Assembly: GCA_026708185.1 (NCBI GenBank)
Contig: JAPOVK010000018.1
Coordinates: 62,001-126,000 of the forward strand
DNA from: Gammaproteobacteria bacterium
GTDB taxonomy: Bacteria; Pseudomonadota; Gammaproteobacteria; Pseudomonadales; Azotimanducaceae
Reading direction: 5' to 3'
Length of the DNA stretch: 64,000 bases
The notes under the pieces were generated by a model, which worked only from the letters and a program-made list of their open reading frames with translations, was not told the origin of the DNA and did not search any database. The position numbers were made by a program, and so were the translations under genes. Of the stretch, positions 1-64,000 are shown piece after piece; within the stretch, counting starts at the first letter, position 1; each line of letters begins with the position of its first letter.

Positions 1-2
1 AC

Positions 3-953
3 GGCCACGAGATCCGGCCCGCGTACCTGCAGATCGAGGCATCGGCCCCCGGCGCCTACCAGGTCCTATGGAAGCAGCCCGTCGCCGGCGCCCGGCTGCT
101 GCCGATCGCGCCGGTGCTTCCCGAGGATTGCACCGTCGCGTCGTCGACCGTGGATGCCAGTGTGCGGGACGCCCTTGTGCGCCGATTCACACTGCAGTGT
201 CCCAACGGCCTCAACGGGCAGACCGTCGCCATCGATGGTCTCGCGGGGACGATCACCGACGTCATGCTGCGGGTCACGCTGGCCGACGGCACGCAGTTCT
301 CGAGGCTGTTGAAGCCGGCGAGCCCGTCGGCCACGATCGGCCGCGACGGCCCCGAAGTGCTCGCCTACCTACTCCTCGGCATCGAACACCTGCTGTTCGG
401 CTACGACCACATCCTGTTCGTGGTCTCGCTCATGTTCTTCACGGCTCCCGTTTCTCTCCGCGACGATCGGCTGTCGGTCCACCCGGGCGCGCTCATCAAG
501 ACCGTCACGGCCTTCACCGCTGCGCATAGCGTGACGCTCTCGTTTGCTGCGCTCGACCTCGCTCGCTTGCCGCAAGCGCCCGTCGAGGCGGTGATCGCCC
601 TGTCGATCGTGTTCCTCGCCGTCGAGAAGCTGCGCGGCACGACCGATTCGATCACCGCCAGGCACACCTGGGTCGTCGCGTTCGTGTTCGGCCTCCTGCA
701 CGGCTTCGGGTTCGCCGGTGCCCTCGCCGACATCGGCCTGCCGAAGGGCAACGCCCTGCTCGCGTTGTTGCTCTTCAACCTCGGCGTCGAGATCGGCCAA
801 CTCGCGATCGTCGCCTTGGGCATCGCGGTGATCTGGGCGGTGGTGTCCTTGCGCAGATCCGTGCCGCGGCCAGTGGTCGAAGCGCCCCTCTACGTCACCG
901 GCGGGCTCGCCGCCTACTGGCTGGTGGCGCGAGTGGCGGCGATCATCGGCTGA
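3..953 (+). CDS. HupE/UreJ-family membrane protein (5' end outside window)
   Basis: The reading frame is open to the left edge, so the true start lies outside the window; 316 residues are visible. The visible N-terminus reads GHEIRPAYLQIEA, a pattern I associate with the mature start of secreted HupE/UreJ_2 proteins. About 110 residues of extracytoplasmic domain are followed by a helix with HLLFGYDHILF and by several hydrophobic helices, including FGLLHGFGFAGAL and FNLGVEIGQ. These His- and Asp-containing helices are the family hallmark. The family is linked to nickel or other metal handling in hydrogenase and urease settings, but no such genes are nearby, so the substrate is unknown. Family call good, function uncertain. 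Confidence 0.85.
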   Translation, partial: GHEIRPAYLQIEASAPGAYQVLWKQPVAGARLLPIAPVLPEDCTVASSTVDASVRDALVRRFTLQCPNGLNGQTVAIDGLAGTITDVMLRVTLADGTQFSRLLKPASPSATIGRDGPEVLAYLLLGIEHLLFGYDHILFVVSLMFFTAPVSLRDDRLSVHPGALIKTVTAFTAAHSVTLSFAALDLARLPQAPVEAVIALSIVFLAVEKLRGTTDSITARHTWVVAFVFGLLHGFGFAGALADIGLPKGNALLALLLFNLGVEIGQLAIVALGIAVIWAVVSLRRSVPRPVVEAPLYVTGGLAAYWLVARVAAIIG

Positions 954-965
954 GCGCCCCTGGCG

Positions 966-2516
966 CTAAAGCACAGCCTCGATCAGGTGCGGACCGCCTG
1001 CCGCTAGCGCGCGCGTCACCCCGGCGTCGAACTCTTCACACGTCGTGGCCTTCACCGCCGAGACGCCTTGCGCCTGGGCTAGCGCCACCCAGTCGATGTC
1101 CGGCCGCGACAGGTCGAACAGGCTTGCCGCCCGCTCGCCGATATCGTTGATGCCAAGCCGTCGGTACTCCACCTCGAGGATGTTGTACTGGCGGTTCGAG
1201 AAGACCACCGCGACGAGGTCCAACTGCTCGCGAGCCGCGGTCCAGAGGAACTGGTTGGTGTACATCGCCCCGCCGTCGCCGAGCAGGGCGAAGACCGGAC
1301 GGTCGGGACAGGCGATCGCGGCACCGACCGCGGCGGGGCCGCCTTGGCCGATCGAGCCGCCCGTCAGATTGAGCCACGTGTGCCGGACCGCACGTTGCAT
1401 GGCCGGATAGGCCGCCCCGCCGCCGCCCGAATCCACCGCCACGATGCAGTCGTCCGGCGCTCGCGCGGCGAGGGTCGTGGCAATCCCACGGACGTTCAAC
1501 GGTCCTTTCGGGGCTTCCGGCCGCGGGCTCGGCGCCAGCAGCGGCGCCGACGCATCGAGCGCCTCCGCCAGATCGTCGAGCGCGAGGGCCACGTCCTCGT
1601 GCCGATGCGCCACGCGGTGGACCGCGCAGTGGTCCGGAACGAGATCGCTCGGTAGGTTGCGGTAGGCGAAGAAACTCACCGGACGCTCGCCGCCGAGCAG
1701 TACCAGCTTCGAGACCGATCCGAACAGTTCCATGATCTGTTCCGGGAAGTACGGCAGCCGATTGACCACGGGGAGATCCGGACCGGCTTCCACGCGAGCC
1801 GGGAAGGTCGGCGAAAAGACACGGCAGCCGGTCTTCCCCGCGATGCGTCCGGCCGCCGTGACGCCGCGTTCCGTCAAGCCGTTGCCGTCCACCATGAGGA
1901 CCGTTTGCGCGTCTATCTCGGATGCCGCTGCCGCGATCACTTGGGCGGACACGCGCGGCTTGGCCACCGCTGCGTCGAAACTCGCGGGTTTGCCAACCGT
2001 TCGGCCGGGCCCCCAGGCACAGTCGGCGGGGAGGATCAGCGTCGCGATCCCGCCCCGGGGATCGGGGCTCGGCGACATCGCCGCGCGAACCGCGTCGGCG
2101 GTGTCGAGTCCGGCGCCCTCGCTGGTCCTGGAGGTACGGATCCAGGCGGACACCGGCTTGGCAACCGCCTCGATGTCGGAGGTCAGCGGCGCGTCGTAGG
2201 CGACATGGTGCACGGCGTGGTCGCCAACGATGTTCACCAAGGGGGTCGCCGCCCGACGACAGTTGTGCAGGTTGGCGATGCCGTTGCCAAGACCGGCTCC
2301 CAGGTGCAGCAGCGTGGTCGCCGGGACACCCTTCATCCGTGCGTAGCCATCCGCTGCGCCCGTACAGACGCCCTCGAAGAGACACAGCACCGCGTGGGTC
2401 TCGGGCACCGCGTCGATAGCCTGCACGAGGTGCATCTCCGACGTGCCGGGGTTGGCGAAACAGGTGTCGACACCGTGCGCGAGCAAGGTGCGGATGACGC
2501 TCAGAGCACCGTTCAT
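966..2516 (-). CDS. Thiamine-diphosphate-dependent enzyme, acetolactate synthase large-subunit-like
   Basis: This 516-residue protein has the three-domain layout of the ThDP decarboxylase/synthase family. The N-terminal pyrimidine-binding domain carries the activating glutamate in LFEGVCTGAADGYAR (about residue 48). The C-terminal domain carries the ThDP/Mg motif starting GDGGAMYTNQF and ending near NRQYN. Acetolactate synthases, benzoylformate decarboxylases and related lyases share this fold. The protein is shorter than typical IlvB (about 560-590) and no small regulatory subunit gene is adjacent, so a catabolic 2-oxoacid enzyme is as likely as branched-chain amino acid synthesis. It is convergent with the HupE-like gene and divergent from the next gene. 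Confidence 0.85.
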   Translation of the reverse strand: MNGALSVIRTLLAHGVDTCFANPGTSEMHLVQAIDAVPETHAVLCLFEGVCTGAADGYARMKGVPATTLLHLGAGLGNGIANLHNCRRAATPLVNIVGDHAVHHVAYDAPLTSDIEAVAKPVSAWIRTSRTSEGAGLDTADAVRAAMSPSPDPRGGIATLILPADCAWGPGRTVGKPASFDAAVAKPRVSAQVIAAAASEIDAQTVLMVDGNGLTERGVTAAGRIAGKTGCRVFSPTFPARVEAGPDLPVVNRLPYFPEQIMELFGSVSKLVLLGGERPVSFFAYRNLPSDLVPDHCAVHRVAHRHEDVALALDDLAEALDASAPLLAPSPRPEAPKGPLNVRGIATTLAARAPDDCIVAVDSGGGGAAYPAMQRAVRHTWLNLTGGSIGQGGPAAVGAAIACPDRPVFALLGDGGAMYTNQFLWTAAREQLDLVAVVFSNRQYNILEVEYRRLGINDIGERAASLFDLSRPDIDWVALAQAQGVSAVKATTCEEFDAGVTRALAAGGPHLIEAVL

Positions 2517-2595
2517 GAATCAGTCCGTGGATCAAGGGAAGCGAATCTCGCTCCGGCAGTATACTCGCCGCCTTGCTTGGCGCCGACGGAATACC

Positions 2596-3183
2596 ATGGC
2601 CTACGCGTTCTCCCGCCTTACCACCGCGGACCGGAACTTCAACGCAGTCTACGAAACGCTGCGCCAAGGCAACTACGCCGCGCTTCGGCCGGCATCGCTT
2701 TGGGGCGCGTTCCACGGCCTCTTCGGCGTCGGGTCGAACGAACTGATCGTCGTCAGCTACGGCGACGTGGCCGGCGTCGACGGCGCGCTAGCGGCGACCG
2801 CGGGCGTCACCGGCGTCGATACGCTGCTGCTCGAACCGACGGTGCGACCGACGACGGACGAGGGGCGCACACGCGAAGGCCTCTACGTATTCCGGTTCTT
2901 CGACGTCGCCCACGAGGACGTGGACGAGATCGCCGCCCTGTCGTTCGAAGCGTGGAAGGACTTCGAGACCGCGGACGTCTACGACGCCGTACCACAGGGC
3001 CTGTTCCGGCAACAGGATGTCAGCGCAGCCCGCGGCCGGATGCTCTTGTGCACCTGGTACGACGGCCTCAATTCCTGGCAGGCCTCGCGCACACCACCCG
3101 GGCGGGCCTCGGAGAACTTCCGCAGACGCCACGTCCTGACCGCGGGCACGATCGCGTACGCCACGCGCCTCTTGACCGGATGA
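2596..3183 (+). CDS. Conserved protein of unknown function, ferredoxin-like/NIPSNAP-like
   Basis: This 195-residue protein starts with MAYAFSRLTTADRNF at ATG 2596. An in-frame ATG further upstream would run back over the start of the divergent ThDP gene and is unlikely. No signal peptide or membrane segment is visible. The chain has two similar halves (GLFGVGSNELIVVSYGDV and GLYVFRFFDVAHEDVDEI) that suggest a duplicated alpha/beta-barrel unit of the NIPSNAP or antibiotic-monooxygenase type. That is an inference from the pattern only. Its stop overlaps the start of the next gene (ATGA), so the two are probably co-translated. Confidence 0.7.
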   Translation: MAYAFSRLTTADRNFNAVYETLRQGNYAALRPASLWGAFHGLFGVGSNELIVVSYGDVAGVDGALAATAGVTGVDTLLLEPTVRPTTDEGRTREGLYVFRFFDVAHEDVDEIAALSFEAWKDFETADVYDAVPQGLFRQQDVSAARGRMLLCTWYDGLNSWQASRTPPGRASENFRRRHVLTAGTIAYATRLLTG

Positions 3184-3581
3184 AGCCCGAAGAACAGGCG
3201 CTGTTCGCCAACGACACGTTTTATCTCGCCTTCGCGCAGAAGGACTTCGACGTGATGGCGCGGCTTTGGGCGAACAACCACCCGACCCTGTGCATCCACC
3301 CGGGCTGGCCGGCGATCACGGGACGCGGCGAGGTCGTGGAGAGCTGGCGCCGAATCCTCGGAAATCCAGAGCAGCCAGGTATCGATTTCTACAACGCCAC
3401 CGCGCAGATCGTCGGGGACATGGTCTTCGTGACCTGCTACGAGGAGTTGCCGGGCTCAATCTGCGTGGCGACCAACGGCTTTGTCAGCGAACGCGGCGAG
3501 ATGCGCATGTTCCATCACCAGTCCGGGCCGTGCGCCAATCCGCCGCCGCCGACGGGCCCGGGGGGGAGCAAGGCATCCTAG
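3180..3581 (+). CDS. SnoaL/NTF2-like domain protein
   Basis: This 133-residue protein begins at ATG 3180, overlapping the previous stop by four bases. It shows the compact cone-shaped NTF2-like pattern: an N-terminal helix (FANDTFYLAFAQKDFDVMARLW), then HPTLCIHPGWPAITGRGEVVESW and a beta-rich second half ending in a flexible proline/glycine tail. Proteins with the HPGWPAITG segment are commonly annotated as nuclear transport factor 2 family or DUF4440-like. They bind small molecules or act as small enzymes, but no substrate can be named. It is convergent with the acyl-CoA dehydrogenase that follows. Confidence 0.8.
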   Translation: MKPEEQALFANDTFYLAFAQKDFDVMARLWANNHPTLCIHPGWPAITGRGEVVESWRRILGNPEQPGIDFYNATAQIVGDMVFVTCYEELPGSICVATNGFVSERGEMRMFHHQSGPCANPPPPTGPGGSKAS

Positions 3582-3622
3582 CTGGCTGCACCCAACGAGC
3601 CGCGTCAAGGCACGAATGCCCT

Positions 3623-4768
3623 CTAGTAGCCCTCGAGTTCGCCGTACCGATTGCGGTGGTAGTTGACGTCGCCGAACGTCTGCTCGGTGACCGCCGCGCG
3701 CTTGATGAAGAAGCCGATGTCGAACTCGTCGGTCATGCCGATGCCGCCGTGCATCTGAATGCCCTCCCGCGACACGGTGTGGAAAGTCTCGCCGACCTTC
3801 GCCTTGGTGAGGCTCGCGAGCTTGGCGACCTCCTCGCGATCGCGCTCCTCGTCCAGCGCGGTGAGCGCCTCGAGGACGCACGACTTCGACAGTTCGATCT
3901 CGCAGAACATGTTGGCGGCGCGGTGTTTGAGGGCCTGGAACGAGCCGATCGGCACGCCGAACTGCTCACGATCCTTCAGGTATTGGACGGTCCTGTCGAA
4001 GCACTCCTGGGTGCTGCCGAGCATCTCCGCAGCGATGCCGATGCGCGCGATGTCCAAGGCGGGATCGAGCACGTCCGCGCCCTTGCCGAGTTCCCCGATC
4101 AGCGCGTCGCCCGTGACGGCCACGCCGGCGAGCTCGACATTGGCCGCATTGCGGCTGTCGACCATCTTCGTGCGCGTCACGGTGACGCCGTCGGCGCCCG
4201 CGTCCACGAGAAAGAGTGAGATTCCATCCCGGTCGCCGGTCGAACCGGCGGTCCGCGCGGCGACGATCAGTTTGTCAGCAACATGGCCGTCGAGCACGAA
4301 CTTCTTGCTGCCGGAGATGGTGTAGCCGTCCCCCGACGCCTCCGCGCTCGTCGCAACACCGTACGGATTGTGGCGGTGCGACTCTTCCAGCGCCAAGGCC
4401 AGCAGCAACTCGCCAGCGGCAATCTTGGGAAGCAACGCGGCCTTCTGCGCATCGCTGCCGCCGAGATTCACGATGGTGCCACCGAGCCAAACGGTCGCGA
4501 ACAACGGACTCGCCGCCAAGGTGCGACCCGTCTCCTCGGTGACGACACCCAGGCCCTTGTAGCCGAACGCCAAGCCGCCGTGTTCCTCCGGGAAGGGAAT
4601 CCCGGCCCAACCCAGCTCCACCATCTGCGACCAGGTGTCGCGATCGAAGCCGTCGGCGCTGTCGTCGTCGCGCAACTTGCGCAGTTGGCCGATCGGCGCG
4701 TTTTCCTCGCAGAAGCTCTTGGCGGAGTCTCTGAGCATGTTCTGCTCGTCGTTGAGAATCATCGGCAT
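3623..4768 (-). CDS. Acyl-CoA dehydrogenase family protein
   Basis: This 381-residue protein has the full acyl-CoA dehydrogenase layout: an N-terminal helical domain, a middle beta domain (ALALEESH, ISGSKKFVLDGHVAD) and a C-terminal helical domain with DREQFGVPIGSFQALKHR and MHGGIGMTDEFDIGFFIKRA. It should oxidise an acyl-CoA thioester with FAD and pass electrons to ETF. The usual C-terminal YEGT segment, which holds the catalytic glutamate in short- and medium-chain enzymes, is replaced by TFGDVNYHR. The base may differ, or the protein may be the non-catalytic partner of a heteromeric dehydrogenase. No partner gene is adjacent. The substrate cannot be read from sequence. Confidence 0.88.
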   Translation of the reverse strand: MPMILNDEQNMLRDSAKSFCEENAPIGQLRKLRDDDSADGFDRDTWSQMVELGWAGIPFPEEHGGLAFGYKGLGVVTEETGRTLAASPLFATVWLGGTIVNLGGSDAQKAALLPKIAAGELLLALALEESHRHNPYGVATSAEASGDGYTISGSKKFVLDGHVADKLIVAARTAGSTGDRDGISLFLVDAGADGVTVTRTKMVDSRNAANVELAGVAVTGDALIGELGKGADVLDPALDIARIGIAAEMLGSTQECFDRTVQYLKDREQFGVPIGSFQALKHRAANMFCEIELSKSCVLEALTALDEERDREEVAKLASLTKAKVGETFHTVSREGIQMHGGIGMTDEFDIGFFIKRAAVTEQTFGDVNYHRNRYGELEGY

Positions 4769-4928
4769 GGGTCGTTTCCATCAATTGGTGGCGCGATGAT
4801 ATGTCAGGAAGCGCGCGGGAAAGAACCCCCGAAGGATGTCCCCGCGCCGGCCGGGTCATGCCCTATCCAGTACCACCCAACCCTTGCCGCGAGTAAAGTT
4901 AAACCGCGCCAAGGACACTGGAAACGCC

Positions 4929-5714
4929 ATGAACGATGTCATCGCCACCGACTTGAGCAACACCGACTGGGCCGCGCTGGTCGCCGACCTCAACCGCTAC
5001 CTGCGCCTACGCACCACGCCGATCGGCATGAAGATGTTCGAGACCGCAGAGGCCATGGCCGCGGTGCCAAGGATCCGCCGGCCCAAGGACATCCACACCA
5101 CCGACCAGATCGTCGGCCAAGCGAGTCGCAACGGCTGGACCGTCGGCATCACCGCCGACGACCTCGTCGGAGACCAGTGTCGAGCCGTGATCGGGCTTTC
5201 GCCCCGGGACGAGAAGTGGCTCTCCGGAGACCGGATGGCCGGGGTCTGGTACGAGAGCCTCGAAGACGCGGCGAAGCACCAGCGGGCCATGGATCTCGCG
5301 CCGTTCGGCAAACACGCAGCCATGGCGGTCAGCCCGCTCGCGAGCGGTCGGCTGAATCCGCCGGACATCGCCTTGATCTATGCGACGCCCGCACAGATGA
5401 TTTTGTTTATCAATGGATTGCAGTGGACTGGTTACAAAAAGCTTGAATGGGGTTGTGTGGGCGAGTCCGCCTGTGCCGACTCCTGGGGACGCGCACTCGC
5501 CACCGGCGAACCGAGCCTCTCGCTGCCTTGCTTCGCGGAGCGTCGTTACGGCGGTGTGATGGAGGACGAGCTGCTGATGGCCATTCCGCCCGGGTTCCTC
5601 CCCAGAATCATCGCGGGCCTCGATCACCTCTCGCGCAACGGACTGCGCTATCCGATCCCGCAGTACGGGATCAACAACGACGTGCGGGCCGGCATGGGGG
5701 TCAGTTACGGCTAG
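4929..5714 (+). CDS. DUF169 family protein
   Basis: This 261-residue soluble protein starts at ATG 4929, where the recognisable domain begins; longer in-frame starts only add a low-complexity leader. The segments LRLRTTPIGMKMFE, WTVGITADDLVGDQCRAVIGL and ALIYATPAQMILFINGLQW are typical of DUF169 proteins. Cysteines occur near residue 85 and in WGCVGESACADSW and SLPCFAERRYGG, which might bind metal or substrate. The biochemical function of DUF169 is not established. It lies just upstream of the heme operon on the same strand but is separated from it by about 220 bases holding a repeat and direct repeats. Confidence 0.8.
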   Translation: MNDVIATDLSNTDWAALVADLNRYLRLRTTPIGMKMFETAEAMAAVPRIRRPKDIHTTDQIVGQASRNGWTVGITADDLVGDQCRAVIGLSPRDEKWLSGDRMAGVWYESLEDAAKHQRAMDLAPFGKHAAMAVSPLASGRLNPPDIALIYATPAQMILFINGLQWTGYKKLEWGCVGESACADSWGRALATGEPSLSLPCFAERRYGGVMEDELLMAIPPGFLPRIIAGLDHLSRNGLRYPIPQYGINNDVRAGMGVSYG

Positions 5715-5774
5715 CGTCCTGGAGAAGAGTCCATCTCTACGGTTGGACAGAGTTTGATGGAGACGAACCTTGAC

Positions 5775-5809
5775 GGTGCGCGTGGACCGGTAGGTCCGCC
5801 GCGTCCCCG
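5775..5809 (+). repeat. Dispersed hairpin repeat, copy 1 (family D)
   Basis: A 35-base sequence 60 bases after the DUF169 stop recurs at 23303-23337 with only three differences. Its core, GGACCGGTAGGTCC, is an inverted repeat with a GGTA loop, and the stem extends by wobble pairing. It could be a REP-like element or an mRNA 3' end structure. Only two copies are seen in this window. Confidence 0.6.
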
Positions 5810-5884
5810 TCCGCAATTCGGCCTGGTACGCGCTTCATTGCGGGCGACGACGGTAAGCGTACCTCGATGGGGCGGGGCTCCGCA

Positions 5885-5906
5885 CCCGTGACAGGCCCGT
5901 GACACG
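5885..5906 (+). promoter_or_regulatory. Tandem direct repeat upstream of hemA, candidate response-regulator site
   Basis: CCCGTGACA occurs twice with an 11-base period (5885-5893 and 5896-5904), ending about 33 bases before the hemA start. Head-to-tail repeats at about one helical turn are the usual binding pattern of OmpR-family regulators, and one is encoded three genes downstream in this operon. No convincing -10 box was found next to it. Binding is an inference. Confidence 0.4.
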
Positions 5907-5938
5907 CTTGAGGCTGTTTTCGACTACCGTCCGCGCCC

Positions 5939-7288
5939 ATGTTGGATGAGTTCGGGATCGTCGGCGTCTCATGGCGCCAGGACGGCAGTGAAGCGCTGGC
6001 GCGCTACGCTCTTGGCGACAGCGACCAGGTCGAGCGACTGCGCGTGTTCGGCCACACTAAGGGATTGCGCGAGATCGCGTACCTGGAGACCTGCAACCGG
6101 GTCGAGGTGGTCTTCCTGCGCAGCACCGACACCGATCACGCGGATCTGCGTCCCGCCGTCTACGCCTTGCTCACCGGCCGGCCCGCACGCCCAGGGGAAG
6201 CAGAGCGCATCCTCAAGGCCTGGCAGGGCGAAGGCGCGTGCGAGCACCTGTTCCTTGTTGCCGCCGGTCTCGACTCGGCCGCGCTTGGAGAGCCCGAGAT
6301 CGTCGGTCAGGTCCGTGCGAGCCGCGACTTCGCTCGCGACGGCGGCTTGATCGGACCCGGTCTGGAACTGCTGTTCGAGGACGCCCTGCGCGTCGCCGGA
6401 GCCGTCCGCGACCGCACCCGCCTGGCCGAAGGCTCCATCTCGCTCGCGGAACTCGCGGCAGGCCACATCCTCAAGCGCCACGCGCAGACATCGAGCGAGG
6501 AGCCGCAGCCGACGGCCCTGGTCGGCGTCTCGCCGATGACCGAGCGCGCTGCACTTTCTCTCGACAAGGCCCGCGTCCCCTTCGTCGTCGTCAACCGCAC
6601 GCTGCCCAAGGCCCGCGCGCTCGCCGGGCGTTTCGGAGTTCCGTGCCGATCCCTCGAGAGCTTTCAGGCCGATCCGCCCGCAGTCGCTGCAATCCTGTCG
6701 GCGACGGGCGCACGCACACCCGTCATCGGCGAGCCGTTTTTCGCCCGACTCGCTGCCAACGGCTTGAACCGTCCCCCACTGTGCGTCGACATGGGGGTAC
6801 CCCCGGACATCGATCCTGCCGCTTGTGCCAAGGCCGGCGCGCGCCGGATCGGGATGGACGACATCGTCCAGGAAGCGGAGTGCAACCGGGAGGCTCGTCT
6901 CGCGCAAGCGGCTGACGCTCGCGAGTTAGTCGATGCTGCCCTCCCGCAATTGCGGGAACGCCTGACCGATCGCCTGTATGGAACCCTGTTCGCCAACCTT
7001 CAAGCCCACTACCAGGCGACCGCACGAACTGGTGCCGAACGTCTACTGAAGTCGCTAAGGCGTCTCGACGCTGAAGAGCGCGAGACCATCACCACATGGG
7101 CGGCGGGACAAGCTAGGCGATTCGCGCATCTGCCGACGGTTGGCATCCGCAGCCTGCTGCTGAACGGCCCCGACGGCGCACTCGATGCCTTCCTGGACGG
7201 ACTCGATGGCAAGCTCGCGGCTGAGTTGCGTCCCACTACGACTCGACCCACGCCACCGGGAGGGAGCAATGATGATCCTCAGGCGTGA
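5939..7288 (+). CDS. hemA: Glutamyl-tRNA reductase, divergent
   Basis: This cytoplasmic enzyme reduces glutamyl-tRNA(Glu) to glutamate-1-semialdehyde, the first step of C5-pathway tetrapyrrole synthesis. In the 449 residues the catalytic domain is clear: the ETCNR motif with the nucleophile Cys52, then HLFLVAAGLDSAALGEPEIVGQV (positions about 103-125). The NADPH domain is atypical. Where the family usually has a GAGEMG-type glycine motif, this protein reads LVGVSPMTERAA (about 194-205), although VVNRT and the following helix are kept. The C-terminal dimerisation region is present. It is the first gene of the heme operon, and its last 20 bases overlap the start of the histidine kinase. Confidence 0.88.
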   Translation: MLDEFGIVGVSWRQDGSEALARYALGDSDQVERLRVFGHTKGLREIAYLETCNRVEVVFLRSTDTDHADLRPAVYALLTGRPARPGEAERILKAWQGEGACEHLFLVAAGLDSAALGEPEIVGQVRASRDFARDGGLIGPGLELLFEDALRVAGAVRDRTRLAEGSISLAELAAGHILKRHAQTSSEEPQPTALVGVSPMTERAALSLDKARVPFVVVNRTLPKARALAGRFGVPCRSLESFQADPPAVAAILSATGARTPVIGEPFFARLAANGLNRPPLCVDMGVPPDIDPAACAKAGARRIGMDDIVQEAECNREARLAQAADARELVDAALPQLRERLTDRLYGTLFANLQAHYQATARTGAERLLKSLRRLDAEERETITTWAAGQARRFAHLPTVGIRSLLLNGPDGALDAFLDGLDGKLAAELRPTTTRPTPPGGSNDDPQA

Positions 7289-8375
7289 TCCGCCCAAGGC
7301 ACTGCAACTCGGATTCCTCGCGCTGTTGGTGATCTGCGTGGCCCAAGTGGCCTGGTGGATTGCCGACCAGGCCCGACTGGCGAGTGGCGAGCGGGATCGG
7401 CTGGCCGCGCTCTATCGCGCGGAGGCGCATGCGATGACCACAATGCTCGGGAACGCACCTGCGCCCGCGGAAGCCGAGCGGACGCTGGGCGATGCGTTCC
7501 CGCATCTCAAGATCGAAAACGGCACCGCCACGATCCGCGACAGGGCCACGGCGCTCCTCGAGGACGACGCCGCCTCGCGCATCAACCGTTACGCTTGGGA
7601 GGGTGGCTTCTTCCTGCTTGTGCTACTCGCCGGCATGGCTATCCTGACCCGAGCGATCCGCTTCGACGCCGACTTGCGGCGCCGGCAACAGAATTTCCTG
7701 GTGTCGGTTTCCCACGAGTTCAAGAGTCCCTTGGCCAGCATGCGGCTGTCCGCGGAGACGCTCATGTTGCGTGCCCCCGACCCGGACAGTCGGCATCTCG
7801 GGCAGCGCCTGCTCGAAGACGGCGAGCGGCTGCTGCGGATGGTCGACAACCTTCTCAATACGGCGCAGCTTGAGGATGGCCGTCTGAGCTTGCAGCCCGA
7901 GTCGATCGCCGTGCGCGCCGTGGTCGAAGCCGCGGTCGCCGACTACGAGGAACTGGCCCGGGCCCACGGCATCGCCCTCAGCCAGGACGTTCCACGCGAC
8001 TTGGCCATAGAAGCTGATCGCGTCGCCATCGAAACGGTGTTGCGCAACCTCCTCGACAACGCCATCAAGGCGTGCGTTGACGGCGACGGCAAACAAGTGG
8101 GCATCCACGCCAGCGCCAGCGACGACGGTCGATCGATTAGCCTGCACATCGCCGACGACGGCGTCGGCTTTCCGCCCGGCGACGCGTCGAAGCTGTTCGG
8201 GAAGTTCTACCGGCAAGCTCAGAATCCGCGCCGCGCCACACCTGGCAGCGGCCTCGGCCTGTACCTTGTGCGCCGGCTGACGAAGCTCTCAGGTGCGAGG
8301 GCGAGCGCAACGAGCGAGGGCCTTGGCCAGGGGGCCGAGTTCACGGTCGTCTGGCCAAGGGCGAGGGGAACGTGA
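7269..8375 (+). CDS. Sensor histidine kinase embedded in heme operon
   Basis: This 368-residue membrane kinase starts at ATG 7269 (a second ATG follows at once), preceded by a GGGAGG ribosome site inside the end of hemA. A membrane helix (about 11-33) is followed by a periplasmic stretch of some 75 residues and a second helix (about 110-130). Next come the phosphoacceptor SVSHEFKSP with His149, the N box LLDNAIKA (Asn264), DDGVGFPPGD and the GSGLGLYLV glycine box. It therefore looks catalytically intact. The short periplasmic domain matches no sensor I recognise. Its position between hemA and hemE, with the response regulator next, suggests that it monitors heme or a precursor, or envelope redox state. 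Confidence 0.92.
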   Translation: MMILRRDPPKALQLGFLALLVICVAQVAWWIADQARLASGERDRLAALYRAEAHAMTTMLGNAPAPAEAERTLGDAFPHLKIENGTATIRDRATALLEDDAASRINRYAWEGGFFLLVLLAGMAILTRAIRFDADLRRRQQNFLVSVSHEFKSPLASMRLSAETLMLRAPDPDSRHLGQRLLEDGERLLRMVDNLLNTAQLEDGRLSLQPESIAVRAVVEAAVADYEELARAHGIALSQDVPRDLAIEADRVAIETVLRNLLDNAIKACVDGDGKQVGIHASASDDGRSISLHIADDGVGFPPGDASKLFGKFYRQAQNPRRATPGSGLGLYLVRRLTKLSGARASATSEGLGQGAEFTVVWPRARGT

Positions 8376-9097
8376 ACGGGGCGCGGATTCTCGTCGTCGA
8401 CGACGAGGAGCATCTCGCCACCGGAATCCGGGAGAACCTCGAGGCCGAAGGCTACGTCGCCCAGGCCGCCCATGACGGCGGCGAGGGCTTGCACATGGCA
8501 ATGACCGAGCCGCACGACCTCATCGTGCTCGATGTCTCCATGCCGAACATGGATGGTTTGACGCTGTGCCGCGAACTGCGCCGCAACGGCAATCAGACGC
8601 CGGTGCTTTTCCTGACCGTCCGAGGTGCGCCGGAGGACCGCATCAGGGGTTTGGAAGCGGGGGGCGACGACTATCTCGCCAAGCCCTTCCACCTGCGTGA
8701 ACTGCTGCTGCGGATCGCGGCCATCCTGCGTCGCACGGCCTGGTACCAGACGACGGGCGGGAACCTCGCCTTCGGCGGCAACGAGGTGAACTTCCACACC
8801 TACCAAGCCCTCGCTTGGGACGGCACCGAGCACACGCTGACGCACAAGGAGGCCATGATCCTCAAGTGCCTGTCGGAGCGCGCCGGCGAGACTGTCGGCC
8901 GGGAGGAGATCCTGGAGAAGGTCTGGGGCTTCGAGGTGTTCCCCTCGACACGCACCATCGACAATTTCATCGTACGCCTGCGCCGGCGCTTCGAGCGCGA
9001 CGCCGAGCAACCGGCCTTCTTCCACACCGTGCGCGGTGTGGGATACCGGTTCACGCGTGGTAGCGAAGTCGAACAACCGCGCGAGGAACCGGTGTGA
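8372..9097 (+). CDS. OmpR-family response regulator embedded in heme operon
   Basis: This 241-residue protein starts at GTG 8372, overlapping the kinase stop (GTGA). The receiver domain has the acidic pocket VVDDEE, phosphoacceptor Asp54 in VLDVSMP, Thr82 and Lys104 in YLAKPF. A winged-helix DNA-binding domain follows, with HKEAMILKCL, TRTIDNFIVRLRRRFE and FHTVRGVGYRFTR. It is expected to be phosphorylated by the kinase just upstream and to act as a transcription factor. The tandem CCCGTGACA repeats before hemA are a plausible target. Its own stop overlaps the GTG start of hemE. Confidence 0.95.
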   Translation: MNGARILVVDDEEHLATGIRENLEAEGYVAQAAHDGGEGLHMAMTEPHDLIVLDVSMPNMDGLTLCRELRRNGNQTPVLFLTVRGAPEDRIRGLEAGGDDYLAKPFHLRELLLRIAAILRRTAWYQTTGGNLAFGGNEVNFHTYQALAWDGTEHTLTHKEAMILKCLSERAGETVGREEILEKVWGFEVFPSTRTIDNFIVRLRRRFERDAEQPAFFHTVRGVGYRFTRGSEVEQPREEPV

Positions 9098-10140
9098 TCG
9101 CAGAGACACCACTGCTGCTGAAGGCGGCGCGGCGCGAGCCGGTACCGCGTCGTCCGGTGTGGATCATGCGCCAGGCCGGTCGCTACCTGCCCGAATACCA
9201 GGCCCTGCGCCGTGGTCGCTCGTTCAAGGATCTGGCGCAATCGCCGGACCTGGCGACCGAAGTCACGCTGCTGCCCCTCAAGCGCTACGCGGTGGACGGC
9301 GCGGTGGTCTTCGCCGACATCATGAGCCCGCTGCCCGCACTCGGCGTCGAGTTCGACTTCGCGCCCGGGCCCGTCGTGGCCAACCCGATTCGAAGTCGTC
9401 GCGACGTGGCCTCGCTCCCAACGCCGAGCGACGCGGCATTCGCGCCGGAGGTGCTGGCAACGCTCGCCTCGGTGCGCGCCGCCGTCTCACCGGAGGTCGC
9501 CGTCCTGGGCTTTTGCGGAGCACCCTGGACATTGGCGGCGTACCTAGTCGAGGGCCGCGGGGTCAAGGACTTCCCGACGCTGCGCGCTTTCGCCGCCAGC
9601 GAGCCGGAGGCGCTTGGCGCGTTGCTTGAGAAGCTCTCAACCGCCATGGCGGACTATCTCATCGCCCAAGGGCGGGCCGGTGCGGACGCCGTACAGGTCT
9701 TCGACTCCTGGGCCGGGCTGCTGTCGTACAAGGACTGGCAGCGACTGATTCGCCCGCATCTCGAATCGATGCTCGAAGCCGTCGGTCAAGCCGGGGTCGC
9801 GAGAATCCTGTTCCTGCAGAACGCCCCGCACCTCGTGGAGGCGTACGCCAGCCTGCCATGCGAGGTGTTGAGCGTGGACTGGCGGGTCGACATCGCCGAA
9901 ACCCAGCGACGCCATCCCCATCTGGCCGTCCAAGGCAACATCGATCCGGCCGTACTGCTCGGCGGACCGACACCGACCCGGGCGGCCGCGCGGGCGCTCT
10001 TGCGTGACACCGAGCCACGAGGCCACATCGTGAACCTCGGCCACGGGATCTTGCCCGCAACGCCACTCGACAGCGTCGCGGCGTTGATCGATGCCGTGCA
10101 TGACGAGCCTAAATTGACGAGGGAGGGCACGTGGACCTGA
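9094..10140 (+). CDS. hemE: Uroporphyrinogen decarboxylase
   Basis: This 348-residue cytoplasmic enzyme decarboxylates the four acetate side chains of uroporphyrinogen III to give coproporphyrinogen III. The family signature RPVWIMRQAGRYLPEY lies at about 20-35. Other conserved parts are FADIMSPLPALGVEFDF, GFCGAPWTLAAYLVEG, QVFDSWAGLLS, and the C-terminal NLGHGILPATP. The length is normal for HemE. It starts at GTG 9094 and overlaps the response regulator stop, and its end overlaps the HemQ-like gene by ten bases. This indicates translational coupling through the operon. Confidence 0.97.
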   Translation: MIAETPLLLKAARREPVPRRPVWIMRQAGRYLPEYQALRRGRSFKDLAQSPDLATEVTLLPLKRYAVDGAVVFADIMSPLPALGVEFDFAPGPVVANPIRSRRDVASLPTPSDAAFAPEVLATLASVRAAVSPEVAVLGFCGAPWTLAAYLVEGRGVKDFPTLRAFAASEPEALGALLEKLSTAMADYLIAQGRAGADAVQVFDSWAGLLSYKDWQRLIRPHLESMLEAVGQAGVARILFLQNAPHLVEAYASLPCEVLSVDWRVDIAETQRRHPHLAVQGNIDPAVLLGGPTPTRAAARALLRDTEPRGHIVNLGHGILPATPLDSVAALIDAVHDEPKLTREGTWT

Positions 10141-10823
10141 GCGAACGAGGCCGCCGTGACGGCGCGCCGATCAGCCTGAACCGGCGGCTGTTCATGAAGT
10201 TCACCGCGTTCGGCAATGCTGATCCGGACACGGCGGCGGCGGCACTAACGGAGGCTGGCGTCGAAGGCGCGTTGTATCTCGACGTCAATGATCCGCAAGG
10301 CATCGGGATCGTCGCGCTCAGCGAGGATCCCACCGATTTCGTGTCGGCACTGCGGTCGCTGTTCCGCGGTGCGCCGTTCCAACAGATGACGCACAAGGCG
10401 GAGTTCGACATGCTCGGCCGCACCTACGCGATCGGCTACGAGAGCGATCTCGAGGAAACCCTGTTCGGCCGGCCACGCGGTCGCATCCTCGATCCCGACC
10501 TGCGCTGGGCGGTGTGGTATCCGCTGCAGCGCAGCAAGGGCTTCTACCGGCTGCCGTCGGAGCGGCAGCGACAAATCCTCGCCGAGCACGGCGGCGTAGG
10601 CCGACGCTACGGCGAAGCCGGACTCGCCGCCGATGTCCGCCTGGCTTGCCACGGCCTCGACAAGGCGGACAACGACTTCATCATCGGACTGCTCGGCCGC
10701 GACCTGCACCCGCTGTCGGCCGTGGTCCAGGAGATGCGCGCCACCGAGCAGACCTCGCAGTACCTGGACCGGCTGGGTCCGTTTTTCGTTGGCCACGTGG
10801 CATGGCAGACCCCATCCAGCTAG
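10131..10823 (+). CDS. HemQ/chlorite dismutase-family protein, probable coproheme decarboxylase
   Basis: This 230-residue protein starts at GTG 10131 with GGGAGG just upstream, inside the end of hemE. Conserved family segments are WAVWYPLQRSKGFY (Tyr130, Arg134), ILAEHGGVGRRY (His153, candidate proximal heme ligand), LACHGLDKADNDFIIGLLG and GPFFVG. In coproheme decarboxylases a Tyr in a YPM-type motif, with a basic residue four positions on, helps oxidise the propionates of coproheme. The motif here fits that layout by eye. True chlorite dismutases share the fold but act in perchlorate respiration. The position between hemE and hemH argues for the last step of coproporphyrin-dependent heme synthesis. 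Confidence 0.85.
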   Translation: MDLSERGRRDGAPISLNRRLFMKFTAFGNADPDTAAAALTEAGVEGALYLDVNDPQGIGIVALSEDPTDFVSALRSLFRGAPFQQMTHKAEFDMLGRTYAIGYESDLEETLFGRPRGRILDPDLRWAVWYPLQRSKGFYRLPSERQRQILAEHGGVGRRYGEAGLAADVRLACHGLDKADNDFIIGLLGRDLHPLSAVVQEMRATEQTSQYLDRLGPFFVGHVAWQTPSS

Positions 10824-11854
10824 TGAGCTCGTCGGAATACGACGCTGTCCTGGTCGTCTCGTTCGGCGGACCGGAAGCCGAGGCCGATGTCATGCCCTTC
10901 CTGGACAATGTCATGGCAGGGCGGCCGGTTCCGCCGCCGGTCAAGGCACGCATCGCCGCCCGCTACCAGCGTTTCGGGGGCGTAAGCCCCATCAACGCGC
11001 ATACGCGCGCTTTCATCGCGGCGCTCGAACGCGAACTGGCAACGCACGGCCCTGACCTGCCCGTCTACTGGGGCAACCGCAACTGGCATCCCTTCCTCAA
11101 GGACACGGCGCGCCAGATGGCTGCCGACGGCGTCCGAAACACCCTCGTCTACATCACCAGTTTGTTCAGTTCCTACAGCGGATGTCGCCAATACCGCGAG
11201 GACCTGTACCGCGCCATGGATGGACTGCAGGACGCGCCGCGGGTGCACAAGCTGCGCTCGGGCTACAACCATCCGGGATTCATCACCGCCATGGCAGCCC
11301 GGCTGCGGTGCGCTGTGGACAGCGTCAAGGGCACGCCGCCTGTGCTTTTCACGGCGCACAGCCTACCCGTGGCGATGGCTCGCCACGCGGACTATGAAAA
11401 CCAGTTGCGCGATGCCTGCGCCTTGGTTGCCCATGCGGCCGAAGTCTCGGAGTTCGATCTCGCCTTCCAGAGCAACAACGCCCGAACCGGGGTGCCTTGG
11501 CTCTCGCCCACGATCGAGGACGCCCTGACCGCGATCAGAAGCGCGGGGCACCGGAACGTCGTCGTCGCGCCCATCGGTTTCGTCTGCGACCACATGGAGG
11601 TCGTGCTCGACCTCGATGTCGAGGCACGCGCCCACGCCGACGAGATCGGGCTCAACATGGTGCGCGCGGCCACGGTTGGAACCCACCGCGACTACGTCGG
11701 CATGGTGCACGACCTCATCGTCGAGCGCGTCACCAGGCGCGCCGAACAGCCAACGCTCGGTGCCGGTGGTCCACAGCCGGACCTCTGCGCGGCCGACTGC
11801 TGCCTCTCCGGCAGGCCCGGCGCTCGCCTCCCCGCACTTTGCGGGCGAGACTGA
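10802..11854 (+). CDS. hemH: Ferrochelatase, actinobacterial-like with four candidate Fe-S cysteines
   Basis: This 350-residue enzyme inserts ferrous iron into a porphyrin (coproporphyrin III or protoporphyrin IX). I chose ATG 10802, which overlaps the HemQ-like gene by 22 bases. Conserved elements are SFGGPE, RFGGVSPIN, VYWGNRNWHPFL, the catalytic His186 in FTAHSLP and Glu266 in PIGFVCDHMEV. Cys128 (SSYSGCRQYRE) and Cys329, Cys333 and Cys334 near the C-terminus (LCAADCC) match the spacing pattern of [2Fe-2S]-bearing ferrochelatases of Actinobacteria, which use coproporphyrin III. A cysteine also lies near the very end. With the HemQ-like neighbour this suggests a coproporphyrin ferrochelatase (CpfC type). 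Confidence 0.93.
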   Translation: MADPIQLVSSSEYDAVLVVSFGGPEAEADVMPFLDNVMAGRPVPPPVKARIAARYQRFGGVSPINAHTRAFIAALERELATHGPDLPVYWGNRNWHPFLKDTARQMAADGVRNTLVYITSLFSSYSGCRQYREDLYRAMDGLQDAPRVHKLRSGYNHPGFITAMAARLRCAVDSVKGTPPVLFTAHSLPVAMARHADYENQLRDACALVAHAAEVSEFDLAFQSNNARTGVPWLSPTIEDALTAIRSAGHRNVVVAPIGFVCDHMEVVLDLDVEARAHADEIGLNMVRAATVGTHRDYVGMVHDLIVERVTRRAEQPTLGAGGPQPDLCAADCCLSGRPGARLPALCGRD

Positions 11855-11858
11855 GTCA

Positions 11859-13229
11859 GTGCCTGAGACCCACTGTTGCGACGTCGTCGTCCTGGGCGCC
11901 GGTTTCTCGGGGCTCAGTGCGGCGCTCCGACTCGAAGAGGCAGGCGCCGACGTCCGCGTCATCGAGGCGCAGGGCCACGTCGGCGGGCGCATTCGTTCCA
12001 TCCGCCGCGGAGACGGCCTCGAGGAGGCCGGTGGCGCGACGATCGGCGGCGGCTATCGCGCCGTCACCGACGCAGCAAGACGCTACGGCGTCGAGCTCAT
12101 CGACGCTACGCCGATGCTTGCGTTCTTCCGTGAGCAGGAGCTGGTGCTGAACGGCGAGATCATCCGCCAGGCGGAGTGGCCGAGCCATCCGGCGAACGCG
12201 TTCCCGGACAGTGACCGGCACCACATGCCCTGGACATACGGCCGGGTCCTCACGGCGCGCCACAACCCGTTGCCCTCCCCCGACGTAGGCGACCCCCGTG
12301 CACGTGAACACGACATCGCCATGCACCACTGGCTTGGCGGCCTGGGTTTGGGCAACAAGGCCATCGCGTTGGCGCACGGCATCAACACCAGCTATGGACG
12401 CGATGCGCGGGACGTATCGGCGCTGACGATGCTGAGCCGTGCCGCGTTCTCGGTTGCCCAGCGCAGCCAGACCCCGGTGGGCGTAGTCGGCTACACGGCG
12501 CGCGACGGCGTGCAGCGGATCCCCGAAGCGATGGCGGCTGCCTTGGGTCACGAAGCCCATCTGAACACGGTCGTGGTCGGTATCGACGACACCGGAAGCC
12601 GCGCCCGCGTAGCTTGCGCCAGCGGCGCCACCTTCCTCGCCGACAATGTCATCTGTTCGCTGCCGTTCCCCGTCCTGCGCACGATCGGCATCGACCCGCC
12701 ACTCGTCGATGCGCAGGCCGCGGCGGTCGCAACACTGCCTTCGCAAGCGATGACGCAGGTCTACCTGGACTGCGCGTCGAACTTCTGGGACGCCGACGGA
12801 TACAGTCCCAGCCTCTTCACCGACGGCATTGCCGGCATGGTGGCCGCGGGCCGGCGCGGCGAGAACCCAGGTGAGGTCACCGGCCTAACCGCTTGGGCCA
12901 TGGGCGGCAACGCCGTCCGCCTCGACGCGCTATCCGATGCCGAGGCCGGCGCGGCGGTGATCGCGCAGATCGAGGCGGTGCGACCCGCGGCGCGGGGGCA
13001 GTTGACCTTCGCCGGCCGGCAGAGCTGGGGAGCCAGTCCCTTTGCCCGGGGCGGATGGGCCTACTTCCACCCCGGGCAGGTGGGACGCTTCGCCGCCAGC
13101 ATGGCGGAACCACACGGCCGCATCTCGTTTTGCGGCGAGCATCTGGCGCGCTTCAACCGCGGAATGGAGGGTGCCATGGAGTCCGGCGAACGGGCGGCAG
13201 AGGCTGTTCTTGGGCGCGGAGCGGGCTAA
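11859..13229 (+). CDS. FAD-dependent amine-oxidase-family protein, candidate porphyrinogen oxidase
   Basis: This 456-residue protein most likely starts at GTG 11859, four bases after the hemH stop. It opens with the FAD-binding VVLGAGFSGLSAALRLEEAG and the following GGRI motif. It ends with a flavin-contacting segment (FCGEHLARFNRGMEGAMESGERAA) typical of flavin monoamine oxidases and protoporphyrinogen oxidases. The C-terminal region with WAYFHPGQ looks more like monoamine oxidase than classic HemY/CgoX. It is the last gene of the heme operon, and no other coproporphyrinogen oxidase is present here. A role in oxidising coproporphyrinogen III to coproporphyrin III is therefore plausible but inferred only from context. 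Confidence 0.78.
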   Translation: MPETHCCDVVVLGAGFSGLSAALRLEEAGADVRVIEAQGHVGGRIRSIRRGDGLEEAGGATIGGGYRAVTDAARRYGVELIDATPMLAFFREQELVLNGEIIRQAEWPSHPANAFPDSDRHHMPWTYGRVLTARHNPLPSPDVGDPRAREHDIAMHHWLGGLGLGNKAIALAHGINTSYGRDARDVSALTMLSRAAFSVAQRSQTPVGVVGYTARDGVQRIPEAMAAALGHEAHLNTVVVGIDDTGSRARVACASGATFLADNVICSLPFPVLRTIGIDPPLVDAQAAAVATLPSQAMTQVYLDCASNFWDADGYSPSLFTDGIAGMVAAGRRGENPGEVTGLTAWAMGGNAVRLDALSDAEAGAAVIAQIEAVRPAARGQLTFAGRQSWGASPFARGGWAYFHPGQVGRFAASMAEPHGRISFCGEHLARFNRGMEGAMESGERAAEAVLGRGAG

Positions 13230-13358
13230 ACGGTCCCGCACCGCTGACGCGGAGGCCGATGCGCAACGTCAATGCGTGCGCACGTCGGGCTGATTTCCTA
13301 CATACATGACGCGTCCGACCGTCCATAGTGGTATTTTCATGCGAACGGGGAACCGACC

Positions 13359-13733
13359 ATGCAGGCGACGGTGATCGACACACTGCGATACGCCAACCGC
13401 TTGAAAGACGCCGGCGTTGACGGCCGGCAGGCTGAGGCCATGGCGCTCGCCATCAACGACGAGCTTGTCTCCGGCTTGGCGACCAAGGACGATTTGAACA
13501 ACGCCGTCGGCGAACTGCGGGGCGAACTAGGCGAACTGCGAGCCGAACTGGGAGCGCTCAACGGCAAGTTCGAAAACCATAGCCGCCACGTTTTTCTCGT
13601 CCTCGCGTTGATCGCCGCGCTCGGCTTGTTCAACGCGGTCGCGCCGCACTTGCGACGAACGAGTCCACCAGCCAATCCGCCCGCAGACGTGTCGGCGCCG
13701 CCACCGGCCTCAGCGTCGACTTCCTCCGGGTAG
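13359..13733 (+). CDS. DUF1640-like coiled-coil membrane protein
   Basis: This 124-residue protein starts at ATG 13359 after GGGGAA. The N-terminus (IDTLRYANRLKDAGVDGRQAE) resembles the DUF1640/CCDC90 family found in bacteria and mitochondria. A heptad-like coiled coil with LRGELGELRAELGALNGKF follows, then one membrane helix (VFLVLALIAALGLFNAV, about 77-93) and a Pro/Ser-rich tail. The protein would be anchored by the single helix with its coiled coil in the cytoplasm. Its function is not known. It is monocistronic as far as visible. Confidence 0.7.
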   Translation: MQATVIDTLRYANRLKDAGVDGRQAEAMALAINDELVSGLATKDDLNNAVGELRGELGELRAELGALNGKFENHSRHVFLVLALIAALGLFNAVAPHLRRTSPPANPPADVSAPPPASASTSSG

Positions 13734-13759
13734 CCGCGACCTCGCTGCACACAGCGTCC

Positions 13760-13795
13760 GGCGCGTCTGCGTTGTCGGGCGCGTCCGCGTTGTCG
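13760..13795. repeat. Two tandem 18-base units
   Basis: Two adjacent 18-base units (13760-13777 and 13778-13795, pattern GGCGCGTCYGCGTTGTCG) differ at one base. They lie in the gap between the DUF1640-like gene and the antitoxin. With two units only, this is a small local duplication, not an array. Confidence 0.7.
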
Positions 13796-13806
13796 CAAGA
13801 CGCCAA

Positions 13807-13824
13807 GGTCGGTTAGGATCGACC
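13807..13824. promoter_or_regulatory. Inverted repeat upstream of toxin-antitoxin pair, candidate operator
   Basis: GGTCG (13807-13811) and CGACC (13820-13824) form an inverted repeat with an 8-base centre. It lies about 27 bases before the antitoxin ATG and overlaps the likely promoter region (TATTAG near 13838-13843). Phd/YefM antitoxins usually repress their own operon through such a palindrome. Binding is an inference. Confidence 0.4.
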
Positions 13825-13851
13825 TGAATTCGGACTGTATTAGGGTGATCC

Positions 13852-14127
13852 ATGTCCACGCCGGTCGTCAGCTTGAGCGAGTTCAAGGCGAAGGCAGCGA
13901 AAATGCTGGCCGAAATGAAGGCGGGCAATCAGACCATCGTCGTCACCCAGAATGGCTCCGCCACTGCGATCATTCAGGACTACGAAGCGCATCAGCGCGT
14001 CCAGGAAGCACTGTTGATGCTGAAACTCGTCGTGCAAGGCGAGGCCGATATCTCGGCGAGTCGGATGGTGTCCCAACGCCAAGCATTCGACGAAATCAAG
14101 GCGGGTTTGATAGCCGCGGATGGATGA
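13852..14127 (+). CDS. Phd/YefM-family antitoxin
   Basis: This 91-residue protein has the Phd/YefM fold signature at its N-terminus: VVSLSEFKAKAAKMLAEM, then QTIVVTQNGSATAIIQDYEAHQ. In this family the N-terminal half binds operator DNA and the flexible C-terminal half wraps and neutralises the toxin. Its last eight bases overlap the toxin gene, the typical type II layout with the antitoxin first. It probably represses its own operon together with the toxin. Confidence 0.9.
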   Translation: MSTPVVSLSEFKAKAAKMLAEMKAGNQTIVVTQNGSATAIIQDYEAHQRVQEALLMLKLVVQGEADISASRMVSQRQAFDEIKAGLIAADG

Positions 14128-14443
14128 ACTGGAAGTCCTATGGACCGAAACAGCGCGCCGAGACCTCGAACAGATCATCGCCTTCATCGCCGAGGACAGT
14201 CCGGCGAACGCGTTGGCGGCGGCAGAACGAATCGAGCATCGCTGCGGCGAATTGAACGGACTGGCGGCGCGTGGCCGGCTGGTTCCCGAACTCCTCGCTA
14301 TCGACGTCGTTGCCTATCGCGAGTTGGTCGAAGGCCCTTGGCGGATCGTCTACCGATACGACGATAGAGCCGTCTACGTCGTCGCCGTACTCGACGGTCG
14401 CCGAGACCTGACAAGCCTCCTTCTGGCGCGTCTAGTTCGTTGA
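14120..14443 (+). CDS. RelE/ParE-superfamily toxin
   Basis: This 107-residue protein begins at ATG 14120 inside the end of the antitoxin gene; a second ATG at 14124 is out of frame. The start LEVLWTETARRDLEQIIAFIAEDSPANALAAA and the end GPWRIVYRYDDRAVYVVAVLDGRRDL are standard for the ParE/RelE fold. ParE-type members inhibit gyrase and RelE-type members cleave mRNA on the ribosome. ParE is favoured by the N-terminal helix pattern, but the two cannot be told apart with certainty here. The gene looks intact. Confidence 0.9.
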   Translation: MDELEVLWTETARRDLEQIIAFIAEDSPANALAAAERIEHRCGELNGLAARGRLVPELLAIDVVAYRELVEGPWRIVYRYDDRAVYVVAVLDGRRDLTSLLLARLVR

Positions 14444-14482
14444 GCATCGAACCGCGCACGGGCGGACTGCTCCACGACCAGG

Positions 14483-16168
14483 TCAACTCTTGAGCGTCAT
14501 CCCCCCCAAGGCCCCGGTGTGTTCGCCGTGGTCCATGAAGACCTGGCCGTTGACGATCATCTTCTCGTAGCCGCGACCTCGTTGGACGTAGCGTCCGGCG
14601 CCACCGGGGAAGTCGTGCTTATACTCCGGCAGGTCGAGCCCGAGGTTGTCGACGTCGATCACGTTGATGTCCGCGTAGGCGCCTTCCCGCAGCACGCCGC
14701 GATCACGGATTCCGAAGATCGCCGCCGTGTCGCTGGTCCAGCCCCGGATCGCCTCCTCGAACGTCATGACGCCGCGGCTGCCGACCCAGTAGGTCAAGAG
14801 CCATGTCGGCGAACTGGCGTCCATGATCTGCCCGACGTGCGCCCCGGAGTCGGCCAGGCCCATGGCAACCGTCGGGTTGGTGATCATCTCCTCGATGGCG
14901 TCCATCGACTGATTGAGTCCTGGATGCCAGAGCTGAACGCGGCCCCCGTGCTTGCGGTTCAGCTCGATGAACGCCTCGACCTCCGACTGGGCGGTACGCT
15001 CGGCGTAAGCGGCCAGCGAACGCTCACGGTCGTGGACGTAGTCGAGGTCATCATCGGTGAGGATGTAGGCCTGGTTGAAATCGAGCGCGGGTGGTTGGTC
15101 GAGACTCGCAAGGCGCTCGCGCATCGACTCGTCTTCGAGCGCAGCAACGCGTTGCGCAAACGGCAGGCGCGCCAGTTCGCGCCACGCCGCCGACCCCGCG
15201 AATGGCGTGCGGTGGTCCAGCCCGAACAGGCCGCCGATGCCGCGCGCACTGGTTTGCGGCCGCAGTTGTGCACCCTTGGCATTCTCCTCCTCCGCGAATC
15301 CGATCACCCGACGGTACAGATCCGGCCGCCGGTAGCTGTGCGCGATGCCGAACGTCACCCGGACGTTGTTCTCGCGGGAGAGTTCGCCCACCCACGCGAT
15401 CTCGGCGCGGGTCTTCGGTAGGTGTTCCTCACGGTCACGTTCGCCGATGCGCAGCGCACCCTCGAAGACGCCCTTGCCGCGCCGGCCCAGAACGCGTCCG
15501 ATGGCCAGCAGTTCGCTGGGGTCGGCGTGCGTGCCCGGCACGTAGCGACCGTCCGGAACCTTGTGCAGGAAAGTCCGCGACGTCGAGAACCCCAATGCGC
15601 CGGCCCCGATGGCCTCGTCCACCAGCGCGCACATCCTCTTGACGTCGTCGTCCCGGGCCGGCGTCTCGTCGAGGCTGCGCTTGCCCATGGCGTGAATGCG
15701 CACTGCGCAATGCCCCACCATGCCACCGACATTGACACCCTTGTCCATGCGGTCGATGGACGCGAGGTATTCGCCGAAGGTCTCCCAGTCCCAAGGCAGG
15801 CCCGCATTGATCGACTCCTGCGGGATGTCCTCCACGGACTCCATCATCTCAGCGAGGTAGCCCCTGTCCTCGGGCTTGCAGGGAGCGAAGGTCACGCCGC
15901 AGTTGCCGGTGACCACCGACGTCACGCCGTGGTAGCACGACGACGACGCGATCGGATCCCACGCGATCTGGGCATCGAGGTGCGTGTGGATGTCCACGAA
16001 GCCGGGCGTGACGGTCTTGCCCGTGGCGTCGATCTCGCGCGTGGCTTTGCCGTCGACCTTGCCGACGGCGACGATCCGATCGCCGTCGACGGCGATGTCG
16101 GCCGACCGTGCAGCGGTACCCGTGCCGTCTACGACGGCGCCGTTGCGAATGACGAGGTCGTGACTCAC
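14483..16168 (-). CDS. D-aminoacylase-like amidohydrolase
   Basis: This 561-residue metal-dependent hydrolase has the amidohydrolase composite fold. An N-terminal beta domain (LVIRNGAVVDGTG) is followed by the metal motif GFVDIHTHLDAQIAWDP, the cysteine-bearing VTGNCGVTFAP, a His segment (FGIAHSYRRP) and the late GLADSGAHVGQIMDASSPT. The C-terminus again contributes to the beta domain (ADINVIDVDNLGLDLP). Length and motifs fit the N-acyl-D-amino-acid deacylase (DAA) family, which also contains dihydropyrimidinase-like and unknown enzymes. The gene stands alone and is convergent with the toxin-antitoxin pair. Confidence 0.88.
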   Translation of the reverse strand: MSHDLVIRNGAVVDGTGTAARSADIAVDGDRIVAVGKVDGKATREIDATGKTVTPGFVDIHTHLDAQIAWDPIASSSCYHGVTSVVTGNCGVTFAPCKPEDRGYLAEMMESVEDIPQESINAGLPWDWETFGEYLASIDRMDKGVNVGGMVGHCAVRIHAMGKRSLDETPARDDDVKRMCALVDEAIGAGALGFSTSRTFLHKVPDGRYVPGTHADPSELLAIGRVLGRRGKGVFEGALRIGERDREEHLPKTRAEIAWVGELSRENNVRVTFGIAHSYRRPDLYRRVIGFAEEENAKGAQLRPQTSARGIGGLFGLDHRTPFAGSAAWRELARLPFAQRVAALEDESMRERLASLDQPPALDFNQAYILTDDDLDYVHDRERSLAAYAERTAQSEVEAFIELNRKHGGRVQLWHPGLNQSMDAIEEMITNPTVAMGLADSGAHVGQIMDASSPTWLLTYWVGSRGVMTFEEAIRGWTSDTAAIFGIRDRGVLREGAYADINVIDVDNLGLDLPEYKHDFPGGAGRYVQRGRGYEKMIVNGQVFMDHGEHTGALGGMTLKS

Positions 16169-16235
16169 TTGCAGCTCTCCTAGTCGGTGGGTGTTTCATC
16201 TAAGCGTAGCACTTCGCCAAGCCCGCGATCCGGGC

Positions 16236-16267
16236 AAAAAAAACCCCGCGCCAAAGGCGCGGGGTTT
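16236..16267 (-). terminator. Rho-independent terminator of the TonB receptor gene
   Basis: AAACCCCGCGCC (16241-16252), an AAA loop and GGCGCGGGGTTT (16256-16267) form a perfect 12-base-pair hairpin. On the minus strand it is followed by a run of eight T residues. It begins 19 bases after the end of the TonB-dependent receptor gene. Confidence 0.93.
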
Positions 16268-16285
16268 GAGTGCGGGACCTGGCGC

Positions 16286-19200
16286 CTAGAGCGACAGGTT
16301 CAGCCTGATCAACACCGTTCGACCCATGATGTTGTCCAGATACGGCTCGTGGGCCGAGAACTGGGTGATCGGGTCGGGGTAGGTGTCGAAGATGTTGCGG
16401 ATCGCCGCGTTCACCATCACCGAACTGAATCCTAGGAAGTCCGGTCGGCGGTAGCTGTAGCTCACGTCCCAATAGTGGCGCGAGTCGATCTTGCAGACCG
16501 GCCAAGGCTGGAAGGCACAGCGTTGCGACTGTCTCTCGTTCGGAATCCGCTTCACGATGTCGGTACCCGGGATCGTGACTTCCTCGTAGCCACGATACGG
16601 TACGTGGTGCGGATAGGAACTCCGCTCGCCGCAGCAATCCCATGTCCAACTCGCAATCACCGTCCTTGGATCGAGTCGCTCGCGCTCCTTCATGGCGTCC
16701 CAGGCGACGTTGATGTTCTTCACCATGTCATGCCAGCGGACCATCAACTGGGCCGTATGCGGGCCCCTGAACCACCGCAGGCTCGCCTGCGCACGCCATT
16801 CAGGCGTCGGTGGCAAGTCGGCCATCAGGTGCATATTGGGCGGCGAGAAGTACTGCGAGTTGCGGTTGCCCACCCCGTCCACCGTGATGCCGGCGAGCAC
16901 GTTGTCGCGGATGCAGAAGCCCCCCTGGTTGCGCCCAGCGTCATCGCAGCCGAAGCTCTTGAACTTCGTCAGCTCCTGGGTCAGGAACTGCGTGGCGCTC
17001 AACGTGAACAGGAAGGCGCCCTTGTCGTCGCCGATCCAGTTGGTGAACCGGCTGTCCGGCAGTTCGAACGCGTAGCGGACGCCGTAGATCATCGTCTCGG
17101 CGACGCGCTGGCCTTGCGCGGTCCACGCACCCTCGACGTAGTCGAGGATGATCGGACTGCCGTCCTTGCCGCGGTCAAGCCTGCCGCCGGCGAAGCTCAA
17201 TTCGCCTTGGCCCGCGTTGGCGCCGCTTTGCAGCCAACTGAGCGCGGCGTTGCGGCGGCATTCCAGATCTTGCGGGTTCGTCCATTCGGAGTCCCGGAAT
17301 TCCTGCTGGGTCAACGCGGCGCGGTCGGCAGCGCCCGGATCATTGTGCTTTTGGTCGTTGTCCCAATCCACAAGAGTGCCCGGGCAGGCCGCCTGCACGT
17401 ACGCCGTGAAGCCGTTCTCGTTCAAGCCCACCTGGTCGCCGGGACCGGTCGGTTCGATCTGGCCACGGAACTCGACGCTGGTGTAGTCGACGTCGAATAC
17501 GAGGTCGCCGTCCAGGAACTTGAGCGAGAAGCCCAGGTTGTAGAGGTCCGACGTCTCCGGATCGAGGTCGGGGCTGCTGCCGGAACGCGTGCGAACATTG
17601 GGCGTACCGCCGCCCTTGCTGGCACCGGCGTCGATGCAGTCCTGGATGTCGGGCAGATAGTCGCAAACGTAGTCGCGAACTGTGCCAACCGTCTCGATTC
17701 CCGCGTCGCCGAACAGTGCGTAAAGACCTGGCGTCACGAACCCTTGCGTAATGCTTCCACGCATTGCCAGGTAGTCCGTCGGGGCGTAGCGCACTGCGAG
17801 CTTTGGAATGGTCGTAGTGAACTTGGACGACCCCGGCTGACCGTAGATGCCTTGCGCCGTGATCTCGCTGTAGCGTACCGCCACCTGCGCTTCCATCTCC
17901 CCCCAGGTCTCGTGCGAGATCAGCGGCAGAGACACCTCGGCAAACACGGCCTGCGACTCCTGCTCGCTCTTGCGCAAGGCGAACTTGTTGCCGCCCACGG
18001 CTGCCTGCGCCAACGCGTGAGGACGGTACTCCTCCTCCTCCAAGCGCCAGTGCATGCCGATGGCCAAGCCAACCGGCTGGTCGTTGTACCAGAGGTCGAA
18101 CAGGTTGCTGTTGGCCCCCACCAGGTCGACGATGGTCATGCCAAGGTCCTGGATGTTGTACGCCATCACGTTGCCGGCGAGACGATGCTCGTCCTCGGTG
18201 TTCACGAACTCGTGGTCCGGCGGCGTCCAGCCCGGGTCGTTCGGAGCCGGGAACTTGATGCTCGGATCGCCGATGGGGTAGCCGTTCTCGTCGATCATCA
18301 GATAGGTCGAACCGAACGGGTTCCAGCAGGAGTTCTGGTTCGGGCCAGCATTGCAGCGCAGGGCCTGGACCATCTCGGACGTGATTTCCTGGAACTGGTT
18401 CGTCTCACGCACGCCCTTAGCCCAGATCCAGTCGGCATCGATTACCCAGTCGGTCTCCGGTACGCGGATCTCCGTGCCTAGGCGGAGCCGGATGTCCTGG
18501 CGGCTGGTGCGGCGCAGGAAGTGCAGGATCCCGTCGTTCTCCGCCCAGTCGAGGTTGTTGTTGCGCGGGTGCTTGGGGAAGGCGAACAGGCGTCGCTCCT
18601 GGAAGCGGACATCCTCGTAGAAGGGGATGCCGCCAGCGTCCGGGTCGAACCGGTCCGGAAGACCGTCGCCGTCCGCGTCGCCCATGCCCATCAGAACCAC
18701 GCGGGCGCGCGGGTCGCGCTGGACATTGGCGTCGGCGATACCGTCGCCGTCCCAGTCGCGGTCGGGGATGCCGTCGCCGTCGAGGTCCTGGGCGAACACC
18801 AGCAACTCGCCGGGCTCTTCCAGGTAGTCGTAGCGACCGTTGCCGTTCAAGTCCCTGAAGTCGAGCTGGCGCGTCGGCCTAGCCGTCCAGGTGTTCGACC
18901 CGCCCGGCCAGATGTCCGGCGAGACGCCGGGCCAGTACTGGTCGTCGCCCGGTGGCAGGAACGTGTTGTTGTCGGTCGGGTCCCACACACCGTTCACGCC
19001 GTCGTAGTAGTCGTTGATCGTCGAACCATCCGCGAACGCCCGGAACGGGTTGCCCGGATTCGAGCCGATGGCGATCCCCATGCGGTCGTTGACCAAACCG
19101 CCGCTACTGGAGTCGAAATCGTTGAAGCCCGGTGCGTAGAGCCGGGTGTTGTAGTCGACGGAACTCGAGACAAACTCGCCGCGCACGGTCATGTAGTCGT

Positions 19201-20602
19201 TGAACTCGTACTCGAAGTAGCCGAAGCCCTTCTGCCGCTCGCTCTCGGCCTGGATGTCCTGGTAGTCGGAGTCGACCATCCGGCAGTGGTAGGCCGGGTC
19301 GTTGGGGTCGTTGTAGCCGTTCAGGAAGTTGCCGTGCCTCGAGACATCGTTGTACGTGTAGGTCTCGCCATAGTAGTTGCGGAAGTCGGTCCCCCAATGG
19401 TCGCCGAACTCCGCCTGCCACGCATTGCGTTGGTTGTCGTGGGCGTCGGAACCGTGAGCCCAGTCGAAGAACGGACCGTACGGGCTGATCGGCGGCGGTC
19501 CCTCGTTGTCGTGCCCGGCGCCGAAACCGTAGGCGCAGGTCGGATCCTGGGAAACGCCGGTAGAGATCTGGCCGATGTTGTCGGACCATGAGCGCCAGTT
19601 CGATTGGCTTGTGTAGCCCAAGCCGTCCAGCGCGGATCGTTCGTCCGGCGTCATCAGTTCGCCGAGCGGTGAACGGATCGGTACGGCGATCCTGCTGGCC
19701 GGGTTACCGCCCGCATCGTAGGCGTCCTTCCAGAACCGGGACCATTGACCCCAGGTGTAGTACTCGTTGCTGACCGTCGTGTGACGTGCCCACGGGTTCT
19801 TGGTGTCGATTATGTAACGAGGCCGGTCGGTGAACCGCATGCGCTCGGTGTCGCGCAACTCGATCGCGAAGATCGCTCGTCCCCGATCGCCCTGGACGCC
19901 GCCAAGCATGCTGAACCCGGTCTGCGGTGCGCCGTTCTCGATCGGCTGGCCCCAGTCGAGACTGACAGTCAGACCCTCGAAGTCCTTCCTCGGCACCATG
20001 TTGATGACGCCGCTGACGGCCTCCGCACCGTACAAGGCCGAGGCGCCGTCAAGGATCGTGTCGACCCTACCGATGGCGATCGCGGGGTACATGCCACTGA
20101 TGTCGACCCCGGCGCGTTCGCCGCGCGGCGTGGTGTCCGCGGGGAGCCGGTGGCCATCCATCATGGTCATCGTCGCCCGCGTGCCGAGGCCACGCAGGTT
20201 GGCCCAGACCTCTGTGCCCTGGTTGCCCTGCTGGTTGTCGGCCTGCCCGCCCCATTCGTCGTTCGAGAGGCCGTCCTGCCCGCTCTCCGAGCAGCAGATG
20301 CCTTCGAACGGCGCCGCGTTGGCATTGACGCCGAGCTGGAACGACTGGTCGAAGATCACGTCACCGAGTTCGGCGTTGCCGGACATCTCGATGTCGATGT
20401 TGTCGATGACGTTCTTGGGCGAGGGCAGGTCGAAGTTCGTACGCCGGATATAGGATCCGGTGACGATCATCTCTTCGACTTCCTCGTCGTCCTCCTCGTC
20501 TTCCTCATCCTCATCCTCTTCCGCAGCTCGGAGGTTGAGGGCGAAAAGCGCCAGCGCGAACGCCAACGCCCATAGCATGGCTCGTTTCAAGCCTCGATCC
20601 AT
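16286..20602 (-). CDS. Very large TonB-dependent outer-membrane receptor with calcium-type repeats
   Basis: I place the start at ATG 20602, which has GGGGAG upstream and gives a signal peptide (MDRGLKRAMLWALAFALALFALNLRA). The mature N-terminus is an acidic stretch followed by EEMIVTGSYIRR, a TonB-box-like motif. A plug domain follows (WANLRGLGTRATMTMMDGHRLP; DTILDGASALYGAEAVSGVIN). The rest, to residue 1438, is a large beta-barrel ending LIRLNLSL. At about residues 584-655 lie several DxDGDGxxD loops (DLNGNG, DLDGDGIPDRDWDGDGIAD, DADGDGLPD) like thrombospondin type 3 or dockerin calcium sites. The protein is about twice the size of common siderophore receptors. The ligand is unknown; a large substrate such as a peptide or glycan is possible. 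Confidence 0.93.
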   Translation of the reverse strand: MDRGLKRAMLWALAFALALFALNLRAAEEDEDEEDEEDDEEVEEMIVTGSYIRRTNFDLPSPKNVIDNIDIEMSGNAELGDVIFDQSFQLGVNANAAPFEGICCSESGQDGLSNDEWGGQADNQQGNQGTEVWANLRGLGTRATMTMMDGHRLPADTTPRGERAGVDISGMYPAIAIGRVDTILDGASALYGAEAVSGVINMVPRKDFEGLTVSLDWGQPIENGAPQTGFSMLGGVQGDRGRAIFAIELRDTERMRFTDRPRYIIDTKNPWARHTTVSNEYYTWGQWSRFWKDAYDAGGNPASRIAVPIRSPLGELMTPDERSALDGLGYTSQSNWRSWSDNIGQISTGVSQDPTCAYGFGAGHDNEGPPPISPYGPFFDWAHGSDAHDNQRNAWQAEFGDHWGTDFRNYYGETYTYNDVSRHGNFLNGYNDPNDPAYHCRMVDSDYQDIQAESERQKGFGYFEYEFNDYMTVRGEFVSSSVDYNTRLYAPGFNDFDSSSGGLVNDRMGIAIGSNPGNPFRAFADGSTINDYYDGVNGVWDPTDNNTFLPPGDDQYWPGVSPDIWPGGSNTWTARPTRQLDFRDLNGNGRYDYLEEPGELLVFAQDLDGDGIPDRDWDGDGIADANVQRDPRARVVLMGMGDADGDGLPDRFDPDAGGIPFYEDVRFQERRLFAFPKHPRNNNLDWAENDGILHFLRRTSRQDIRLRLGTEIRVPETDWVIDADWIWAKGVRETNQFQEITSEMVQALRCNAGPNQNSCWNPFGSTYLMIDENGYPIGDPSIKFPAPNDPGWTPPDHEFVNTEDEHRLAGNVMAYNIQDLGMTIVDLVGANSNLFDLWYNDQPVGLAIGMHWRLEEEEYRPHALAQAAVGGNKFALRKSEQESQAVFAEVSLPLISHETWGEMEAQVAVRYSEITAQGIYGQPGSSKFTTTIPKLAVRYAPTDYLAMRGSITQGFVTPGLYALFGDAGIETVGTVRDYVCDYLPDIQDCIDAGASKGGGTPNVRTRSGSSPDLDPETSDLYNLGFSLKFLDGDLVFDVDYTSVEFRGQIEPTGPGDQVGLNENGFTAYVQAACPGTLVDWDNDQKHNDPGAADRAALTQQEFRDSEWTNPQDLECRRNAALSWLQSGANAGQGELSFAGGRLDRGKDGSPIILDYVEGAWTAQGQRVAETMIYGVRYAFELPDSRFTNWIGDDKGAFLFTLSATQFLTQELTKFKSFGCDDAGRNQGGFCIRDNVLAGITVDGVGNRNSQYFSPPNMHLMADLPPTPEWRAQASLRWFRGPHTAQLMVRWHDMVKNINVAWDAMKERERLDPRTVIASWTWDCCGERSSYPHHVPYRGYEEVTIPGTDIVKRIPNERQSQRCAFQPWPVCKIDSRHYWDVSYSYRRPDFLGFSSVMVNAAIRNIFDTYPDPITQFSAHEPYLDNIMGRTVLIRLNLSL

Positions 20603-20722
20603 AGGTTTCTCCCCTAGTGGTCCTTCCTCCCATCGACACACTCGTACCCAGATCCTTCCGGGTCGCGCCGACGGCTCGGGCGACAAGCGCCGAAGCGGCT
20701 TTTCGCCTTTGGGCTACGGTTT

Positions 20723-20746
20723 ACGCCTACACCGAAGGCGTGTCAA
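20723..20746 (-). promoter_or_regulatory. Candidate promoter/operator of the TonB receptor
   Basis: On the minus strand TTGACA (20746-20741) is a consensus -35 box. The inverted repeat ACGCCT/AGGCGT (20723-20728 and 20736-20741) fills the following spacer, just before a weak TAAACC. A repressor bound there would block polymerase. The start codon is about 120 bases downstream. The -35 box is a good match, the -10 is poor, and the operator role is inferred. Confidence 0.35.
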
Positions 20747-20837
20747 GCACCTTCTGTAACAAATCGACACATCCTGACAATTGGCGGTCGCCTTCATGCC
20801 ACAATGCCGGCACAGAAACTGGTCGATTGATGCAGCC

Positions 20838-21854
20838 ATGAGCCACGCGTGCAGTACCCCGGACGAACCCTTAAGTTTCGACAACCGGGTGACGCGCTCG
20901 CTGGGCGTGGAGATTCCCATCGTTCAAGCCCCGATGGGCTGGATCGCCCGTTCCGCGCTGGCTTCGGCGGTGTCCAACGCCGGCGCACTCGGCATCATCG
21001 AGACCTCGTCGGGCGAACTCGATGCCGTCCGTGCCGAGATCGTGCGCATGCGCGAACTCACGGACAAGCCCTTCGGCGTCAACATCGCCCAGGCCTTCGT
21101 GCGCGATCCCCACATCGTGGATTTCGTCATCGACCAGGGTGTCCAGTTCGTGACCACGTCCGCCGGCAATCCGGAGCGCTACACGGACCAACTGAAGGCA
21201 GCCGGCCTCACGGTGTACCACGTCGTCCCGAGCCTCGCCGCCGCCCGGAAGGCGGTTGCCTGCGGGGTGGACGGGCTGGTGGTTGAAGGCGGCGAAGGCG
21301 GCGGCTTCAAGAACCCCCGCGAAGTGGCGAGCATGGTGCTGCTGCCCTTGGTGCGCTCGCAGGTCGACGTGCCGATCATCGCCGCGGGGGGCTTCGTCGA
21401 CGGCACCTCCATGGCGGCTGCCTTCGCCCTGGGGGCCGAGGGCGTGCAGATGGGCACGCGCATGGTGTCCGCGCTCGAATCGCCGGTACACGCCAACTGG
21501 AAGGATGCCATCGTCGCTGCCCAGGAGACCGACACCGTCTTCCTGAACCGCCACGCGTCCCCGGCCCTGCGGGCGCTCAGGACCGACAAGACCAGCGGCC
21601 TCGAATACGACACCGAGCGCAATGCCATGCAGGAATTCGGCACGGCACTCGAGCTCTACTTCGGTGGCGACATGGAAGCCAGCATCGCCCTTTGCGGACA
21701 GGTCTGCGGACGCATCGATGCCGCGCGGCCGGTGGCCGAGATCATCGCGGAGGTGCGCGCGGAGTTCTTTCTTCAACTGGACCGCCTGGCGAACCAGTAC
21801 CTGAACGGCACAGGCCCGTCGCCCCAACAGCAAGGCAGGAGGAGCAACCAATGA
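20838..21854 (+). CDS. Nitronate monooxygenase / FMN-dependent TIM-barrel oxidoreductase
   Basis: This 338-residue protein starts at ATG 20838 (in-frame ATGs upstream exist; the start is not certain). It shows the 2-nitropropane dioxygenase fold: VEIPIVQAPMGWIARSALA, SNAGALGIIETSS, VNIAQAFV, VVEGGEGGGF and the phosphate-binding IIAAGGFVDGTSMAAAFALGAEGVQMGTRM. FMN-dependent members oxidise alkyl nitronates; FabK-type enoyl reductases share the fold. Its stop overlaps the amidase start by four bases (ATGA), so the two gene products are probably made together. It is divergent from the TonB receptor. Confidence 0.88.
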   Translation: MSHACSTPDEPLSFDNRVTRSLGVEIPIVQAPMGWIARSALASAVSNAGALGIIETSSGELDAVRAEIVRMRELTDKPFGVNIAQAFVRDPHIVDFVIDQGVQFVTTSAGNPERYTDQLKAAGLTVYHVVPSLAAARKAVACGVDGLVVEGGEGGGFKNPREVASMVLLPLVRSQVDVPIIAAGGFVDGTSMAAAFALGAEGVQMGTRMVSALESPVHANWKDAIVAAQETDTVFLNRHASPALRALRTDKTSGLEYDTERNAMQEFGTALELYFGGDMEASIALCGQVCGRIDAARPVAEIIAEVRAEFFLQLDRLANQYLNGTGPSPQQQGRRSNQ

Positions 21855-23299
21855 CCGAACTCGCTCACCAAACGGCGCTCGAGCTGGCCGCGAAGGTCCG
21901 CAACCGCGAGGTCAGTTCCGTCGAACTGACGGAACTCTACATCGACCGGATCGAGCGCCTCGACGGGGACATCAACGCCGTGGTAGTCCGCACGTTCGAC
22001 GATGCGCTGACGCGCGCCCGGGAGGCCGACGTCGCGCTTGCGCGGGGAGCCTCCCTCGGACCTCTGCACGGCGTGCCCATGACCATCAAGGAGTCCTATG
22101 CCATCGGCGGGACCCGTACGACCTGGGGCAACGAGCTGTTCCGCGACAACGTCGCCCGCGCCGATGGACTGGCGGTGCAACGCTTTCGCGCGGCCGGGGC
22201 GCACTTCCTCGGCAAGACCAACGTGCCGGTGGACCTGGCAGACTTCCAGAGCTTCAACCCCATCTACGGGACGACCGGGAATCCTTGGAACGTCGAGAGA
22301 ACCCCGGGGGGATCCTCCGGGGGCAGCGCCGCAGCGCTGGCGGCCGGCTTCACCGCGCTGGAGGCCGGATCGGACATCGGCGGGTCGATCCGCAATCCTG
22401 CCCACTTCTGCGGCGTCTTCGGGCACAAGCCGACGTATGCCGTCATACCGATGTCCGGCCACGAGCTGGTCGAAGGCATTCCGGACGCGGATCTCGCGGT
22501 GTGCGGCCCGCTGGCGCGCGGGGCCGACGACCTGCACCTCGCACTGGACATCATGGCCGGCCCGGCGCCGCGTGAGGCTCTGGCGTGGCGGCTGGACCTC
22601 CCGGCGGCCGATTTCGAACGCCTAGCGGACCTGCGGGTCGCTCTTTGGCCCACCGACCCGTTGGCTCCTGTCGCCGAGGAGATCGCCGAGCGCGTCGCTT
22701 TGATTGGCGAGGTGCTGGAAAGGGCTGGAGCCACCGTCTCCCGCGATGCCCGCCCCGATTTCGACCTGGCCGCGGCCGACCGGAACTACCAGACCCTCCT
22801 GAACGCCGTTATGACCGGTGCCATGACGGCGGAAGCGGAAGCCAGGATGCTCAAGGTCGTCGATGGCCTCACGCCCGACGACGTCTCCCGCGACGCCGTG
22901 AGTGCCCGCGCTTCCGTGATGCGACACCGCGAGTGGATCCGCACCAACACCCGCCGCGAGAAGCTCCGCCACGCCTGGGCGCGCTTCTTCGAGGACTGGG
23001 ACATCCTCGTCTGCCCGCAGATGGCGACGACCGCGTTTCCCCACGACCACCGACCGTTCGGCGAGCGGACGATCGACGTCGACGGGGTCGCGCAGCCGTA
23101 TTTCCAGCAGCTGCTGTGGGCGGGCATGGTCGTGAACGCCTACCTGCCGAGCACCGTGTTTCCCACGGGGCCTTCGAAGGACGGGCTTCCCATCGGGCTC
23201 CAAGCCGTCAGCGCCCCGTATCGCGACCACCGCACGATCGCGTTCGCGGGACAGATCTGTGCGGAGGTCGGGGGATTCGTACCGCCACCCGGGTACTGA
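21851..23299 (+). CDS. Amidase signature-family protein (first of two)
   Basis: This 482-residue hydrolase starts at ATG 21851, with AGGAGG eight bases upstream and a four-base overlap with the previous stop. The Ser-cisSer-Lys triad is visible: Lys in GVPMTIKESYA, the glycine/serine loop TPGGSSGGSAAALAAGF, and the nucleophile serine in GSDIGGSIRNPAHFCGVFGHKPT. Such enzymes hydrolyse amides of many kinds. Pairing with a nitronate monooxygenase suggests catabolism of a nitrogen compound, which is an inference. A family D repeat begins three bases after its stop. Confidence 0.92.
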   Translation: MTELAHQTALELAAKVRNREVSSVELTELYIDRIERLDGDINAVVVRTFDDALTRAREADVALARGASLGPLHGVPMTIKESYAIGGTRTTWGNELFRDNVARADGLAVQRFRAAGAHFLGKTNVPVDLADFQSFNPIYGTTGNPWNVERTPGGSSGGSAAALAAGFTALEAGSDIGGSIRNPAHFCGVFGHKPTYAVIPMSGHELVEGIPDADLAVCGPLARGADDLHLALDIMAGPAPREALAWRLDLPAADFERLADLRVALWPTDPLAPVAEEIAERVALIGEVLERAGATVSRDARPDFDLAAADRNYQTLLNAVMTGAMTAEAEARMLKVVDGLTPDDVSRDAVSARASVMRHREWIRTNTRREKLRHAWARFFEDWDILVCPQMATTAFPHDHRPFGERTIDVDGVAQPYFQQLLWAGMVVNAYLPSTVFPTGPSKDGLPIGLQAVSAPYRDHRTIAFAGQICAEVGGFVPPPGY

Positions 23300-23302
23300 A
23301 CA

Positions 23303-23337
23303 GGTGCGCGCGGACCGGTAGGCCCGCCGCGTCCTCG
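23303..23337 (+). repeat. Dispersed hairpin repeat, copy 2 (family D)
   Basis: This is the second copy of the 35-base element at 5775-5809, identical at 32 positions by eye. Here it sits directly behind the amidase stop. The GCGGACC/GGCCCGC arms flank a GGTA loop. Location right after a gene in both cases suggests an RNA 3' end or REP-like role. Confidence 0.6.
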
Positions 23338-23354
23338 CACAACAGTGTACTAAT

Positions 23355-23370
23355 CTATTGTTTTCAATAG
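23355..23370. repeat. Small AT-rich inverted repeat
   Basis: CTATTG (23355-23360), TTTT and CAATAG (23365-23370) form a perfect 6-base-pair hairpin in an otherwise GC-rich region, between the amidase and the Uma2-type gene. It could be an operator or a weak terminator; nothing decides. Confidence 0.4.
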
Positions 23371-23451
23371 GTATTGTTGCGATGGCCACGTTGCCTTTCG
23401 GGCACCCAAGGCATACGATGAGGGCTGGCAAGACGACATAAGAGGCGACCG

Positions 23452-24456
23452 ATGGCTGAGGACGTCAACGAACCCATCGCATACCCGACGCGACAGGCGA
23501 GGCCCGCGCGCTCGCGTCGCGCGCCGAAGACACCAATAGCGCTGAGCGGCTGCCGACCCCTCCGGATGACCGAAGCCGAGGTCGCCGACTACGACGGCCG
23601 CTACGAGTACTGGGACGCCGAGTCCGAAATCGCCTGGCAGGTCCGCGACGTGAGCCGTCAGCACGAGGAGCCCCGCACACGGCTCGTCGAGGTGGTCAAG
23701 GACATCGCCAAGGTGCGGGGCAAGCCCATCGCCATGTTCGGCTCGACCGACTTGCAGGAACGCGACGCCCGCGGCGCCCGGCTGGTTGCCGCAGAGGCCG
23801 ACGAGATCATCTACCTCGACCGCCCGGACGAGTTCCCCGACAACGTCGTCGTCGTCGGCCGCCTGCGCCTTCCCGACGTCGTCTTCGAGGTCGACCTCAC
23901 GACGGACGTCCGCGAACGCAAGCTCGCGCTCTACGCCTCGTGGGGCGTCCCGGAACTGTGGGTCGAAGTCCCCGAGGCGCCCATGCCTAGCAAGCGGAAA
24001 GCACCGGGCTTGACGATCCACGTCCTCCGCGAGGGCCGGTTCGAAATGTCCGCCGAGAGCGCTGCATTCCCGACCTGGATGGCGCGCGAAATCCACGCCG
24101 CACTGAACGAGCCGGTCTCGTCCGAGACCACCGTGAGCACGTTGCGCCGCGTCGGCGAGATCATGGCCCGCCAGTCCGGCACCGGACCGGACGACGATCC
24201 GTTCCTCGGGGCGGTACGCCGATCAAGTCGGCTCGCCGGCTGGCGTGAAGGCACGGCGGAAGGAAAGGCGGAAGGCTTGCTGGTAGAACGGCTGTCCATT
24301 CTCGAAGACCTGCTGGTCTCACGAGACATCCGCGTCGGAAGGCTCCGCGACATCGCGGATCGGATCGTCGGATTGCCACGTCGGGAGGTGGTTCGACATG
24401 CGCTCGCCTGCGTCGATTACGACGATTTCCTGCGGCGTCTGCCGCGCGCAGATTGA
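23452..24456 (+). CDS. Uma2-family (DUF820) PD-(D/E)XK nuclease-like protein
   Basis: This 334-residue protein has the Uma2 core in its middle: the region with YLDRPDEFPD, then PDVVFEVDLTTDVRERKLALYASWGVPELWVEV, where the PD, E and downstream basic residue match the restriction-endonuclease-like fold. The C-terminal third has the repeated GTAEGKAEGLL pattern and helices often seen in these families and in Rpn-like transposon nucleases. DUF820 proteins are numerous in cyanobacteria and patchy elsewhere, and their role is unresolved. It stands alone and is convergent with the peptide-modification-type operon. Confidence 0.8.
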   Translation: MAEDVNEPIAYPTRQARPARSRRAPKTPIALSGCRPLRMTEAEVADYDGRYEYWDAESEIAWQVRDVSRQHEEPRTRLVEVVKDIAKVRGKPIAMFGSTDLQERDARGARLVAAEADEIIYLDRPDEFPDNVVVVGRLRLPDVVFEVDLTTDVRERKLALYASWGVPELWVEVPEAPMPSKRKAPGLTIHVLREGRFEMSAESAAFPTWMAREIHAALNEPVSSETTVSTLRRVGEIMARQSGTGPDDDPFLGAVRRSSRLAGWREGTAEGKAEGLLVERLSILEDLLVSRDIRVGRLRDIADRIVGLPRREVVRHALACVDYDDFLRRLPRAD

Positions 24457-24464
24457 CTGCCAGG

Positions 24465-25436
24465 TCAGCTCGCAGTCACGGCGGCGGCGACGAGATCCCG
24501 AATCTGCCCCAGCATCTCGCCCTCGGCATCCGCGTCGTAGCCGTCGACGCGGGGCGTGTGCAAGTGGCCAACGGGGAACGTCGCGCCGAGTCGTTGGCGT
24601 AGCCTGAGCGCCCGGTACGCGACTTCGTTGGACAGGTAGCCGCCGCCGGACCCCGCGACGGCGGTGTCGTCCTTGAGTTCCGCCAACGCATCGGGCGTCA
24701 GGGATCCCCGCTCCAGGCTCGCTACCCGTCGGTTATCGCGAACGGGCCAGCGCCCGCGCGTCGCGGCCATGGCTCGCGCGGGCAGCGTGAATTGCAGGAA
24801 CTCGGGACCTTCAAGTCCCGCCGGTACCTGCGGCGCCGTCGGCGACCCGCCGCTCGCGACATTGTCGTTGTCGGGCGTCTGCGCGGAGCGCCGGAGTCCG
24901 GGGAAGCGCTCCAGGTCGAACGCGTCACGGCCCATGCTCACCGTCAGCAACAACCGCAAGCCCGCCTCGAAGTGCGGCGTCAGCAGCTGTTCGACGAATC
25001 CTTCGTCGAAGGCCGCGAAACTCACCGGCAGGATCGCGGTGCGGATCCGAGCGCCAGCGAGGAGCGTGCCATCGAGCGCGAGGGCCGCCAAACCGGACGG
25101 ATTACTCTGGGCGATGTTGCGATCCAGGTGGAAAGGATCGAAACCGGTCAGGAGCACGCGCCCCTCGGAACCTTGGAACTCGCCATCGAAGCCGCGCGCC
25201 GAACGTTCCATGGGCCCGCTGTCCCTGCCGGCCCGGCGCAACAGTTGCCGCAACTTCAAGCGCGCCCAGTACAGGGGCCGGTCGTCGAAGTGGCCGTCCT
25301 GAACGTCCTGCACGGCATGCGCCCACAAGCTCGCGCCGTCGCCGCTTGCCACAACCTCGTCGTAGCGGCTATGCAGACCGGCGGGTACGCGCCGCAGCCT
25401 CGCTTCTTCGACCGTCATCGCATCGCCGCCCGGCAA
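24465..25436 (-). CDS. Pyroglutamyl-peptidase-like protein (C15 fold) with Ser in place of the catalytic Cys
   Basis: The first 90 of 323 residues form an extension unlike the family. The C15-like domain then begins at RVLLTGFDPFHLDRN and continues through SNPSGLAALALDG, ILPVSF and LLLTVSMGRDAFDLERFPG, where Glu176 fits the catalytic Glu. It ends with GGGYLSNEVAYRAL and VGHLHTPRV, where His293 fits the catalytic His. In true pyroglutamyl peptidases the nucleophile is Cys in a YxCN-type motif; here it is Ser269 (codon TCC, one base from TGC). The protein may be an inactive binder or a serine-based variant. It is the last gene of an operon with a glutaminyl cyclase, whose product is exactly what C15 enzymes remove. 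It has no signal peptide. Confidence 0.72.
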   Translation of the reverse strand: MPGGDAMTVEEARLRRVPAGLHSRYDEVVASGDGASLWAHAVQDVQDGHFDDRPLYWARLKLRQLLRRAGRDSGPMERSARGFDGEFQGSEGRVLLTGFDPFHLDRNIAQSNPSGLAALALDGTLLAGARIRTAILPVSFAAFDEGFVEQLLTPHFEAGLRLLLTVSMGRDAFDLERFPGLRRSAQTPDNDNVASGGSPTAPQVPAGLEGPEFLQFTLPARAMAATRGRWPVRDNRRVASLERGSLTPDALAELKDDTAVAGSGGGYLSNEVAYRALRLRQRLGATFPVGHLHTPRVDGYDADAEGEMLGQIRDLVAAAVTAS

Positions 25437-25458
25437 CGCGTCGCCGCCGGCGACGCGC

Positions 25459-26220
25459 CTATTCGAAGGTCACCTCGAACATCCGCGGCCACAGTTTCCC
25501 CGTCAAGTAGAAGCGCTCGGCCACCGGGTCGAAGGCGATGCCGTTCAAGACGTCGGCATCGGCCGCTTCATCGGCATCGAGCAGTCCCGACGCGTCGATC
25601 CACGCCGTGACCTCTCCGGTGACCGGATCGATGCGTACCAGGAAGTCCTGCCCGAAAACGTTGGCGTAGACCGCACCGGCCGCACACTCCAACTCGTTGA
25701 GGCCCGCGACCGGCCGACCTGAGGCGGTTACGGCGATGTGACCCGCAGCTGCAAAGGAATCGGTCTCGCGAAAGGTCAGCGTGCTTGAACCGTCGCTCAT
25801 GACGAACCGCACTCCGTCGTGGCACAGCCCCCAGCCCTCGCCCCGGTAGGACTTGAAACCCAAGGGCGCGAAATCGTCCCCGCGGAACACGTAGGCGCGC
25901 TCCGCATGCCAGGTCAGCATGACGAGTCGGTCCTCGGCACGCGCCAGCCCCTCGCCGAAGTGCATCCGCGAGATCGGGACGCGCCGCTCGACGTCCCCGG
26001 TCGCGGGATCCAGTTGGCGAAGCTCGGAACGTCCTCGCCGGCCCGTGCTCTCGAAGATCTTGCCGTCGAACCAAAGAAGGCCTTGCGTGAACGCCTCCGG
26101 GTCGTGCGCAAGCACCCGGTGCACGTTGACGGCCAGTTGGCGCGGCGCGTCATCCGCGCGGGCGACGGCTGGAACGCATGCTGCCAGAGACAAGATGCAG
26201 ATCAGGCCCCGCACGGCCAC
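25459..26220 (-). CDS. Glutaminyl-peptide cyclotransferase (bacterial/plant type), secreted
   Basis: This 253-residue protein converts N-terminal Gln of peptides to pyroglutamate. A signal peptide (MAVRGLICILSLAACVPAVARA) sends it to the periplasm or outside. The five-bladed propeller family is recognised by FTQGLLWFDGKIFESTGRRG, HFGEGLA, LTWHAERAYVF, GEGWGLCHDG, MSDGSSTLTF, GLNELECAAGAVYANVFG, RIDPVTGEVTAWID and DVLNGIAFDP. These are the plant/bacterial-type hallmarks and all are intact. It starts at GTG 26220 directly after the stop of the PAL-like gene and is followed after 22 bases by the C15-like gene. Confidence 0.93.
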   Translation of the reverse strand: MAVRGLICILSLAACVPAVARADDAPRQLAVNVHRVLAHDPEAFTQGLLWFDGKIFESTGRRGRSELRQLDPATGDVERRVPISRMHFGEGLARAEDRLVMLTWHAERAYVFRGDDFAPLGFKSYRGEGWGLCHDGVRFVMSDGSSTLTFRETDSFAAAGHIAVTASGRPVAGLNELECAAGAVYANVFGQDFLVRIDPVTGEVTAWIDASGLLDADEAADADVLNGIAFDPVAERFYLTGKLWPRMFEVTFE

Positions 26221-27189
26221 CTAGCCGCGGATCCGCGCGAACTTCTGCAAGGAGTGACAGTCGAGCGGCACAAGGCCCCGGTTGCCGCCCGCGCTGACGA
26301 TTACCTCCGCGACGTACAGATCGCCTCGGGAGTCCGCCCAAATCCCGTGGGGCGCGAAGAAGTTGCCCGGCTGGACCGGGTCGTCGCCGCCGAACCGATG
26401 TATCACCTCGCCGTCGAGGTCGAGCAGCGTGACGCGGGCGTGCGGCGTGTGCGGGAGGATCTCGACATCGGGATCACGACCGGCGATCTCGCCCAGCTCA
26501 GCCACGTAGAGGACGTCGTCATCGTCGATGAACAGGTCGTCCGGGCGGCTGATGTGCGTCCACTCCCTGACGTAGTCGCCATTGGGCTTGAAAACCTGAA
26601 TTCGCGAATTCTCGCGGTCGGCGACGTAGACGGTGTCGTCGCGGTCCACGGCGATGGCGTGGGGGAGCCGGAACTCGCCGGGCCCGCGGCCCGGTTCGCC
26701 CCAGGAGAACTGGTGTTCGCCGTCGCCGCCGAACTTGTGCACGCGGGCATTGCCGTAGCCGTCCGCAACATACAGTTCGCCGGTACTCGAAAGGGCCACA
26801 TTCGTGACCCGATTGAACGGTCCGCCGCCGAATTGCACCGGCGTCTTGCCGGGCACAAAGCCCGTGTCGGCGGGCCGGTCCTTCTCGCCCAGGGTCCGCT
26901 TCAGATCGCCGTCCGGCGTGAAGATGCGTACCGTGTGGTCGAAATTGTCGGCCAGGTAGATGCTGTCGTCCGGCCCAATGTAGATGCCATGGGCGTTGGT
27001 GAAGACGCCCTCGCCCCAGGCGTCAACGAAGTTGCCGTCGGCGTCGAACACGATCACCGGGTGCTCGCCGCGGTTGAACGCGTAGACCCGATCCTGCGAG
27101 TCCGTGGCAACGCCCGCCACCTCGACGAAACTCCAGCCCTCGGGGAGCTTCTCCCACCCCTCGATCACTTCGAATTCGATACGCGCCAC
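26221..27189 (-). CDS. NHL beta-propeller resembling peptidyl-alpha-hydroxyglycine amidating lyase (PAL)
   Basis: I prefer GTG 27189 (322 residues) over an in-frame ATG 48 bases upstream. Six NHL-type blades are visible. Three blade-start histidines (TNAHGIYIG His67, RLPHAIAVD His177, FAPHGIWAD His281) match the zinc-binding His pattern of the PAL domain. DGYGNARVHKF and VADRENSRIQVF closely resemble PAL segments that carry the catalytic Tyr and Arg; the usual Cys in DGYCNSR is Gly here. Animal PAL cleaves hydroxyglycine-extended peptides to give C-terminal amides. No monooxygenase partner is nearby and no signal peptide is seen, so the substrate is open. It is the first gene of the operon with glutaminyl cyclase. 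Confidence 0.8.
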   Translation of the reverse strand: MARIEFEVIEGWEKLPEGWSFVEVAGVATDSQDRVYAFNRGEHPVIVFDADGNFVDAWGEGVFTNAHGIYIGPDDSIYLADNFDHTVRIFTPDGDLKRTLGEKDRPADTGFVPGKTPVQFGGGPFNRVTNVALSSTGELYVADGYGNARVHKFGGDGEHQFSWGEPGRGPGEFRLPHAIAVDRDDTVYVADRENSRIQVFKPNGDYVREWTHISRPDDLFIDDDDVLYVAELGEIAGRDPDVEILPHTPHARVTLLDLDGEVIHRFGGDDPVQPGNFFAPHGIWADSRGDLYVAEVIVSAGGNRGLVPLDCHSLQKFARIRG

Positions 27190-27254
27190 GAGCAAGCTCC
27201 GCGAGGACGTTCGGCGGCAATGATACGCTTGCGGCACAACCGAAGGAGATAACC

Positions 27255-28199
27255 ATGAGCCCCGAACGCAAACCCCACTTCGGCGTCACCTTGCCCCAGA
27301 TCAAGCGGCCTTGGGTCGCCGCCGCCCAAGCCGCGAGCGGTTTCGAAGCGATGGGCTACGACTCGCTGTGGGTATGCGACCACCTGTACGGCCCGCAGTC
27401 CCCGCAACTGCCGATCTTGGAAGCCTGGTCGATGATCTCGGCGGTCGCGGCCATCACCGAGCGCGTAGAAATCGGCACCCTCGTGACGCCCGTGGGCATG
27501 CGCAACCCGGCGCACCTCGGGAAGGTCATCGCCACCGTGGACAACATCGCCGGTGGTCGCGTGATCGCGGGCCTCGGTGGCGGCTGGATGCCGCGCGAGT
27601 TCACGGACTTCGGCATGCCCTTCCTCGGCACCGGCGAACGACTTAAACAGCTCGCCGAAACCGTCGCGCTGCTCAAGCGCATGTGGGGCGACGAAACGGA
27701 AGTGTCCTACGACGGCGACTACGTCCATGCGGACAACGTCGTCTGCCAGCCGAAGCCGCCGCGGCGCGTGCCGATACTCATCGGTGGGGCCGGCGAACAG
27801 GTGACGCTGAAGATCGTCGCCCGCGAGGCCGACATCTGGAACAACCTCGCCGGCCAGCAGGCGGCCCTCGGCCACAAGATCGAAGTGCTCAAGGGCCACT
27901 GCGACGCCGCCGGCCGGGATCCGGCGAGCATCACGGCGAGCCAGCAGTGTCTCGTCACCGTGGCGCCGAACGCGGAGAGCGCCGGGCCCATGGCGGATCG
28001 CGCTCAGAAGATCTTCGGCGGTCACATGGGTGACCCGAAAGGTCCGCTCGCCATCACCGGAACGCCCGAGCGGTGCGCCGAGCAGATCCAGAAGCACATC
28101 GACCTCGGTTGCACGATGTTCATCATGGAGTTCTTCGGCAAGGACACGCTGGAGCCTGCGCAGTTGTTCGCGGAGGAAGTCTTGCCGGCCTTCCGGTAA
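27255..28199 (+). CDS. LLM-class flavin (F420- or FMN-)dependent oxidoreductase
   Basis: This 314-residue luciferase-like TIM-barrel protein starts at ATG 27255 after AAGGAGA. Family hallmarks are HFGVTLPQ, the AEAxGYDSLWVCDHLY-type segment, ERVEIGTLVTPVGMRNPAHLGKVIATVDNIAGGRVIAGLGGGW and VPILIGGAGEQVTLKIVAREADIWNN. Members use FMN or deazaflavin F420 to oxidise or reduce unknown substrates. Sequence reading alone does not fix the cofactor. It is divergent from the PAL-like gene, with a 65-base gap. Confidence 0.9.
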   Translation: MSPERKPHFGVTLPQIKRPWVAAAQAASGFEAMGYDSLWVCDHLYGPQSPQLPILEAWSMISAVAAITERVEIGTLVTPVGMRNPAHLGKVIATVDNIAGGRVIAGLGGGWMPREFTDFGMPFLGTGERLKQLAETVALLKRMWGDETEVSYDGDYVHADNVVCQPKPPRRVPILIGGAGEQVTLKIVAREADIWNNLAGQQAALGHKIEVLKGHCDAAGRDPASITASQQCLVTVAPNAESAGPMADRAQKIFGGHMGDPKGPLAITGTPERCAEQIQKHIDLGCTMFIMEFFGKDTLEPAQLFAEEVLPAFR

Positions 28200-28213
28200 G
28201 CAGCGTGCGGCGT

Positions 28214-29524
28214 ATGCGAACGGTCCTGTGCGTGGTGGCCATGGCCTCGTCGACCGCCTGCACGACGTTCAACGGCCCGCTCGACGTCAGCGACAACGGT
28301 CGCCACCTGGTCTGGGCGGACGGGACGCCGTTCTACTACGTCGCCGACACGCCGTGGCAGCTACTCGCTTCGCTGGATTTGCAGGACACCGAGGAGTACA
28401 TCGACATCCGCGCCGACCAGGGCTTCACCGCGGTGCAACTCGTTGCCACCCCATGGTCGTTCGATGATCGGGCTGCCCGTTGGGACTTCGAAGGCGAGCA
28501 AGGCCAAGCCCGAGTCAACGCCAATGGCGACGCGCCTTTCTTCAACGCACAAGGCCGGGTGCCGCGGAACAACGGCGAAGTCCGCTTCGACAGACCGAAC
28601 GATGCCTATTGGCAACACGTCGACCAAGTGCTGGACTACCTTGCGGCCAAGGGCATGGCCGCCTACTTCATCCCCCTCTGGGCGAGCAACTTCAGCCGCT
28701 CGTTCTCGGAGGACGCGCATTACGCCATCGGCAAGACGCTCGGCACGCGCTACCGCAGGCAGGCCAACGTGATCTGGGTGCTTGGAGGCGACGAGGCCCG
28801 CGTCAGCGTGGCCAAGTACCGCGCCCTGCACCGGGGATTGCGCGACGCCGGCATCACCCAGTTGGTCACCATGCACCCGCGTTCAGGCCGCAGCAGCGCC
28901 GCCCATCTCCGCGACGAGTTGGACTTCAACTCGGTCCAGGACCGCGGCAGCGTTTCCAACATGCTCAAGCGCATCACGGCGGACTACCGCCGGACCCCCG
29001 CGAAGCCCACGTTCCTGTGCGAGACATGGTATGAGCACGACAAGAACGGTGGCGTGTTCCGCATCCATAGAGTCGGCACGAGCCCGGCGTTTCGTGCCCA
29101 CTACTGGGCGGCGCGCCTGAACGGCGGCTTCGGCGAGGGCTACGGCGCTTGGACAATTTGGCTCAACCTCGATACCTGGCGCGCCGACATCCGCCGCCCT
29201 GGCGCAGCGGCCATCGCCACGCACATGCGCAACATCCTGGAGACCGTCGAGTGGCAGGACCTGGAACCCGATGCGCACCACGTGGCCCTGGGCGCGCATG
29301 GCCGGGTCCACACGGCCATCGCCCCGGCGAGCAGAACCGCGGTCGCCTACTTCGAGGCGCCGGTTCGTGTGCGGATCGATCCGCGCTGGTTCACGGGCGA
29401 CGCTGAGCTGACCTGGTACGAGCCCGCGACTGGCGCGGTGGTTGGGACGGCAACCGCCCGGGAACCAACCTGCGTCAAGCCACCGACGTCCGGGGATGCC
29501 GTACTGGTGATGCGTCCCCGCTAG
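28214..29524 (+). CDS. DUF4038-type glycoside hydrolase-like protein, probable lipoprotein
   Basis: This 436-residue protein starts at ATG 28214 (a GTG three codons earlier is possible). The N-terminus (MRTVLCVVAMASSTACTTF) looks like a lipoprotein signal with an imperfect lipobox before Cys. The domain starts VSDNGRHLVWADGTPFYYVADTPWQLL, the standard DUF4038 opening. It then follows a TIM-barrel course with VIWVLGGDEARV, a Glu-containing FLCETWYEHD, and GFGEGYGAWTIW. A C-terminal beta domain (WFTGDAELTWYEPATG) resembles the collagen-binding-like module often attached. DUF4038 enzymes include apiosidase-like glycosidases. Its 3' end overlaps the convergent transporter gene by 50 bases. Confidence 0.82.
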   Translation: MRTVLCVVAMASSTACTTFNGPLDVSDNGRHLVWADGTPFYYVADTPWQLLASLDLQDTEEYIDIRADQGFTAVQLVATPWSFDDRAARWDFEGEQGQARVNANGDAPFFNAQGRVPRNNGEVRFDRPNDAYWQHVDQVLDYLAAKGMAAYFIPLWASNFSRSFSEDAHYAIGKTLGTRYRRQANVIWVLGGDEARVSVAKYRALHRGLRDAGITQLVTMHPRSGRSSAAHLRDELDFNSVQDRGSVSNMLKRITADYRRTPAKPTFLCETWYEHDKNGGVFRIHRVGTSPAFRAHYWAARLNGGFGEGYGAWTIWLNLDTWRADIRRPGAAAIATHMRNILETVEWQDLEPDAHHVALGAHGRVHTAIAPASRTAVAYFEAPVRVRIDPRWFTGDAELTWYEPATGAVVGTATAREPTCVKPPTSGDAVLVMRPR

Positions 29525-30812
29525 GCTGCTCTAGGGCCGCAAGTCGCGCCGTGTGCGCCGACTGGTTGTAGAACAGCAAGAGTCCAGCCGAGACCGCGAG
29601 CAGCGCGCCCATGATCAGGAAGTCCTGGGCGAAGGTGAGGTGGTCGCCGACCACAGCCATGGTCCCCGAGCCCACTGTCCGGCTCAAGTTGGCCAGCGAC
29701 ATGTAGATGGCGAACTGCGTCGCGGCGATCCGTGGCCAGCACAGGTTCATGAACAGCGCGATCGTGGCCACGAAGATCAACTGCGTAAACAGATAGATCA
29801 GCCCCGCGAGCACCAGAACCTGGTCGCGTTCCTCCCACAAGGAGGGCAGCGAGCCGGCCACAAGGTGACACGCCGCGCTGCCGGCCAAGGCGACCAGCAG
29901 GAACCGCTTGGCCCCGTGCCGATCGATGACGAATCCGAGCATCGCGCCGGCGAAGGCCGACGCCAGACCGACAGCGGCCGTGAAATTGGCGTACTCAATG
30001 GTGGTGTAGCCGAGCTGTTCAACGGCGAACACCGGGAACACCGCGACTTCCATCCCGTCGCGAACGCGATTGATGAACTCCACAGCGACAAGAAGGAGAC
30101 TCATCGGCAGGAACAGCACGCGCATCAGGTCGGCGAAGATGGAACGGAATCCGCGCTTGGCCGTCTCCGCTCGTTCCGTGGCCCGGCCTTCGGTCCATGG
30201 CAGCAGGCGCTCTCCAGGACGCTCGCGAACGACCGTGGCAAACACGAAGACGATCGCAAGCATGGCTGCGCACGCCATCGCGCCGGCGGCCAGACCCCAC
30301 TGCGCCAACAGGTAGCCGCAAACCGCACCGAAGGCCGCCCTGCCGGCGCTCTGGCCAAAACCCATGAATGCGTTGGCGCGGCCCCGTTCGTCCATCTCAA
30401 GGACGTCGATCGCCATACCGTCGACGGCAACGTCCTGTGTCGCGGCGAACGCATTGACCAGGAACCCCGCCGCCATCAGGGGAACGAGGGACACATCCGC
30501 ACCGAGCGGAACGAAGGCCAAGGCGATCAGCGACAGCGTCAAGCCGGCCTGGGCGGCGAGGACCCAGGGTCGGCGGAAGCCCATGGCCGGAAACTTGAAC
30601 CGATCCATGAACGGGCCGCCGAGCAGCTTGATGGCCCAAGGCAAGGCAACGACGGTGCCCACCAGCGCCACATCGCTGACGCCGTATCCGAGTTCGGCAA
30701 GGCGCGGCGGGATGGCCACGGACAGCAGCCCCAGCGGGACGCCTTGCGCGAAATAGCAGGACGTGAGTAGCGCGAAGCGCAACCAGCGCAGTTCGCTCAA
30801 GCTCGTTTTCAC
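29475..30812 (-). CDS. Major facilitator superfamily transporter, AmpG-like
   Basis: This 445-residue inner-membrane permease has about 12 hydrophobic segments. It opens with RWLRFALLTSCYFAQGVPLGLLSVAIPPRLAELGYG and has LPWAIKLLGGPFMDRF between helices 2 and 3 and ATQDVAVDGMAIDVL in helix 4-5. These features are shared with the AmpG muropeptide permease and acetyl-CoA transporter subgroup. AmpG carries anhydromuropeptides into the cytoplasm for cell-wall recycling, but this homologue could carry another solute. The last codons overlap the convergent glycosidase gene. Confidence 0.85.
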   Translation of the reverse strand: MKTSLSELRWLRFALLTSCYFAQGVPLGLLSVAIPPRLAELGYGVSDVALVGTVVALPWAIKLLGGPFMDRFKFPAMGFRRPWVLAAQAGLTLSLIALAFVPLGADVSLVPLMAAGFLVNAFAATQDVAVDGMAIDVLEMDERGRANAFMGFGQSAGRAAFGAVCGYLLAQWGLAAGAMACAAMLAIVFVFATVVRERPGERLLPWTEGRATERAETAKRGFRSIFADLMRVLFLPMSLLLVAVEFINRVRDGMEVAVFPVFAVEQLGYTTIEYANFTAAVGLASAFAGAMLGFVIDRHGAKRFLLVALAGSAACHLVAGSLPSLWEERDQVLVLAGLIYLFTQLIFVATIALFMNLCWPRIAATQFAIYMSLANLSRTVGSGTMAVVGDHLTFAQDFLIMGALLAVSAGLLLFYNQSAHTARLAALEQPSGDASPVRHPRTSVA

Positions 30813-30844
30813 GATGTCAGGCGCCAGCCGTGAACGACGCCGCT

Positions 30845-31204
30845 CTAGAGCAAACTGGCCACTTTTTCCGACGGCCTCGCGATGACCGCCCGTTCGCCCC
30901 TGACGACCACCGGCCGCTGCATGAGCTTGGGGTTCTCCGCGAGTAGCCGCGCCACCTGCTCCGCTTCAGTGAAGTCGGTGGCATCCAAGCCGAGATCCTT
31001 GAAGTTCTGGTCCTTGCGCACCAAGTCCGCTGGGGCATCGTCGATCAGGTCAAGGACGCGCCGTATCGTGTCCTCGTCCAAGGGGTTCCTAAGGTACTCG
31101 ACAACCTCGAAGTCGACGCCGTGCTCGCGAAGGATCTCCAATGCACCCCGGGACTTGCTGCAGGCCGGGTTGTGGTAGATGACGATGTGGTCATGTGCTC
31201 GCAT
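30845..31204 (-). CDS. ArsC-family arsenate reductase (glutaredoxin-coupled type)
   Basis: The preferred start is ATG 31204 (119 residues). The protein begins IVIYHNPACSKSRGALEILREHGVDFEVVEYLRNPLDEDTI, with the catalytic Cys in the HNPxCSKSR loop typical of ArsC/YfgD. A distal RPVVVRGERAVIARPSEKV segment follows. Classical plasmid ArsC keeps three arginines for oxyanion binding. YfgD-like homologues of this size are common housekeeping relatives, and I cannot tell whether arsenate is the substrate. No other ars genes are near. Its first 14 bases overlap the 3' end of the truncated DUF222 gene. Confidence 0.88.
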   Translation of the reverse strand: MRAHDHIVIYHNPACSKSRGALEILREHGVDFEVVEYLRNPLDEDTIRRVLDLIDDAPADLVRKDQNFKDLGLDATDFTEAEQVARLLAENPKLMQRPVVVRGERAVIARPSEKVASLL

Positions 31205-31721
31205 GGGCGCCGGTGTCCTCCGCTGAAATCGGCGCGGAGTATATCTGCGGGCGCAAGGCGCTGCGATGTGACTCGGCGGTTGGCTCACCGGTTTGGCCGA
31301 GACTTTCGCGACACAGGCGGACGCAGTAGTCCTTGACCTGCGCATCGCTCATGACGCGAGCCAGCGCCAGTAGCGAGGCCTCTTGGGCAAATGTCGCCAC
31401 GGACGCCAAGGCCTTGACCTTGGCGTAGGACAAGTCGCCGACCTCGAAAGCGGCCTCGATTCTCGGAAGATTGAGCAGCGTATAGGCCACACGGAGCTGC
31501 TCGCGTGCCTCGTCCCGTGGGATCCCGCAGGTCGATTGAAGCCAAGCCGGCGTGTCGACCGATCCGCGCGGCCCCCGGCCCACGCCCTTGTAGGCGCGAT
31601 GCAGGTCGAACTCGCGCAGTCGGATCAGAAAGCGACAGCGGTCGCGGGCGAGCGCACGGTGACTGTCCAGCACGTCGCCGGCCAGGGACTCGGGGGTCTG
31701 CCCCGGGTTCATGACGTCCAT
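31191..31721 (-). CDS. DUF222-domain protein lacking the HNH nuclease domain
   Basis: This 176-residue protein starts at ATG 31721 after AAGGAGAA. RCRFLIRLREFDLHRAYKG, TPAWLQSTCGIPRDEAREQLRVAYTLLNLPRIEAAFEVGDLSYAKVKALASVA and a following helical stretch match the DUF222 region that normally precedes a C-terminal HNH endonuclease. Here the frame stops at 31191, soon after the DUF222 part, so no HNH motif exists. It is either a truncated remnant or a stand-alone DUF222 protein. It overlaps the arsC start. A low-complexity tract lies just upstream. Confidence 0.7.
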   Translation of the reverse strand: MDVMNPGQTPESLAGDVLDSHRALARDRCRFLIRLREFDLHRAYKGVGRGPRGSVDTPAWLQSTCGIPRDEAREQLRVAYTLLNLPRIEAAFEVGDLSYAKVKALASVATFAQEASLLALARVMSDAQVKDYCVRLCRESLGQTGEPTAESHRSALRPQIYSAPISAEDTGAHAST

Positions 31722-31734
31722 GGTTTCTCCTTCT

Positions 31735-31782
31735 CCTTTTGCCTTTTGCCTTTGCCTGCCTTTTGCCTGCCTTTGGCTTTCT
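31735..31782. repeat. Low-complexity GCCTTTT tract
   Basis: Imperfect tandem copies of GCCTTTT/TGCCTTT lie immediately upstream of the ribosome binding site of the truncated DUF222 gene. On the minus strand they give a purine-rich leader (GGCAAAAGG). They may influence translation or vary in copy number. Confidence 0.6.
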
Positions 31783-31860
31783 GGCGAGTCCGCCCTTCGG
31801 CGGTGACTGGGGCGACGGCCGGCGTCGCGACCGACAGGTCCCCAATACGCAATACCTGTA

Positions 31861-31888
31861 ACTATATACAGTAGAAGAACCACGTCAA
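31861..31888 (-). promoter_or_regulatory. Candidate sigma-70 promoter of the DUF222 gene
   Basis: On the minus strand TTGACG (31888-31883) and TATAGT (31866-31861) are separated by 16 bases. This is one of the better sigma-70 matches in the window, in an AT-rich patch. The transcript would start near 31853, about 130 bases before the ATG. Confidence 0.45.
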
Positions 31889-31996
31889 CAGCCTGTGGAG
31901 AAATGTCGAACAACCGCGCAGCGTGCCGACCCGACGACACCGATGACAAGGACGTTGCGGTGCGTCATGCTCGACGAACCGAAGGAGGGACCGCCG

Positions 31997-33094
31997 ATGC
32001 AGGAACAGGAATCCGTAGACCCGTTCGCCGACGACGCCTTGCCGGAGATCGCCGACGTTCGTGCCGGCGAGAACCTCGAGTGGCCACGGATCGAGGAGTA
32101 CTGTCGCGAACGCCTGCCGCCGGCCGTCGACACCGCGGGACCGTTCGAGGTCCTGCAGTTTCCGAACGGTTCGGCGAATCTCACCTACCTGATGCGTTTC
32201 GGCACGACCGAACTGGTTCTGCGCAGGCCGCCCTTCGGCACGCTCGCACCCGGCGCTCACGACATGAAGCGCGAATACCGCGTCCTCTCGCGCCTCTGGC
32301 GGGTGTTCGACGCCGCTCCCCGCGCGTATCTGTTCTGCGACGACCCCGCCATCGGCGGCGCGGATTTCTTCGTCATGGAGCGCCGGTGCGGGGAAGTGAT
32401 CCGCGGCGTTATCCCGGTGTCGATGCGTGACCACGAACACGTGGGGCATCGCGTCGGCATGGCGTTGATCGAGCGCATCGCCGAGTTCCACGGCCTCGAT
32501 CCGGCCGTCGCGGACCTGACTCGCCTTGGCCGGCCGGACGGTTTCGTGGCACGGCAACTGCGCGGCTGGAAGCAGCGATGGGACCTGGTGGCGGACGACC
32601 GCTACGACGCCGTCATGACGGATCTGCACGCCCGGCTCGAAGCCACGCTGCCGGAACCGCAGCGTGTGTCACTCGTGCACAACGATCTCAAGCTCGACAA
32701 CTGCATGTTCGATCCCGCCGACCCGGACCGCGTGACAAGCTTCTTCGACTGGGACATGACGACGCTCGGCGACCCCTTGATCGACATCGGCACGCTGCTC
32801 AACTACTGGCCGGATGCACAGGACAGCGTTGCCGAGAAGCGCTTCAACCACGCAGGCATGGAACGGATGGGGCTGCCGTCGCGCGCCGAGATCGTCGCAC
32901 GCTACGGACAACGCAGCGGTCTCGACCTGTCGTTCATCGGCTGGTACGAGGCGTTTGCGCTGTGGAAGACAGCCACCGTGATCCAACAGCTCCACCACCG
33001 CTGGAAGGTGGGCGACTCGTCCGACCCGCGCATGGAAACCGTGGCGGAACCCCTGCCCAGATTGATCCACAACGCCGCGAGGTCGTTGGCGTAG
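31997..33094 (+). CDS. Aminoglycoside-phosphotransferase-fold protein (acyl-CoA dehydrogenase-associated type)
   Basis: This 365-residue protein starts at ATG 31997, eight bases after AAGGAGG. It has the APH kinase fold: a glycine-poor N-lobe (LQFPNGSANLTYLMRF; ELVLRRPP), the catalytic loop VHNDLKLDNCMFD and the metal-binding FFDWDMTTLGDPLIDIG. Homologues with this pattern are often found fused or adjacent to acyl-CoA dehydrogenases (ACAD10/11-like), which act on phosphorylated 4-hydroxyacyl-CoAs. That suggests a role in fatty acid catabolism rather than antibiotic resistance. It precedes an SDR gene on the same strand by 39 bases. Confidence 0.88.
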   Translation: MQEQESVDPFADDALPEIADVRAGENLEWPRIEEYCRERLPPAVDTAGPFEVLQFPNGSANLTYLMRFGTTELVLRRPPFGTLAPGAHDMKREYRVLSRLWRVFDAAPRAYLFCDDPAIGGADFFVMERRCGEVIRGVIPVSMRDHEHVGHRVGMALIERIAEFHGLDPAVADLTRLGRPDGFVARQLRGWKQRWDLVADDRYDAVMTDLHARLEATLPEPQRVSLVHNDLKLDNCMFDPADPDRVTSFFDWDMTTLGDPLIDIGTLLNYWPDAQDSVAEKRFNHAGMERMGLPSRAEIVARYGQRSGLDLSFIGWYEAFALWKTATVIQQLHHRWKVGDSSDPRMETVAEPLPRLIHNAARSLA

Positions 33095-33133
33095 ACTGCG
33101 CCGCAACGCAAGCACCCCAAGGATAATCAAGCG

Positions 33134-33937
33134 ATGGCAGACAGGTTGGCTGGCAAGGTGGCCGTGATCACCGGCGGCAACAGTGGCATCGGCGAGGGCA
33201 CCGCCGAGCTTTTCGTCAAGGAAGGCGCCAAGGTGATCCTCATGGCCCGGCGGGAGGAACAAGGCCGTCGGGTCGAGGGCGCGCTGCGCGATGCCGGTGG
33301 CGAGGCGACCTTCATCGCCTGCGATGTCGGCGACCACGACTCGGTGACCCGTGCGGTTGCCCAAGCCGCCGACACCTACGGTGCAATCCACGTCCTGTTC
33401 AACAACGCCGGCGGCGGCGCCGGCAGTCGTTTCCCCAACGAGCCCAATGCGGAGTGGCAGCGCGTCATACATACCAACCTGACGGGCACGTTCTACGTCA
33501 GCCAAGCGGTCTGGCCGCACCTCGTCGCAGCCGGTGGCGGCGCCGTCGTCAACATGTCGTCGCTGGCCGCGCAACGCGGCTTCAGTTCGCGGATGCAGGA
33601 CGAGTTCGGAACCACGTCGGCGTCGTACTACGCCGCCAAGGCCGGCGTCGACGCCTTGACCCGCTACATGGCGGGCGTCGGTGGTCGCGACAACATTCGC
33701 GTCAACTGCGTGCGCCCTGGCCAGATCCTGACGCCTGGCGCGACCGGGGGCACGAGCAACGATCCCGACGGCGGTCGGCACGTCTTCAAGAAGATGTTCG
33801 ATTTCGCGCAGATCGTGCAGGGACCCGGGTATCCACGCGACGTCGCCAACCTCGTGCTCTTCCTCTCGTGCGACGAATCGCGCTTCATCTCCGGCGAGAT
33901 CATCAACATCGACGGCGGGGTCGCGGCGAAGATCTGA
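33134..33937 (+). CDS. Short-chain dehydrogenase/reductase
   Basis: This is a 267-residue classical SDR. The cofactor motif is VAVITGGNSGIGEGTAELF, with an arginine pair after strand 2 (LMARREEQGRR) that favours NADP(H). NNAGGG follows. The catalytic Ser lies in NMSSLAAQRG, and the YYAAKAGVD stretch holds the Tyr and Lys of the YxxxK motif. The C-terminus reads CDESRFISGEIINIDGG. The start at ATG 33134 gives the standard MADRLAGKVAVITGG beginning. Substrate unknown. It may be co-transcribed with the phosphotransferase upstream. A dispersed repeat follows it. Confidence 0.93.
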   Translation: MADRLAGKVAVITGGNSGIGEGTAELFVKEGAKVILMARREEQGRRVEGALRDAGGEATFIACDVGDHDSVTRAVAQAADTYGAIHVLFNNAGGGAGSRFPNEPNAEWQRVIHTNLTGTFYVSQAVWPHLVAAGGGAVVNMSSLAAQRGFSSRMQDEFGTTSASYYAAKAGVDALTRYMAGVGGRDNIRVNCVRPGQILTPGATGGTSNDPDGGRHVFKKMFDFAQIVQGPGYPRDVANLVLFLSCDESRFISGEIINIDGGVAAKI

Positions 33938-33952
33938 CGTGCTCTTTCTTGC

Positions 33953-34018
33953 GAGCGCCCCAAAGTCGGGTTCAGTACCTCGCGTACGCTCGGCACCGAC
34001 CCAAGGCCACACCGACCG
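33953..34018. repeat. Dispersed repeat, family A, intergenic copy
   Basis: This intergenic copy begins GAGCGCCCCAAAGTCGG and ends CCCAAGGCCACACCGACCG. About 38 of its first 48 positions match the reverse complement of 48982-49029. Its two ends match those of 52736-52810. The middle contains GTACCTCGCGTACGCTCGG. It lies between the SDR and the flavin monooxygenase. Its nature is unknown. Confidence 0.6.
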
Positions 34019-34046
34019 GCCCCTCGCACTCCCCCGCTGAAGGCTC

Positions 34047-35297
34047 TTGGACGTCGCCGTCATAGGCGCGGGGGCTGCCGGCCTCGTCACCGCGCACGAG
34101 CTTTTGTGCGCGGGCCACCGGGTCGCCGTGTTCGAGCGGTCACAATCGGTGGGCGGGTTGTGGAACTACGACGCCCGCGTCGAAGACGATCCGCTTGGCC
34201 AGCAGCCGAGCGAGCGCATCCACAGTTCGCTCTATTCGTCGTTGCGCGTAAATCTGCCGCGGGATCTCATGGCCTTCGAGGGCTACACCTTCGACAGTGC
34301 GGGCGGCGGCGACGACTGCTGGCCGCGCTATCCCCATCACGGCCGGGTGCTCGAATACCTGCGGCGCTTCGCGACCGACATGGGTGTTTCCGAGCATGTT
34401 CGGCTGGGCCATCGGGTACGGGACGTCAGCCGCGTCTCTGCGACGCTTTGGCAGATCGATGGGCAGTCCTTCGATGCCGTGGCCGTCTGCAACGGGCACT
34501 TCACGGAGCCGATCGTGCCCGCCATCCCCGGGCTCGGCGGCTTCCCCGGGACAGCGTTGCACAGCCACAACTACCGGCGGCCCGATGCCTTCGCCGGGGC
34601 GCGCGTCGTGCTGCTCGGCAGTTCCGTGTCCGGTCACGACCTGGCCCGAGAGATCGCCACGGTGGCACAGGAGGTCTACCTGTCGGGACGCCTATTCGCC
34701 GAGGCGCCACCGCTCCGCTCCCAGAGGGGTCCCGTCAAGCGCTGTCCACCGGTCGCACGCTTCAACAATGACGCCGTCGTCCTGGCCAACGGCGAGATCG
34801 TCGCCGGCGTCGACGCGTTCATCTTCTGTACCGGCTACCACTATCGGTTCCCATTCTTGGCGACCACGGTGGCCAGCGTCTACGAAAACTGGGTGCAGGG
34901 GCTGTATCGGCAACTGGTGCCGGTCGAGGCGCCGCGTTGCGCATTCATCGGGCTGCCGTTCCGCATCGTGCCGTTCCCGCTCTTCCAGCGCCAGGCGCGC
35001 TGGTTCGCCCGGTACCTCAGTGGAGGATTCCCGCTGCCAGGCTTGGCCGAGCGGCGCCGTGAATACGCGGACCAAATCGCTCGTCTGCAATCGTCGGGCG
35101 TCGCGCCGCGACACTTTCACCGGCTGGGGAACGGGCAGATCGCCTATCTCAACTCGCTTGCCGCGCAGTGCGGCGACGACCCGGTTCCTGACTGGTTCAC
35201 CGCCCTGTGGCAGGAGCACAACGCCAACGCCCAACGTCATCCCGCCGAATATCGGGACCGGCCGTTGGTCAACCGCGGCCCGAGCAAGGTCGTCTGA
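34047..35297 (+). CDS. Flavin-containing monooxygenase (FMO-like)
   Basis: This 416-residue protein appears to start at TTG 34047, because the FAD motif begins at once (VAVIGAGAAGLVTAHELL). The FMO fingerprint FPGTALHSHNYRRP (FxGxxxHxxxY type) lies at about 170. The NADPH-binding VVLLGSSVSGHDLA follows, and the late motif is DAFIFCTGYHYRFPF. Such enzymes oxygenate soft nucleophiles such as amines, sulfides or N-hydroxylated compounds; trimethylamine monooxygenases belong to the class. Substrate unknown. A FetB-like permease gene follows after 17 bases. Confidence 0.9.
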   Translation: MDVAVIGAGAAGLVTAHELLCAGHRVAVFERSQSVGGLWNYDARVEDDPLGQQPSERIHSSLYSSLRVNLPRDLMAFEGYTFDSAGGGDDCWPRYPHHGRVLEYLRRFATDMGVSEHVRLGHRVRDVSRVSATLWQIDGQSFDAVAVCNGHFTEPIVPAIPGLGGFPGTALHSHNYRRPDAFAGARVVLLGSSVSGHDLAREIATVAQEVYLSGRLFAEAPPLRSQRGPVKRCPPVARFNNDAVVLANGEIVAGVDAFIFCTGYHYRFPFLATTVASVYENWVQGLYRQLVPVEAPRCAFIGLPFRIVPFPLFQRQARWFARYLSGGFPLPGLAERRREYADQIARLQSSGVAPRHFHRLGNGQIAYLNSLAAQCGDDPVPDWFTALWQEHNANAQRHPAEYRDRPLVNRGPSKVV

Positions 35298-35314
35298 TCG
35301 CACTGGAGACGCCC

Positions 35315-36034
35315 ATGGAAGACGCATTGACGACCATTCCCCTGTCCCGCCTCGCGATTTCCCTGGTACCGGTCGCCGTCGCTCTTGCGATTTTCGTGCG
35401 CTGGTCCTTGAGCGCCTGGAACGGCTTGTACGCGACGTTACGCATGCTGATCCAACTGGTGGCCATCGGCTACGCTCTCAGCTACATCTTCGACGCCAGT
35501 CAGCCCTATCTCGTCCTGATCGTGCTGCTCGTCATGATGGGCGCCGCGGCCTGGATCGCACTGCGACCGCTGGGGCCGCGCACGATGCAGCGCCTTGCTG
35601 TCGCGGTGGCGGCCATCGCCGTCAGCGGGATTGCGACGCTGGCGCTGGTCACGCAAGGCGTCCTCGTGCTCGACCCCTGGTACGAACCGCGCACGATCAT
35701 CCCGCTGGCGGGCATGATCTTCTCCGCTGCCATGAACGCGGTCAGCCTCGCCGCCGAGCGCCAGCACGCGGAACTGGCAGCCAACCACCCGCCACGGTCG
35801 GCTCGGAGCACGGCGTTCGACGCGGCGATGATCCCCCAAGTCAACACCCTATTCGCCGTCGGCCTGGTCGCCCTGCCCGGCATGATGACCGGGCAAATCC
35901 TCTCGGGGGTCGAACCGCTCCTCGCGGTGCGCTACCAGATCATGGTCATGGCCATGCTGTTCGGCGTCTCGGGGATGTCGGCGGCCATGTACCTGGTCCT
36001 CGCCGAGCGGTTCGGCGTCGTCGGCCCGCGCTAG
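35315..36034 (+). CDS. FetB-like (UPF0014) ABC transporter permease
   Basis: This 239-residue inner-membrane protein starts at ATG 35315 with GGAG upstream. It has about seven hydrophobic segments and the family motifs LRMLIQLVAIGYALSYIF, PLAGMIFSAAMNAVSLA and MIPQVNTLFAVGLVALPGMMTGQILSGVEPLLAVRYQIMVM. In E. coli FetB works with the ATPase FetA in iron export and oxidative stress. No ATPase gene is adjacent here, so the partner must be elsewhere or absent. The stop codon abuts that of the convergent hydratase gene. Confidence 0.9.
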   Translation: MEDALTTIPLSRLAISLVPVAVALAIFVRWSLSAWNGLYATLRMLIQLVAIGYALSYIFDASQPYLVLIVLLVMMGAAAWIALRPLGPRTMQRLAVAVAAIAVSGIATLALVTQGVLVLDPWYEPRTIIPLAGMIFSAAMNAVSLAAERQHAELAANHPPRSARSTAFDAAMIPQVNTLFAVGLVALPGMMTGQILSGVEPLLAVRYQIMVMAMLFGVSGMSAAMYLVLAERFGVVGPR

Positions 36035-36808
36035 CTACTCGCCGATCCAAGCGGCGGTACGCTTCTCCCGGAACGCGGCCATGCCTTCAGCGGCTTCGTC
36101 GCTGCGGAACATGCGCCCGCTCCACGCGGCTGTTTCCTCAAAGCCCTCCTCGATGGACAGTTGCGGTACGCGACGGACTAGCTTTTTGCATTCGACGACC
36201 GCATTGGGCCCGCCCCGATTGATCATGTCGAGTTCCTCGTTGACCGCCGTCTCGAGGTCGGCACGCGACACCGCCCGGTGCGCGAAGCCCATCTCCACCG
36301 CCTCGCTGCCCGTGAACCTCTTGCCCGTGACGAACAGGCGCATCGCGTGGTGCGTCCCAAGCTTCGGGATGCAGACCACGGAAATCACCGCGGGGATCAC
36401 GCCGATGCGGACTTCGCTGAAGCTGAACTGCGCTTCCTCCGCCGTCACGACGATGTCCGATGCCCCGACCAGGCCCAGGCCACCCGCGAACGCGGCCCCG
36501 TTGACCGCGGCGATCACTGGCTTGGGGCTTTCCATGATCGTGGTGAGGACCTGCGGATACGGTACGGATCGGCGCCCTTCGACCGACGCGCCCGGCGGGC
36601 TTTTGAGATCGGCCCCCGCGCAGAACGCCGGGTCGGTACCGGTGATGACGATGGAGCGCGCGGCCGGATCGTCGTTGGCGGCCAGCAAGTGGTCGTAGAG
36701 TTCACTTACTAGGACCGCCGACAGCGCGTTGCGGTTCTGCGGCCGATTCAACGTGATCCAGGCGGCACCGTTCTTGACTTCGTAGATCGTGGCTTCCAAT
36801 TCAGCCAT
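36035..36808 (-). CDS. Enoyl-CoA hydratase family protein, LiuC (methylglutaconyl-CoA hydratase)-like
   Basis: This 257-residue crotonase-fold protein starts at ATG 36808 after GAGGAA. The oxyanion-hole region reads FCAGADLK and NGAAFAGGLGLVGASD. The first crotonase Glu position is Gly, while the second Glu is kept in FSFSEVRIGVIPAVIS. This AQFSFSEVRIGVIPAVIS pattern is close to 3-methylglutaconyl-CoA hydratase of leucine catabolism. It is the last gene after the biotin carboxylase and carboxyltransferase genes, which supports that role. It lies 61 bases after the carboxylase stop. Confidence 0.88.
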   Translation of the reverse strand: MAELEATIYEVKNGAAWITLNRPQNRNALSAVLVSELYDHLLAANDDPAARSIVITGTDPAFCAGADLKSPPGASVEGRRSVPYPQVLTTIMESPKPVIAAVNGAAFAGGLGLVGASDIVVTAEEAQFSFSEVRIGVIPAVISVVCIPKLGTHHAMRLFVTGKRFTGSEAVEMGFAHRAVSRADLETAVNEELDMINRGGPNAVVECKKLVRRVPQLSIEEGFEETAAWSGRMFRSDEAAEGMAAFREKRTAAWIGE

Positions 36809-36869
36809 TGCGGTTCCTCGCTTCGTAATGTTCAAGCAGCCGTGCAAAGGCGGCGCATCTATCACCCGG

Positions 36870-38891
36870 CTAGTCGGCGGCCTGCTCCTCCAACATCACG
36901 AGCAGGGCACCGTTGTCCACCTGGTCGCCCTCCGCGACGTGCAGTTCCGTCACCGACCCGTCGAACGGCGCGGTGATGCGGTGCTGCATCTTCATCGCCT
37001 CGAGGACGAGGAGAAGCTGCCCCGCGCGCACGCTATCGCCGACACCGACGTGGGTCGCCAGCACGTTCCCCGGCATCGGTGCGGTGAGCCCGCCTTTGAT
37101 GTCCAAGGCCCCCGGCACCGGCAGGCGCGGCAGTTCCTCGATCTCCGCATCGCCCGCGGGCCCGTGCACCAGCCAGTTCTCGCCCACCGCCGAAACGGAC
37201 ATCTGCACGCGGCGACCGTCGATCTCGAGGTCGACCTCCCCGCGCTCAGCGGCGCAGACAACCACGGACCGCTCGTCTTCGCCAACGCGCATCGCGAACG
37301 AGCCGTTGCGCAGCGAACGGTATTCCACCGGGATTTCGTCGTCGCCGATCCGGTAGGTGGTCCGTTCGGGCGGCATGCGCGAATTGCGCCAGCCGCTGGG
37401 AAACCCGTTGAGCGTCCTCGCAAGCGCCCGCCGCTTCGCCTGTGCGTACATGGCCGCCGCGGTGATGGCGTCCGCACGATCCCGTCCGGCGAGTTCGCGC
37501 TTGCGGTCGGGGCTCACACGCTCGATGAAATCGGTGGTGGTGTCACCGGCGATGAAGGCGGGATGACGCAGCGTCGCCACGAGGAAGTCGCGGTTGTTTC
37601 TCAATCCCTGCAACCGCGTCTGTTCGAGTGCCCGCGCGAGCTTGGCGGCGGCCTCGCGTCGCGTGGGGGCCTGGGCGATGACCTTGGCGATCATCGGGTC
37701 GAATTCCTGGCTCACCTCGCTTCCCGACTCCACACCCGAGTCGAAACGGGCACCCGGTGCCGGCGACCACTCAACGACCGTGCCAGGCGCCGGCAGGAAA
37801 TCCCGGTCCGGATCTTCGGCATAGAGCCGCGCCTCGATCGCGTGGCCGTCGAAACCCAAGTCGGCTTGCGTATAGCCAAGGGCTTCCCCCTCGGCGAGCC
37901 GAAGCTGCTCGCGCACCAGGTCCAGACGGTCGACCAACTGCCGTCCCATGGCCGTTCGAGACAGGCGCACGATTTCCTCGGTCACCGGGTGCTCGACCTG
38001 GAGCCGGGTGTTGACCTCGAGAAACCAGAAATCCTGTCCGTCGAGCAGGAACTCCACGGTTCCCGCTGATGAATAGCCGATCTGCCGCGCAGCGGACACC
38101 GCGGCTTCGCCCATTCTTGCCCGCAAGGGATCGTCGAGCGCCGGCGATGGGGCCTCCTCGATGATCTTCTGGTGGCGGCGTTGAATCGAGCACTCGCGCT
38201 CGAAGAGATGAACCACGTTGCCGAAGTTGTCGCCGAGGATCTGGATTTCGACGTGCCGCGCGGACGTCACCCACCGCTCGAGGAAGAGCGTGTCGTCGCC
38301 GAAGGCCGCGCGCGCTTCCCGACGCGCGCCGGCAACCGCCTCTTCGAGCTCCCTTAAGCTTTCCACGACGCGCATGCCGCGGCCGCCGCCGCCGGCCGAG
38401 GCCTTGACGAGCACCGGATAGCCGATTTGCTCGGCCGCAGCTCCGAGATCTTCGCCGGCCTTGAGTTCGATGGCCGGCAACGTCGGAACGTTGGCTTCTT
38501 CGATGATCCGCTTGGCCGACAGCTTGTCCCCCATCGCAGCGATGGCCGCCGAGGATGGCCCCACCCAGCGCATTCCGGCCTTGTCCACGGCGTCCGCGAA
38601 CGCGGTGTTCTCGGACAGGAACCCGTAGCCCGGATGCACGGCATCGGCGCCAGTGCGCTCGCAGGCGGCGAGGACCTTGTCCACGTCCAGGTAGGTTTCG
38701 GCCGACGTGCGACCGTTCAACGCGATCGCGGTGTCGGCCTCGGTGACGAAGGGCGCGCGGGCGTCGCCGTCGGCGTAGACGGCCACGGTGCCGACGCCTA
38801 AGTCGTGGGCCGTGCGGATGATCCGGCGCGCGATCTCGCCCCGGTTCGCGATGAGCAGGCGTCGAATCGGCTGAATCAGGTCATTGGGCAT
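36870..38891 (-). CDS. Acyl-CoA carboxylase biotin carboxylase/biotin carrier subunit (methylcrotonyl-CoA type)
   Basis: This 673-residue protein joins a biotin carboxylase domain and a C-terminal biotin carrier domain. The carboxylase part has LLIANRGEIARRIIRTAHDLG, HPGYGFLSEN, the ATP loop KASAGGGGRGMRVV, ERECSIQRRHQKIIEEAPS and FLEVNTRLQVEHPVTE. The carrier domain has the biotinyl-lysine motif LEAMKMQH near the end. It carboxylates its own biotin with ATP and bicarbonate for the partner carboxyltransferase encoded just upstream. Propionyl-, methylcrotonyl- or geranyl-CoA carboxylases share this layout; the LiuC-like and HMG-CoA-lyase-like neighbours favour methylcrotonyl-CoA. Confidence 0.95.
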   Translation of the reverse strand: MPNDLIQPIRRLLIANRGEIARRIIRTAHDLGVGTVAVYADGDARAPFVTEADTAIALNGRTSAETYLDVDKVLAACERTGADAVHPGYGFLSENTAFADAVDKAGMRWVGPSSAAIAAMGDKLSAKRIIEEANVPTLPAIELKAGEDLGAAAEQIGYPVLVKASAGGGGRGMRVVESLRELEEAVAGARREARAAFGDDTLFLERWVTSARHVEIQILGDNFGNVVHLFERECSIQRRHQKIIEEAPSPALDDPLRARMGEAAVSAARQIGYSSAGTVEFLLDGQDFWFLEVNTRLQVEHPVTEEIVRLSRTAMGRQLVDRLDLVREQLRLAEGEALGYTQADLGFDGHAIEARLYAEDPDRDFLPAPGTVVEWSPAPGARFDSGVESGSEVSQEFDPMIAKVIAQAPTRREAAAKLARALEQTRLQGLRNNRDFLVATLRHPAFIAGDTTTDFIERVSPDRKRELAGRDRADAITAAAMYAQAKRRALARTLNGFPSGWRNSRMPPERTTYRIGDDEIPVEYRSLRNGSFAMRVGEDERSVVVCAAERGEVDLEIDGRRVQMSVSAVGENWLVHGPAGDAEIEELPRLPVPGALDIKGGLTAPMPGNVLATHVGVGDSVRAGQLLLVLEAMKMQHRITAPFDGSVTELHVAEGDQVDNGALLVMLEEQAAD

Positions 38892-38942
38892 TGCGGGGCC
38901 TGGCGATCAAGAGAATGGGTGTGGCTTCGTCGGCCTCGGGCG

Positions 38943-40634
38943 CTACATGCGCCACGTGCCGAATTCCTTCGTCCCGCGGACCTCGTTGTTGTGGCACGCG
39001 GACAGCGACATGCCGATGATGTCCCGGGTATCACGCGGGTCGATCATGCCGTCGTCGGCGACCCGGGAGGTCGCGAAGAGCCCTTTCGACTGCTCCTCGA
39101 GTTGGTACTCCACCTGTTCAACGCGCTTCCCGTTCGCTTCCTCGTCGAAGTCGAGCCCGCGCCGCTGCGCCGCGGCGCGTTGCACGATGGTCATCACGCC
39201 GGCCTGCTGCTTCGGCCCCATCACGGCGATCTTGGCGGTCGGCCAGGTGTAGCTGAACCGCGTGCCGTATGCGCGTCCGCTCATGCCGAAGTTACCGGCA
39301 CCGTAGGACGCTCCGCAGATGACGATGATGTGCGGCACGGTGGAGTTCGAGACGGCGTTAATCATCTTCGAGCCGTTCTTGGTGATGCCGCGTTGCTCGA
39401 AGTCCGTGCCGACGATGTAGCCCGTTATGTTGTGCAAGAACAGCAGCGGCACGTCGATCTGGTTGCAGAGCTGGATGAACTGGGAGGCCTTCTCCGCCGA
39501 CTCGCTCATCAACACGCCGTTGTTGCCGAGGATGCCGATCGGGTAGCCGTGAATCGATGCCCAGCCGCAGACCAGCGTGGGACCGTAGAGCGGCTTGAAC
39601 TCCTCGAAGCGGGAGCCATCGGCGATGCGGGCGATCACTTCGCGCATGTCGAACGGGATCGTCAGGTCCTCGCCGACGAGGCCGATCAACTCGTCCGGAT
39701 CGTAGACCGGCGGATCCGCGGGCATGGACGGGCCCGGTCCCAGTTTCCGCCAGTTCAGATGGCGGACGACTTCCCGGCACATGCGTATGCCGTCGAGTTC
39801 GGTTTCGGCCAGGTAGTCGCCTAATCCGGAAATCGTCGTGTGCATCTCCGCGCCGGACAGTTCCTCGCCGTCGGCATCCTCCCCCGTGGCCATCTTGACC
39901 AGCGGCGGCCCGCCCAGGGAGACGCGGGATCGTCCGCGGATGAAAATGTTGTAGTCGCTCATGCCGGGTTGGTAGGCCCCGCCTGCCGTGGACACGCCGA
40001 AGACCACGGAGATGGTCGGGATGCGCATCTTCGAGAGTTCGGTGATCTCGTAGAAGAGGCGTCCGGACTCGGCGAAATGGCCGGTCGAACCGCGCAGGCT
40101 CTCGGCGACACCGCGCTCGAAGGCCAGGCGTTCCTCCTCGGGCGTCATGGGCTTTCGCTCGCCTCCGCCGCGCCGCCCTCCGCCGCCGCGCAGGTCCGCG
40201 CCGGCGGACTCGACGAACTGCACATACGGCAAGCGGTTCTCGCGGGCGATCTCCAAGCCGCGCATCAGCTTCTTGGAATTGAAGTGGTTCATGGCCCCCG
40301 CCTGGACAGACGGGTCGTGCCCGAGAATCACGCACTCGACATCCTCGATGACGCCGACACCGACGGTGAATCCGGAGCCGATGGTGAAGTGCGAATGCCA
40401 TGCAGCCAGCGGGCTGATCTCGAGGAAGGGCGAGTCCGGGTCGAGGACGTGCGCGACGCGTTCGCGAACGGGCATCTTGTCCCGCGACTTGAGGCGCGCC
40501 ATCGCCTCTTCGCCGCCACCTTGCGCCGCCTGTTCGTAGAGTTCGTCCAGGAACTCGAGCTTCGCGAACATCTCTTGTCGGTTCTTCTGGTACTGCTCCG
40601 CACGCGTGTCGAGTCTGGACTGCAAAACCGGCAT
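38943..40634 (-). CDS. Acyl-CoA carboxylase carboxyltransferase subunit
   Basis: This 563-residue crotonase-fold carboxyltransferase transfers carboxyl from biotin to an acyl-CoA. Two domains are visible, with RDKMPVRERVAHVLDP, VSTAGGAYQPGMSDY, GNNGVLMSESAEKASQFIQLC, HNITGYIVGTDFE, ASYGAGNFGMSGRAY and MGPKQQAGVM. Between VESAGADL and HFAESGRLFYEITELSK an unusual glycine/arginine-rich insert (RGGGGRRGGGERK plus an acidic helix, about residues 148-186) replaces the short loop of typical family members. It is 51 bases upstream of the biotin carboxylase gene and clearly forms a complex with its product. Confidence 0.94.
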   Translation of the reverse strand: MPVLQSRLDTRAEQYQKNRQEMFAKLEFLDELYEQAAQGGGEEAMARLKSRDKMPVRERVAHVLDPDSPFLEISPLAAWHSHFTIGSGFTVGVGVIEDVECVILGHDPSVQAGAMNHFNSKKLMRGLEIARENRLPYVQFVESAGADLRGGGGRRGGGERKPMTPEEERLAFERGVAESLRGSTGHFAESGRLFYEITELSKMRIPTISVVFGVSTAGGAYQPGMSDYNIFIRGRSRVSLGGPPLVKMATGEDADGEELSGAEMHTTISGLGDYLAETELDGIRMCREVVRHLNWRKLGPGPSMPADPPVYDPDELIGLVGEDLTIPFDMREVIARIADGSRFEEFKPLYGPTLVCGWASIHGYPIGILGNNGVLMSESAEKASQFIQLCNQIDVPLLFLHNITGYIVGTDFEQRGITKNGSKMINAVSNSTVPHIIVICGASYGAGNFGMSGRAYGTRFSYTWPTAKIAVMGPKQQAGVMTIVQRAAAQRRGLDFDEEANGKRVEQVEYQLEEQSKGLFATSRVADDGMIDPRDTRDIIGMSLSACHNNEVRGTKEFGTWRM

Positions 40635-40751
40635 CGATGCCCCCCTCCAAGGCGAACGCGCCTCGCTACGCGAGGCGGGACGCGTAATCTAGCAGATGGC
40701 GCGCGAGGCCCGCTAGCAAGCGGCGGCTCGTTGGCGCGCGGCCCGCGAAGC

Positions 40752-41363
40752 TCAGATCTCGAAAGTCTTCCGGTAAGCCGGACGCTGGGTCACCAGGTCC
40801 CACCAGCGCTTGACGTTCGGCGTGAACACCTCGTCGATGTCGAGCGAACTGGCGAGCACGAGGCAGTAGAGCACGCAGACGTCGGCGATGGTGAAGCGTT
40901 CCGAGCAAAGGTACGTACGGTTCTCCAACGCTCGCTCCACGGACCGGAAACGGTGCGCGAACCACTTCCGGTAATCCGCGGCCACCTGCGGATTGCGGGT
41001 TTCCTCCGGTTCCAGGCGGGTATAGCGCAGGACAAGCGTTTGCGGAAAGGTCAACGTGGCGTCGCACCTGTGCAGCCAGTTCAGGTAAGCCGCGTAGTCC
41101 GCCTCGTCGCGACCGACGGCCAGGTCCGTGGGGCCGTAGGCGTCCACCAGGTATTGGCAGATGCCCGCGGACTCCGTCATGGTGATCTCGCCGTCGACCA
41201 AGGCCGGCACGGTACCGAGTGGATTCACCTCGAGGTAGGACTTGTACAGGTACCGCGGCGGGAACGGCATGACCGTCAGCTCGTATTCGAGGCCCATCTC
41301 CTCGAGCGTCCACAATGGGCGCATCGAACGCGCCCGGGTGCAGTGGTAGAGGTGCAGGGGCAC
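40752..41363 (-). CDS. Glutathione S-transferase family protein
   Basis: This 203-residue protein starts at GTG 41363, one base after the stop of the lyase-like gene. The thioredoxin-like N-domain begins LHLYHCTRARSMRPLWTLEEMGLEYEL and has the cis-proline loop NPLGTVPALVD and ESAGICQYLVD. An all-helical C-domain follows, with FTIADVCVLYCLVLASSLDI. It could act in detoxification or isomerisation linked to the surrounding catabolic operon. The substrate cannot be read. The start residue pattern (Cys/Ser near position 8-13) does not clearly assign a GST class. Confidence 0.9.
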   Translation of the reverse strand: MPLHLYHCTRARSMRPLWTLEEMGLEYELTVMPFPPRYLYKSYLEVNPLGTVPALVDGEITMTESAGICQYLVDAYGPTDLAVGRDEADYAAYLNWLHRCDATLTFPQTLVLRYTRLEPEETRNPQVAADYRKWFAHRFRSVERALENRTYLCSERFTIADVCVLYCLVLASSLDIDEVFTPNVKRWWDLVTQRPAYRKTFEI

Positions 41364-41364
41364 G

Positions 41365-42465
41365 CTAGACTCTCGCGCCGCCGATCAGTGCGCTGCCTTC
41401 CTGCCACGGCGAAATCTGGCCCTCGTAGACACCTGGGCCTTTGCGGAAGTGTGCGGCCTCGTCAAGCGTTTCCACGAACGGCATATTGAGCGGATAGAGG
41501 TCGCTGTCGCGGTGTGGCCGCGGTCCCGCCTTTGAGACATGACCGTACAGTGGGTGTCCCACAACCTCCTCGGCGATCACCGCCGCCTCGATGAGCTTGT
41601 CGAGGTCGTAGCCGGTCTCTATGCCGAGTTCATGGCAAAGATGCACGAAATCCTCCGTCGGAACGTGGCCAGCGGCACGCCCATTGCCGCAGTACGGGCA
41701 CCCGCCCATGCCACCGATCGACGTGTCGAACTCGGTGGCGCCGAGCATCAAGGCCTCGTAGAAGCTGGCGATCGTCGCACCGCGCGTATTGTGCAGATGC
41801 ATGTGGAAGACCTCGACCTCGGGCCAACGGTCGCGGATCGCCGTGATTGTCTCGCGAACCTCGTGGGGCATGTTCCAGCCCATGGCATCGAGGAACGAGA
41901 CCTTGCGCACCGGGATGCCGGCGGCATGCCACTTCCCGAACATGAGCTCGAGCAGTTCCAGGCGCTGCCCGAGCGTGAACGGACCCTCGAAGTTCGAGCC
42001 GAACGGGTTGCCGAGCGCAACGGACGCCGACTCCGCGCCCGCCTGCTTGGCACCGGCCACGCTGCCGTCGATCGCGGCGATCTGCTGCGCCTGGGTTCGG
42101 TTGTAGTTGCGCCGCGCGAACGAGTCGCACATTTCCACGTGCGCACCGAACCGCCGCCCGCGCACGTCGATCTTTGGGTAGTAGGAGTCGGCGCGGTCGA
42201 AGCCCTTCTTGTTGAACACGGCCGCCGTGTACCTGATACCCGGCTTCGGGACGAACTGCTGCGCGATCTCGTCAATGCATGCCATCGACGGCGTCCACTT
42301 CGGGTGTGCGAAGGAACCGATCGAGATGACCTTCGCCCCGGTCTCGCCAAGCGCTTCGAGTAGCCTGAGCTTCTCAGAGACGGGGATGTCCGGACTTTCG
42401 ATCTGAAGCCCCTCGCGCATGGTGTCGTCGGTGATGGTGACGCTCTGCGGCAGCATGCTGGTCAT
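41365..42465 (-). CDS. HMG-CoA lyase-like TIM-barrel protein
   Basis: This 366-residue protein has the HMGL-like pyruvate carboxyltransferase fold. ITDDTMREGLQIE matches the metal-binding RDGLQ motif with Glu in place of Asp. AHVEMCDSFARRN follows, then HMHLHNTRGATIASFYEALMLGATEFDTSIGGMGGCPY with the His pair and the active-site Cys region. HMG-CoA lyase cleaves 3-hydroxy-3-methylglutaryl-CoA at the end of leucine breakdown. This member is longer than typical (about 300 residues) and has CPYCGN where the usual loop reads CPYAPG. A related aldol lyase is possible. It heads the operon with GST and acyl-CoA carboxylase genes. Confidence 0.82.
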   Translation of the reverse strand: MTSMLPQSVTITDDTMREGLQIESPDIPVSEKLRLLEALGETGAKVISIGSFAHPKWTPSMACIDEIAQQFVPKPGIRYTAAVFNKKGFDRADSYYPKIDVRGRRFGAHVEMCDSFARRNYNRTQAQQIAAIDGSVAGAKQAGAESASVALGNPFGSNFEGPFTLGQRLELLELMFGKWHAAGIPVRKVSFLDAMGWNMPHEVRETITAIRDRWPEVEVFHMHLHNTRGATIASFYEALMLGATEFDTSIGGMGGCPYCGNGRAAGHVPTEDFVHLCHELGIETGYDLDKLIEAAVIAEEVVGHPLYGHVSKAGPRPHRDSDLYPLNMPFVETLDEAAHFRKGPGVYEGQISPWQEGSALIGGARV

Positions 42466-42542
42466 GGTGTTTCCGTGCGGGCAACTAAACTGTGCTTTTT
42501 AGCAAGTCGCTTGCCCGGCGTCCACAACGAACCGCCCGTACG

Positions 42543-42851
42543 TCAGCCGCCAAGCAGGTCGACCAGCGCGGCGCGCTGGCTCGCTGACAAGCGCCGGAAC
42601 AAGCGGATAAGCCTATTCTCCTCGTCCGACAGTTCCCCGCGGAAGGTCGTCTCGAGATACGGAAAGAGAGCGGGCTCCAAGGCGCTGGCGTCGGCGTCCG
42701 CGGGGATGCCGTTCAGGGAATACTCGAGCCGGGCAAGGATCTCCGCATTCATGCTGCGGCGGTACACCACGGCCGCTTCCGTGACACGCCGATGCAATGC
42801 CGGTGGTAGCCGAAGCACGAACCTTTGCGACCGCTCTGCCACGTCCGTCAC
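42543..42851 (-). CDS. Arc-like ribbon-helix-helix DNA-binding protein
   Basis: A longer frame begins inside the RNase P RNA gene, so I place the start at GTG 42851 (102 residues); GTG 42842 is also possible. The N-terminus RFVLRLPPALHRRVTEAAVVYRRSMNAEILARLEYSL is a clear Arc/MetJ ribbon-helix-helix domain with the RSMNAEI motif. An acidic linker and a C-terminal helical part (LSASQRAALVDLLGG) follow. It is probably a small transcription repressor; the target is unknown. It lies directly downstream of rnpB on the same strand. Confidence 0.8.
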   Translation of the reverse strand: MTDVAERSQRFVLRLPPALHRRVTEAAVVYRRSMNAEILARLEYSLNGIPADADASALEPALFPYLETTFRGELSDEENRLIRLFRRLSASQRAALVDLLGG

Positions 42852-42869
42852 ATGACAAGAAAAACAAGC

Positions 42870-43240
<371 letters not shown>

Positions 43241-43298
43241 CCTCGGAGCGTAACACCGAGCAACGGAACAGCGCCAGACCGCGACCGGCGGCGGTGGT

Positions 43299-44138
43299 TC
43301 AGTCCGGCGTCGAGAACGTCGTGGCGAGATCGTAGAGTTCCGCGCGCGGCTGCCCGGTGATCCTCGACGCAAGCCGCGCGGCTTGCGCGGGCGGCAGTTC
43401 CGCTGCCAACGCCTCGACCACCGCGGCCACCGCGGGGCGTGCAGCGTCGCGGTCGGCAAGGGCTTGCGCTGGCGCCAGAACGCAAGTGAACTCGCCACGG
43501 TCGAGGACCGTCCCATTCGCTAGGATTTCGTCGACGGTGCCGAAAGACAGCGTCTCGAATCGCTTGGTAAGTTCGCGGCAGATCAGCATGGACCGGCCAC
43601 CGGCACCGCAGTCGACCAAGTCGTCGAGCACATCGCGTAGCCGGTGCGGTGTTTCGAAGAAGACCACGGCTGCGTCCTCGGCTAGGAGGCGCTTTAGCAC
43701 GTCCCGGCGTGGCGCCCGCCTGGTCGGCAGGAAGCCCTCGAAGCTGAACCGGTTGATCGGAATGGGTGATGCCGCGAGCGCCGCCGTGATGGCACTACAC
43801 CCCGGTACCGGGGTGACCGGGAACCCACGTCGCCATGCCGCGCGGACGAGTTCGAATCCGGGGTCGGAGATTAGCGGCGTGCCTGCGTCGGAGACCAGGG
43901 CGACGTCGCTGCCACCGTCAAGTTCAGCGATCAATCGCACGGTCGCGCGATCCTCGTTGTGGCCGTGCAGGGCCACGAGGCGGCCGGGGGCCGCGCCAAT
44001 GTGCGTCAATAGTGCGCGGGTGCGTCTGGTATCCTCGCAGGCAACGATCGGCACCGCCTTGAGGATGTCCGCCGACCGCCAGGTCACGTCCGCAAGATTG
44101 CCGATCGGCGTCGCCACGATGTACAACCGTCCCGCCAT
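43299..44138 (-). CDS. rsmI: 16S rRNA 2'-O-ribose C1402 methyltransferase
   Basis: This 279-residue SAM-dependent enzyme methylates the ribose of C1402 in 16S rRNA. The start at ATG 44138 gives MAGRLYIVATPIGNLADVTWRSADIL, the classic RsmI beginning. Further hallmarks are CEDTRRTRALLTHIG, LVSDAGTPLISDPGFELV, VTPVPGCSAITAALAASPIP, FSFEGFLP and the C-terminal domain with LTKRFETLSFGTV. The start codon overlaps, on the opposite strand, the start codon of lpoA (44137-44139). The two genes are thus divergent with no gap. The next minus-strand gene downstream is rnpB. Confidence 0.96.
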   Translation of the reverse strand: MAGRLYIVATPIGNLADVTWRSADILKAVPIVACEDTRRTRALLTHIGAAPGRLVALHGHNEDRATVRLIAELDGGSDVALVSDAGTPLISDPGFELVRAAWRRGFPVTPVPGCSAITAALAASPIPINRFSFEGFLPTRRAPRRDVLKRLLAEDAAVVFFETPHRLRDVLDDLVDCGAGGRSMLICRELTKRFETLSFGTVDEILANGTVLDRGEFTCVLAPAQALADRDAARPAVAAVVEALAAELPPAQAARLASRITGQPRAELYDLATTFSTPD

Positions 44139-45996
44139 GCGCGCCTCGCCCATCGCCGATTCGCCCACCCCCGTGCCATTCGTCGCGTGGTGCGCCGCTG
44201 GCACGGCGATACTCGTGATGATCTTGACACTTGCGGCGTGCGAAAGCACCTCGCCCGAGCCGATCGTCGAAGCTCCCCCGCCCGCCGAGGATCCCGCGCG
44301 GGTCGCCCTCGAGCGCGCTGCAGCCGCCTCCACGCGAGCAGACCGAGCGAGACTTTTCCTAGCCGCGTTGAACGCTACCTATGCACAGGGGGACTTCGCG
44401 GAAGCATCGGACGCCGCTGCCTCCATCGAGCCCTTGGTTGCCGAACTTGGCGAGGCGGAACGGTTCCGCTACGGCGAGATCGCTCTCGAGCTTGAGCTGC
44501 TCGAACGGGATGACCATACCCCGGACGATGTGCGCGCCGCCGCCCTGCTGGCCCGGCTCCGACCCATCGCTCCGCAGGACATCCTCGCCGTCGCGAGGTT
44601 CCGTGCCCGGCTGCTGACACGTCGTGCCGACAATCCCCGGGCGGCGGCATTGGCCTGGCTCGAGGTCGCCGAGCACGACGCTGCGGCGGATCAGGACGTG
44701 CAGATCGCCACCGCAGCAGCGTGGCGGGAGGTTTCCCGCCTGACGATCCACGAGACGAATGACCTGGCCCGCCGCGCCCCGACCAGCGTCGGCCGCGCCT
44801 TCGCGGCACTCGCGCGGGACTTCAACGCGGCGTTGACGGATGTCCTCCAGTTCAGGGTCTGGAAGGACTGGAAGGAATCCCACCCGGGGCACCCTGCGGC
44901 ACAATTCGCGCCGCCCGGTTCGCCGCCAGCCACCGGCAGCCCGCGAGCCCTTGCCCTTCTGATTCCGCTGAGCGGTCCGCTCGGCGGCGTGGGCCAAGCC
45001 GTGCGGGACGGTTTCTTGGCGGCGCTCCTGCATGCCGAGGCGGCAACCCGGGTCGACGCTGGCGGCAGCCCCGCGACCACCGTCCGTCTCTACGACACCA
45101 GCAGCGTGGCACCTACCGATGCCTACCGGCTAGCCGTCTCGGAAGGTGCGGAACTCGTCATCGGCCCGTTGCGGAAATCCGCAGTCGCGCAGGTCGCGGC
45201 CATTCCTCCGACCGTGCCCATGCTCGCGCTGAACCATTTGGACGACGTGCCGCCTGCACTAGCCGAACGGATTCCACAGTTGGCGCTCGCACCGGAGGAT
45301 GACGCCTCGGCAATCGCCGCCGCACTCGCCGGCGACGGTGTGGAACGGATCGTGCTGTTCGACACCAGCGCGCCTTGGTCGGCCAGGGCCAAAGCCCGCC
45401 TCCTGGCCGAACGGCGCGGGGTCGAGGTGGTCGCGACCGGTCGGCTCGGCTCCGGCGACGTCACCCCGGTCGTCGGCGACGCCCTGGCCGTCACGCGCAG
45501 CACGCAACGCCACGCTGAGATCGCGAGCATGCTGGCGAACGACGACCTGCAGTTCACGCCCAGGCGGCGCGACGACGTCGACGCCGTGGTTGCCTTGGTC
45601 GGCGACCAGCAGCTGTTGTTCCTCAAGCGGGCGCTCGAGTTCCATTTCGCGGGAGCCTTGCCCATCTACGCCCCGTCAGCCGCCGTCGGCGCTGCCCTGC
45701 GACCGATCGACGGTGTGCACGTCTGCGGCATTCCCTGGCGGCTCCACCCGGACGGCTTGCGGGCCGCCGCCGCGCCGTTGCCCGCCAGCCGCGGCTCGTC
45801 CGCCCCCTGGTTTGCATTCGGCGTGGACGGTTTCCGCTTGGCCAACCAGTGGCAGCGGCTGATCTCAAGGGATGCGCCTATCCCGGGGAGTACCGGCACG
45901 TTGCTGCTCGGGCCAGACGGACGCATCGACCGCGACCTCGCCTGGGCCACCGTCCAAGGAGGCCGGCTGGTACCGAGGATTACGGGGCGGGAGTAG
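44137..45996 (+). CDS. lpoA: Penicillin-binding protein activator LpoA-like lipoprotein
   Basis: This 619-residue outer-membrane lipoprotein is expected to stimulate a class A penicillin-binding protein. A signal peptide with lipobox LAAC (ILVMILTLAACEST) is followed by a helical TPR-like N-domain. The C-terminal domain has the periplasmic-binding fold and begins RALALLIPLSGPLGGVGQAVRDGFLAALL, the family hallmark. ELVIGPLRKSAVAQVAA and GVDGFRLANQW are also typical. ATG 44137 overlaps the divergent rsmI start; internal starts closer to the hydrophobic stretch cannot be excluded. yraN follows after three bases, as in other gammaproteobacteria. Confidence 0.92.
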   Translation: MRASPIADSPTPVPFVAWCAAGTAILVMILTLAACESTSPEPIVEAPPPAEDPARVALERAAAASTRADRARLFLAALNATYAQGDFAEASDAAASIEPLVAELGEAERFRYGEIALELELLERDDHTPDDVRAAALLARLRPIAPQDILAVARFRARLLTRRADNPRAAALAWLEVAEHDAAADQDVQIATAAAWREVSRLTIHETNDLARRAPTSVGRAFAALARDFNAALTDVLQFRVWKDWKESHPGHPAAQFAPPGSPPATGSPRALALLIPLSGPLGGVGQAVRDGFLAALLHAEAATRVDAGGSPATTVRLYDTSSVAPTDAYRLAVSEGAELVIGPLRKSAVAQVAAIPPTVPMLALNHLDDVPPALAERIPQLALAPEDDASAIAAALAGDGVERIVLFDTSAPWSARAKARLLAERRGVEVVATGRLGSGDVTPVVGDALAVTRSTQRHAEIASMLANDDLQFTPRRRDDVDAVVALVGDQQLLFLKRALEFHFAGALPIYAPSAAVGAALRPIDGVHVCGIPWRLHPDGLRAAAAPLPASRGSSAPWFAFGVDGFRLANQWQRLISRDAPIPGSTGTLLLGPDGRIDRDLAWATVQGGRLVPRITGRE

Positions 45997-45999
45997 GCC

Positions 46000-46389
46000 G
46001 TGCCAAACTTCCGCCTGGCATCCCATGTCACCCGTGGTCGACGAGCCGAGCGGCGCGCCGAGCGTTATCTCAGGCGCCGGGGCTTGGCGACAGTGGTGCG
46101 GAACTACGCTCGCACAACAGGCGAGGTCGACCTCGTCATGCTCGACGGCGATGATCTCGTGTTCGTAGAGGTGCGCTACCGCGGTCCCGGCTCGTGGGCT
46201 TCGGCCCTGGAGTCGGTGGACTCGGCCAAGCAAGGCCGCATCGTGCGGACCTGCGAACTGTTCCGGCGCGACCATCCCGAACACCGGTTCCGGGCCGTGC
46301 GGTTTGACGTGGTTGCCGCAACAAAGGGAAACTTGGGGCTGGAACTCGAATGGATTCGGAACGCTTTCGATGCGACAGGATGCGCCTAA
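46000..46389 (+). CDS. yraN: YraN/UPF0102 nuclease-like protein
   Basis: This 129-residue protein starts at GTG 46000, three bases after the lpoA stop. The UPF0102 fold belongs to the endonuclease-like superfamily: GRRAERRAERYLRRRGLATVVRNYARTTGEVDLVMLDGDDLVFVEVRYR contains the Glu, Asp and ExR residues expected at the metal site. A second conserved region follows (SVDSAKQGRIVRTCELFR; RAVRFDVVA). The function in the cell is not settled. The gene's last 20 bases overlap dolP. Confidence 0.92.
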   Translation: MPNFRLASHVTRGRRAERRAERYLRRRGLATVVRNYARTTGEVDLVMLDGDDLVFVEVRYRGPGSWASALESVDSAKQGRIVRTCELFRRDHPEHRFRAVRFDVVAATKGNLGLELEWIRNAFDATGCA

Positions 46390-46933
46390 GCTTGCTGCCA
46401 AGGTCGCCGTGGTCCTTGGACTGGCGGCGGTCGCCGGCTGCGTGAGCTTCACCGGGGCCGACCCCACCAAGCGAACCCTCGGCACGGCAATCGACGACGA
46501 AGCGGTCGAACTCCTCGCCAAGCGGCACATCCGCTCGGCCGACGACCGCTTGGCCGAGAGCCATATCAACGTCGTCAGCTACCACGGCGTCGTGCTCTTG
46601 ACCGGCGAAGTCGAAACCGCGGCGCTCCGCGATGCGGCCGAGCGCGCCGTGGCCGACATCCGCAAGATCCGCGCCGTTCACAACGACATCCAGGTGGGTG
46701 GCGCAAGCAATCTCGTCGCCCGAGCGAACGACAGCTGGCTTGCCACCAAGGTTCGCTCCGGCCTCACCGCCAGCGAGGAGGTCAAGGTCACACGCATCAA
46801 GGTGGTGGCCGAGCGCGGCGTGATCTACCTGATCGGCGTCGTGCCGCGTAGCCAAGGGGACGCTGCAGCGGAAATCGCCCGCGACGTATTCGGCGTCAAC
46901 CGCGTCGTCAAGGTTTTCGATTACCTAGACTAA
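46370..46933 (+). CDS. dolP: BON-domain outer-membrane lipoprotein, DolP-like
   Basis: This 187-residue lipoprotein starts at ATG 46370 inside the yraN 3' end. A signal peptide ends in VAGC (lipidation Cys). Two BON domains follow, one with HINVVSYHGVVLLTGEVETAALRDAAERAV and one with VKVTRIKVVAERGVIYLIGVVP. DolP helps maintain outer-membrane integrity in E. coli. The gene normally between yraN and dolP (diaA) is missing here. The frame ends with three in-frame stops (TAA, TAA, TAG) in a GACTAA hexamer repeat. Confidence 0.92.
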   Translation: MRQDAPKLAAKVAVVLGLAAVAGCVSFTGADPTKRTLGTAIDDEAVELLAKRHIRSADDRLAESHINVVSYHGVVLLTGEVETAALRDAAERAVADIRKIRAVHNDIQVGGASNLVARANDSWLATKVRSGLTASEEVKVTRIKVVAERGVIYLIGVVPRSQGDAAAEIARDVFGVNRVVKVFDYLD

Positions 46934-46945
46934 GACTAAGACTAG
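46928..46945 (+). repeat. GACTAA hexamer x3 giving tandem stop codons
   Basis: GACTAA, GACTAA and GACTAG follow each other at the end of dolP, in frame, so that TAA, TAA and TAG are successive stops separated by one Asp codon. The block is flanked by CCTAG and CTAGG. Confidence 0.85.
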
Positions 46946-47001
46946 GCGAATCACTGGCGGCGAATGCAATGGAGAACGCTCCGCGTACTCCCGGCGCCCG
47001 C

Positions 47002-47382
47002 CTACTTGACGATGGTCAGCTTCGGACCGCCCGGACGTGGTCGCGGCGGTTCCGGCGGCGGAACGTCCGCCACATCCTCGGCGTCGAAGGCCATTCCCAT
47101 GCCGCTCTCGCGCGAGTAGACCGCGACCACCGCGCCAACCGGCGACCGGACGTGAACCGGCTCGCCGCCGAAGCGGCAGTCGACGTCCAACCAATGGTCG
47201 CCGATGAGCAGGTTGCGTGTCGCGCCGGCGGAGACGTTCAGTACCAGCCTGCCTTTCTCCGCGCGCTCCATAGGCGCTTGGACGCCCGCCATGCTACAGT
47301 CGACCACCAGATGGGGCGTTTGACCGTTGTCGGCGATCCAGTCCACCAGTGCACGTACCAGGTACGGCCTCACGGAGGTCAT
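47002..47382 (-). CDS. sspB: ClpXP adaptor SspB
   Basis: This 126-residue adaptor delivers ssrA-tagged and other proteins to ClpXP. The substrate-binding domain is clear: RPYLVRALVDWIADNGQTPHLVVDC, GRLVLNVSAGATRNLLIGDHWLDVDCRFGG and VHVRSPVGAVVAVYSRESGMGMAF. A flexible proline-rich linker leads to the ClpX-binding tail GGPKLTIVK at the C-terminus. ATG 47382 overlaps the sspA stop (ATGA). The sspA-sspB order is conserved. Confidence 0.97.
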   Translation of the reverse strand: MTSVRPYLVRALVDWIADNGQTPHLVVDCSMAGVQAPMERAEKGRLVLNVSAGATRNLLIGDHWLDVDCRFGGEPVHVRSPVGAVVAVYSRESGMGMAFDAEDVADVPPPEPPRPRPGGPKLTIVK

Positions 47383-48014
47383 TCGCGCATTTCGAGCTCA
47401 AGCTCCGTCAAGCTGTCGCGGAAGGATTGCCGCGTGAACATCTTCTGCATGTACCGCGTGATCCCGCGTGTTTGCCGTTCGGGCAGTTCGATCCCCACGT
47501 GGTTCAGACGCCACAGGATCGGCGCCACGCAACAGTCCACCAAGCTGAACTCGTCGTTGAAGAAGAACGGCTTCTCCGTGAACACCGGCGCGGCCGCCAC
47601 GACGCTCTCGCGCAGCGTCTGGTGGGCACGCGCCAGAACCCGCTGGCCACCCTTTCCGCGCATCAGCAGTGTGAGGTTCGCACTCCAGTCCTTGTCGATG
47701 CGATACATCAACAGGCGGCTCTGGGCCCGCGCAACGGGATAGACCGGCAGTAAGGGCGGATGCGGGAAGCGTTCGTCCAGGTACTCGATGATTACGGCGC
47801 TTTGGTAGAGCACCAGTTCCCGGTCCACCAGGGTCGGGACGGTATTGTACGGGTTGACCTCACCGAGCTGGCGCGGCAGGCGACTGGGGTTGACGTCCTG
47901 GATGTCCACCGTGACGCCTTTCTCCGCTAAGACCATGCGTACCGCATGGCTGTGGTGGTCGCGCGGATCCGAGTACAGGGTCATCGACGTCCGCCGAACG
48001 GGATTCAAGTCCAA
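47379..48014 (-). CDS. sspA: Stringent starvation protein A
   Basis: This 211-residue GST-fold protein binds RNA polymerase and acts as a transcription regulator in stress. The first codon shown is TTG (48014), giving NPVRRTSMTLYSDP; an ATG at 47984 would start at MTLYSDPRDHHSHAVRMVLAEKGV. Homologues often have a short arginine-containing leader before this Met, so both are possible. VNPYNTVPTLVDRELVLYQSAVIIEYLDERFPHPPLLP and the C-terminal helices are typical. It follows petC in the minus-strand order petA-petB-petC-sspA-sspB. Confidence 0.95.
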   Translation of the reverse strand: MDLNPVRRTSMTLYSDPRDHHSHAVRMVLAEKGVTVDIQDVNPSRLPRQLGEVNPYNTVPTLVDRELVLYQSAVIIEYLDERFPHPPLLPVYPVARAQSRLLMYRIDKDWSANLTLLMRGKGGQRVLARAHQTLRESVVAAAPVFTEKPFFFNDEFSLVDCCVAPILWRLNHVGIELPERQTRGITRYMQKMFTRQSFRDSLTELELEMRE

Positions 48015-48083
48015 CTCGGTACCCCCGACCGGAACAAGCGCCTACGCGAGCGGCGCGGGTCCGGCCCTCGGTCGCTCATGCGG

Positions 48084-49031
48084 TCAATGCACATCCTTCC
48101 AATACTCGCGGTTGAGCATCGTCGCGAAGACGAATAGCAGGGCCAGGAAACCCAAAACCCAGTAGCCGAGCCGGTGGCGCTCCGCGCGACCGGGGTCGCC
48201 GACGTAGTGCAGGAAATTGGCGATGTCGTACGCGGCCTGATCGAACTCCTCCTCGGTCATCAACCCCGTGCCCGGTTCGACCTCGATGAAGTTGCAGTTC
48301 TTCTCGCGGTCGACCGTGCCTGTGCTGAGCGCGACGACGGCGTCCTCGCCGTCGAGTATGTCGACCGGCTTGTACCCACGGCAATCCTCGATCGGCGTTC
48401 CTTGCAGATCCATCAACACGTGCGGCATGCCGATGTTCGGGTAGACGCGATTGTTGACACCGAACGGCCGCTGCTCGTCGACATAGAAGGTCTTCAGCAT
48501 GTTGTACACCCACGCCGTGCCCCGCACGCGGTCGACCATAGTCAGATCCGGGGGCGCCGCACCGAACCAGTTCTTCGCGCTCTCCGGGGCCATGGCCGTC
48601 TCCATCAGGCCGCCGATCTGCTGCTCGGTGAACACGAGATTCGTGAGCGCGACCTTGTGCGGAATGGCGAGGTCGTCCGCCGTGCGTTCATAGCGCTGGA
48701 ACTTGAGCGAATGGCAACCGATGCAGTAGTTCATGAACAAGGCCATGCCACGCTGCAAGGACGGCTTGTCCGCCAGGTTCGGCGTCATCGGTTCGAGTTC
48801 GAACGTCGATTCCGCCGCGACCGCCGGGAGGCCTAAGGCCAGACACCCGACCAGGGCCAATCGCAACGCCCAAGCCCTTGCGTGGAACAAGCGCCAAAGG
48901 GAGCGTCGCGACCGGCGGCGGTTGCTCCATGGACGGTGGGTGTAGTCTTGGGCCGGAGTCGGCATGCCGCCAGCGGCACACGCCGGTACCGAGCGTACAC
49001 GAGGTACCTTATGCGGCTTTGGGGCGTTCAT
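48084..49031 (-). CDS. petC: Cytochrome c1 of the bc1 complex
   Basis: This 315-residue subunit carries electrons from the Rieske protein to cytochrome c. I chose ATG 49031 because it overlaps the petB stop (ATGA). The first 35-50 residues are unusual and arginine/proline-rich. They precede the signal peptide (LRLALVGCLALGLPAVAAES). Mature features are SLQRGMALFMNYCIGCHSLKF with the heme motif CIGCH, a Met-rich NIGMPHVLMDLQG and a C-terminal membrane anchor LGYWVLGFLALLFVFATMLNREYWKDVH. The N-terminal extension coincides with a dispersed repeat; ATG 48965 is an alternative start. Confidence 0.95.
   Translation of the reverse strand: MNAPKPHKVPRVRSVPACAAGGMPTPAQDYTHRPWSNRRRSRRSLWRLFHARAWALRLALVGCLALGLPAVAAESTFELEPMTPNLADKPSLQRGMALFMNYCIGCHSLKFQRYERTADDLAIPHKVALTNLVFTEQQIGGLMETAMAPESAKNWFGAAPPDLTMVDRVRGTAWVYNMLKTFYVDEQRPFGVNNRVYPNIGMPHVLMDLQGTPIEDCRGYKPVDILDGEDAVVALSTGTVDREKNCNFIEVEPGTGLMTEEEFDQAAYDIANFLHYVGDPGRAERHRLGYWVLGFLALLFVFATMLNREYWKDVH
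48982..49029. repeat. Dispersed repeat, family A, copy over the 5' end of petC
   Basis: On the minus strand this reads GAACGCCCCAAAGCCGC and then GGTACCTCGTGTACGCTCGG. It matches about 38 of 48 positions of the intergenic copy at 33953-34000. It directly follows the first base of the petC ATG, so the repeat encodes the first 16 residues of the predicted protein. Confidence 0.55.
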
Positions 49032-50284
49032 GTCACGCGCTCCGGCGGAGGCTTCGTCTTCTCGACGCGCGTATACCAAGGCATGAGTAGGAAGTAGGCG
49101 AAATAGATGATCGTGCCAATCTGCGCGATGGCCGTGGTCAGCGGCGTCGCGTGGATGGTGCCGAGATAGCCGAGCACGAAGAAGCTCAGCACGAATAGCG
49201 CCAGCATGACCTTCGAGATCCAGCCCTTGTAGCGCATCGACTTCACGGGGCTGCGGTCCAGCCACGGCAGCATCATCGGGATCAGGATCGCGGCACCCAT
49301 GACGACGAGACCCCAGAACTTCGCCGTCAGCCCGAACAGCGGGAACGTCGAGGCGCGCAGCATCGAGTAGAACGGCGTGAAGTACCAGACAGGCGCGATC
49401 AGTTCAGGTGTCTTCAACGGGTCGGCCCGTTCGAAATTCGGTTTCTCGAGGAAATAGCCGAACATCTCGGGCGCAAAAAACACCACGGCGCAGAAGACGA
49501 AAAGGAATGCGACCGTGGCCTGGAAGTCGTGCACTGTGTAATAGGGATGGAACGGGATGCCGTCCTTCGGAATCCCGTTGTTGTCCTTGTTCGTCTTGAT
49601 CTCGATGCCGTCGGGATTGTTCGACCCGACGTGGTGCAGTGCCACGATATGCAGGAACACTAGGCCAACGAGCGCTAGCGGCAGGGCCACCACGTGCAGC
49701 GCGAAGAATCGGTTCAGCGTGATCTCGGACATCAGGTAGTCGCCGCGCACCCACTCCATGAGATCCGGCCCGACGAACGGGATCGCGCCAACCAGGGAGA
49801 CGATGACCTGGGCACCCCAGAAGGACATGTTGCCCCACGGCAGCAGATAGCCGAAGAAGCCTTCCGCCATGAGCACGAGGTAGATCCCCATGCCGATGAG
49901 CCACAGCAGTTCCCGCGGCGCGCGGTAGGACCCATAGGCAAGTCCTCTGAACATGTGCAGGTAGACCACGACGAAGAACGCCGAGGCGCCGGTCGAGTGC
50001 ACGTAGCGGATGATGTCGCCGTATTCGACGTCCCGCATGATGTACTCCACCGAGGCGAACGCGCCGTCGCCGCTGGGCACGTACGACATCGTCAGCCAGA
50101 TGCCGGTGAGCAACTGGATGCCGAGCACCACCGTCGCGAGAATCCCGAAGTAGTACCAGAAGTTGAAGTTCTTCGGCGCGTAGTACCTGGTGGCGTGATA
50201 CTCCACCGTTTCCGTCAACGGCAGACGCGCGTTCAGCCAGATCAGCAGGCGCGGCAAGGCGCGCACCGGAGGCGATTCAGCCAC
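49028..50284 (-). CDS. petB: Cytochrome b of the bc1 complex
   Basis: This 418-residue membrane protein oxidises ubiquinol in the inner membrane. I place the start at GTG 50284, about nine bases after AAGGAG; an in-frame GTG abutting the petA stop is also open. Heme ligands lie in helices with RYVHSTGASAFFVVVYLHMFRGLAYGSY and RFFALHVVALPLALVGLVFLHIVALHHVGSNNPDG. The Qo-site PEWY-type motif is PVWYFTPF here, a common bacterial variant. GYLLPWGNMSFWGAQVI is typical. The cytochrome b and c1 coding sequences overlap. Confidence 0.96.
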   Translation of the reverse strand: MAESPPVRALPRLLIWLNARLPLTETVEYHATRYYAPKNFNFWYYFGILATVVLGIQLLTGIWLTMSYVPSGDGAFASVEYIMRDVEYGDIIRYVHSTGASAFFVVVYLHMFRGLAYGSYRAPRELLWLIGMGIYLVLMAEGFFGYLLPWGNMSFWGAQVIVSLVGAIPFVGPDLMEWVRGDYLMSEITLNRFFALHVVALPLALVGLVFLHIVALHHVGSNNPDGIEIKTNKDNNGIPKDGIPFHPYYTVHDFQATVAFLFVFCAVVFFAPEMFGYFLEKPNFERADPLKTPELIAPVWYFTPFYSMLRASTFPLFGLTAKFWGLVVMGAAILIPMMLPWLDRSPVKSMRYKGWISKVMLALFVLSFFVLGYLGTIHATPLTTAIAQIGTIIYFAYFLLMPWYTRVEKTKPPPERVT

Positions 50285-50335
50285 TAACACCCTCTCCTTG
50301 CATGTGCTCGACTCAGCTTGTTCGGCGGCTAACAC

Positions 50336-50965
50336 TCAAGCGGTGTTTTCGTCCACGCCGACGATGATCTCGGTGTCCGACAAGAAGGAATGAGGCGGCA
50401 CGTCCAGGTTGTCCGGTGCCGGCACGCCCTTGACCACGCGCCCGGCCAAGTCGAAGCGCGAGCCGTGACAGGGGCAGTAGAAGCCCCCTTGCCAATCCGG
50501 GTCGAACGGCTCCGGCTTGATTTCGCCGTGGTACTTCGGCGAGCAGCCGAGGTGCGTACAGATTCCGAGGTACACGCCGATCTCCGGCTTCCGGGATCGC
50601 CAGGGGTTGCGCGCGTACGCGGGCTGGCGCTCCAAGTTCTCGGAGTCCGGGTCGGCCAGGTCGGCCTGGTCCTGCTCGCGCTCGAGCTGGCGCACGTCAG
50701 AGGCGCTGCGTCCGACCACGAACACCGGCTGTCCGCGCCAGGCGGGAATCGGGCCGAGCATCTCCCCCGCCTTGAGTCGGGACACGTCGATGGTCACGGG
50801 CGCACCGGCGGCGCGCGCCTTGGCACTCGGCACCCAGGCTTTCACGAACGGCACAGCCGCCCCGAACGCACCCACCGCCGCCGTCGCGGACGTGGCCGCG
50901 ATCAGGAAGTAACGTCGAGGCCGACTCTCGGGCGGCCCGGACGCGTTCGCGTCATCTCGGCTCAC
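50336..50965 (-). CDS. petA: Rieske iron-sulfur protein of the bc1 complex
   Basis: This protein (209 residues from GTG 50965; longer in-frame starts exist at 51052 and 51082) carries the Rieske [2Fe-2S] cluster. The N-terminus [26 protein letters not shown] is a twin-arginine-type signal anchor. The cluster motifs are [10 protein letters not shown] and [16 protein letters not shown]. An insert with charged residues ([21 protein letters not shown]) lies between them and the anchor. The petA-petB-petC order is conserved, and petB starts close behind. Confidence 0.95.
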
Positions 50966-51023
50966 GGGTTTTGAACACCGTCGATCACTGTCTAGGCGCG
51001 TCGCTGGCGCGACGCGATCGAGG

Positions 51024-51041
51024 CGAACCGCAAGCGGTTCG
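51024..51041. repeat. Perfect 8-base-pair hairpin between rpsI and petA
   Basis: CGAACCGC and GCGGTTCG pair around an AA loop. A second inverted pair (GCGTCG/CGACGC, 50998-51015) lies next to it. On the minus strand there is no T run, so it is not a standard terminator. It may separate ribosomal-protein and bc1 expression, or stabilise an mRNA end. Confidence 0.5.
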
Positions 51042-51110
51042 ACGCTCCGCATTCTCCCTACGACGCAGGAAACTCGAGGCAATCGTCAACATTCGGCCCT
51101 CGCAGGACAT

Positions 51111-51500
51111 CTAGCGCTTCGAGTACTGCGGCCGTTTGCGCGCTTTGCGCAGACCCACTTTCTTGCGTTCGACTTCGCGGGCGTCGCGCGTCAGCAGGCC
51201 AGCTTCACGCATGTCCTTGCGCAGTCCCTCGTCATAGTCCACCAGTGCGCGGGCGATGCCGTGGCGAATCGCGCCCGCTTGGCCGGACCCGCCCCCGCCC
51301 CTAACCGTCACGGTAACGTCGACGTTGTCGGCAACACCGGCGATATTGAGCGGTTGGCGAACCACCATGCGCGCCGTTTCCCGACCGAAGAACTCGTCCA
51401 AGGACCGCCGGTTGACGAGGATGCGACCGGTACCGGGTCTCAAGAACACGCGTGCCGCCGCGGTCTTGCGCCGGCCGGTGCCGTAATTCGTATCGGGCAT
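51111..51500 (-). CDS. rpsI: 30S ribosomal protein S9
   Basis: This 129-residue protein starts at ATG 51500. It begins [26 protein letters not shown], has [44 protein letters not shown] and ends in the invariant basic SKR tail that reaches the P-site tRNA. It follows rplM as usual. The first residues before YGTGRRK are short and typical. Confidence 0.98.
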
Positions 51501-51590
51501 GGCCTCACTCACTCCCAAGTTGATCTGCGGCCCATCGCCATAGGTTCCGAGCGCACGCCACGCCTACGGCGCAGTACATCTTGAATGACA

Positions 51591-52019
51591 CTACAGTTCG
51601 AGGGCTTGCGGCTGTTGCGCGGCGTGCGGATGCGCTGGCCCGGCGTAGACCTTCAGCTTGCGCAGCATCGCACGGCCGAGCGGATTGCGCGGCATCATGC
51701 CCTTGACCGCCGCGGTCAAGAGACGCTCCGGGTGTTCGGCGCGCATTTTTCCCAGCGGCGTGGCCCTGATGCCGCCCGGGTAGCCCGAGTGCCGATAGTA
51801 GATCTTGTCCTGTTCCTTCTTCCCGGTCACGCGCACCTTCTCGGCATTGACGACGACGATGTAGTCCCCGGTGTCGACATGGGGCGTGTACTCGGCCTTG
51901 TGCTTGCCGCGCAGTCGACGTGCGATCTCCGACGCGAAGCGCCCCAGGGTCTTACCCTCGGCGTCCACGACATACCAGTCGTGTTGCGCGTCTTCGCGAC
52001 GCGTGCTCACGGTTTTCAT
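51591..52019 (-). CDS. rplM: 50S ribosomal protein L13
   Basis: This 142-residue protein starts at ATG 52019. Family features are [48 protein letters not shown] and HSGYPGGIR, followed by MLPR-type [31 protein letters not shown] near the end. rplM and rpsI form the usual operon, about 90 bases apart, with rplM first. Confidence 0.98.
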
Positions 52020-52121
52020 CGGCGGGTGGGCGGCAAAAAATTGGTGCGCAAGTTTACGCGGCTGCCGTTAGGCGGACAACCCCGAAAACAGCTCGCAACG
52101 CGATGAGTTCATTCGCGGCCG

Positions 52122-52877
52122 CTACAGCCGATACGTGGCCCCCGTCATCAGGCGCGACGCCAACCTCATCGCGGTCTTCACCGCGGCGGGGAACACCGTT
52201 GCGCCCGCGAGCCTCGCCTGGTCGCCGTGCCGCAACTCGTCGGCACGCACCGCTTCGAGGATCGCCCGGCTCTTGCCATCGCCGACGGGCAGGCGGCCAA
52301 GGTGGTCCTCAAGGTGCTGGCCGACCTGGTCCTCGGTGGCTTCGACGAAACCGAGGCTGACCTTGTCCCCCAAGAAGCCCGCCGCCGCACCTGTCGCGTA
52401 GGACGCAACGTAGAAGAACGGTTCGAGGATCGACGGCCGGCTGTCGAGTTCCGCGAGGCGCTCCCGGCACCAGGCGAGGTGGTCGCGCTCTTCCTCCGCG
52501 GCCGTCTCGAGGGCCTGTTGCACGTCCGCTGCACGGGCCGTCAGCGACTGCCCTTCGTACAGGGCCTGGGCGCATACCTCGCCGCAGTGGTTGACGCGCA
52601 TCAGGCCAGCGGCGTGCCGGCGTTCGTCATCGGTCAGGCTCGACTCGATGTCCGACGCGGGATTCGGCCGCGCCGCCACCGTCCCGCCGGCCAGGCTCCG
52701 CAACCCGCGTTCAATGGCCGTTAGGAACGCGTCAAGCGCCCCAGAGCCGGCCCGGCGCTTCGCTCGCGCTGTGCGCCGGGTGCGTCTCCGGCCCAAGGCC
52801 ACACCGACCGCGCATGGGCCAAGCCGCGCCAGGTCGCTCCGCTCCCTGGTGCGTTTGGCCCGTACGCGGAGCGTCAC
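52122..52877 (-). CDS. coq7: Coq7 family ubiquinone hydroxylase (demethoxyubiquinone monooxygenase)
   Basis: This di-iron monooxygenase hydroxylates the C6 position of the ubiquinone ring. The catalytic domain is clear: AGLMRVNHCGEVCAQALYEGQ, EEERDHLAWCRERLAELD, the membrane-interacting ATGAAAGFLGDKVSLGFVEATEDQV and VRADELRHGDQA give the ExxH iron ligands. Residues up to about 48 are Arg-rich and unlike the family. They are encoded over a dispersed repeat, and no ATG lies closer to the domain. The GTG at 52877 overlaps the stop of the DUF4097 gene (GTGA). GTG 52805 is another possible start. Confidence 0.9.
   Translation of the reverse strand: MTLRVRAKRTRERSDLARLGPCAVGVALGRRRTRRTARAKRRAGSGALDAFLTAIERGLRSLAGGTVAARPNPASDIESSLTDDERRHAAGLMRVNHCGEVCAQALYEGQSLTARAADVQQALETAAEEERDHLAWCRERLAELDSRPSILEPFFYVASYATGAAAGFLGDKVSLGFVEATEDQVGQHLEDHLGRLPVGDGKSRAILEAVRADELRHGDQARLAGATVFPAAVKTAMRLASRLMTGATYRL
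52736..52810. repeat. Dispersed repeat, family A, copy over the 5' end of coq7
   Basis: This copy begins GCGCCCCAGAGCCGG and ends CCCAAGGCCACACCGACCG. Both ends match the intergenic copy at 33955-34018, while the centre differs and is longer. It encodes the unusual Arg-rich leader of Coq7 on the opposite strand. Confidence 0.55.
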
Positions 52878-53824
52878 TGCTGCAAGCGCCGCAGACGGAT
52901 GGAGCCTCCGGACGTGCGCAGCGCCATCGCCGGACCGCCGCCATTGAGCGCGGTTTCGAGGCGGTTGTTAGCTGCCAGTTCGCCCACCATCGTGACCGGA
53001 AAGTCCGTGGACACGCGACCACCCGATGTCCGCGCATTCAGGTCCACGGCGATCTCGTCAGGCAGATAGACCGTCACGTTGCCCCCAGAGGTCCGCAACT
53101 CGCTCGGCGCGTCCGGCTGGGCGATGAACTCGGCGGAAATCGACCCGCCCGACGTTCTCGCCTGCACGGCGCCGTTGACACCTCGAACGCGGATTGAGCC
53201 TCCGGACGTCTTGGCGGCGACGTCGCCCGCGACCGCTTCGGTTTCGATGCTGCCGCCGGAAGTCGTGGCGGAGACGTGCCCTTGGGCGTCGCCGATGCGG
53301 ATATCCCCGCCGGAGGTCCGCGCAACGGTTTCGTGAGCCCGGGCGATGCGCACGCTGCCGCCGGATGTCCTGGCCTGGACCGGTCCGTCGACCTCGCCGA
53401 TTCGCACATCACCACCGGATGTCCGCGCGAAGACCTCGCCTTCGAGGCTGTCGATCGCAATGTCGCCCCCGGCAGTGCGCAACTCGAGGTCGTGCTGGTA
53501 CGGGACACTGATGCGGAAACGCGGCTGCTTCTCCCAATCCCAAAACCGCCAGCGTGAACCCTTTCGACGGCCTTGAATCGTCACCACGCCGTCGGACTGT
53601 TCGAACTCCAGTTCAAGGCTCTCCGGCCGTTCGACAACCACTTCGATTCCGTCGCGCGCGCGGCTTTGGATGTCGACCGCACCAAACTCCGTATCGACCA
53701 CCAGGCGGGCGCCAGGGGCAGCATCGAAGGTGCGCCGAACCGGGTCGTCGGCATTGGCTGAACCCGTCGGGGCCGCGATGGCCGTGCCGAGGGCGAGGCA
53801 CGTCGCAAGCGATCTCGTGGTCAT
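52874..53824 (-). CDS. Secreted DUF4097-type repeat protein
   Basis: This 316-residue protein starts at ATG 53824 after AGGAG, with a signal peptide (MTTRSLATCLALGTAIAAPTGSANA). After a short N-terminal part, at least ten units of the form xARTSGGDVRIGxxxG follow (RTAGGDI, RTSGGDV, RTSGGSV, TTSGGSI, KTSGGSI, RTSGGNV, RTSGGRV and so on). They predict a right-handed beta-solenoid as in DUF4097 'putative adhesin' proteins. It is expected in the periplasm or on the surface; its function is unknown. The repeats are also visible in the DNA. The stop overlaps the likely coq7 start. Confidence 0.85.
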   Translation of the reverse strand: MTTRSLATCLALGTAIAAPTGSANADDPVRRTFDAAPGARLVVDTEFGAVDIQSRARDGIEVVVERPESLELEFEQSDGVVTIQGRRKGSRWRFWDWEKQPRFRISVPYQHDLELRTAGGDIAIDSLEGEVFARTSGGDVRIGEVDGPVQARTSGGSVRIARAHETVARTSGGDIRIGDAQGHVSATTSGGSIETEAVAGDVAAKTSGGSIRVRGVNGAVQARTSGGSISAEFIAQPDAPSELRTSGGNVTVYLPDEIAVDLNARTSGGRVSTDFPVTMVGELAANNRLETALNGGGPAMALRTSGGSIRLRRLQQ

Positions 53825-53981
53825 GGCTACTCCTCTTGTTAACCAGCTGTGCATGCGGGCTCGCAAACGGCGTGCCAACCCGCATGCACCAAGAGAAACA
53901 ACGGGATACGAAACGGGGCGTAACTCCGGGAGCGTGCGCATGGCCGGTACCGCCGAAAGCTGGCGAAACCTGCCACCACGG

Positions 53982-55388
53982 CTAACCGACCTCTGGAGGC
54001 GAATCTGGGACCTGGTCCGCATACCCGGTGATGGCTTCCACCGCCTTGGCCGCGCGCAACACGAAGGCATCCCCCCGCAACGGCCCGATCAACTGTGCAC
54101 CGATCGGCAGCCCGTCTTCGCTAAACCCCGCAGGCAGGGACAACGCGGGACAGCAGGTCACCGTGATCCAGCTACAGCTCTCCATCCACTCGATGTAGGT
54201 GGCCATGGGTCGGCCCTCGATCTCTCGCACCCAGTCGGTGCCATGATCGAACGGCAAGACCTGCGTCGTCGGCCCAATGAGAAGGTCGTGGTCCTGGAAG
54301 AACTCCCCGACGCGAGCGACCAGGGCCGCTCGGGCGGGATACACCCAATCGTAGTCCGCCAGGGTGAGATCGAGCCCGGCCTCGAGGTTCCACCGGATCG
54401 TGTCCTTGAGTTCGGCCTTGTCGGCCTCGGACATCGGCCCGAAGCGGCGCCGGAAGCCGGTCGCTCGCAGCACGTGGAAGATGCGGCGAGCGTTGCGAAG
54501 GTCTGGTGCCGCCTCGACAACGTCCGCGCCCGCGTCACGCAGTCGGTCGGCCAGGGCGCGGATCGCCTGGCGCACGGGCCGTTGTACAGGCAGCCCGCCG
54601 AAGTCTTCGCTGACCGCGATGCGCATACCGCGGATTTCCGCGGGAGGGACGTCGCGAAACGCCGATCCGGGCTCCGGAAGGGCGTTCGGGACGCTCCCGT
54701 CCGGACCGGCGAGAACCGAGAACAGCAATGCCACGTCGTCCACCGTACGCGCCATCGGACCCGCCGTCGACAGGTCGGACCATGGGTCGCCGCCAGGCAC
54801 CCGTCCGGGTGAAGGCCGGAAGCCGATCACGTTGCAGAAGGCCGCCGGGTTGCGCAGCGAACCGCCCGTGTCACTCCCGTCGGCGACCGGAATCAGCCGG
54901 GCGGCAAGGGCCACGGCGGCGCCGCCGCTGCTGCCGCCGCATGTCTTGGCAGGATCGTAGGGGTTGCGCGTTACCCCGAAGACGCGGTTGAACGTCTGCG
55001 AGCCGGCCCCGAATTCGGGCGCATTGGTCTTGCCGATCGTCACCGCGCCGGCGCTGCGCATCCGCTGGATGATGCGGTCATCGGTCGTCGGCACGTGGTC
55101 CGCATACAGCGGTGAGCCGTACGTGGTGCGAATGCCCCGCGTGGCGACGAGATCCTTGTGCGCGATCGGCAGCCCGGCCAGCGGTGCATCCAGTCCGCGG
55201 CGCCGGTCGAGGTCGTCTGCACAGTCGCGACCGAACTCGAACGCCTCCGTGACGATCGCATTGAGCGCGGGATCCACCGCCTCGATTCGCGCGATGTGGG
55301 CGTCTACGACTTCCCGGCAACTGAGCTGTCGCGACGCGATCAACCTGCGCAGGTCCGTGGCCGTTCGGAAGCAGATGTCGTCCGTCAT
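53982..55388 (-). CDS. Amidase signature-family protein (second of two)
   Basis: This 468-residue amidase has the Ser-cisSer-Lys machinery: GLPIAHKDLVATRG (Lys), TCGGSSGGAAVALAARLIP and the nucleophile in GSDTGGSLRNPAAFCNVIGFRPSPGRVP. TNAPEFGAGSQTFN and the C-terminal GLPIGAQLIGP are also typical. Homology to GatA is general, but no gatB/gatC genes are adjacent, so a catabolic or peptide amidase is more likely than the tRNA amidotransferase. It is divergent from the small gene at 55427. Confidence 0.93.
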   Translation of the reverse strand: MTDDICFRTATDLRRLIASRQLSCREVVDAHIARIEAVDPALNAIVTEAFEFGRDCADDLDRRRGLDAPLAGLPIAHKDLVATRGIRTTYGSPLYADHVPTTDDRIIQRMRSAGAVTIGKTNAPEFGAGSQTFNRVFGVTRNPYDPAKTCGGSSGGAAVALAARLIPVADGSDTGGSLRNPAAFCNVIGFRPSPGRVPGGDPWSDLSTAGPMARTVDDVALLFSVLAGPDGSVPNALPEPGSAFRDVPPAEIRGMRIAVSEDFGGLPVQRPVRQAIRALADRLRDAGADVVEAAPDLRNARRIFHVLRATGFRRRFGPMSEADKAELKDTIRWNLEAGLDLTLADYDWVYPARAALVARVGEFFQDHDLLIGPTTQVLPFDHGTDWVREIEGRPMATYIEWMESCSWITVTCCPALSLPAGFSEDGLPIGAQLIGPLRGDAFVLRAAKAVEAITGYADQVPDSPPEVG

Positions 55389-55426
55389 GCTTTGTTCACT
55401 GCCGTTGTTGGTCGGATAATGCGTCC

Positions 55427-55711
55427 ATGATCCAAGTCACCATGGTTGCCGCGAACACCTACCAAGTCGCGGTCGATGGGCGCGGGCGCGAGCCGTCGCT
55501 GCACCTAGTCTCGCTTTCGCAGGAATACTACCGGCACCTGAGCGCCGGCACGGTCACGCACGAATGGGTGATCGTGCAGGCATTCCAGTTCTTGCTCAAG
55601 CGAATGCCGAACACGGCTATCGGCGAAGCCCTGGATCTGGCCGACGTCGCCGCGCGCTTTGACGACTTCGAGTCCGAAGTCGCACAGCGGCTAGGTCGCC
55701 AATCGCCCTGA
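55427..55711 (+). CDS. Small conserved protein of unknown function
   Basis: This 94-residue protein starts at ATG 55427. It has IQVTMVAANTYQVAVDG at the start, and the segment SLSQEYYRHLSAGTVTHEWVIVQAFQFLLKR, then an acidic amphipathic end (ADVAARFDDFESEVAQRL). The EWVIVQAFQFLLKR helix looks conserved rather than random, and codon use resembles the neighbours. I do not recognise a family. The gene lies between the divergent amidase and the convergent nitroreductase, whose stop is three bases away. Confidence 0.65.
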   Translation: MIQVTMVAANTYQVAVDGRGREPSLHLVSLSQEYYRHLSAGTVTHEWVIVQAFQFLLKRMPNTAIGEALDLADVAARFDDFESEVAQRLGRQSP

Positions 55712-55714
55712 CGA

Positions 55715-56344
55715 TCAAGCCCAGGTATTCCAATGCGTGATACCGGACACGGGTGGCCTCGACGCTCGCTTGAAGTCGGTGCCCAGGGTGTAGGCCACGG
55801 GCAGAAGCGCAGTCTGCACGACGTTGTCGGGGATGCCGAGAATCTCGGCGGCCTCTTCTTCGAAACCTAGGTGAAGCGTGGTGAGGCATGAGCCGAGCCC
55901 GCGCGCCCGCAACGCTAACTGGAAGCTCCAGACGGCGGGATAGATCGAGGCGTAGTAGCCGCCGAGCTGGGTCACGCTCGCGCCGTCGCGCGGCCGCCCC
56001 TCCAGGCAGGGAATGACGTGAACGGGCACCTCGTGCAGGTGCTCCATGAGATACAACGCGGACCGGAATACCCGGGCGGTCTGACCGGTCGCCGTCTCGC
56101 CTGCGGTGGTCAGGTAGGCTTCGCCACCGCGCCGATAAAGGTCCGCGAGAGCTTGGCGCTTGGCGGCATCGTCGACCACCAGCCACCGCCAGGTTTGACT
56201 GTTCGACCCCGTCGGCGCTTGCACCGCCAGTTCCAAGCAAGCCTCGATCACGCCTCGAGGCACAGGACGGGTCAAGTCCAGGCGCCTGCGGACAGCCCGC
56301 GTGGTCGCCAGCAGTTCGTCGCAGGTGTCGATATCCATTGTCAT
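55715..56344 (-). CDS. Nitroreductase family FMN enzyme
   Basis: This 209-residue protein starts at ATG 56344 (a second ATG is two codons later) after GAGGAA. It has TTRAVRRRLDLTRPVPRGVIEACLELAVQAPTGSNSQTWRWLVVDD, with the R-S/A-V-R start and the APxGxNxQ FMN motif. Further segments are GGYYASIYPAVWSFQLALRARGLGSCLTTLHL and a C-terminal YTLGTDFKRASRPPV. Such enzymes reduce nitroaromatics, quinones or flavins with NAD(P)H; the physiological substrate is unknown. Confidence 0.92.
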   Translation of the reverse strand: MTMDIDTCDELLATTRAVRRRLDLTRPVPRGVIEACLELAVQAPTGSNSQTWRWLVVDDAAKRQALADLYRRGGEAYLTTAGETATGQTARVFRSALYLMEHLHEVPVHVIPCLEGRPRDGASVTQLGGYYASIYPAVWSFQLALRARGLGSCLTTLHLGFEEEAAEILGIPDNVVQTALLPVAYTLGTDFKRASRPPVSGITHWNTWA

Positions 56345-56490
56345 CTCGGGTTCCTCGTGGCGAAACGGCTAAGCATAACGGCGGCGAGCCCGACGACGCC
56401 CGGCCGTCCACCACCGACCTGCCGCTCGCGCCGGCCCGAGACAAGGTCTGTCAGGCCGCATTTCGGCCGGGCCCTCGCTGTAAGCCGGTA

Positions 56491-56616
56491 CTAGCGCTTG
56501 TCGGCGTTGTCCTTCGAGCGGTTCTTCTTACGCCGCTGCTTGCTGCGCGGCCGCTTGCTGCCGTAGGTGCCGCGCGCGATCTTGCCACGCTTGGTGCGAA
56601 TGTCGCCCTTTCCCAT
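56491..56616 (-). CDS. 30S ribosomal protein THX (small basic)
   Basis: This 41-residue, very basic protein starts at ATG 56616, preceded by a strong GGGAGGGGAAG ribosome site, and ends at TAG 56491. The sequence MGKGDIRTKRGKIARGTYGS, followed by a Lys/Arg tail, is diagnostic for the Thx/S31 family of 30S proteins. They are too short for most gene finders. A longer overlapping frame merely runs through it. It lies 53 bases after the metallo-beta-lactamase-fold gene. Confidence 0.93.
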   Translation of the reverse strand: MGKGDIRTKRGKIARGTYGSKRPRSKQRRKKNRSKDNADKR

Positions 56617-56669
56617 CGGGCTTCCCCTCCCGGTCGAAAGACGCCTGAATATACCCGACGACGCTGCGC

Positions 56670-57626
56670 TTACAGACCCCAGCACTCCAGTTCGTTGGCG
56701 AAGACCAACGGACCCTCGTAGTGCGCCTCGATCGCGGCGCGGCTGGCGGACTCGCGCCCCGTTGTGCGCGTGGTTCGATGTCCCAACACGAGCATACGCA
56801 CGTCGCCCTGGGCCGCCACCCGGCCTAGCTGCGAGGGAATCGCGTGGAACTCCCGGACACTGCCTCGAGCGTCTTCCGGTATGGCGTGATGCGCGACCAA
56901 GGCGTCGGCGCCTCTCGCGAACCTCGCCACGACGTCCTTCTGGTTGCTGAAGCTGCCCGCGAAGACGATGGCGAAGTCGCGGATCTCGACCCGCCACGCC
57001 AGCGCAGGCACGTTGCCGTGGTGCACGGGGATTGCCGCCAGCGACAGGTTGCTGGTCCCGTATTGCGACCAACGTCGGTTGCCCGTCGCCGGCACGTCGC
57101 GCACCGACACCTTGTATCCGCCGCGGGAGCGGAACGTCAGGAAGTCCGCGAGTTCGGGAAAGAGTCCTGACGCGCCGACCATGCGCTCCACAAACGCCGT
57201 CGTGGCATCCACGTCGGCGACGGACGGCCCGAACACGGGCAGCAGCCGGTCGCGGTCGCCGCCGATTGAGCCTTCGAGCAGCGCCGGCAGGTCGGAAGTC
57301 GTCTGGGCGGCGAGCCGCGTGAACACCACGGCGTCGAGGTCCGCGAAGTCGGCACCGGCCTCGTCGAAACGCAAGGCCGTGCCGGGACCGGGATCCACCA
57401 GCAGTCGCGCGTTTTCGTCGATCCAGACCATGTAGCTCGCCGCGCCGCGCTGGTCGGTGATTTCGGCGCCCCCGGAGCCGAGAATCTGGAACCACACCCC
57501 TTCATCGCCGCAGTACGGAACATCCTGGGCCGAGGCAAAAGCGCACAAGGCGACGGCGCTAGGCGCCAACAGCCAGCGTATCCGGCGGTTCAGCCGGTTA
57601 GCGACGGACTCGTGCTTGAGCGCCAC
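56670..57626 (-). CDS. Secreted metallo-beta-lactamase-fold protein with degenerate metal site
   Basis: This 318-residue protein starts at GTG 57626, with a signal peptide ending FASAQ. The fold is seen from WFQILGSGGAEITDQRGAASYMVWIDENARLLVDPGPGTALRF, which is the MBL glycine and Asp region. The metal motif HxHxDH is replaced by FTRLAAQTTSD. The usual GDT is AGSFSN. The His in IPVHHGNVPALAWRVE and the HHAIPEDA end are kept. So most zinc ligands are absent and the protein may not be a hydrolase. nadE lies nine bases upstream. Confidence 0.83.
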   Translation of the reverse strand: MALKHESVANRLNRRIRWLLAPSAVALCAFASAQDVPYCGDEGVWFQILGSGGAEITDQRGAASYMVWIDENARLLVDPGPGTALRFDEAGADFADLDAVVFTRLAAQTTSDLPALLEGSIGGDRDRLLPVFGPSVADVDATTAFVERMVGASGLFPELADFLTFRSRGGYKVSVRDVPATGNRRWSQYGTSNLSLAAIPVHHGNVPALAWRVEIRDFAIVFAGSFSNQKDVVARFARGADALVAHHAIPEDARGSVREFHAIPSQLGRVAAQGDVRMLVLGHRTTRTTGRESASRAAIEAHYEGPLVFANELECWGL

Positions 57627-57635
57627 CGCGATCGG

Positions 57636-59543
57636 CTAGCAACTGGCCAGGTCGGCGAGCATCGCAGCAGCCGTGGCCTCGTCCGGCATCCGCCAATCGC
57701 CCCGCGGCGACAAGCTGACCGTGCCGACCTTGGGCCCGGGCGGCAGCGTCGTTCGCTTGAACTGCTGCGCGAAGAACCGTGTCAGGAACACGGTCAGCCA
57801 ATGCTTGACTTCGGAATCAGCATAGGCGCCCGAGAAAGCACGGCAGGCGAGCGCGTAGATCTTCCGCGCCCCCGCGCCGGTGCGCAGGAAATGGAACAGG
57901 AAGAAGTCGTGCAATTCGTAAGGACCGATGATGGCTTCAGTGTGCTGGTTTATCGCCCCGTCCCGCGTCGGGGTGAGCTCCGGCGTGATCGGCGTCTCCA
58001 ATACGCGCCGCAGAACGGCGCTCAAGGCCGGCTCGGCGCGGTGCCGGGCATACCAGCGTACGAGATAGGCCACCAGCGTCTTGGGGACGCCCGCGTTGAC
58101 GTTGTAGTTGGCCGTCTGGTCCGCGTTGAACGTGCACCAGCCGAGCGCCAACTCCGACAGGTCGCCGGTGCCGACGACGATTCCCGACACCCGATTCGCG
58201 GTGTCGAAGAGGATCTGGGTGCGCTCGCGCGCTTGCGCATTCTCGAAGGTCACGTCGGCCTCGCCGTCGTGGGCGATGTCGGCCAGGTGCGCCTCCACTG
58301 CGTGGTCGATGGCGATCTCGCGCAACTCGACGCCCGTCGCCTCGGCAAGTCCGCGGGCCGATGCCAGCGTGTGTGCGGTCGTGCCCGGGCCCGGCATCGT
58401 GAGCGCGCAAAGGGTCTCGGCACGCCGCTCGAGGAGCGCCAAGGCGTCGATGCAGACAAGGTAGGCGAGCGTGGAGTCGAGGCCACCGGACAGGCCGATG
58501 ACCAGCCGGTCGGCCTGCGCCGCGCGAACGCGGCGCGCGAGACCGGTCGCCTGGATCGCCAGGATGTCCTGGGCGCGGGCGGCGAACTCGCGTTCGTCGG
58601 GTGGTACGAACGGCTGGCGCGCATACGTTCGCGCAAGCTCGGGTAACGCCGGCGCTCCGCCCGCGTCGACCATAACCACGCCCGTTCGCGGGGCCTTCGC
58701 AAAGGTGGTGTTCTGCTGGCGCCCGTGCCGGAGGCGCTGGCAGTCCACCTCGACGCTCATGCTCGCGCCGTCAAGCCGGAACCGCTCCGCCTCCGCAAGC
58801 AGGCGACCGTTTTCGGCGGCGATCAGGTGGCCGCCAAAGACCACATCCTTGGTCGACTCGCTCGGACCGGCGCTAGCGTATACGTACGCCGACAACGTCC
58901 GGCCGCTTTGCGCCTGGACGAGGTTCCGCCGGTAGTCGGCCTTGGCAACCGCCTCGGGACTCGCGGATAGATTGAGCAGGACCTCAGCCCCCGCCAGGGC
59001 AAGCTGCCCACTCGGCGGATTGGCCGACCACAGGTCTTCGCAGATCTCCACGCCGAACGCGGTGTGGCCGAGCTTGAATACCAGGTCCGGCCGCAGCGGG
59101 AAACGCCCCAACTCTTCGTCGACCTCGATGGCGACGCCTTGCCCCGACGAAAACCACCTCTGCTCGTAGAACTCGTCGTAGTTCGGCTGGGCGATCTTGG
59201 GTACCGCGCCGATGACGCCCCCGGCCCGGCAGATGAACGCACAGTCCAGGATTCGACCGTCGTCCAGCCACCAGGGAGCGCCGACCACGAGCACGCGATC
59301 ATCGCAGGCAGCCGCCAATTCAGCCAGCGCGACCTCGGTTGCGCGTCGCAAATCGTCGTTGAAGAACAGGTCTTCGCAGCTATAGCCCGTCACGGACAGC
59401 TCGGGCATGAGCACGATGGCCGAGTCGACCGTCGCCGCCTGGTACGCCTGTCCGATGAGCCGCGCATTGGCGAGGGGATCGGCAATGACCACCGGCGGCG
59501 CCACGGCCGCGATTTTCAGAAAGCCGAAGTCGGAGAAATCCAT
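57636..59543 (-). CDS. nadE: Glutamine-dependent NAD+ synthetase
   Basis: This 635-residue enzyme makes NAD+ from nicotinate adenine dinucleotide with ATP and glutamine. The N-terminal nitrilase-like glutaminase domain has PELSVTGYSCEDLF (Glu), a Lys in PKIAQPNYDEFYE and Cys in FGVEICEDLW. The C-terminal synthetase domain has the ATP pyrophosphatase loop LVIGLSGGLDSTLAYLVC, then VVGTGDLSELALGWCTFNADQTANYNVNAGVPKTLV. The size fits the large bacterial form with an insert. All key residues are in place. Confidence 0.96.
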   Translation of the reverse strand: MDFSDFGFLKIAAVAPPVVIADPLANARLIGQAYQAATVDSAIVLMPELSVTGYSCEDLFFNDDLRRATEVALAELAAACDDRVLVVGAPWWLDDGRILDCAFICRAGGVIGAVPKIAQPNYDEFYEQRWFSSGQGVAIEVDEELGRFPLRPDLVFKLGHTAFGVEICEDLWSANPPSGQLALAGAEVLLNLSASPEAVAKADYRRNLVQAQSGRTLSAYVYASAGPSESTKDVVFGGHLIAAENGRLLAEAERFRLDGASMSVEVDCQRLRHGRQQNTTFAKAPRTGVVMVDAGGAPALPELARTYARQPFVPPDEREFAARAQDILAIQATGLARRVRAAQADRLVIGLSGGLDSTLAYLVCIDALALLERRAETLCALTMPGPGTTAHTLASARGLAEATGVELREIAIDHAVEAHLADIAHDGEADVTFENAQARERTQILFDTANRVSGIVVGTGDLSELALGWCTFNADQTANYNVNAGVPKTLVAYLVRWYARHRAEPALSAVLRRVLETPITPELTPTRDGAINQHTEAIIGPYELHDFFLFHFLRTGAGARKIYALACRAFSGAYADSEVKHWLTVFLTRFFAQQFKRTTLPPGPKVGTVSLSPRGDWRMPDEATAAAMLADLASC

Positions 59544-59655
59544 CGGGCGCGGAGTTCGGGGTCCGGTGAGTCATTCTATCCACTCGTAGAGGACCGGTCA
59601 TCGGCCGACTGCTTAGCGGTTAGAATCGACTGCTCAAGTCAATCGAGACAAGTCC

Positions 59656-60765
59656 GTGAATTTCGAGTTTTCCGACGAGCAAAACCTTTTGCGCGAGCAG
59701 GCATTGGGGTTTCTTCAGGAACATTGCCCTATGTCGGCAGTACGCGCCGTCCTCGATGGCGACGCCGCCTACGACACCGACCTGTGGACCAAGATCGCGG
59801 AACTCGGCTGGACCGCCACGGCGATCCCCGAACAGCATGGCGGGCTCGGCTTGTCCTACCTCGAATTGTCCGTGATCGCCGAGGAGCTCGGCCGCGCCGT
59901 TGCGCCGGTACCGTTCTCGTCGTCGGTCTATCTCGCAACAGAGGCCATCCTGATGGCCGGCAGCGACGCCCAGAAGGAGCGGTGGCTGCCCAAACTCGCG
60001 ACCGGCGACGCGATTGGCACCTTCGCGCTCGGCGAGGGGCCGGGGCAGCCGTCGCCCCAACGGCTTGCCACGACGGCCCGCAAGGGGAAGCTGACGGGCG
60101 AGAAGATCCCGGTCGTGGACGGCGACATTGCCGACCTCGCCGTCGTGGTGGCCAAAGCGGACGATGGCGACGGTGCCAGTCTGCACCTGGTCGATTTGGC
60201 CGGCGTCGAGCGGACCCCGGTGGCAACCTTGGACCCGACCCGCTCGCACGCCCGGATCGTCTTCGAAGACACCCCTGCGGAGCCCTTGGGGACGGACGGC
60301 GAAGGCTGGTCGCTGACCCAGCGCCTTCTCGACCGCGCCGCCGTGCTGTTCGCCTGGGAGCAGGCCGGCGGCGCGAACGCGGCCTTGGAAATGGCCAAGG
60401 ACTACGCCATGGAGCGCTACGCCTTCGGTCGTCCGATCGCCAGCTACCAAGCGATCAAGCACAAGCTTGCCCACGCCTATGTCAAGAACACCCTCGCGCG
60501 TTCCAACGGCTACTACGGCGCTTGGGCGCTCGATAGCGACGCAGCCGAACTCCCACTAGCGGCTGCCACGGCGCGCGTGAGCGCAACGCAGGCGTACTAC
60601 TACGCCTCCAAAGAGAACATCCAGACCCACGGCGGCATGGGCTTCACCTGGGAATTCGACTGCCAGTTCCACTATCGACGCGCGAAACTCCTATCGGTGA
60701 ACATCGGCAGCGAGCCGAGCTGGCAGGACAAGCTGATCGCCGCCGTGGAACGCGACGCGGCCTAG
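59656..60765 (+). CDS. Acyl-CoA dehydrogenase (first of a pair)
   Basis: This 369-residue protein starts at GTG 59656. It begins NFEFSDEQNLLREQALGFLQEHCP and has WTATAIPEQHGGLGLSYLELSVIAEELGRAVAPVPF and FALGEGPG in the middle domain. The C-terminal domain includes RYAFGRPIASYQAIKHKLAHAYV, IQTHGGMGFTWEFDCQFHYRRAK and ends with NIGSEPSWQD. The common YEGT catalytic loop is not obvious. Such divergent subunits often pair with a second dehydrogenase to form heterotetramers, and the next gene (18 bases on) encodes one. A weak TTAGAAT -10-like sequence precedes it. Confidence 0.92.
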   Translation: MNFEFSDEQNLLREQALGFLQEHCPMSAVRAVLDGDAAYDTDLWTKIAELGWTATAIPEQHGGLGLSYLELSVIAEELGRAVAPVPFSSSVYLATEAILMAGSDAQKERWLPKLATGDAIGTFALGEGPGQPSPQRLATTARKGKLTGEKIPVVDGDIADLAVVVAKADDGDGASLHLVDLAGVERTPVATLDPTRSHARIVFEDTPAEPLGTDGEGWSLTQRLLDRAAVLFAWEQAGGANAALEMAKDYAMERYAFGRPIASYQAIKHKLAHAYVKNTLARSNGYYGAWALDSDAAELPLAAATARVSATQAYYYASKENIQTHGGMGFTWEFDCQFHYRRAKLLSVNIGSEPSWQDKLIAAVERDAA

Positions 60766-60783
60766 GTCAGAGAGGAGAAAGCG

Positions 60784-61992
60784 ATGGACTTCAACGACAC
60801 GGCAGAAGAGGCGGCATTCCGCGCCGAGGCCAAGGCGTGGCTCGAGGCCAACGTCCCAACCCGCGAAGAGCTTGGCGGGCTCGACGACATCCAGGCCGCG
60901 AAACTGTGGCAGAAGCGCAAGTACGACGCGGGCTGGGCGTGCATCCGCTGGCCCGAGGAGTACGGCGGCCGGGGCGCGAGCGCCATCGAACAGGTGATCT
61001 GGAACCAGGAGGAAGGCCAGTTCGCGGTTCCCGGCAGCGTCTTCGGCATTGGCCAGGGCATGGCCGCACCGACCTTGATGGCATGGGCCAGCGAGGAGCA
61101 TAAGCGCAAGCACCTGCCCCCTCTCGCGTCGGGCGAACACATCTGGTGCCAGTTGTTCAGCGAGCCGGCGGGAGGTTCGGACCTCGCGGCGCTACGTACG
61201 CGGGCCGAACGCGACGGCGACGAATGGGTGATCAACGGCCAGAAGATCTGGACCTCGGGTGCCCACTACTCCGACTACGGCATCATCGTGCTGCGCACCG
61301 ATCCCAACGTGCCGAAGCACAAGGGCCTGTCGTACTTCTTCCTCGACATGAAGTCGCCGGGGATCGAGGTCCGGCCGATCAAGCAGATTTCCGGCGGCGC
61401 GAACTTCAACGAGGTCTATTTCACCGACGTGCGCGTGCCCGACGACCAGCGCTTGGGTGCCGTGGGCCAAGGCTGGCAGGTCGCGATCACTACGCTGATG
61501 AACGAACGCGCGGCGATCGGCGGCGGAGGCGGCGGCGTTGGCTTCAAGCAGGTGTTCGACCTGGCCCGCAAGGTGGAAATCGACGGCGAACCGGCGATCC
61601 GGGACAAGAACGTGCGCGCCAAGCTGGCCACATGGTACGCCCAGGAGGCGGGGCTGCGATTCACCGGCTACCGCTCCATGACGGCATTGTCCCGTGGCGC
61701 TACGCCAGGCCCGGAAAACTCCATCGGCAAGCTCGTCGGCGCATCCAAGACGCAGGACATGGCGTCGTTCGCCATGGACCTGCTCGAGCTCTCGGGCGCG
61801 GTCTCGGACCCGGCGTACGCCGAGGCCCACGGTGCCTACCAAGCCACGTTCATGGGGTCGCCCGGCGGGCGAATCGCCGGTGGCAGCGACGAGATCATGC
61901 TCAACATCCTCTCCGAACGCGTACTCGGCATGCCCCAGGATGTCCGGGTAGACAAGGGGATTCCGTTCAACGAGGTGCCCACCGGCCGCTAA
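60784..61992 (+). CDS. Acyl-CoA dehydrogenase (second of a pair)
   Basis: This 402-residue protein starts at ATG 60784 after AGAGGAGA. It has all three domains: FRAEAKAWLEANVP, then WCQLFSEPAGGSDLAALRTRAERDGDEWVINGQKIWTSGAHYSDYG for FAD and substrate, then NEVYFTDVRVPDDQRLG, and the terminal RIAGGSDEIMLNILSERVLGMP, where the GGSDE loop fits the catalytic Glu region. It is similar to long-chain and steroid-side-chain FadE types. With the preceding gene it likely forms an alpha2-beta2 enzyme. The acyl substrate is not readable. Confidence 0.93.
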   Translation: MDFNDTAEEAAFRAEAKAWLEANVPTREELGGLDDIQAAKLWQKRKYDAGWACIRWPEEYGGRGASAIEQVIWNQEEGQFAVPGSVFGIGQGMAAPTLMAWASEEHKRKHLPPLASGEHIWCQLFSEPAGGSDLAALRTRAERDGDEWVINGQKIWTSGAHYSDYGIIVLRTDPNVPKHKGLSYFFLDMKSPGIEVRPIKQISGGANFNEVYFTDVRVPDDQRLGAVGQGWQVAITTLMNERAAIGGGGGGVGFKQVFDLARKVEIDGEPAIRDKNVRAKLATWYAQEAGLRFTGYRSMTALSRGATPGPENSIGKLVGASKTQDMASFAMDLLELSGAVSDPAYAEAHGAYQATFMGSPGGRIAGGSDEIMLNILSERVLGMPQDVRVDKGIPFNEVPTGR

Positions 61993-62042
61993 AGCCGGCA
62001 CGGGCCTGTCGCACCACATCACGTCGCCGCCAGGCGACGCGC

Positions 62043-62330
62043 CTAGTGGATCTCCGGGCTTGGATTCGCGGCGAGCGAGAGCCGCTCGGTCTTCTCGAGA
62101 ATCCGCGCGAGGAGGCAATCCGCATCATTGCTCGTCGGCCTACGCATGTAGGCCATCGCGGAGAGGTCGTGGAACGGCCGCGTCAGTTCGCACGGGTCCC
62201 TTGCACTGCAGAGCCGGTCGCGGATGCCCGAGTAGATGGCACGCTCAGTGGTACGCCCCTGGGCCGCAAGTTCTCGAATCAGGGCGCTTAACAAGGGCTC
62301 GATCTCATTGCGGGCAACGACCGGGTTCAC
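62043..62330 (-). CDS. Small protein of unknown function
   Basis: This is a possible 95-residue product from GTG 62330. It contains EIEPLLSALIRELAAQGRTTERAIYSGIRDRLCSARDPCELTRPFHDLSAMAYM and a mostly helical rest with two cysteines. The amphipathic helix pattern and codon use look genuine, but I recognise no family and no strong ribosome site. It lies between the acyl-CoA dehydrogenase gene and the Gfo/Idh/MocA gene. Confidence 0.5.
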   Translation of the reverse strand: MNPVVARNEIEPLLSALIRELAAQGRTTERAIYSGIRDRLCSARDPCELTRPFHDLSAMAYMRRPTSNDADCLLARILEKTERLSLAANPSPEIH

Positions 62331-62435
62331 GCGCGTACCTTCTTGTGTCTCTGACCATGGATTCTGCGGCAGCGTCGGGTCTTCGTAAAGCGCAACGGCC
62401 GTTATGATGCACGCGGCGGAGAATCAGGACCTGTC

Positions 62436-63449
62436 ATGAGTAACCTACGCGCGATCCTCGCCGGCTGCGGCAACATGGGCAATGGCTGGTGTCGAGTCGT
62501 CAAGTCACGAGACGACATCACGATCGTCGCCCTTGTCGACGTCAACCCCGAGGCAGCCTCGGCGTTCGCCGCCCGCAACAGCCTCACCGTGCCGCACTAC
62601 GTTTCGCTCGCCGAGGCCTTGACCGCGGAGCAGCCCGATGTCGTCCTCGATACCGCCGTCCCGGAAGCGCGACGCGCGATTGCGGGAACGGCCATGGAAG
62701 CCGGTTGCCACGTGCTCTCGGAGAAACCGTTCGCGACGTCGGTCGCCGAGGCCCGCGAACTCCTGGACATCGCCGAGCACACCGGCAAGACCCATGCGGT
62801 CATGCAGAACCGGCGCTACCTCGCCGGTACGCGGGGCATGCGTCAGCTCGTCGCCGACGGCGTGATCGGCGAGGTGGGGATGATCTGTTCCGACTTCTTC
62901 CTCGGCGCGCACTTCGGCGGCTTCCGCGACGAGATGGCGAACGTGTTGCTACTCGACATGGCGATCCATACGTTCGATCAGGCCCGGTTCATGTCCGGCA
63001 TGGATGCCGCCACCGCATTCTGCGACGAGTTCAACCTGCCGGGATCCTGGTACCGGGGAAACGCTTCGGCGCTCGTCGTCTTCGAGATGGCCGGCGGGGC
63101 CCGGTACTGCTATCGCGGATCGTGGTCGGCCGAAGGCGCCCGCACCTCCTGGGAGGCGGAGTGGCGCGTCATCGGCAGCCGGGGCACGGCGATCTGGAAC
63201 GGCGTGGATGCCCCCCATGCCGAAGTCCCCGAGGGCGACGGATTCCTCCGCTCGTGCAGGCGCGTCGAAGCGGACGGCGACTGGCGGGGACCCGAAGGTC
63301 ACGCCGGGTGCATCGATGAGATGGTCACCGCGTTGATCAATGGCGAACAGCCGATGACGTGCTCCCGGGACAACGCCAAGAGCCTCGGCATGGTCCTGGC
63401 CGCGATCGAGAGTGCCGACGCGGGCCGGGTCGTGCCGATCCGCCTCTAG
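62436..63449 (+). CDS. Gfo/Idh/MocA-family oxidoreductase
   Basis: This 337-residue NAD(P)-dependent oxidoreductase starts at ATG 62436. The Rossmann motif is AILAGCGNMGNGWCRVV. The family motif EKP appears in CHVLSEKPFATSVAEARELL. A C-terminal sugar-binding-like beta sheet domain follows, with LLLDMAIHTFDQARFM holding the usual His. Such enzymes act on sugars or inositol-like alcohols. The convergent ThuA-like gene nearby supports a role in sugar derivative breakdown, since ThuA and Gfo/Idh/MocA proteins often occur together. Confidence 0.93.
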   Translation: MSNLRAILAGCGNMGNGWCRVVKSRDDITIVALVDVNPEAASAFAARNSLTVPHYVSLAEALTAEQPDVVLDTAVPEARRAIAGTAMEAGCHVLSEKPFATSVAEARELLDIAEHTGKTHAVMQNRRYLAGTRGMRQLVADGVIGEVGMICSDFFLGAHFGGFRDEMANVLLLDMAIHTFDQARFMSGMDAATAFCDEFNLPGSWYRGNASALVVFEMAGGARYCYRGSWSAEGARTSWEAEWRVIGSRGTAIWNGVDAPHAEVPEGDGFLRSCRRVEADGDWRGPEGHAGCIDEMVTALINGEQPMTCSRDNAKSLGMVLAAIESADAGRVVPIRL

Positions 63450-63545
63450 CGTAGCGTCCCGGAACTACAAAGGCAGATCGCACGGGGTTGGGGCCGCTAG
63501 GATCGTTGCAAACGGGAGGATGTGCCGTCAATGAAACAGGCACTT

Positions 63546-63571
63546 GCGTACACGTCTGGTTCACCGGTAGG
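63546..63571. repeat. Short hairpin resembling the family D core
   Basis: TTCACCGGTAGGTGGA contains CACC/GGTG arms around a GGTA-type loop and shares the 9-mer ACCGGTAGG with the family D repeats. It sits between two convergent genes, where a transcription end would be expected. The similarity is too short to be sure. Confidence 0.25.
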
Positions 63572-63615
63572 TGGAGAGCAACGTCACCGTACTTACGGGA
63601 CGGCACACTAGCGCG

Positions 63616-64000
63616 CTACGCGTCCCGGATCGCCCAAAGGCAGCCGCGGCGCATGATCTCCCTGGCCTCTGTCACGTCGAAGTCGGCGGCCACATGGCCG
63701 AGCGAACTGTAGAACACCTTGCCCGCGCCGTAGCGCTTCTTCCACGCGACCGGCATCGTCACGCCGCGCACCCAGTCGATGCCCCAATGTTCGCCCTGGA
63801 ACGTGGTCGTCGCCAACACGTCGTTCGAGGGATCGACGTGCATGAAGTACTGCTCGGAGCGCATCGCGAAGTTCTCGAGCCCGGCCACGATCGGGTCGTC
63901 GCTGGCGATGTCCACCTCGTAGTCGATGATGCCGCCGGGGTGGCAGATGAACTGTCCACCGACCATGAACTGGTACTCGACGTTGTTGCGGAACGAGTCG
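63616..64000 (-). CDS. ThuA-domain protein (5' end outside window)
   Basis: The frame is open to the right edge, so only the C-terminal 127 residues are visible. It reads from [20 protein letters not shown] through [45 protein letters not shown] and [14 protein letters not shown]. These are typical of the C-terminal half of ThuA (trehalose utilisation) and related glutamine-amidotransferase-like fold proteins, where the [10 protein letters not shown] stretch is a signature. It is convergent with the Gfo/Idh/MocA gene. Its exact role (3-keto sugar metabolism in ThuA/B systems) cannot be shown here. Confidence 0.88.

Follow-up and report, generated by a model that had tools for sequence, protein, structure and literature searches.

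An LLM-class oxidoreductase gene is a steadier neighbour of a PAL-like propeller gene than the glutaminyl cyclase and C15-like genes in a gammaproteobacterial family

The window analysed here is a stretch of 64,000 nucleotides from a gammaproteobacterial contig (JAPOVK010000018.1). Its minus strand holds, at positions 24465-27189, three intact and tightly packed open reading frames that encode a PAL-like propeller protein, a glutaminyl cyclase (QC), and a C15-like protein (Table 1). The PAL-like gene starts with GTG at 27189, in a frame that is open up to 27237, and the QC gene starts with a GTG directly after the PAL-like stop codon. For the C15-like gene, the ATG at 25418, which follows QC by 40 bases and lies near where homologues in the genus begin, is the more likely start, with a TTG at 25436, 22 bases after QC, as the alternative. 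A gene for an LLM-class oxidoreductase diverges from the PAL-like gene, and the intergenic region presumably holds both promoters; the corresponding regions measure 63-254 bases in the 15 loci listed, with starts assumed. Neighboring genes were called by our own ORF picking and tblastn rather than by a gene caller.

Table 1. Positions of the genes and the intergenic region at the locus, numbered from the first base of the window
Feature	Positions	Strand	Evidence
PAL-like six-bladed NHL propeller, P0001, 322 aa	26221-27189	-	NHL 1.1e-24
Type I (five-bladed propeller family) glutaminyl cyclase, Sec-type signal peptide, P0002, 253 aa	25459-26220	-	PF05096 4e-84
C15-like protein, P0003, 317 aa	24465-25418	-	PF01470 1.9e-11, partial
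LLM-class (luciferase-like, flavin or F420) oxidoreductase, divergent from PAL	27255-28199	+	Bac_luciferase PF00296 1.5e-46
PAL/LLM intergenic region, 65 bases	27190-27254		ORF coordinates
Amidase PF01425	21854-23299	+	PF01425 1.8e-91; NCBIfam 'amidase' NF004816 over cut-off

All three minus-strand genes are under purifying selection, with pN/pS of 0.06-0.53 in three genome pairs. By gene, the values are 0.06-0.16 for PAL, 0.04-0.22 for LLM, 0.19-0.38 for QC, and 0.31-0.53 for C15; the PAL and LLM genes are similar in their evolution, and the C15-like gene is the fastest of the four compared.

The PAL-like protein is predicted to have the six-bladed NHL propeller fold of rat PAL (3fvz). A sequence search matches the two at 77.7 bits, with 31-34% identity over about 260 residues, and a Foldseek search with the structure model (pLDDT 71, pTM 0.79) returns 3fvz at rank 3 (TM 0.71/0.69). 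All six rat PAL active-site residues are kept: R40, H67, Y145, H177, R192, and H281 align with PAL R533, H585, Y654, H690, R706, and H786, of which we take His585, His690, and His786 to be the zinc ligands and Arg533, Tyr654, and Arg706 to be further active-site residues. Three alignment modes all show the six unchanged in each of the 15 family members aligned. Among 32 homologues sampled more widely, with identities as low as 32%, all retain R533, H585, and H690, 31 retain R706, and 30 each retain Y654 and H786. PAL Met784 and Asp787 are replaced by Ala and Gly, which we count against the reading favored below. Unlike rat PAL, the protein is free-standing, has no PHM domain and no signal peptide visible by eye, and is linked to an LLM gene rather than to a copper PHM. 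Its residues mark it as a putative Zn-dependent carbinolamide/alpha-hydroxyglycine lyase.

P0002 is assigned as a type I glutaminyl cyclase by its full-length Glu_cyclase_2 domain, which covers profile positions 6-249 of 249. The solved QCs 3mbr, presumably the Xanthomonas enzyme, and 3nol (Zymomonas) match it at 1.1e-51 and 3.1e-50 (179 and 175 bits), likewise over the full length and with a signal peptide; that of P0002 is Sec-type, as judged by eye, and no other member of the trio has one. The window QC differs from 3mbr in having Gln where 3mbr has Glu in the motif AFTEG, and from both in sitting in a PAL operon. An earlier, sequence-only reading had described this locus as a minus-strand operon of three genes, with a PAL homologue bearing the PAL histidines, a DGYxNAR motif (DGYGNAR here), and a VADRENSRIQ motif, and with an intact secreted QC; the coordinates, motifs, active site, near-complete QC profile, and signal peptide all agree with that description.

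The same reading's "C15-like" label stands as a family resemblance. The third protein matches Peptidase_C15 at 44.8 bits, over the Pfam cut-off, across profile positions 2-109 of 204 only, and scores 20-40 bits against NCBIfam C15 models with cut-offs of 199-382. The catalytic triad of C15 enzymes is Glu/Cys/His. Glu and His are kept here, and the Cys, whose loss had gone unnoticed, gives way to Ser in every sequence aligned (22 of 22): 17 from the family, including that of the window, and 5 from plasmids, for which seven records matched. The 17 family sequences represent the 19 genomes with a match less G006 and G032, whose copies are broken. Because of this replacement, removal of pyroglutamate caps cannot be assumed, and the protein is probably not a cysteine pyroglutamyl peptidase. 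It also differs from true C15 enzymes in an extra N-terminal DDRxLYWxRL region. No signal peptide is seen by eye, and its structure model (pLDDT 36) is useless. The gene is the sole PF01470 match in its genome, where we found no canonical C15 peptidase elsewhere; a search of genome contigs with P0003 returned one locus, 84% identical, in a gammaproteobacterial MAG. A plasmid protein encoded beside an OXA-48-like gene is 44% identical and shares the Ser and the N-terminal region, and, unlike it, the window copy has no signal peptide. From shared gene order, the plasmid protein would be the "peptidase C15" orf that, in PMC3480492, adjoins blaOXA-48-like genes in Shewanella. The motifs GFDPF, LERFP, and GHxHxP are common to that plasmid protein, C15 enzymes, and the window protein.

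The LLM gene, overlooked by a sequence-only reading whose focus was the PAL, QC, and C15-like genes that are indeed present, is a steadier PAL partner than either QC or the C15-like gene. It adjoins PAL divergently in 16 of 19 PAL loci of the window's family, including one in another genus (G021), whereas QC lies within two genes of PAL in 11 and the C15-like gene in 7. Across 58 genomes, 18 have both PAL and LLM, 1 has PAL only, 3 have LLM only, and 36, G012 among them, have neither, at thresholds of at least 74% identity for PAL and E 1e-90 for LLM; these counts take in PAL orthologues only and leave out weaker matches in G027 and G032 and a second one in G035. Fisher tests, uncorrected for relatedness, give 5e-11 for the 58 genomes and 0.0066 for the 42 outside the genus. 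Related genomes in these counts are not independent of one another. PAL and LLM lie on different contigs in G022 and G026. The window genome has 48 Bac_luciferase matches, so a single PAL-LLM adjacency is not rare by itself. The best NCBIfam matches of the LLM protein are F420 subfamilies, below cut-off, and the genome encodes a CofH-type F420 synthase, over cut-off; for these reasons, the LLM protein may be an F420 dehydrogenase or reductase and not a monooxygenase.

Flavin-type enzymes also occur near PAL-like genes outside the family. All 9 g402 genomes have an FMO-like monooxygenase gene upstream of the PAL-like gene and on its strand, directly adjacent in 7 (one genome scanned by Pfam, the others by similarity to it). 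In 2 of 2 g539 genomes, an LLM gene lies directly downstream; at E 1e-10, one of these genomes has no other Bac_luciferase match and the second has one more. On a Rhodococcus plasmid, an LLM gene lies two genes downstream; the best-matching subfamilies of the g539 and Rhodococcus proteins differ from that of the window LLM. S. fredii has Rieske and VanB-type reductase genes near its PAL-like gene. Among annotated or scanned neighbors, flavin monooxygenases are absent at L104, L105, L124, L125, L135-L138, L141, and L142 and beside the PAL-like genes on Bradyrhizobium, Mesorhizobium, Thioclava, and Priestia plasmids. Neither a QC nor a C15-like gene was found near PAL-like genes in 29 loci outside the family. 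Other neighbors are a hydantoin racemase with an amidase, a hydantoinase/oxoprolinase, a dihydropyrimidinase, an Ldh_2 protein in G022, and, in Mesorhizobium, G545, Caballeronia, and G1003, 2-hydroxyacid dehydrogenases; genes of these kinds suit a role in the metabolism of amides or glyoxylate. Plasmid records with a PAL-like match number 21, of which ten regions were opened (the unannotated H3, H6, and H18 were scanned partly by ORF and Pfam). Four of the 21 carry the animal enzyme's name. These four are 30-45% identical to the window protein and differ from it in gene context; of the three aligned, two keep all six PAL residues and the third keeps five, having lost R706. The papers found hold no description of the function of bacterial PAL homologues.

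We favor, at slightly less than an even chance, a reading in which the core of the locus is an oxidoreductase and PAL-like lyase pair that would act on small molecules in the cytosol, with QC and the C15-like protein as lineage-specific neighbors. The catalysis, substrate, LLM cofactor, and shared pathway that we infer for the pair are as follows. The LLM-class flavin (or F420) enzyme would oxidize a carbon adjacent to an amide-type nitrogen and so produce a carbinolamide of fair stability, for example an N-acyl-alpha-hydroxyglycine. The PAL-like propeller, with three His for Zn and an Arg/Tyr pocket, would cleave this product, releasing an amide together with glyoxylate or a different carbonyl compound. 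The pair would then be an analogue of animal PHM and PAL in small-molecule catabolism, with a flavin-type enzyme replacing the copper PHM. QC would be a periplasmic accessory gene that joined the operon in one genus, and the C15-like gene an older neighbor of uncertain function. The amidase is possibly a downstream enzyme, a weak link; its gene is close to the trio in G007 as well and adjoins a decayed copy in G006 (G006:C47). Precedents for parts of this scheme are described in two papers: glyoxylate is a product of NTA monooxygenase, a two-component enzyme that uses FMN (PMC3169409), and methylguanidine is demethylated by a bacterial oxygenase with a dedicated lyase for a stable hemiaminal (MgdH/MgdL; PMC12508155). 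The latter system differs from the proposed pair in using a dioxygenase rather than a flavin enzyme and, by its authors' statement there, a lyase that is not homologous to PAL.

The sequence-only reading had instead proposed that the trio makes, protects, or senses end-modified peptides, with PAL amidating the C-terminus, QC capping the N-terminus, and the C15 enzyme uncapping it. Its expectation that the trio recurs holds, since the three genes are adjacent in 5 of 58 genomes, the window's own included, and the intact PAL active site, the near-full QC profile, and purifying selection on all three genes likewise favor it. The claim that all three enzymes act on the same peptide ends is nevertheless weak because QC alone has a signal peptide, which by eye places the proteins in different compartments, because Ser replaces the catalytic Cys in the C15-like protein, and because no QC or C15-like gene was found near PAL in the 29 outside loci. 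Within this sample, only a single genus has the trio, QC and C15 come and go independently, and the oxidoreductase is the steadier partner; we consider the proposal quite improbable. A copper monooxygenase, which that reading had suggested seeking, has a counterpart elsewhere in the genome, a PF03712 protein with a signal peptide, a redoxin-like start, and a CxxCH motif (by eye), and this too speaks for peptide amidation. Such genes do not track PAL: at E 1e-3, Cu2_monoox_C matches turn up in 4 of the 19 genomes with PAL and in 5 of the 39 without it, and 5 of all 58 genomes have a match over cut-off. Copper PHM (PF01082/PF03712) is not among the ten locus proteins scanned, so that we rejected it as the PAL partner. 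A version with a flavin counterpart of animal PAM, in which the LLM or FMO enzyme would hydroxylate peptides or peptide-like metabolites at their glycine carbon, PAL would complete C-terminal amidation, and, in this genus, the linked QC would cap N-termini and seal both ends of secreted peptides, seems barely probable.

If the LLM gene were an unrelated neighbor, the PAL-like protein could be a ureidoglycolate- or hydantoin-type lyase, working without an oxygenase partner on N-carbamoyl or N-acyl glycolates that hydrolases or dehydrogenases supply. PAL and ureidoglycolate-type lyase reactions are chemically akin, the hydantoinase, hydantoin racemase, oxoprolinase, dihydropyrimidinase, and amidase genes near PAL-like genes suit such a role, and the Ldh_2 neighbor in G022 has ureidoglycolate dehydrogenase as its best NCBIfam match, below cut-off. 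Against this, LLM and PAL co-occur and are linked in the window's family, and PAL-like genes of three other lineages have flavin monooxygenase genes nearby; we regard this alternative as unlikely but worth taking seriously. It is distinctly unlikely that the PAL-like and C15-like proteins are an older functional pair, with QC inserted late and the C15-like protein working on what PAL uses or releases, as an amidase, lactamase, or peptidase that depends on its Ser. The retained Glu and His beside the invariant Ser would suit such an enzyme, and where the C15-like gene lies downstream of PAL, the intervening genes differ (an HTH gene in G015, Ldh_2 in G022); the linkage in G022, another genus, counts against our favored reading. 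Yet the C15-like gene is away from any PAL gene in 11 of the 19 genomes with a match, evolves fastest, and has plasmid homologues with signal peptides (by eye) and no PAL in the annotated regions. A role for the PAL-like protein as an NHL propeller that binds or scaffolds without catalysis, as might be thought from Thin outscoring PAL in sequence and fold searches and TRIM71 in sequence, is very improbable given the six active-site residues, invariant in the family and nearly so in the wider set.

The pairing favored here, of an oxidoreductase with a PAL-like lyase, is a directly testable claim on bacterial proteins that bear the animal PAL name. If a flavin-type enzyme supplies the PAL-like substrate, the two-step N-dealkylation of PHM and PAL would have been built with unrelated oxygenases, and the bacterial pairs would be candidate tools for amide chemistry. 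The Ser-for-Cys C15-like family, a member of which appears as an OXA-48-type gene neighbor in one paper, merits its own assay.

The sequence-only reading described three genes packed tightly into one minus-strand operon, and this description holds. The three open reading frames at 24465-27189 are intact and closely spaced: the PAL-like frame ends at 26221, the frame of the glutaminyl cyclase (QC) starts with a GTG at 26220, and the C15-like frame starts either at a TTG 22 bases or at an ATG 40 bases past QC. These genes and the luciferase-like oxidoreductase gene (LLM) are under purifying selection, as judged from pN/pS between the window's genome and three relatives, with the strongest constraint on LLM and PAL (0.04-0.22), followed by QC (0.19-0.38) and C15 (0.31-0.53). 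On one side of the trio, an intact Uma2-like gene (23452-24456) scores below the Pfam cut-off and aligns only in fragments with genome G007 (L042 10523-10851); on the other, an apiosidase-like glycosidase gene (PF13204; 28184-29524) adjoins LLM, an adjacency kept in several relatives.

Genes of the trio and the neighboring oxidoreductase gene in the window
Gene	Position	Strand	Pfam match or orientation
PAL-like		minus	NHL, 1.1e-24
QC		minus	Glu_cyclase_2, 4e-84, nearly whole profile
C15-like		minus	Peptidase_C15, 1.9e-11, profile positions 2-109 of 204
LLM	27255-28196		divergent from PAL

The trio is real and recurring, but it is confined to one genus, and its C15 member lacks the nucleophile. 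Nineteen of 58 genomes carry an orthologue of PAL (74% identity or more). LLM lies divergently next to it in 16 of these (all 15 PAL-bearing genomes of the genus plus G021), QC is adjacent in 11, and 7 have a C15-like gene at most two genes away. All three trio genes occur together in five of the 58 genomes, G000 (the window's genome), G001, G007, G008, and G013, with the PAL frame split in G008. One gene separates PAL from C15 in G015 (HTH) and in G022 (Ldh_2), and G012 has the QC-C15 pair without PAL or LLM. The G022 dehydrogenase (L055 7865-8953) has ureidoglycolate dehydrogenase as its best NCBIfam match, below cut-off. Beside its main copy, G006 carries a second, decayed copy of the locus on short contig 47 (L053), with the end of PAL, broken QC and C15-like frames, and the amidase and NMO seen in the window, which it resembles more than the main copy does. 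Across the 58 genomes, PAL and LLM are both present in 18, PAL alone in 1, LLM alone in 3, and neither in 36 (Fisher 5e-11; 0.0066 in the 42 genomes outside the genus; both uncorrected for relatedness).

The PAL-like protein aligns with rat PAL (3fvz) over a single collinear stretch (phmmer, 77.7 bits), with repeat-rich TRIM, Thin, and designed propellers scoring higher. A Foldseek search with an AlphaFold model built from two sequences (pLDDT 71, pTM 0.79) places 3fvz third, behind two Thin entries. When the family is aligned with rat PAL, three MAFFT modes match R533, H585, Y654, H690, R706, and H786, which we take to be the zinc ligands and catalytic or binding residues, to R40, H67, Y145, H177, R192, and H281 of the PAL-like protein; these are identical in 15 of 15 aligned family members. 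M784 and D787 of the rat enzyme are replaced by Ala and Gly. In a wider set of 32 homologues, each of the six residues is kept in 30 to 32, with Y654 and H786 lost in distant paralogues of G027 and G032 and R706 in one Mesorhizobium plasmid protein. No signal peptide was seen by eye in the window's protein. Full-text searches, with subscription literature mostly outside their reach, returned no paper treating a bacterial PAL homologue in its title or the start of its abstract.

By sequence, the QC (P0002) belongs to type I, is of full length, and carries a signal peptide. The Glu in the AFTEG motif of 3mbr, presumably the Xanthomonas QC structure, is Gln in P0002. This Glu is probably residue 45 of the X. 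campestris QC, whose E45Q variant is termed a gain-of-function mutant in one report (PMC3986218); a paper on type II QC describes the role of type I QC as not fully known (PMC7948796). C15-like matches occur in 19 of the 58 genomes, the window's included. G006 and G032 have broken copies, which were set aside; in all of the other 17, which were aligned, Ser stands at the catalytic Cys position, and the Glu of LERFP and the His of GHxHxP are retained. Of seven matching plasmid records, two from Tenacibaculum were left out; the other five (Enterobacter, Streptomyces, Kitasatospora, Tsukamurella, and Burkholderia) were aligned, and all carry this Ser. By eye, signal or lipoprotein peptides start several relatives, and none was seen in the proteins of the window's genus. 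NCBIfam pyroglutamyl-peptidase models give the window's C15-like protein (P0003) 20-40 bits against cut-offs of 199-382. With Ser in place of the catalytic Cys, a pyroglutamyl-peptidase role should not be assumed. Plasmids of Proteobacteria and Actinomycetota also carry members of this family, which has the Ser and an additional DDRxLYWxRL region. The Enterobacter plasmid copy adjoins an OXA-48-type and a sprT-type gene (the relative of P0003 with the OXA-48-type neighbor lies at L087 4857-6014); a "peptidase C15" orf in Shewanella is reported with that gene order (PMC3480492).

Broader, and of greater interest, is the occurrence of flavin-type oxidoreductase genes near that of a PAL-type lyase in four lineages. 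At E 1e-45, PAL-like genes occur in 2 of 369 class members and 12 of 398 phylum members, the window's genome counted in both, and in 17 of 297 members of an order inferred as alphaproteobacterial. In genus g402, outside the family, a gene resembling flavin monooxygenases (PF00743 3e-19 and Pyr_redox_3 2e-21 in G451) lies upstream of PAL on the same strand in nine of nine genomes, directly adjacent in seven. In genus g539, also outside the family, PAL is directly followed in both genomes by an LLM gene that scores over the cut-off for the MsnO8 family; at E 1e-10, Bac_luciferase matches in these genomes number one in the 5.3 Mb of G869 and two in G901. A Rhodococcus plasmid carries PAL, SDR, and LLM in succession. 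PAL-like genes neighbor Rieske, VanB-type, and amidohydrolase genes in S. fredii, VanB-type and amidohydrolase genes in Methylobacterium, and elsewhere hydantoinase/oxoprolinase, dihydropyrimidinase, hydantoin racemase and amidase, or 2-hydroxyacid dehydrogenase genes; none of these types was seen among the genes annotated or scanned in Priestia, L124, L135, and L136. QC and C15-like genes were absent from the flanks (about 6-8 kb; tblastn, E 1e-4) in all 29 loci outside the family (21 + 8, nine from one genus).

Homology, conserved residues, linkage, and co-occurrence suggest a pathway in which a flavin-type enzyme would make a carbinolamide that the PAL-like enzyme would then cleave. Each half has a precedent: an NTA monooxygenase using reduced FMN releases glyoxylate (PMC3169409), and methylguanidine is demethylated by a dioxygenase and a lyase without PAL homology, PAL being the only similar activity known to those authors (PMC12508155). 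Several observations count against this pathway. The window's genome has a CofH-type F420 synthase and 48 Bac_luciferase matches, the best NCBIfam matches of the window's LLM are F420 subfamilies (below cut-off), the LLM proteins of other lineages best match other subfamilies, and many PAL-like loci show no flavin monooxygenase among the neighbors annotated or scanned.

LLM genes are greatly expanded in two genomes, with 48 Bac_luciferase matches at E 1e-10 in G000 (5.1 Mb) and 44 in G021 (4.0 Mb). At E 1e-3, nine of the 58 genomes have a match to the copper type II monooxygenase C-terminal domain, five of them over cut-off. In G000 the domain (25 bits; contig 2, 100869-101225) lies in a 656-residue protein (L085 172-2142) that has, by eye, a signal peptide, a redoxin-like start, and a CxxCH motif.
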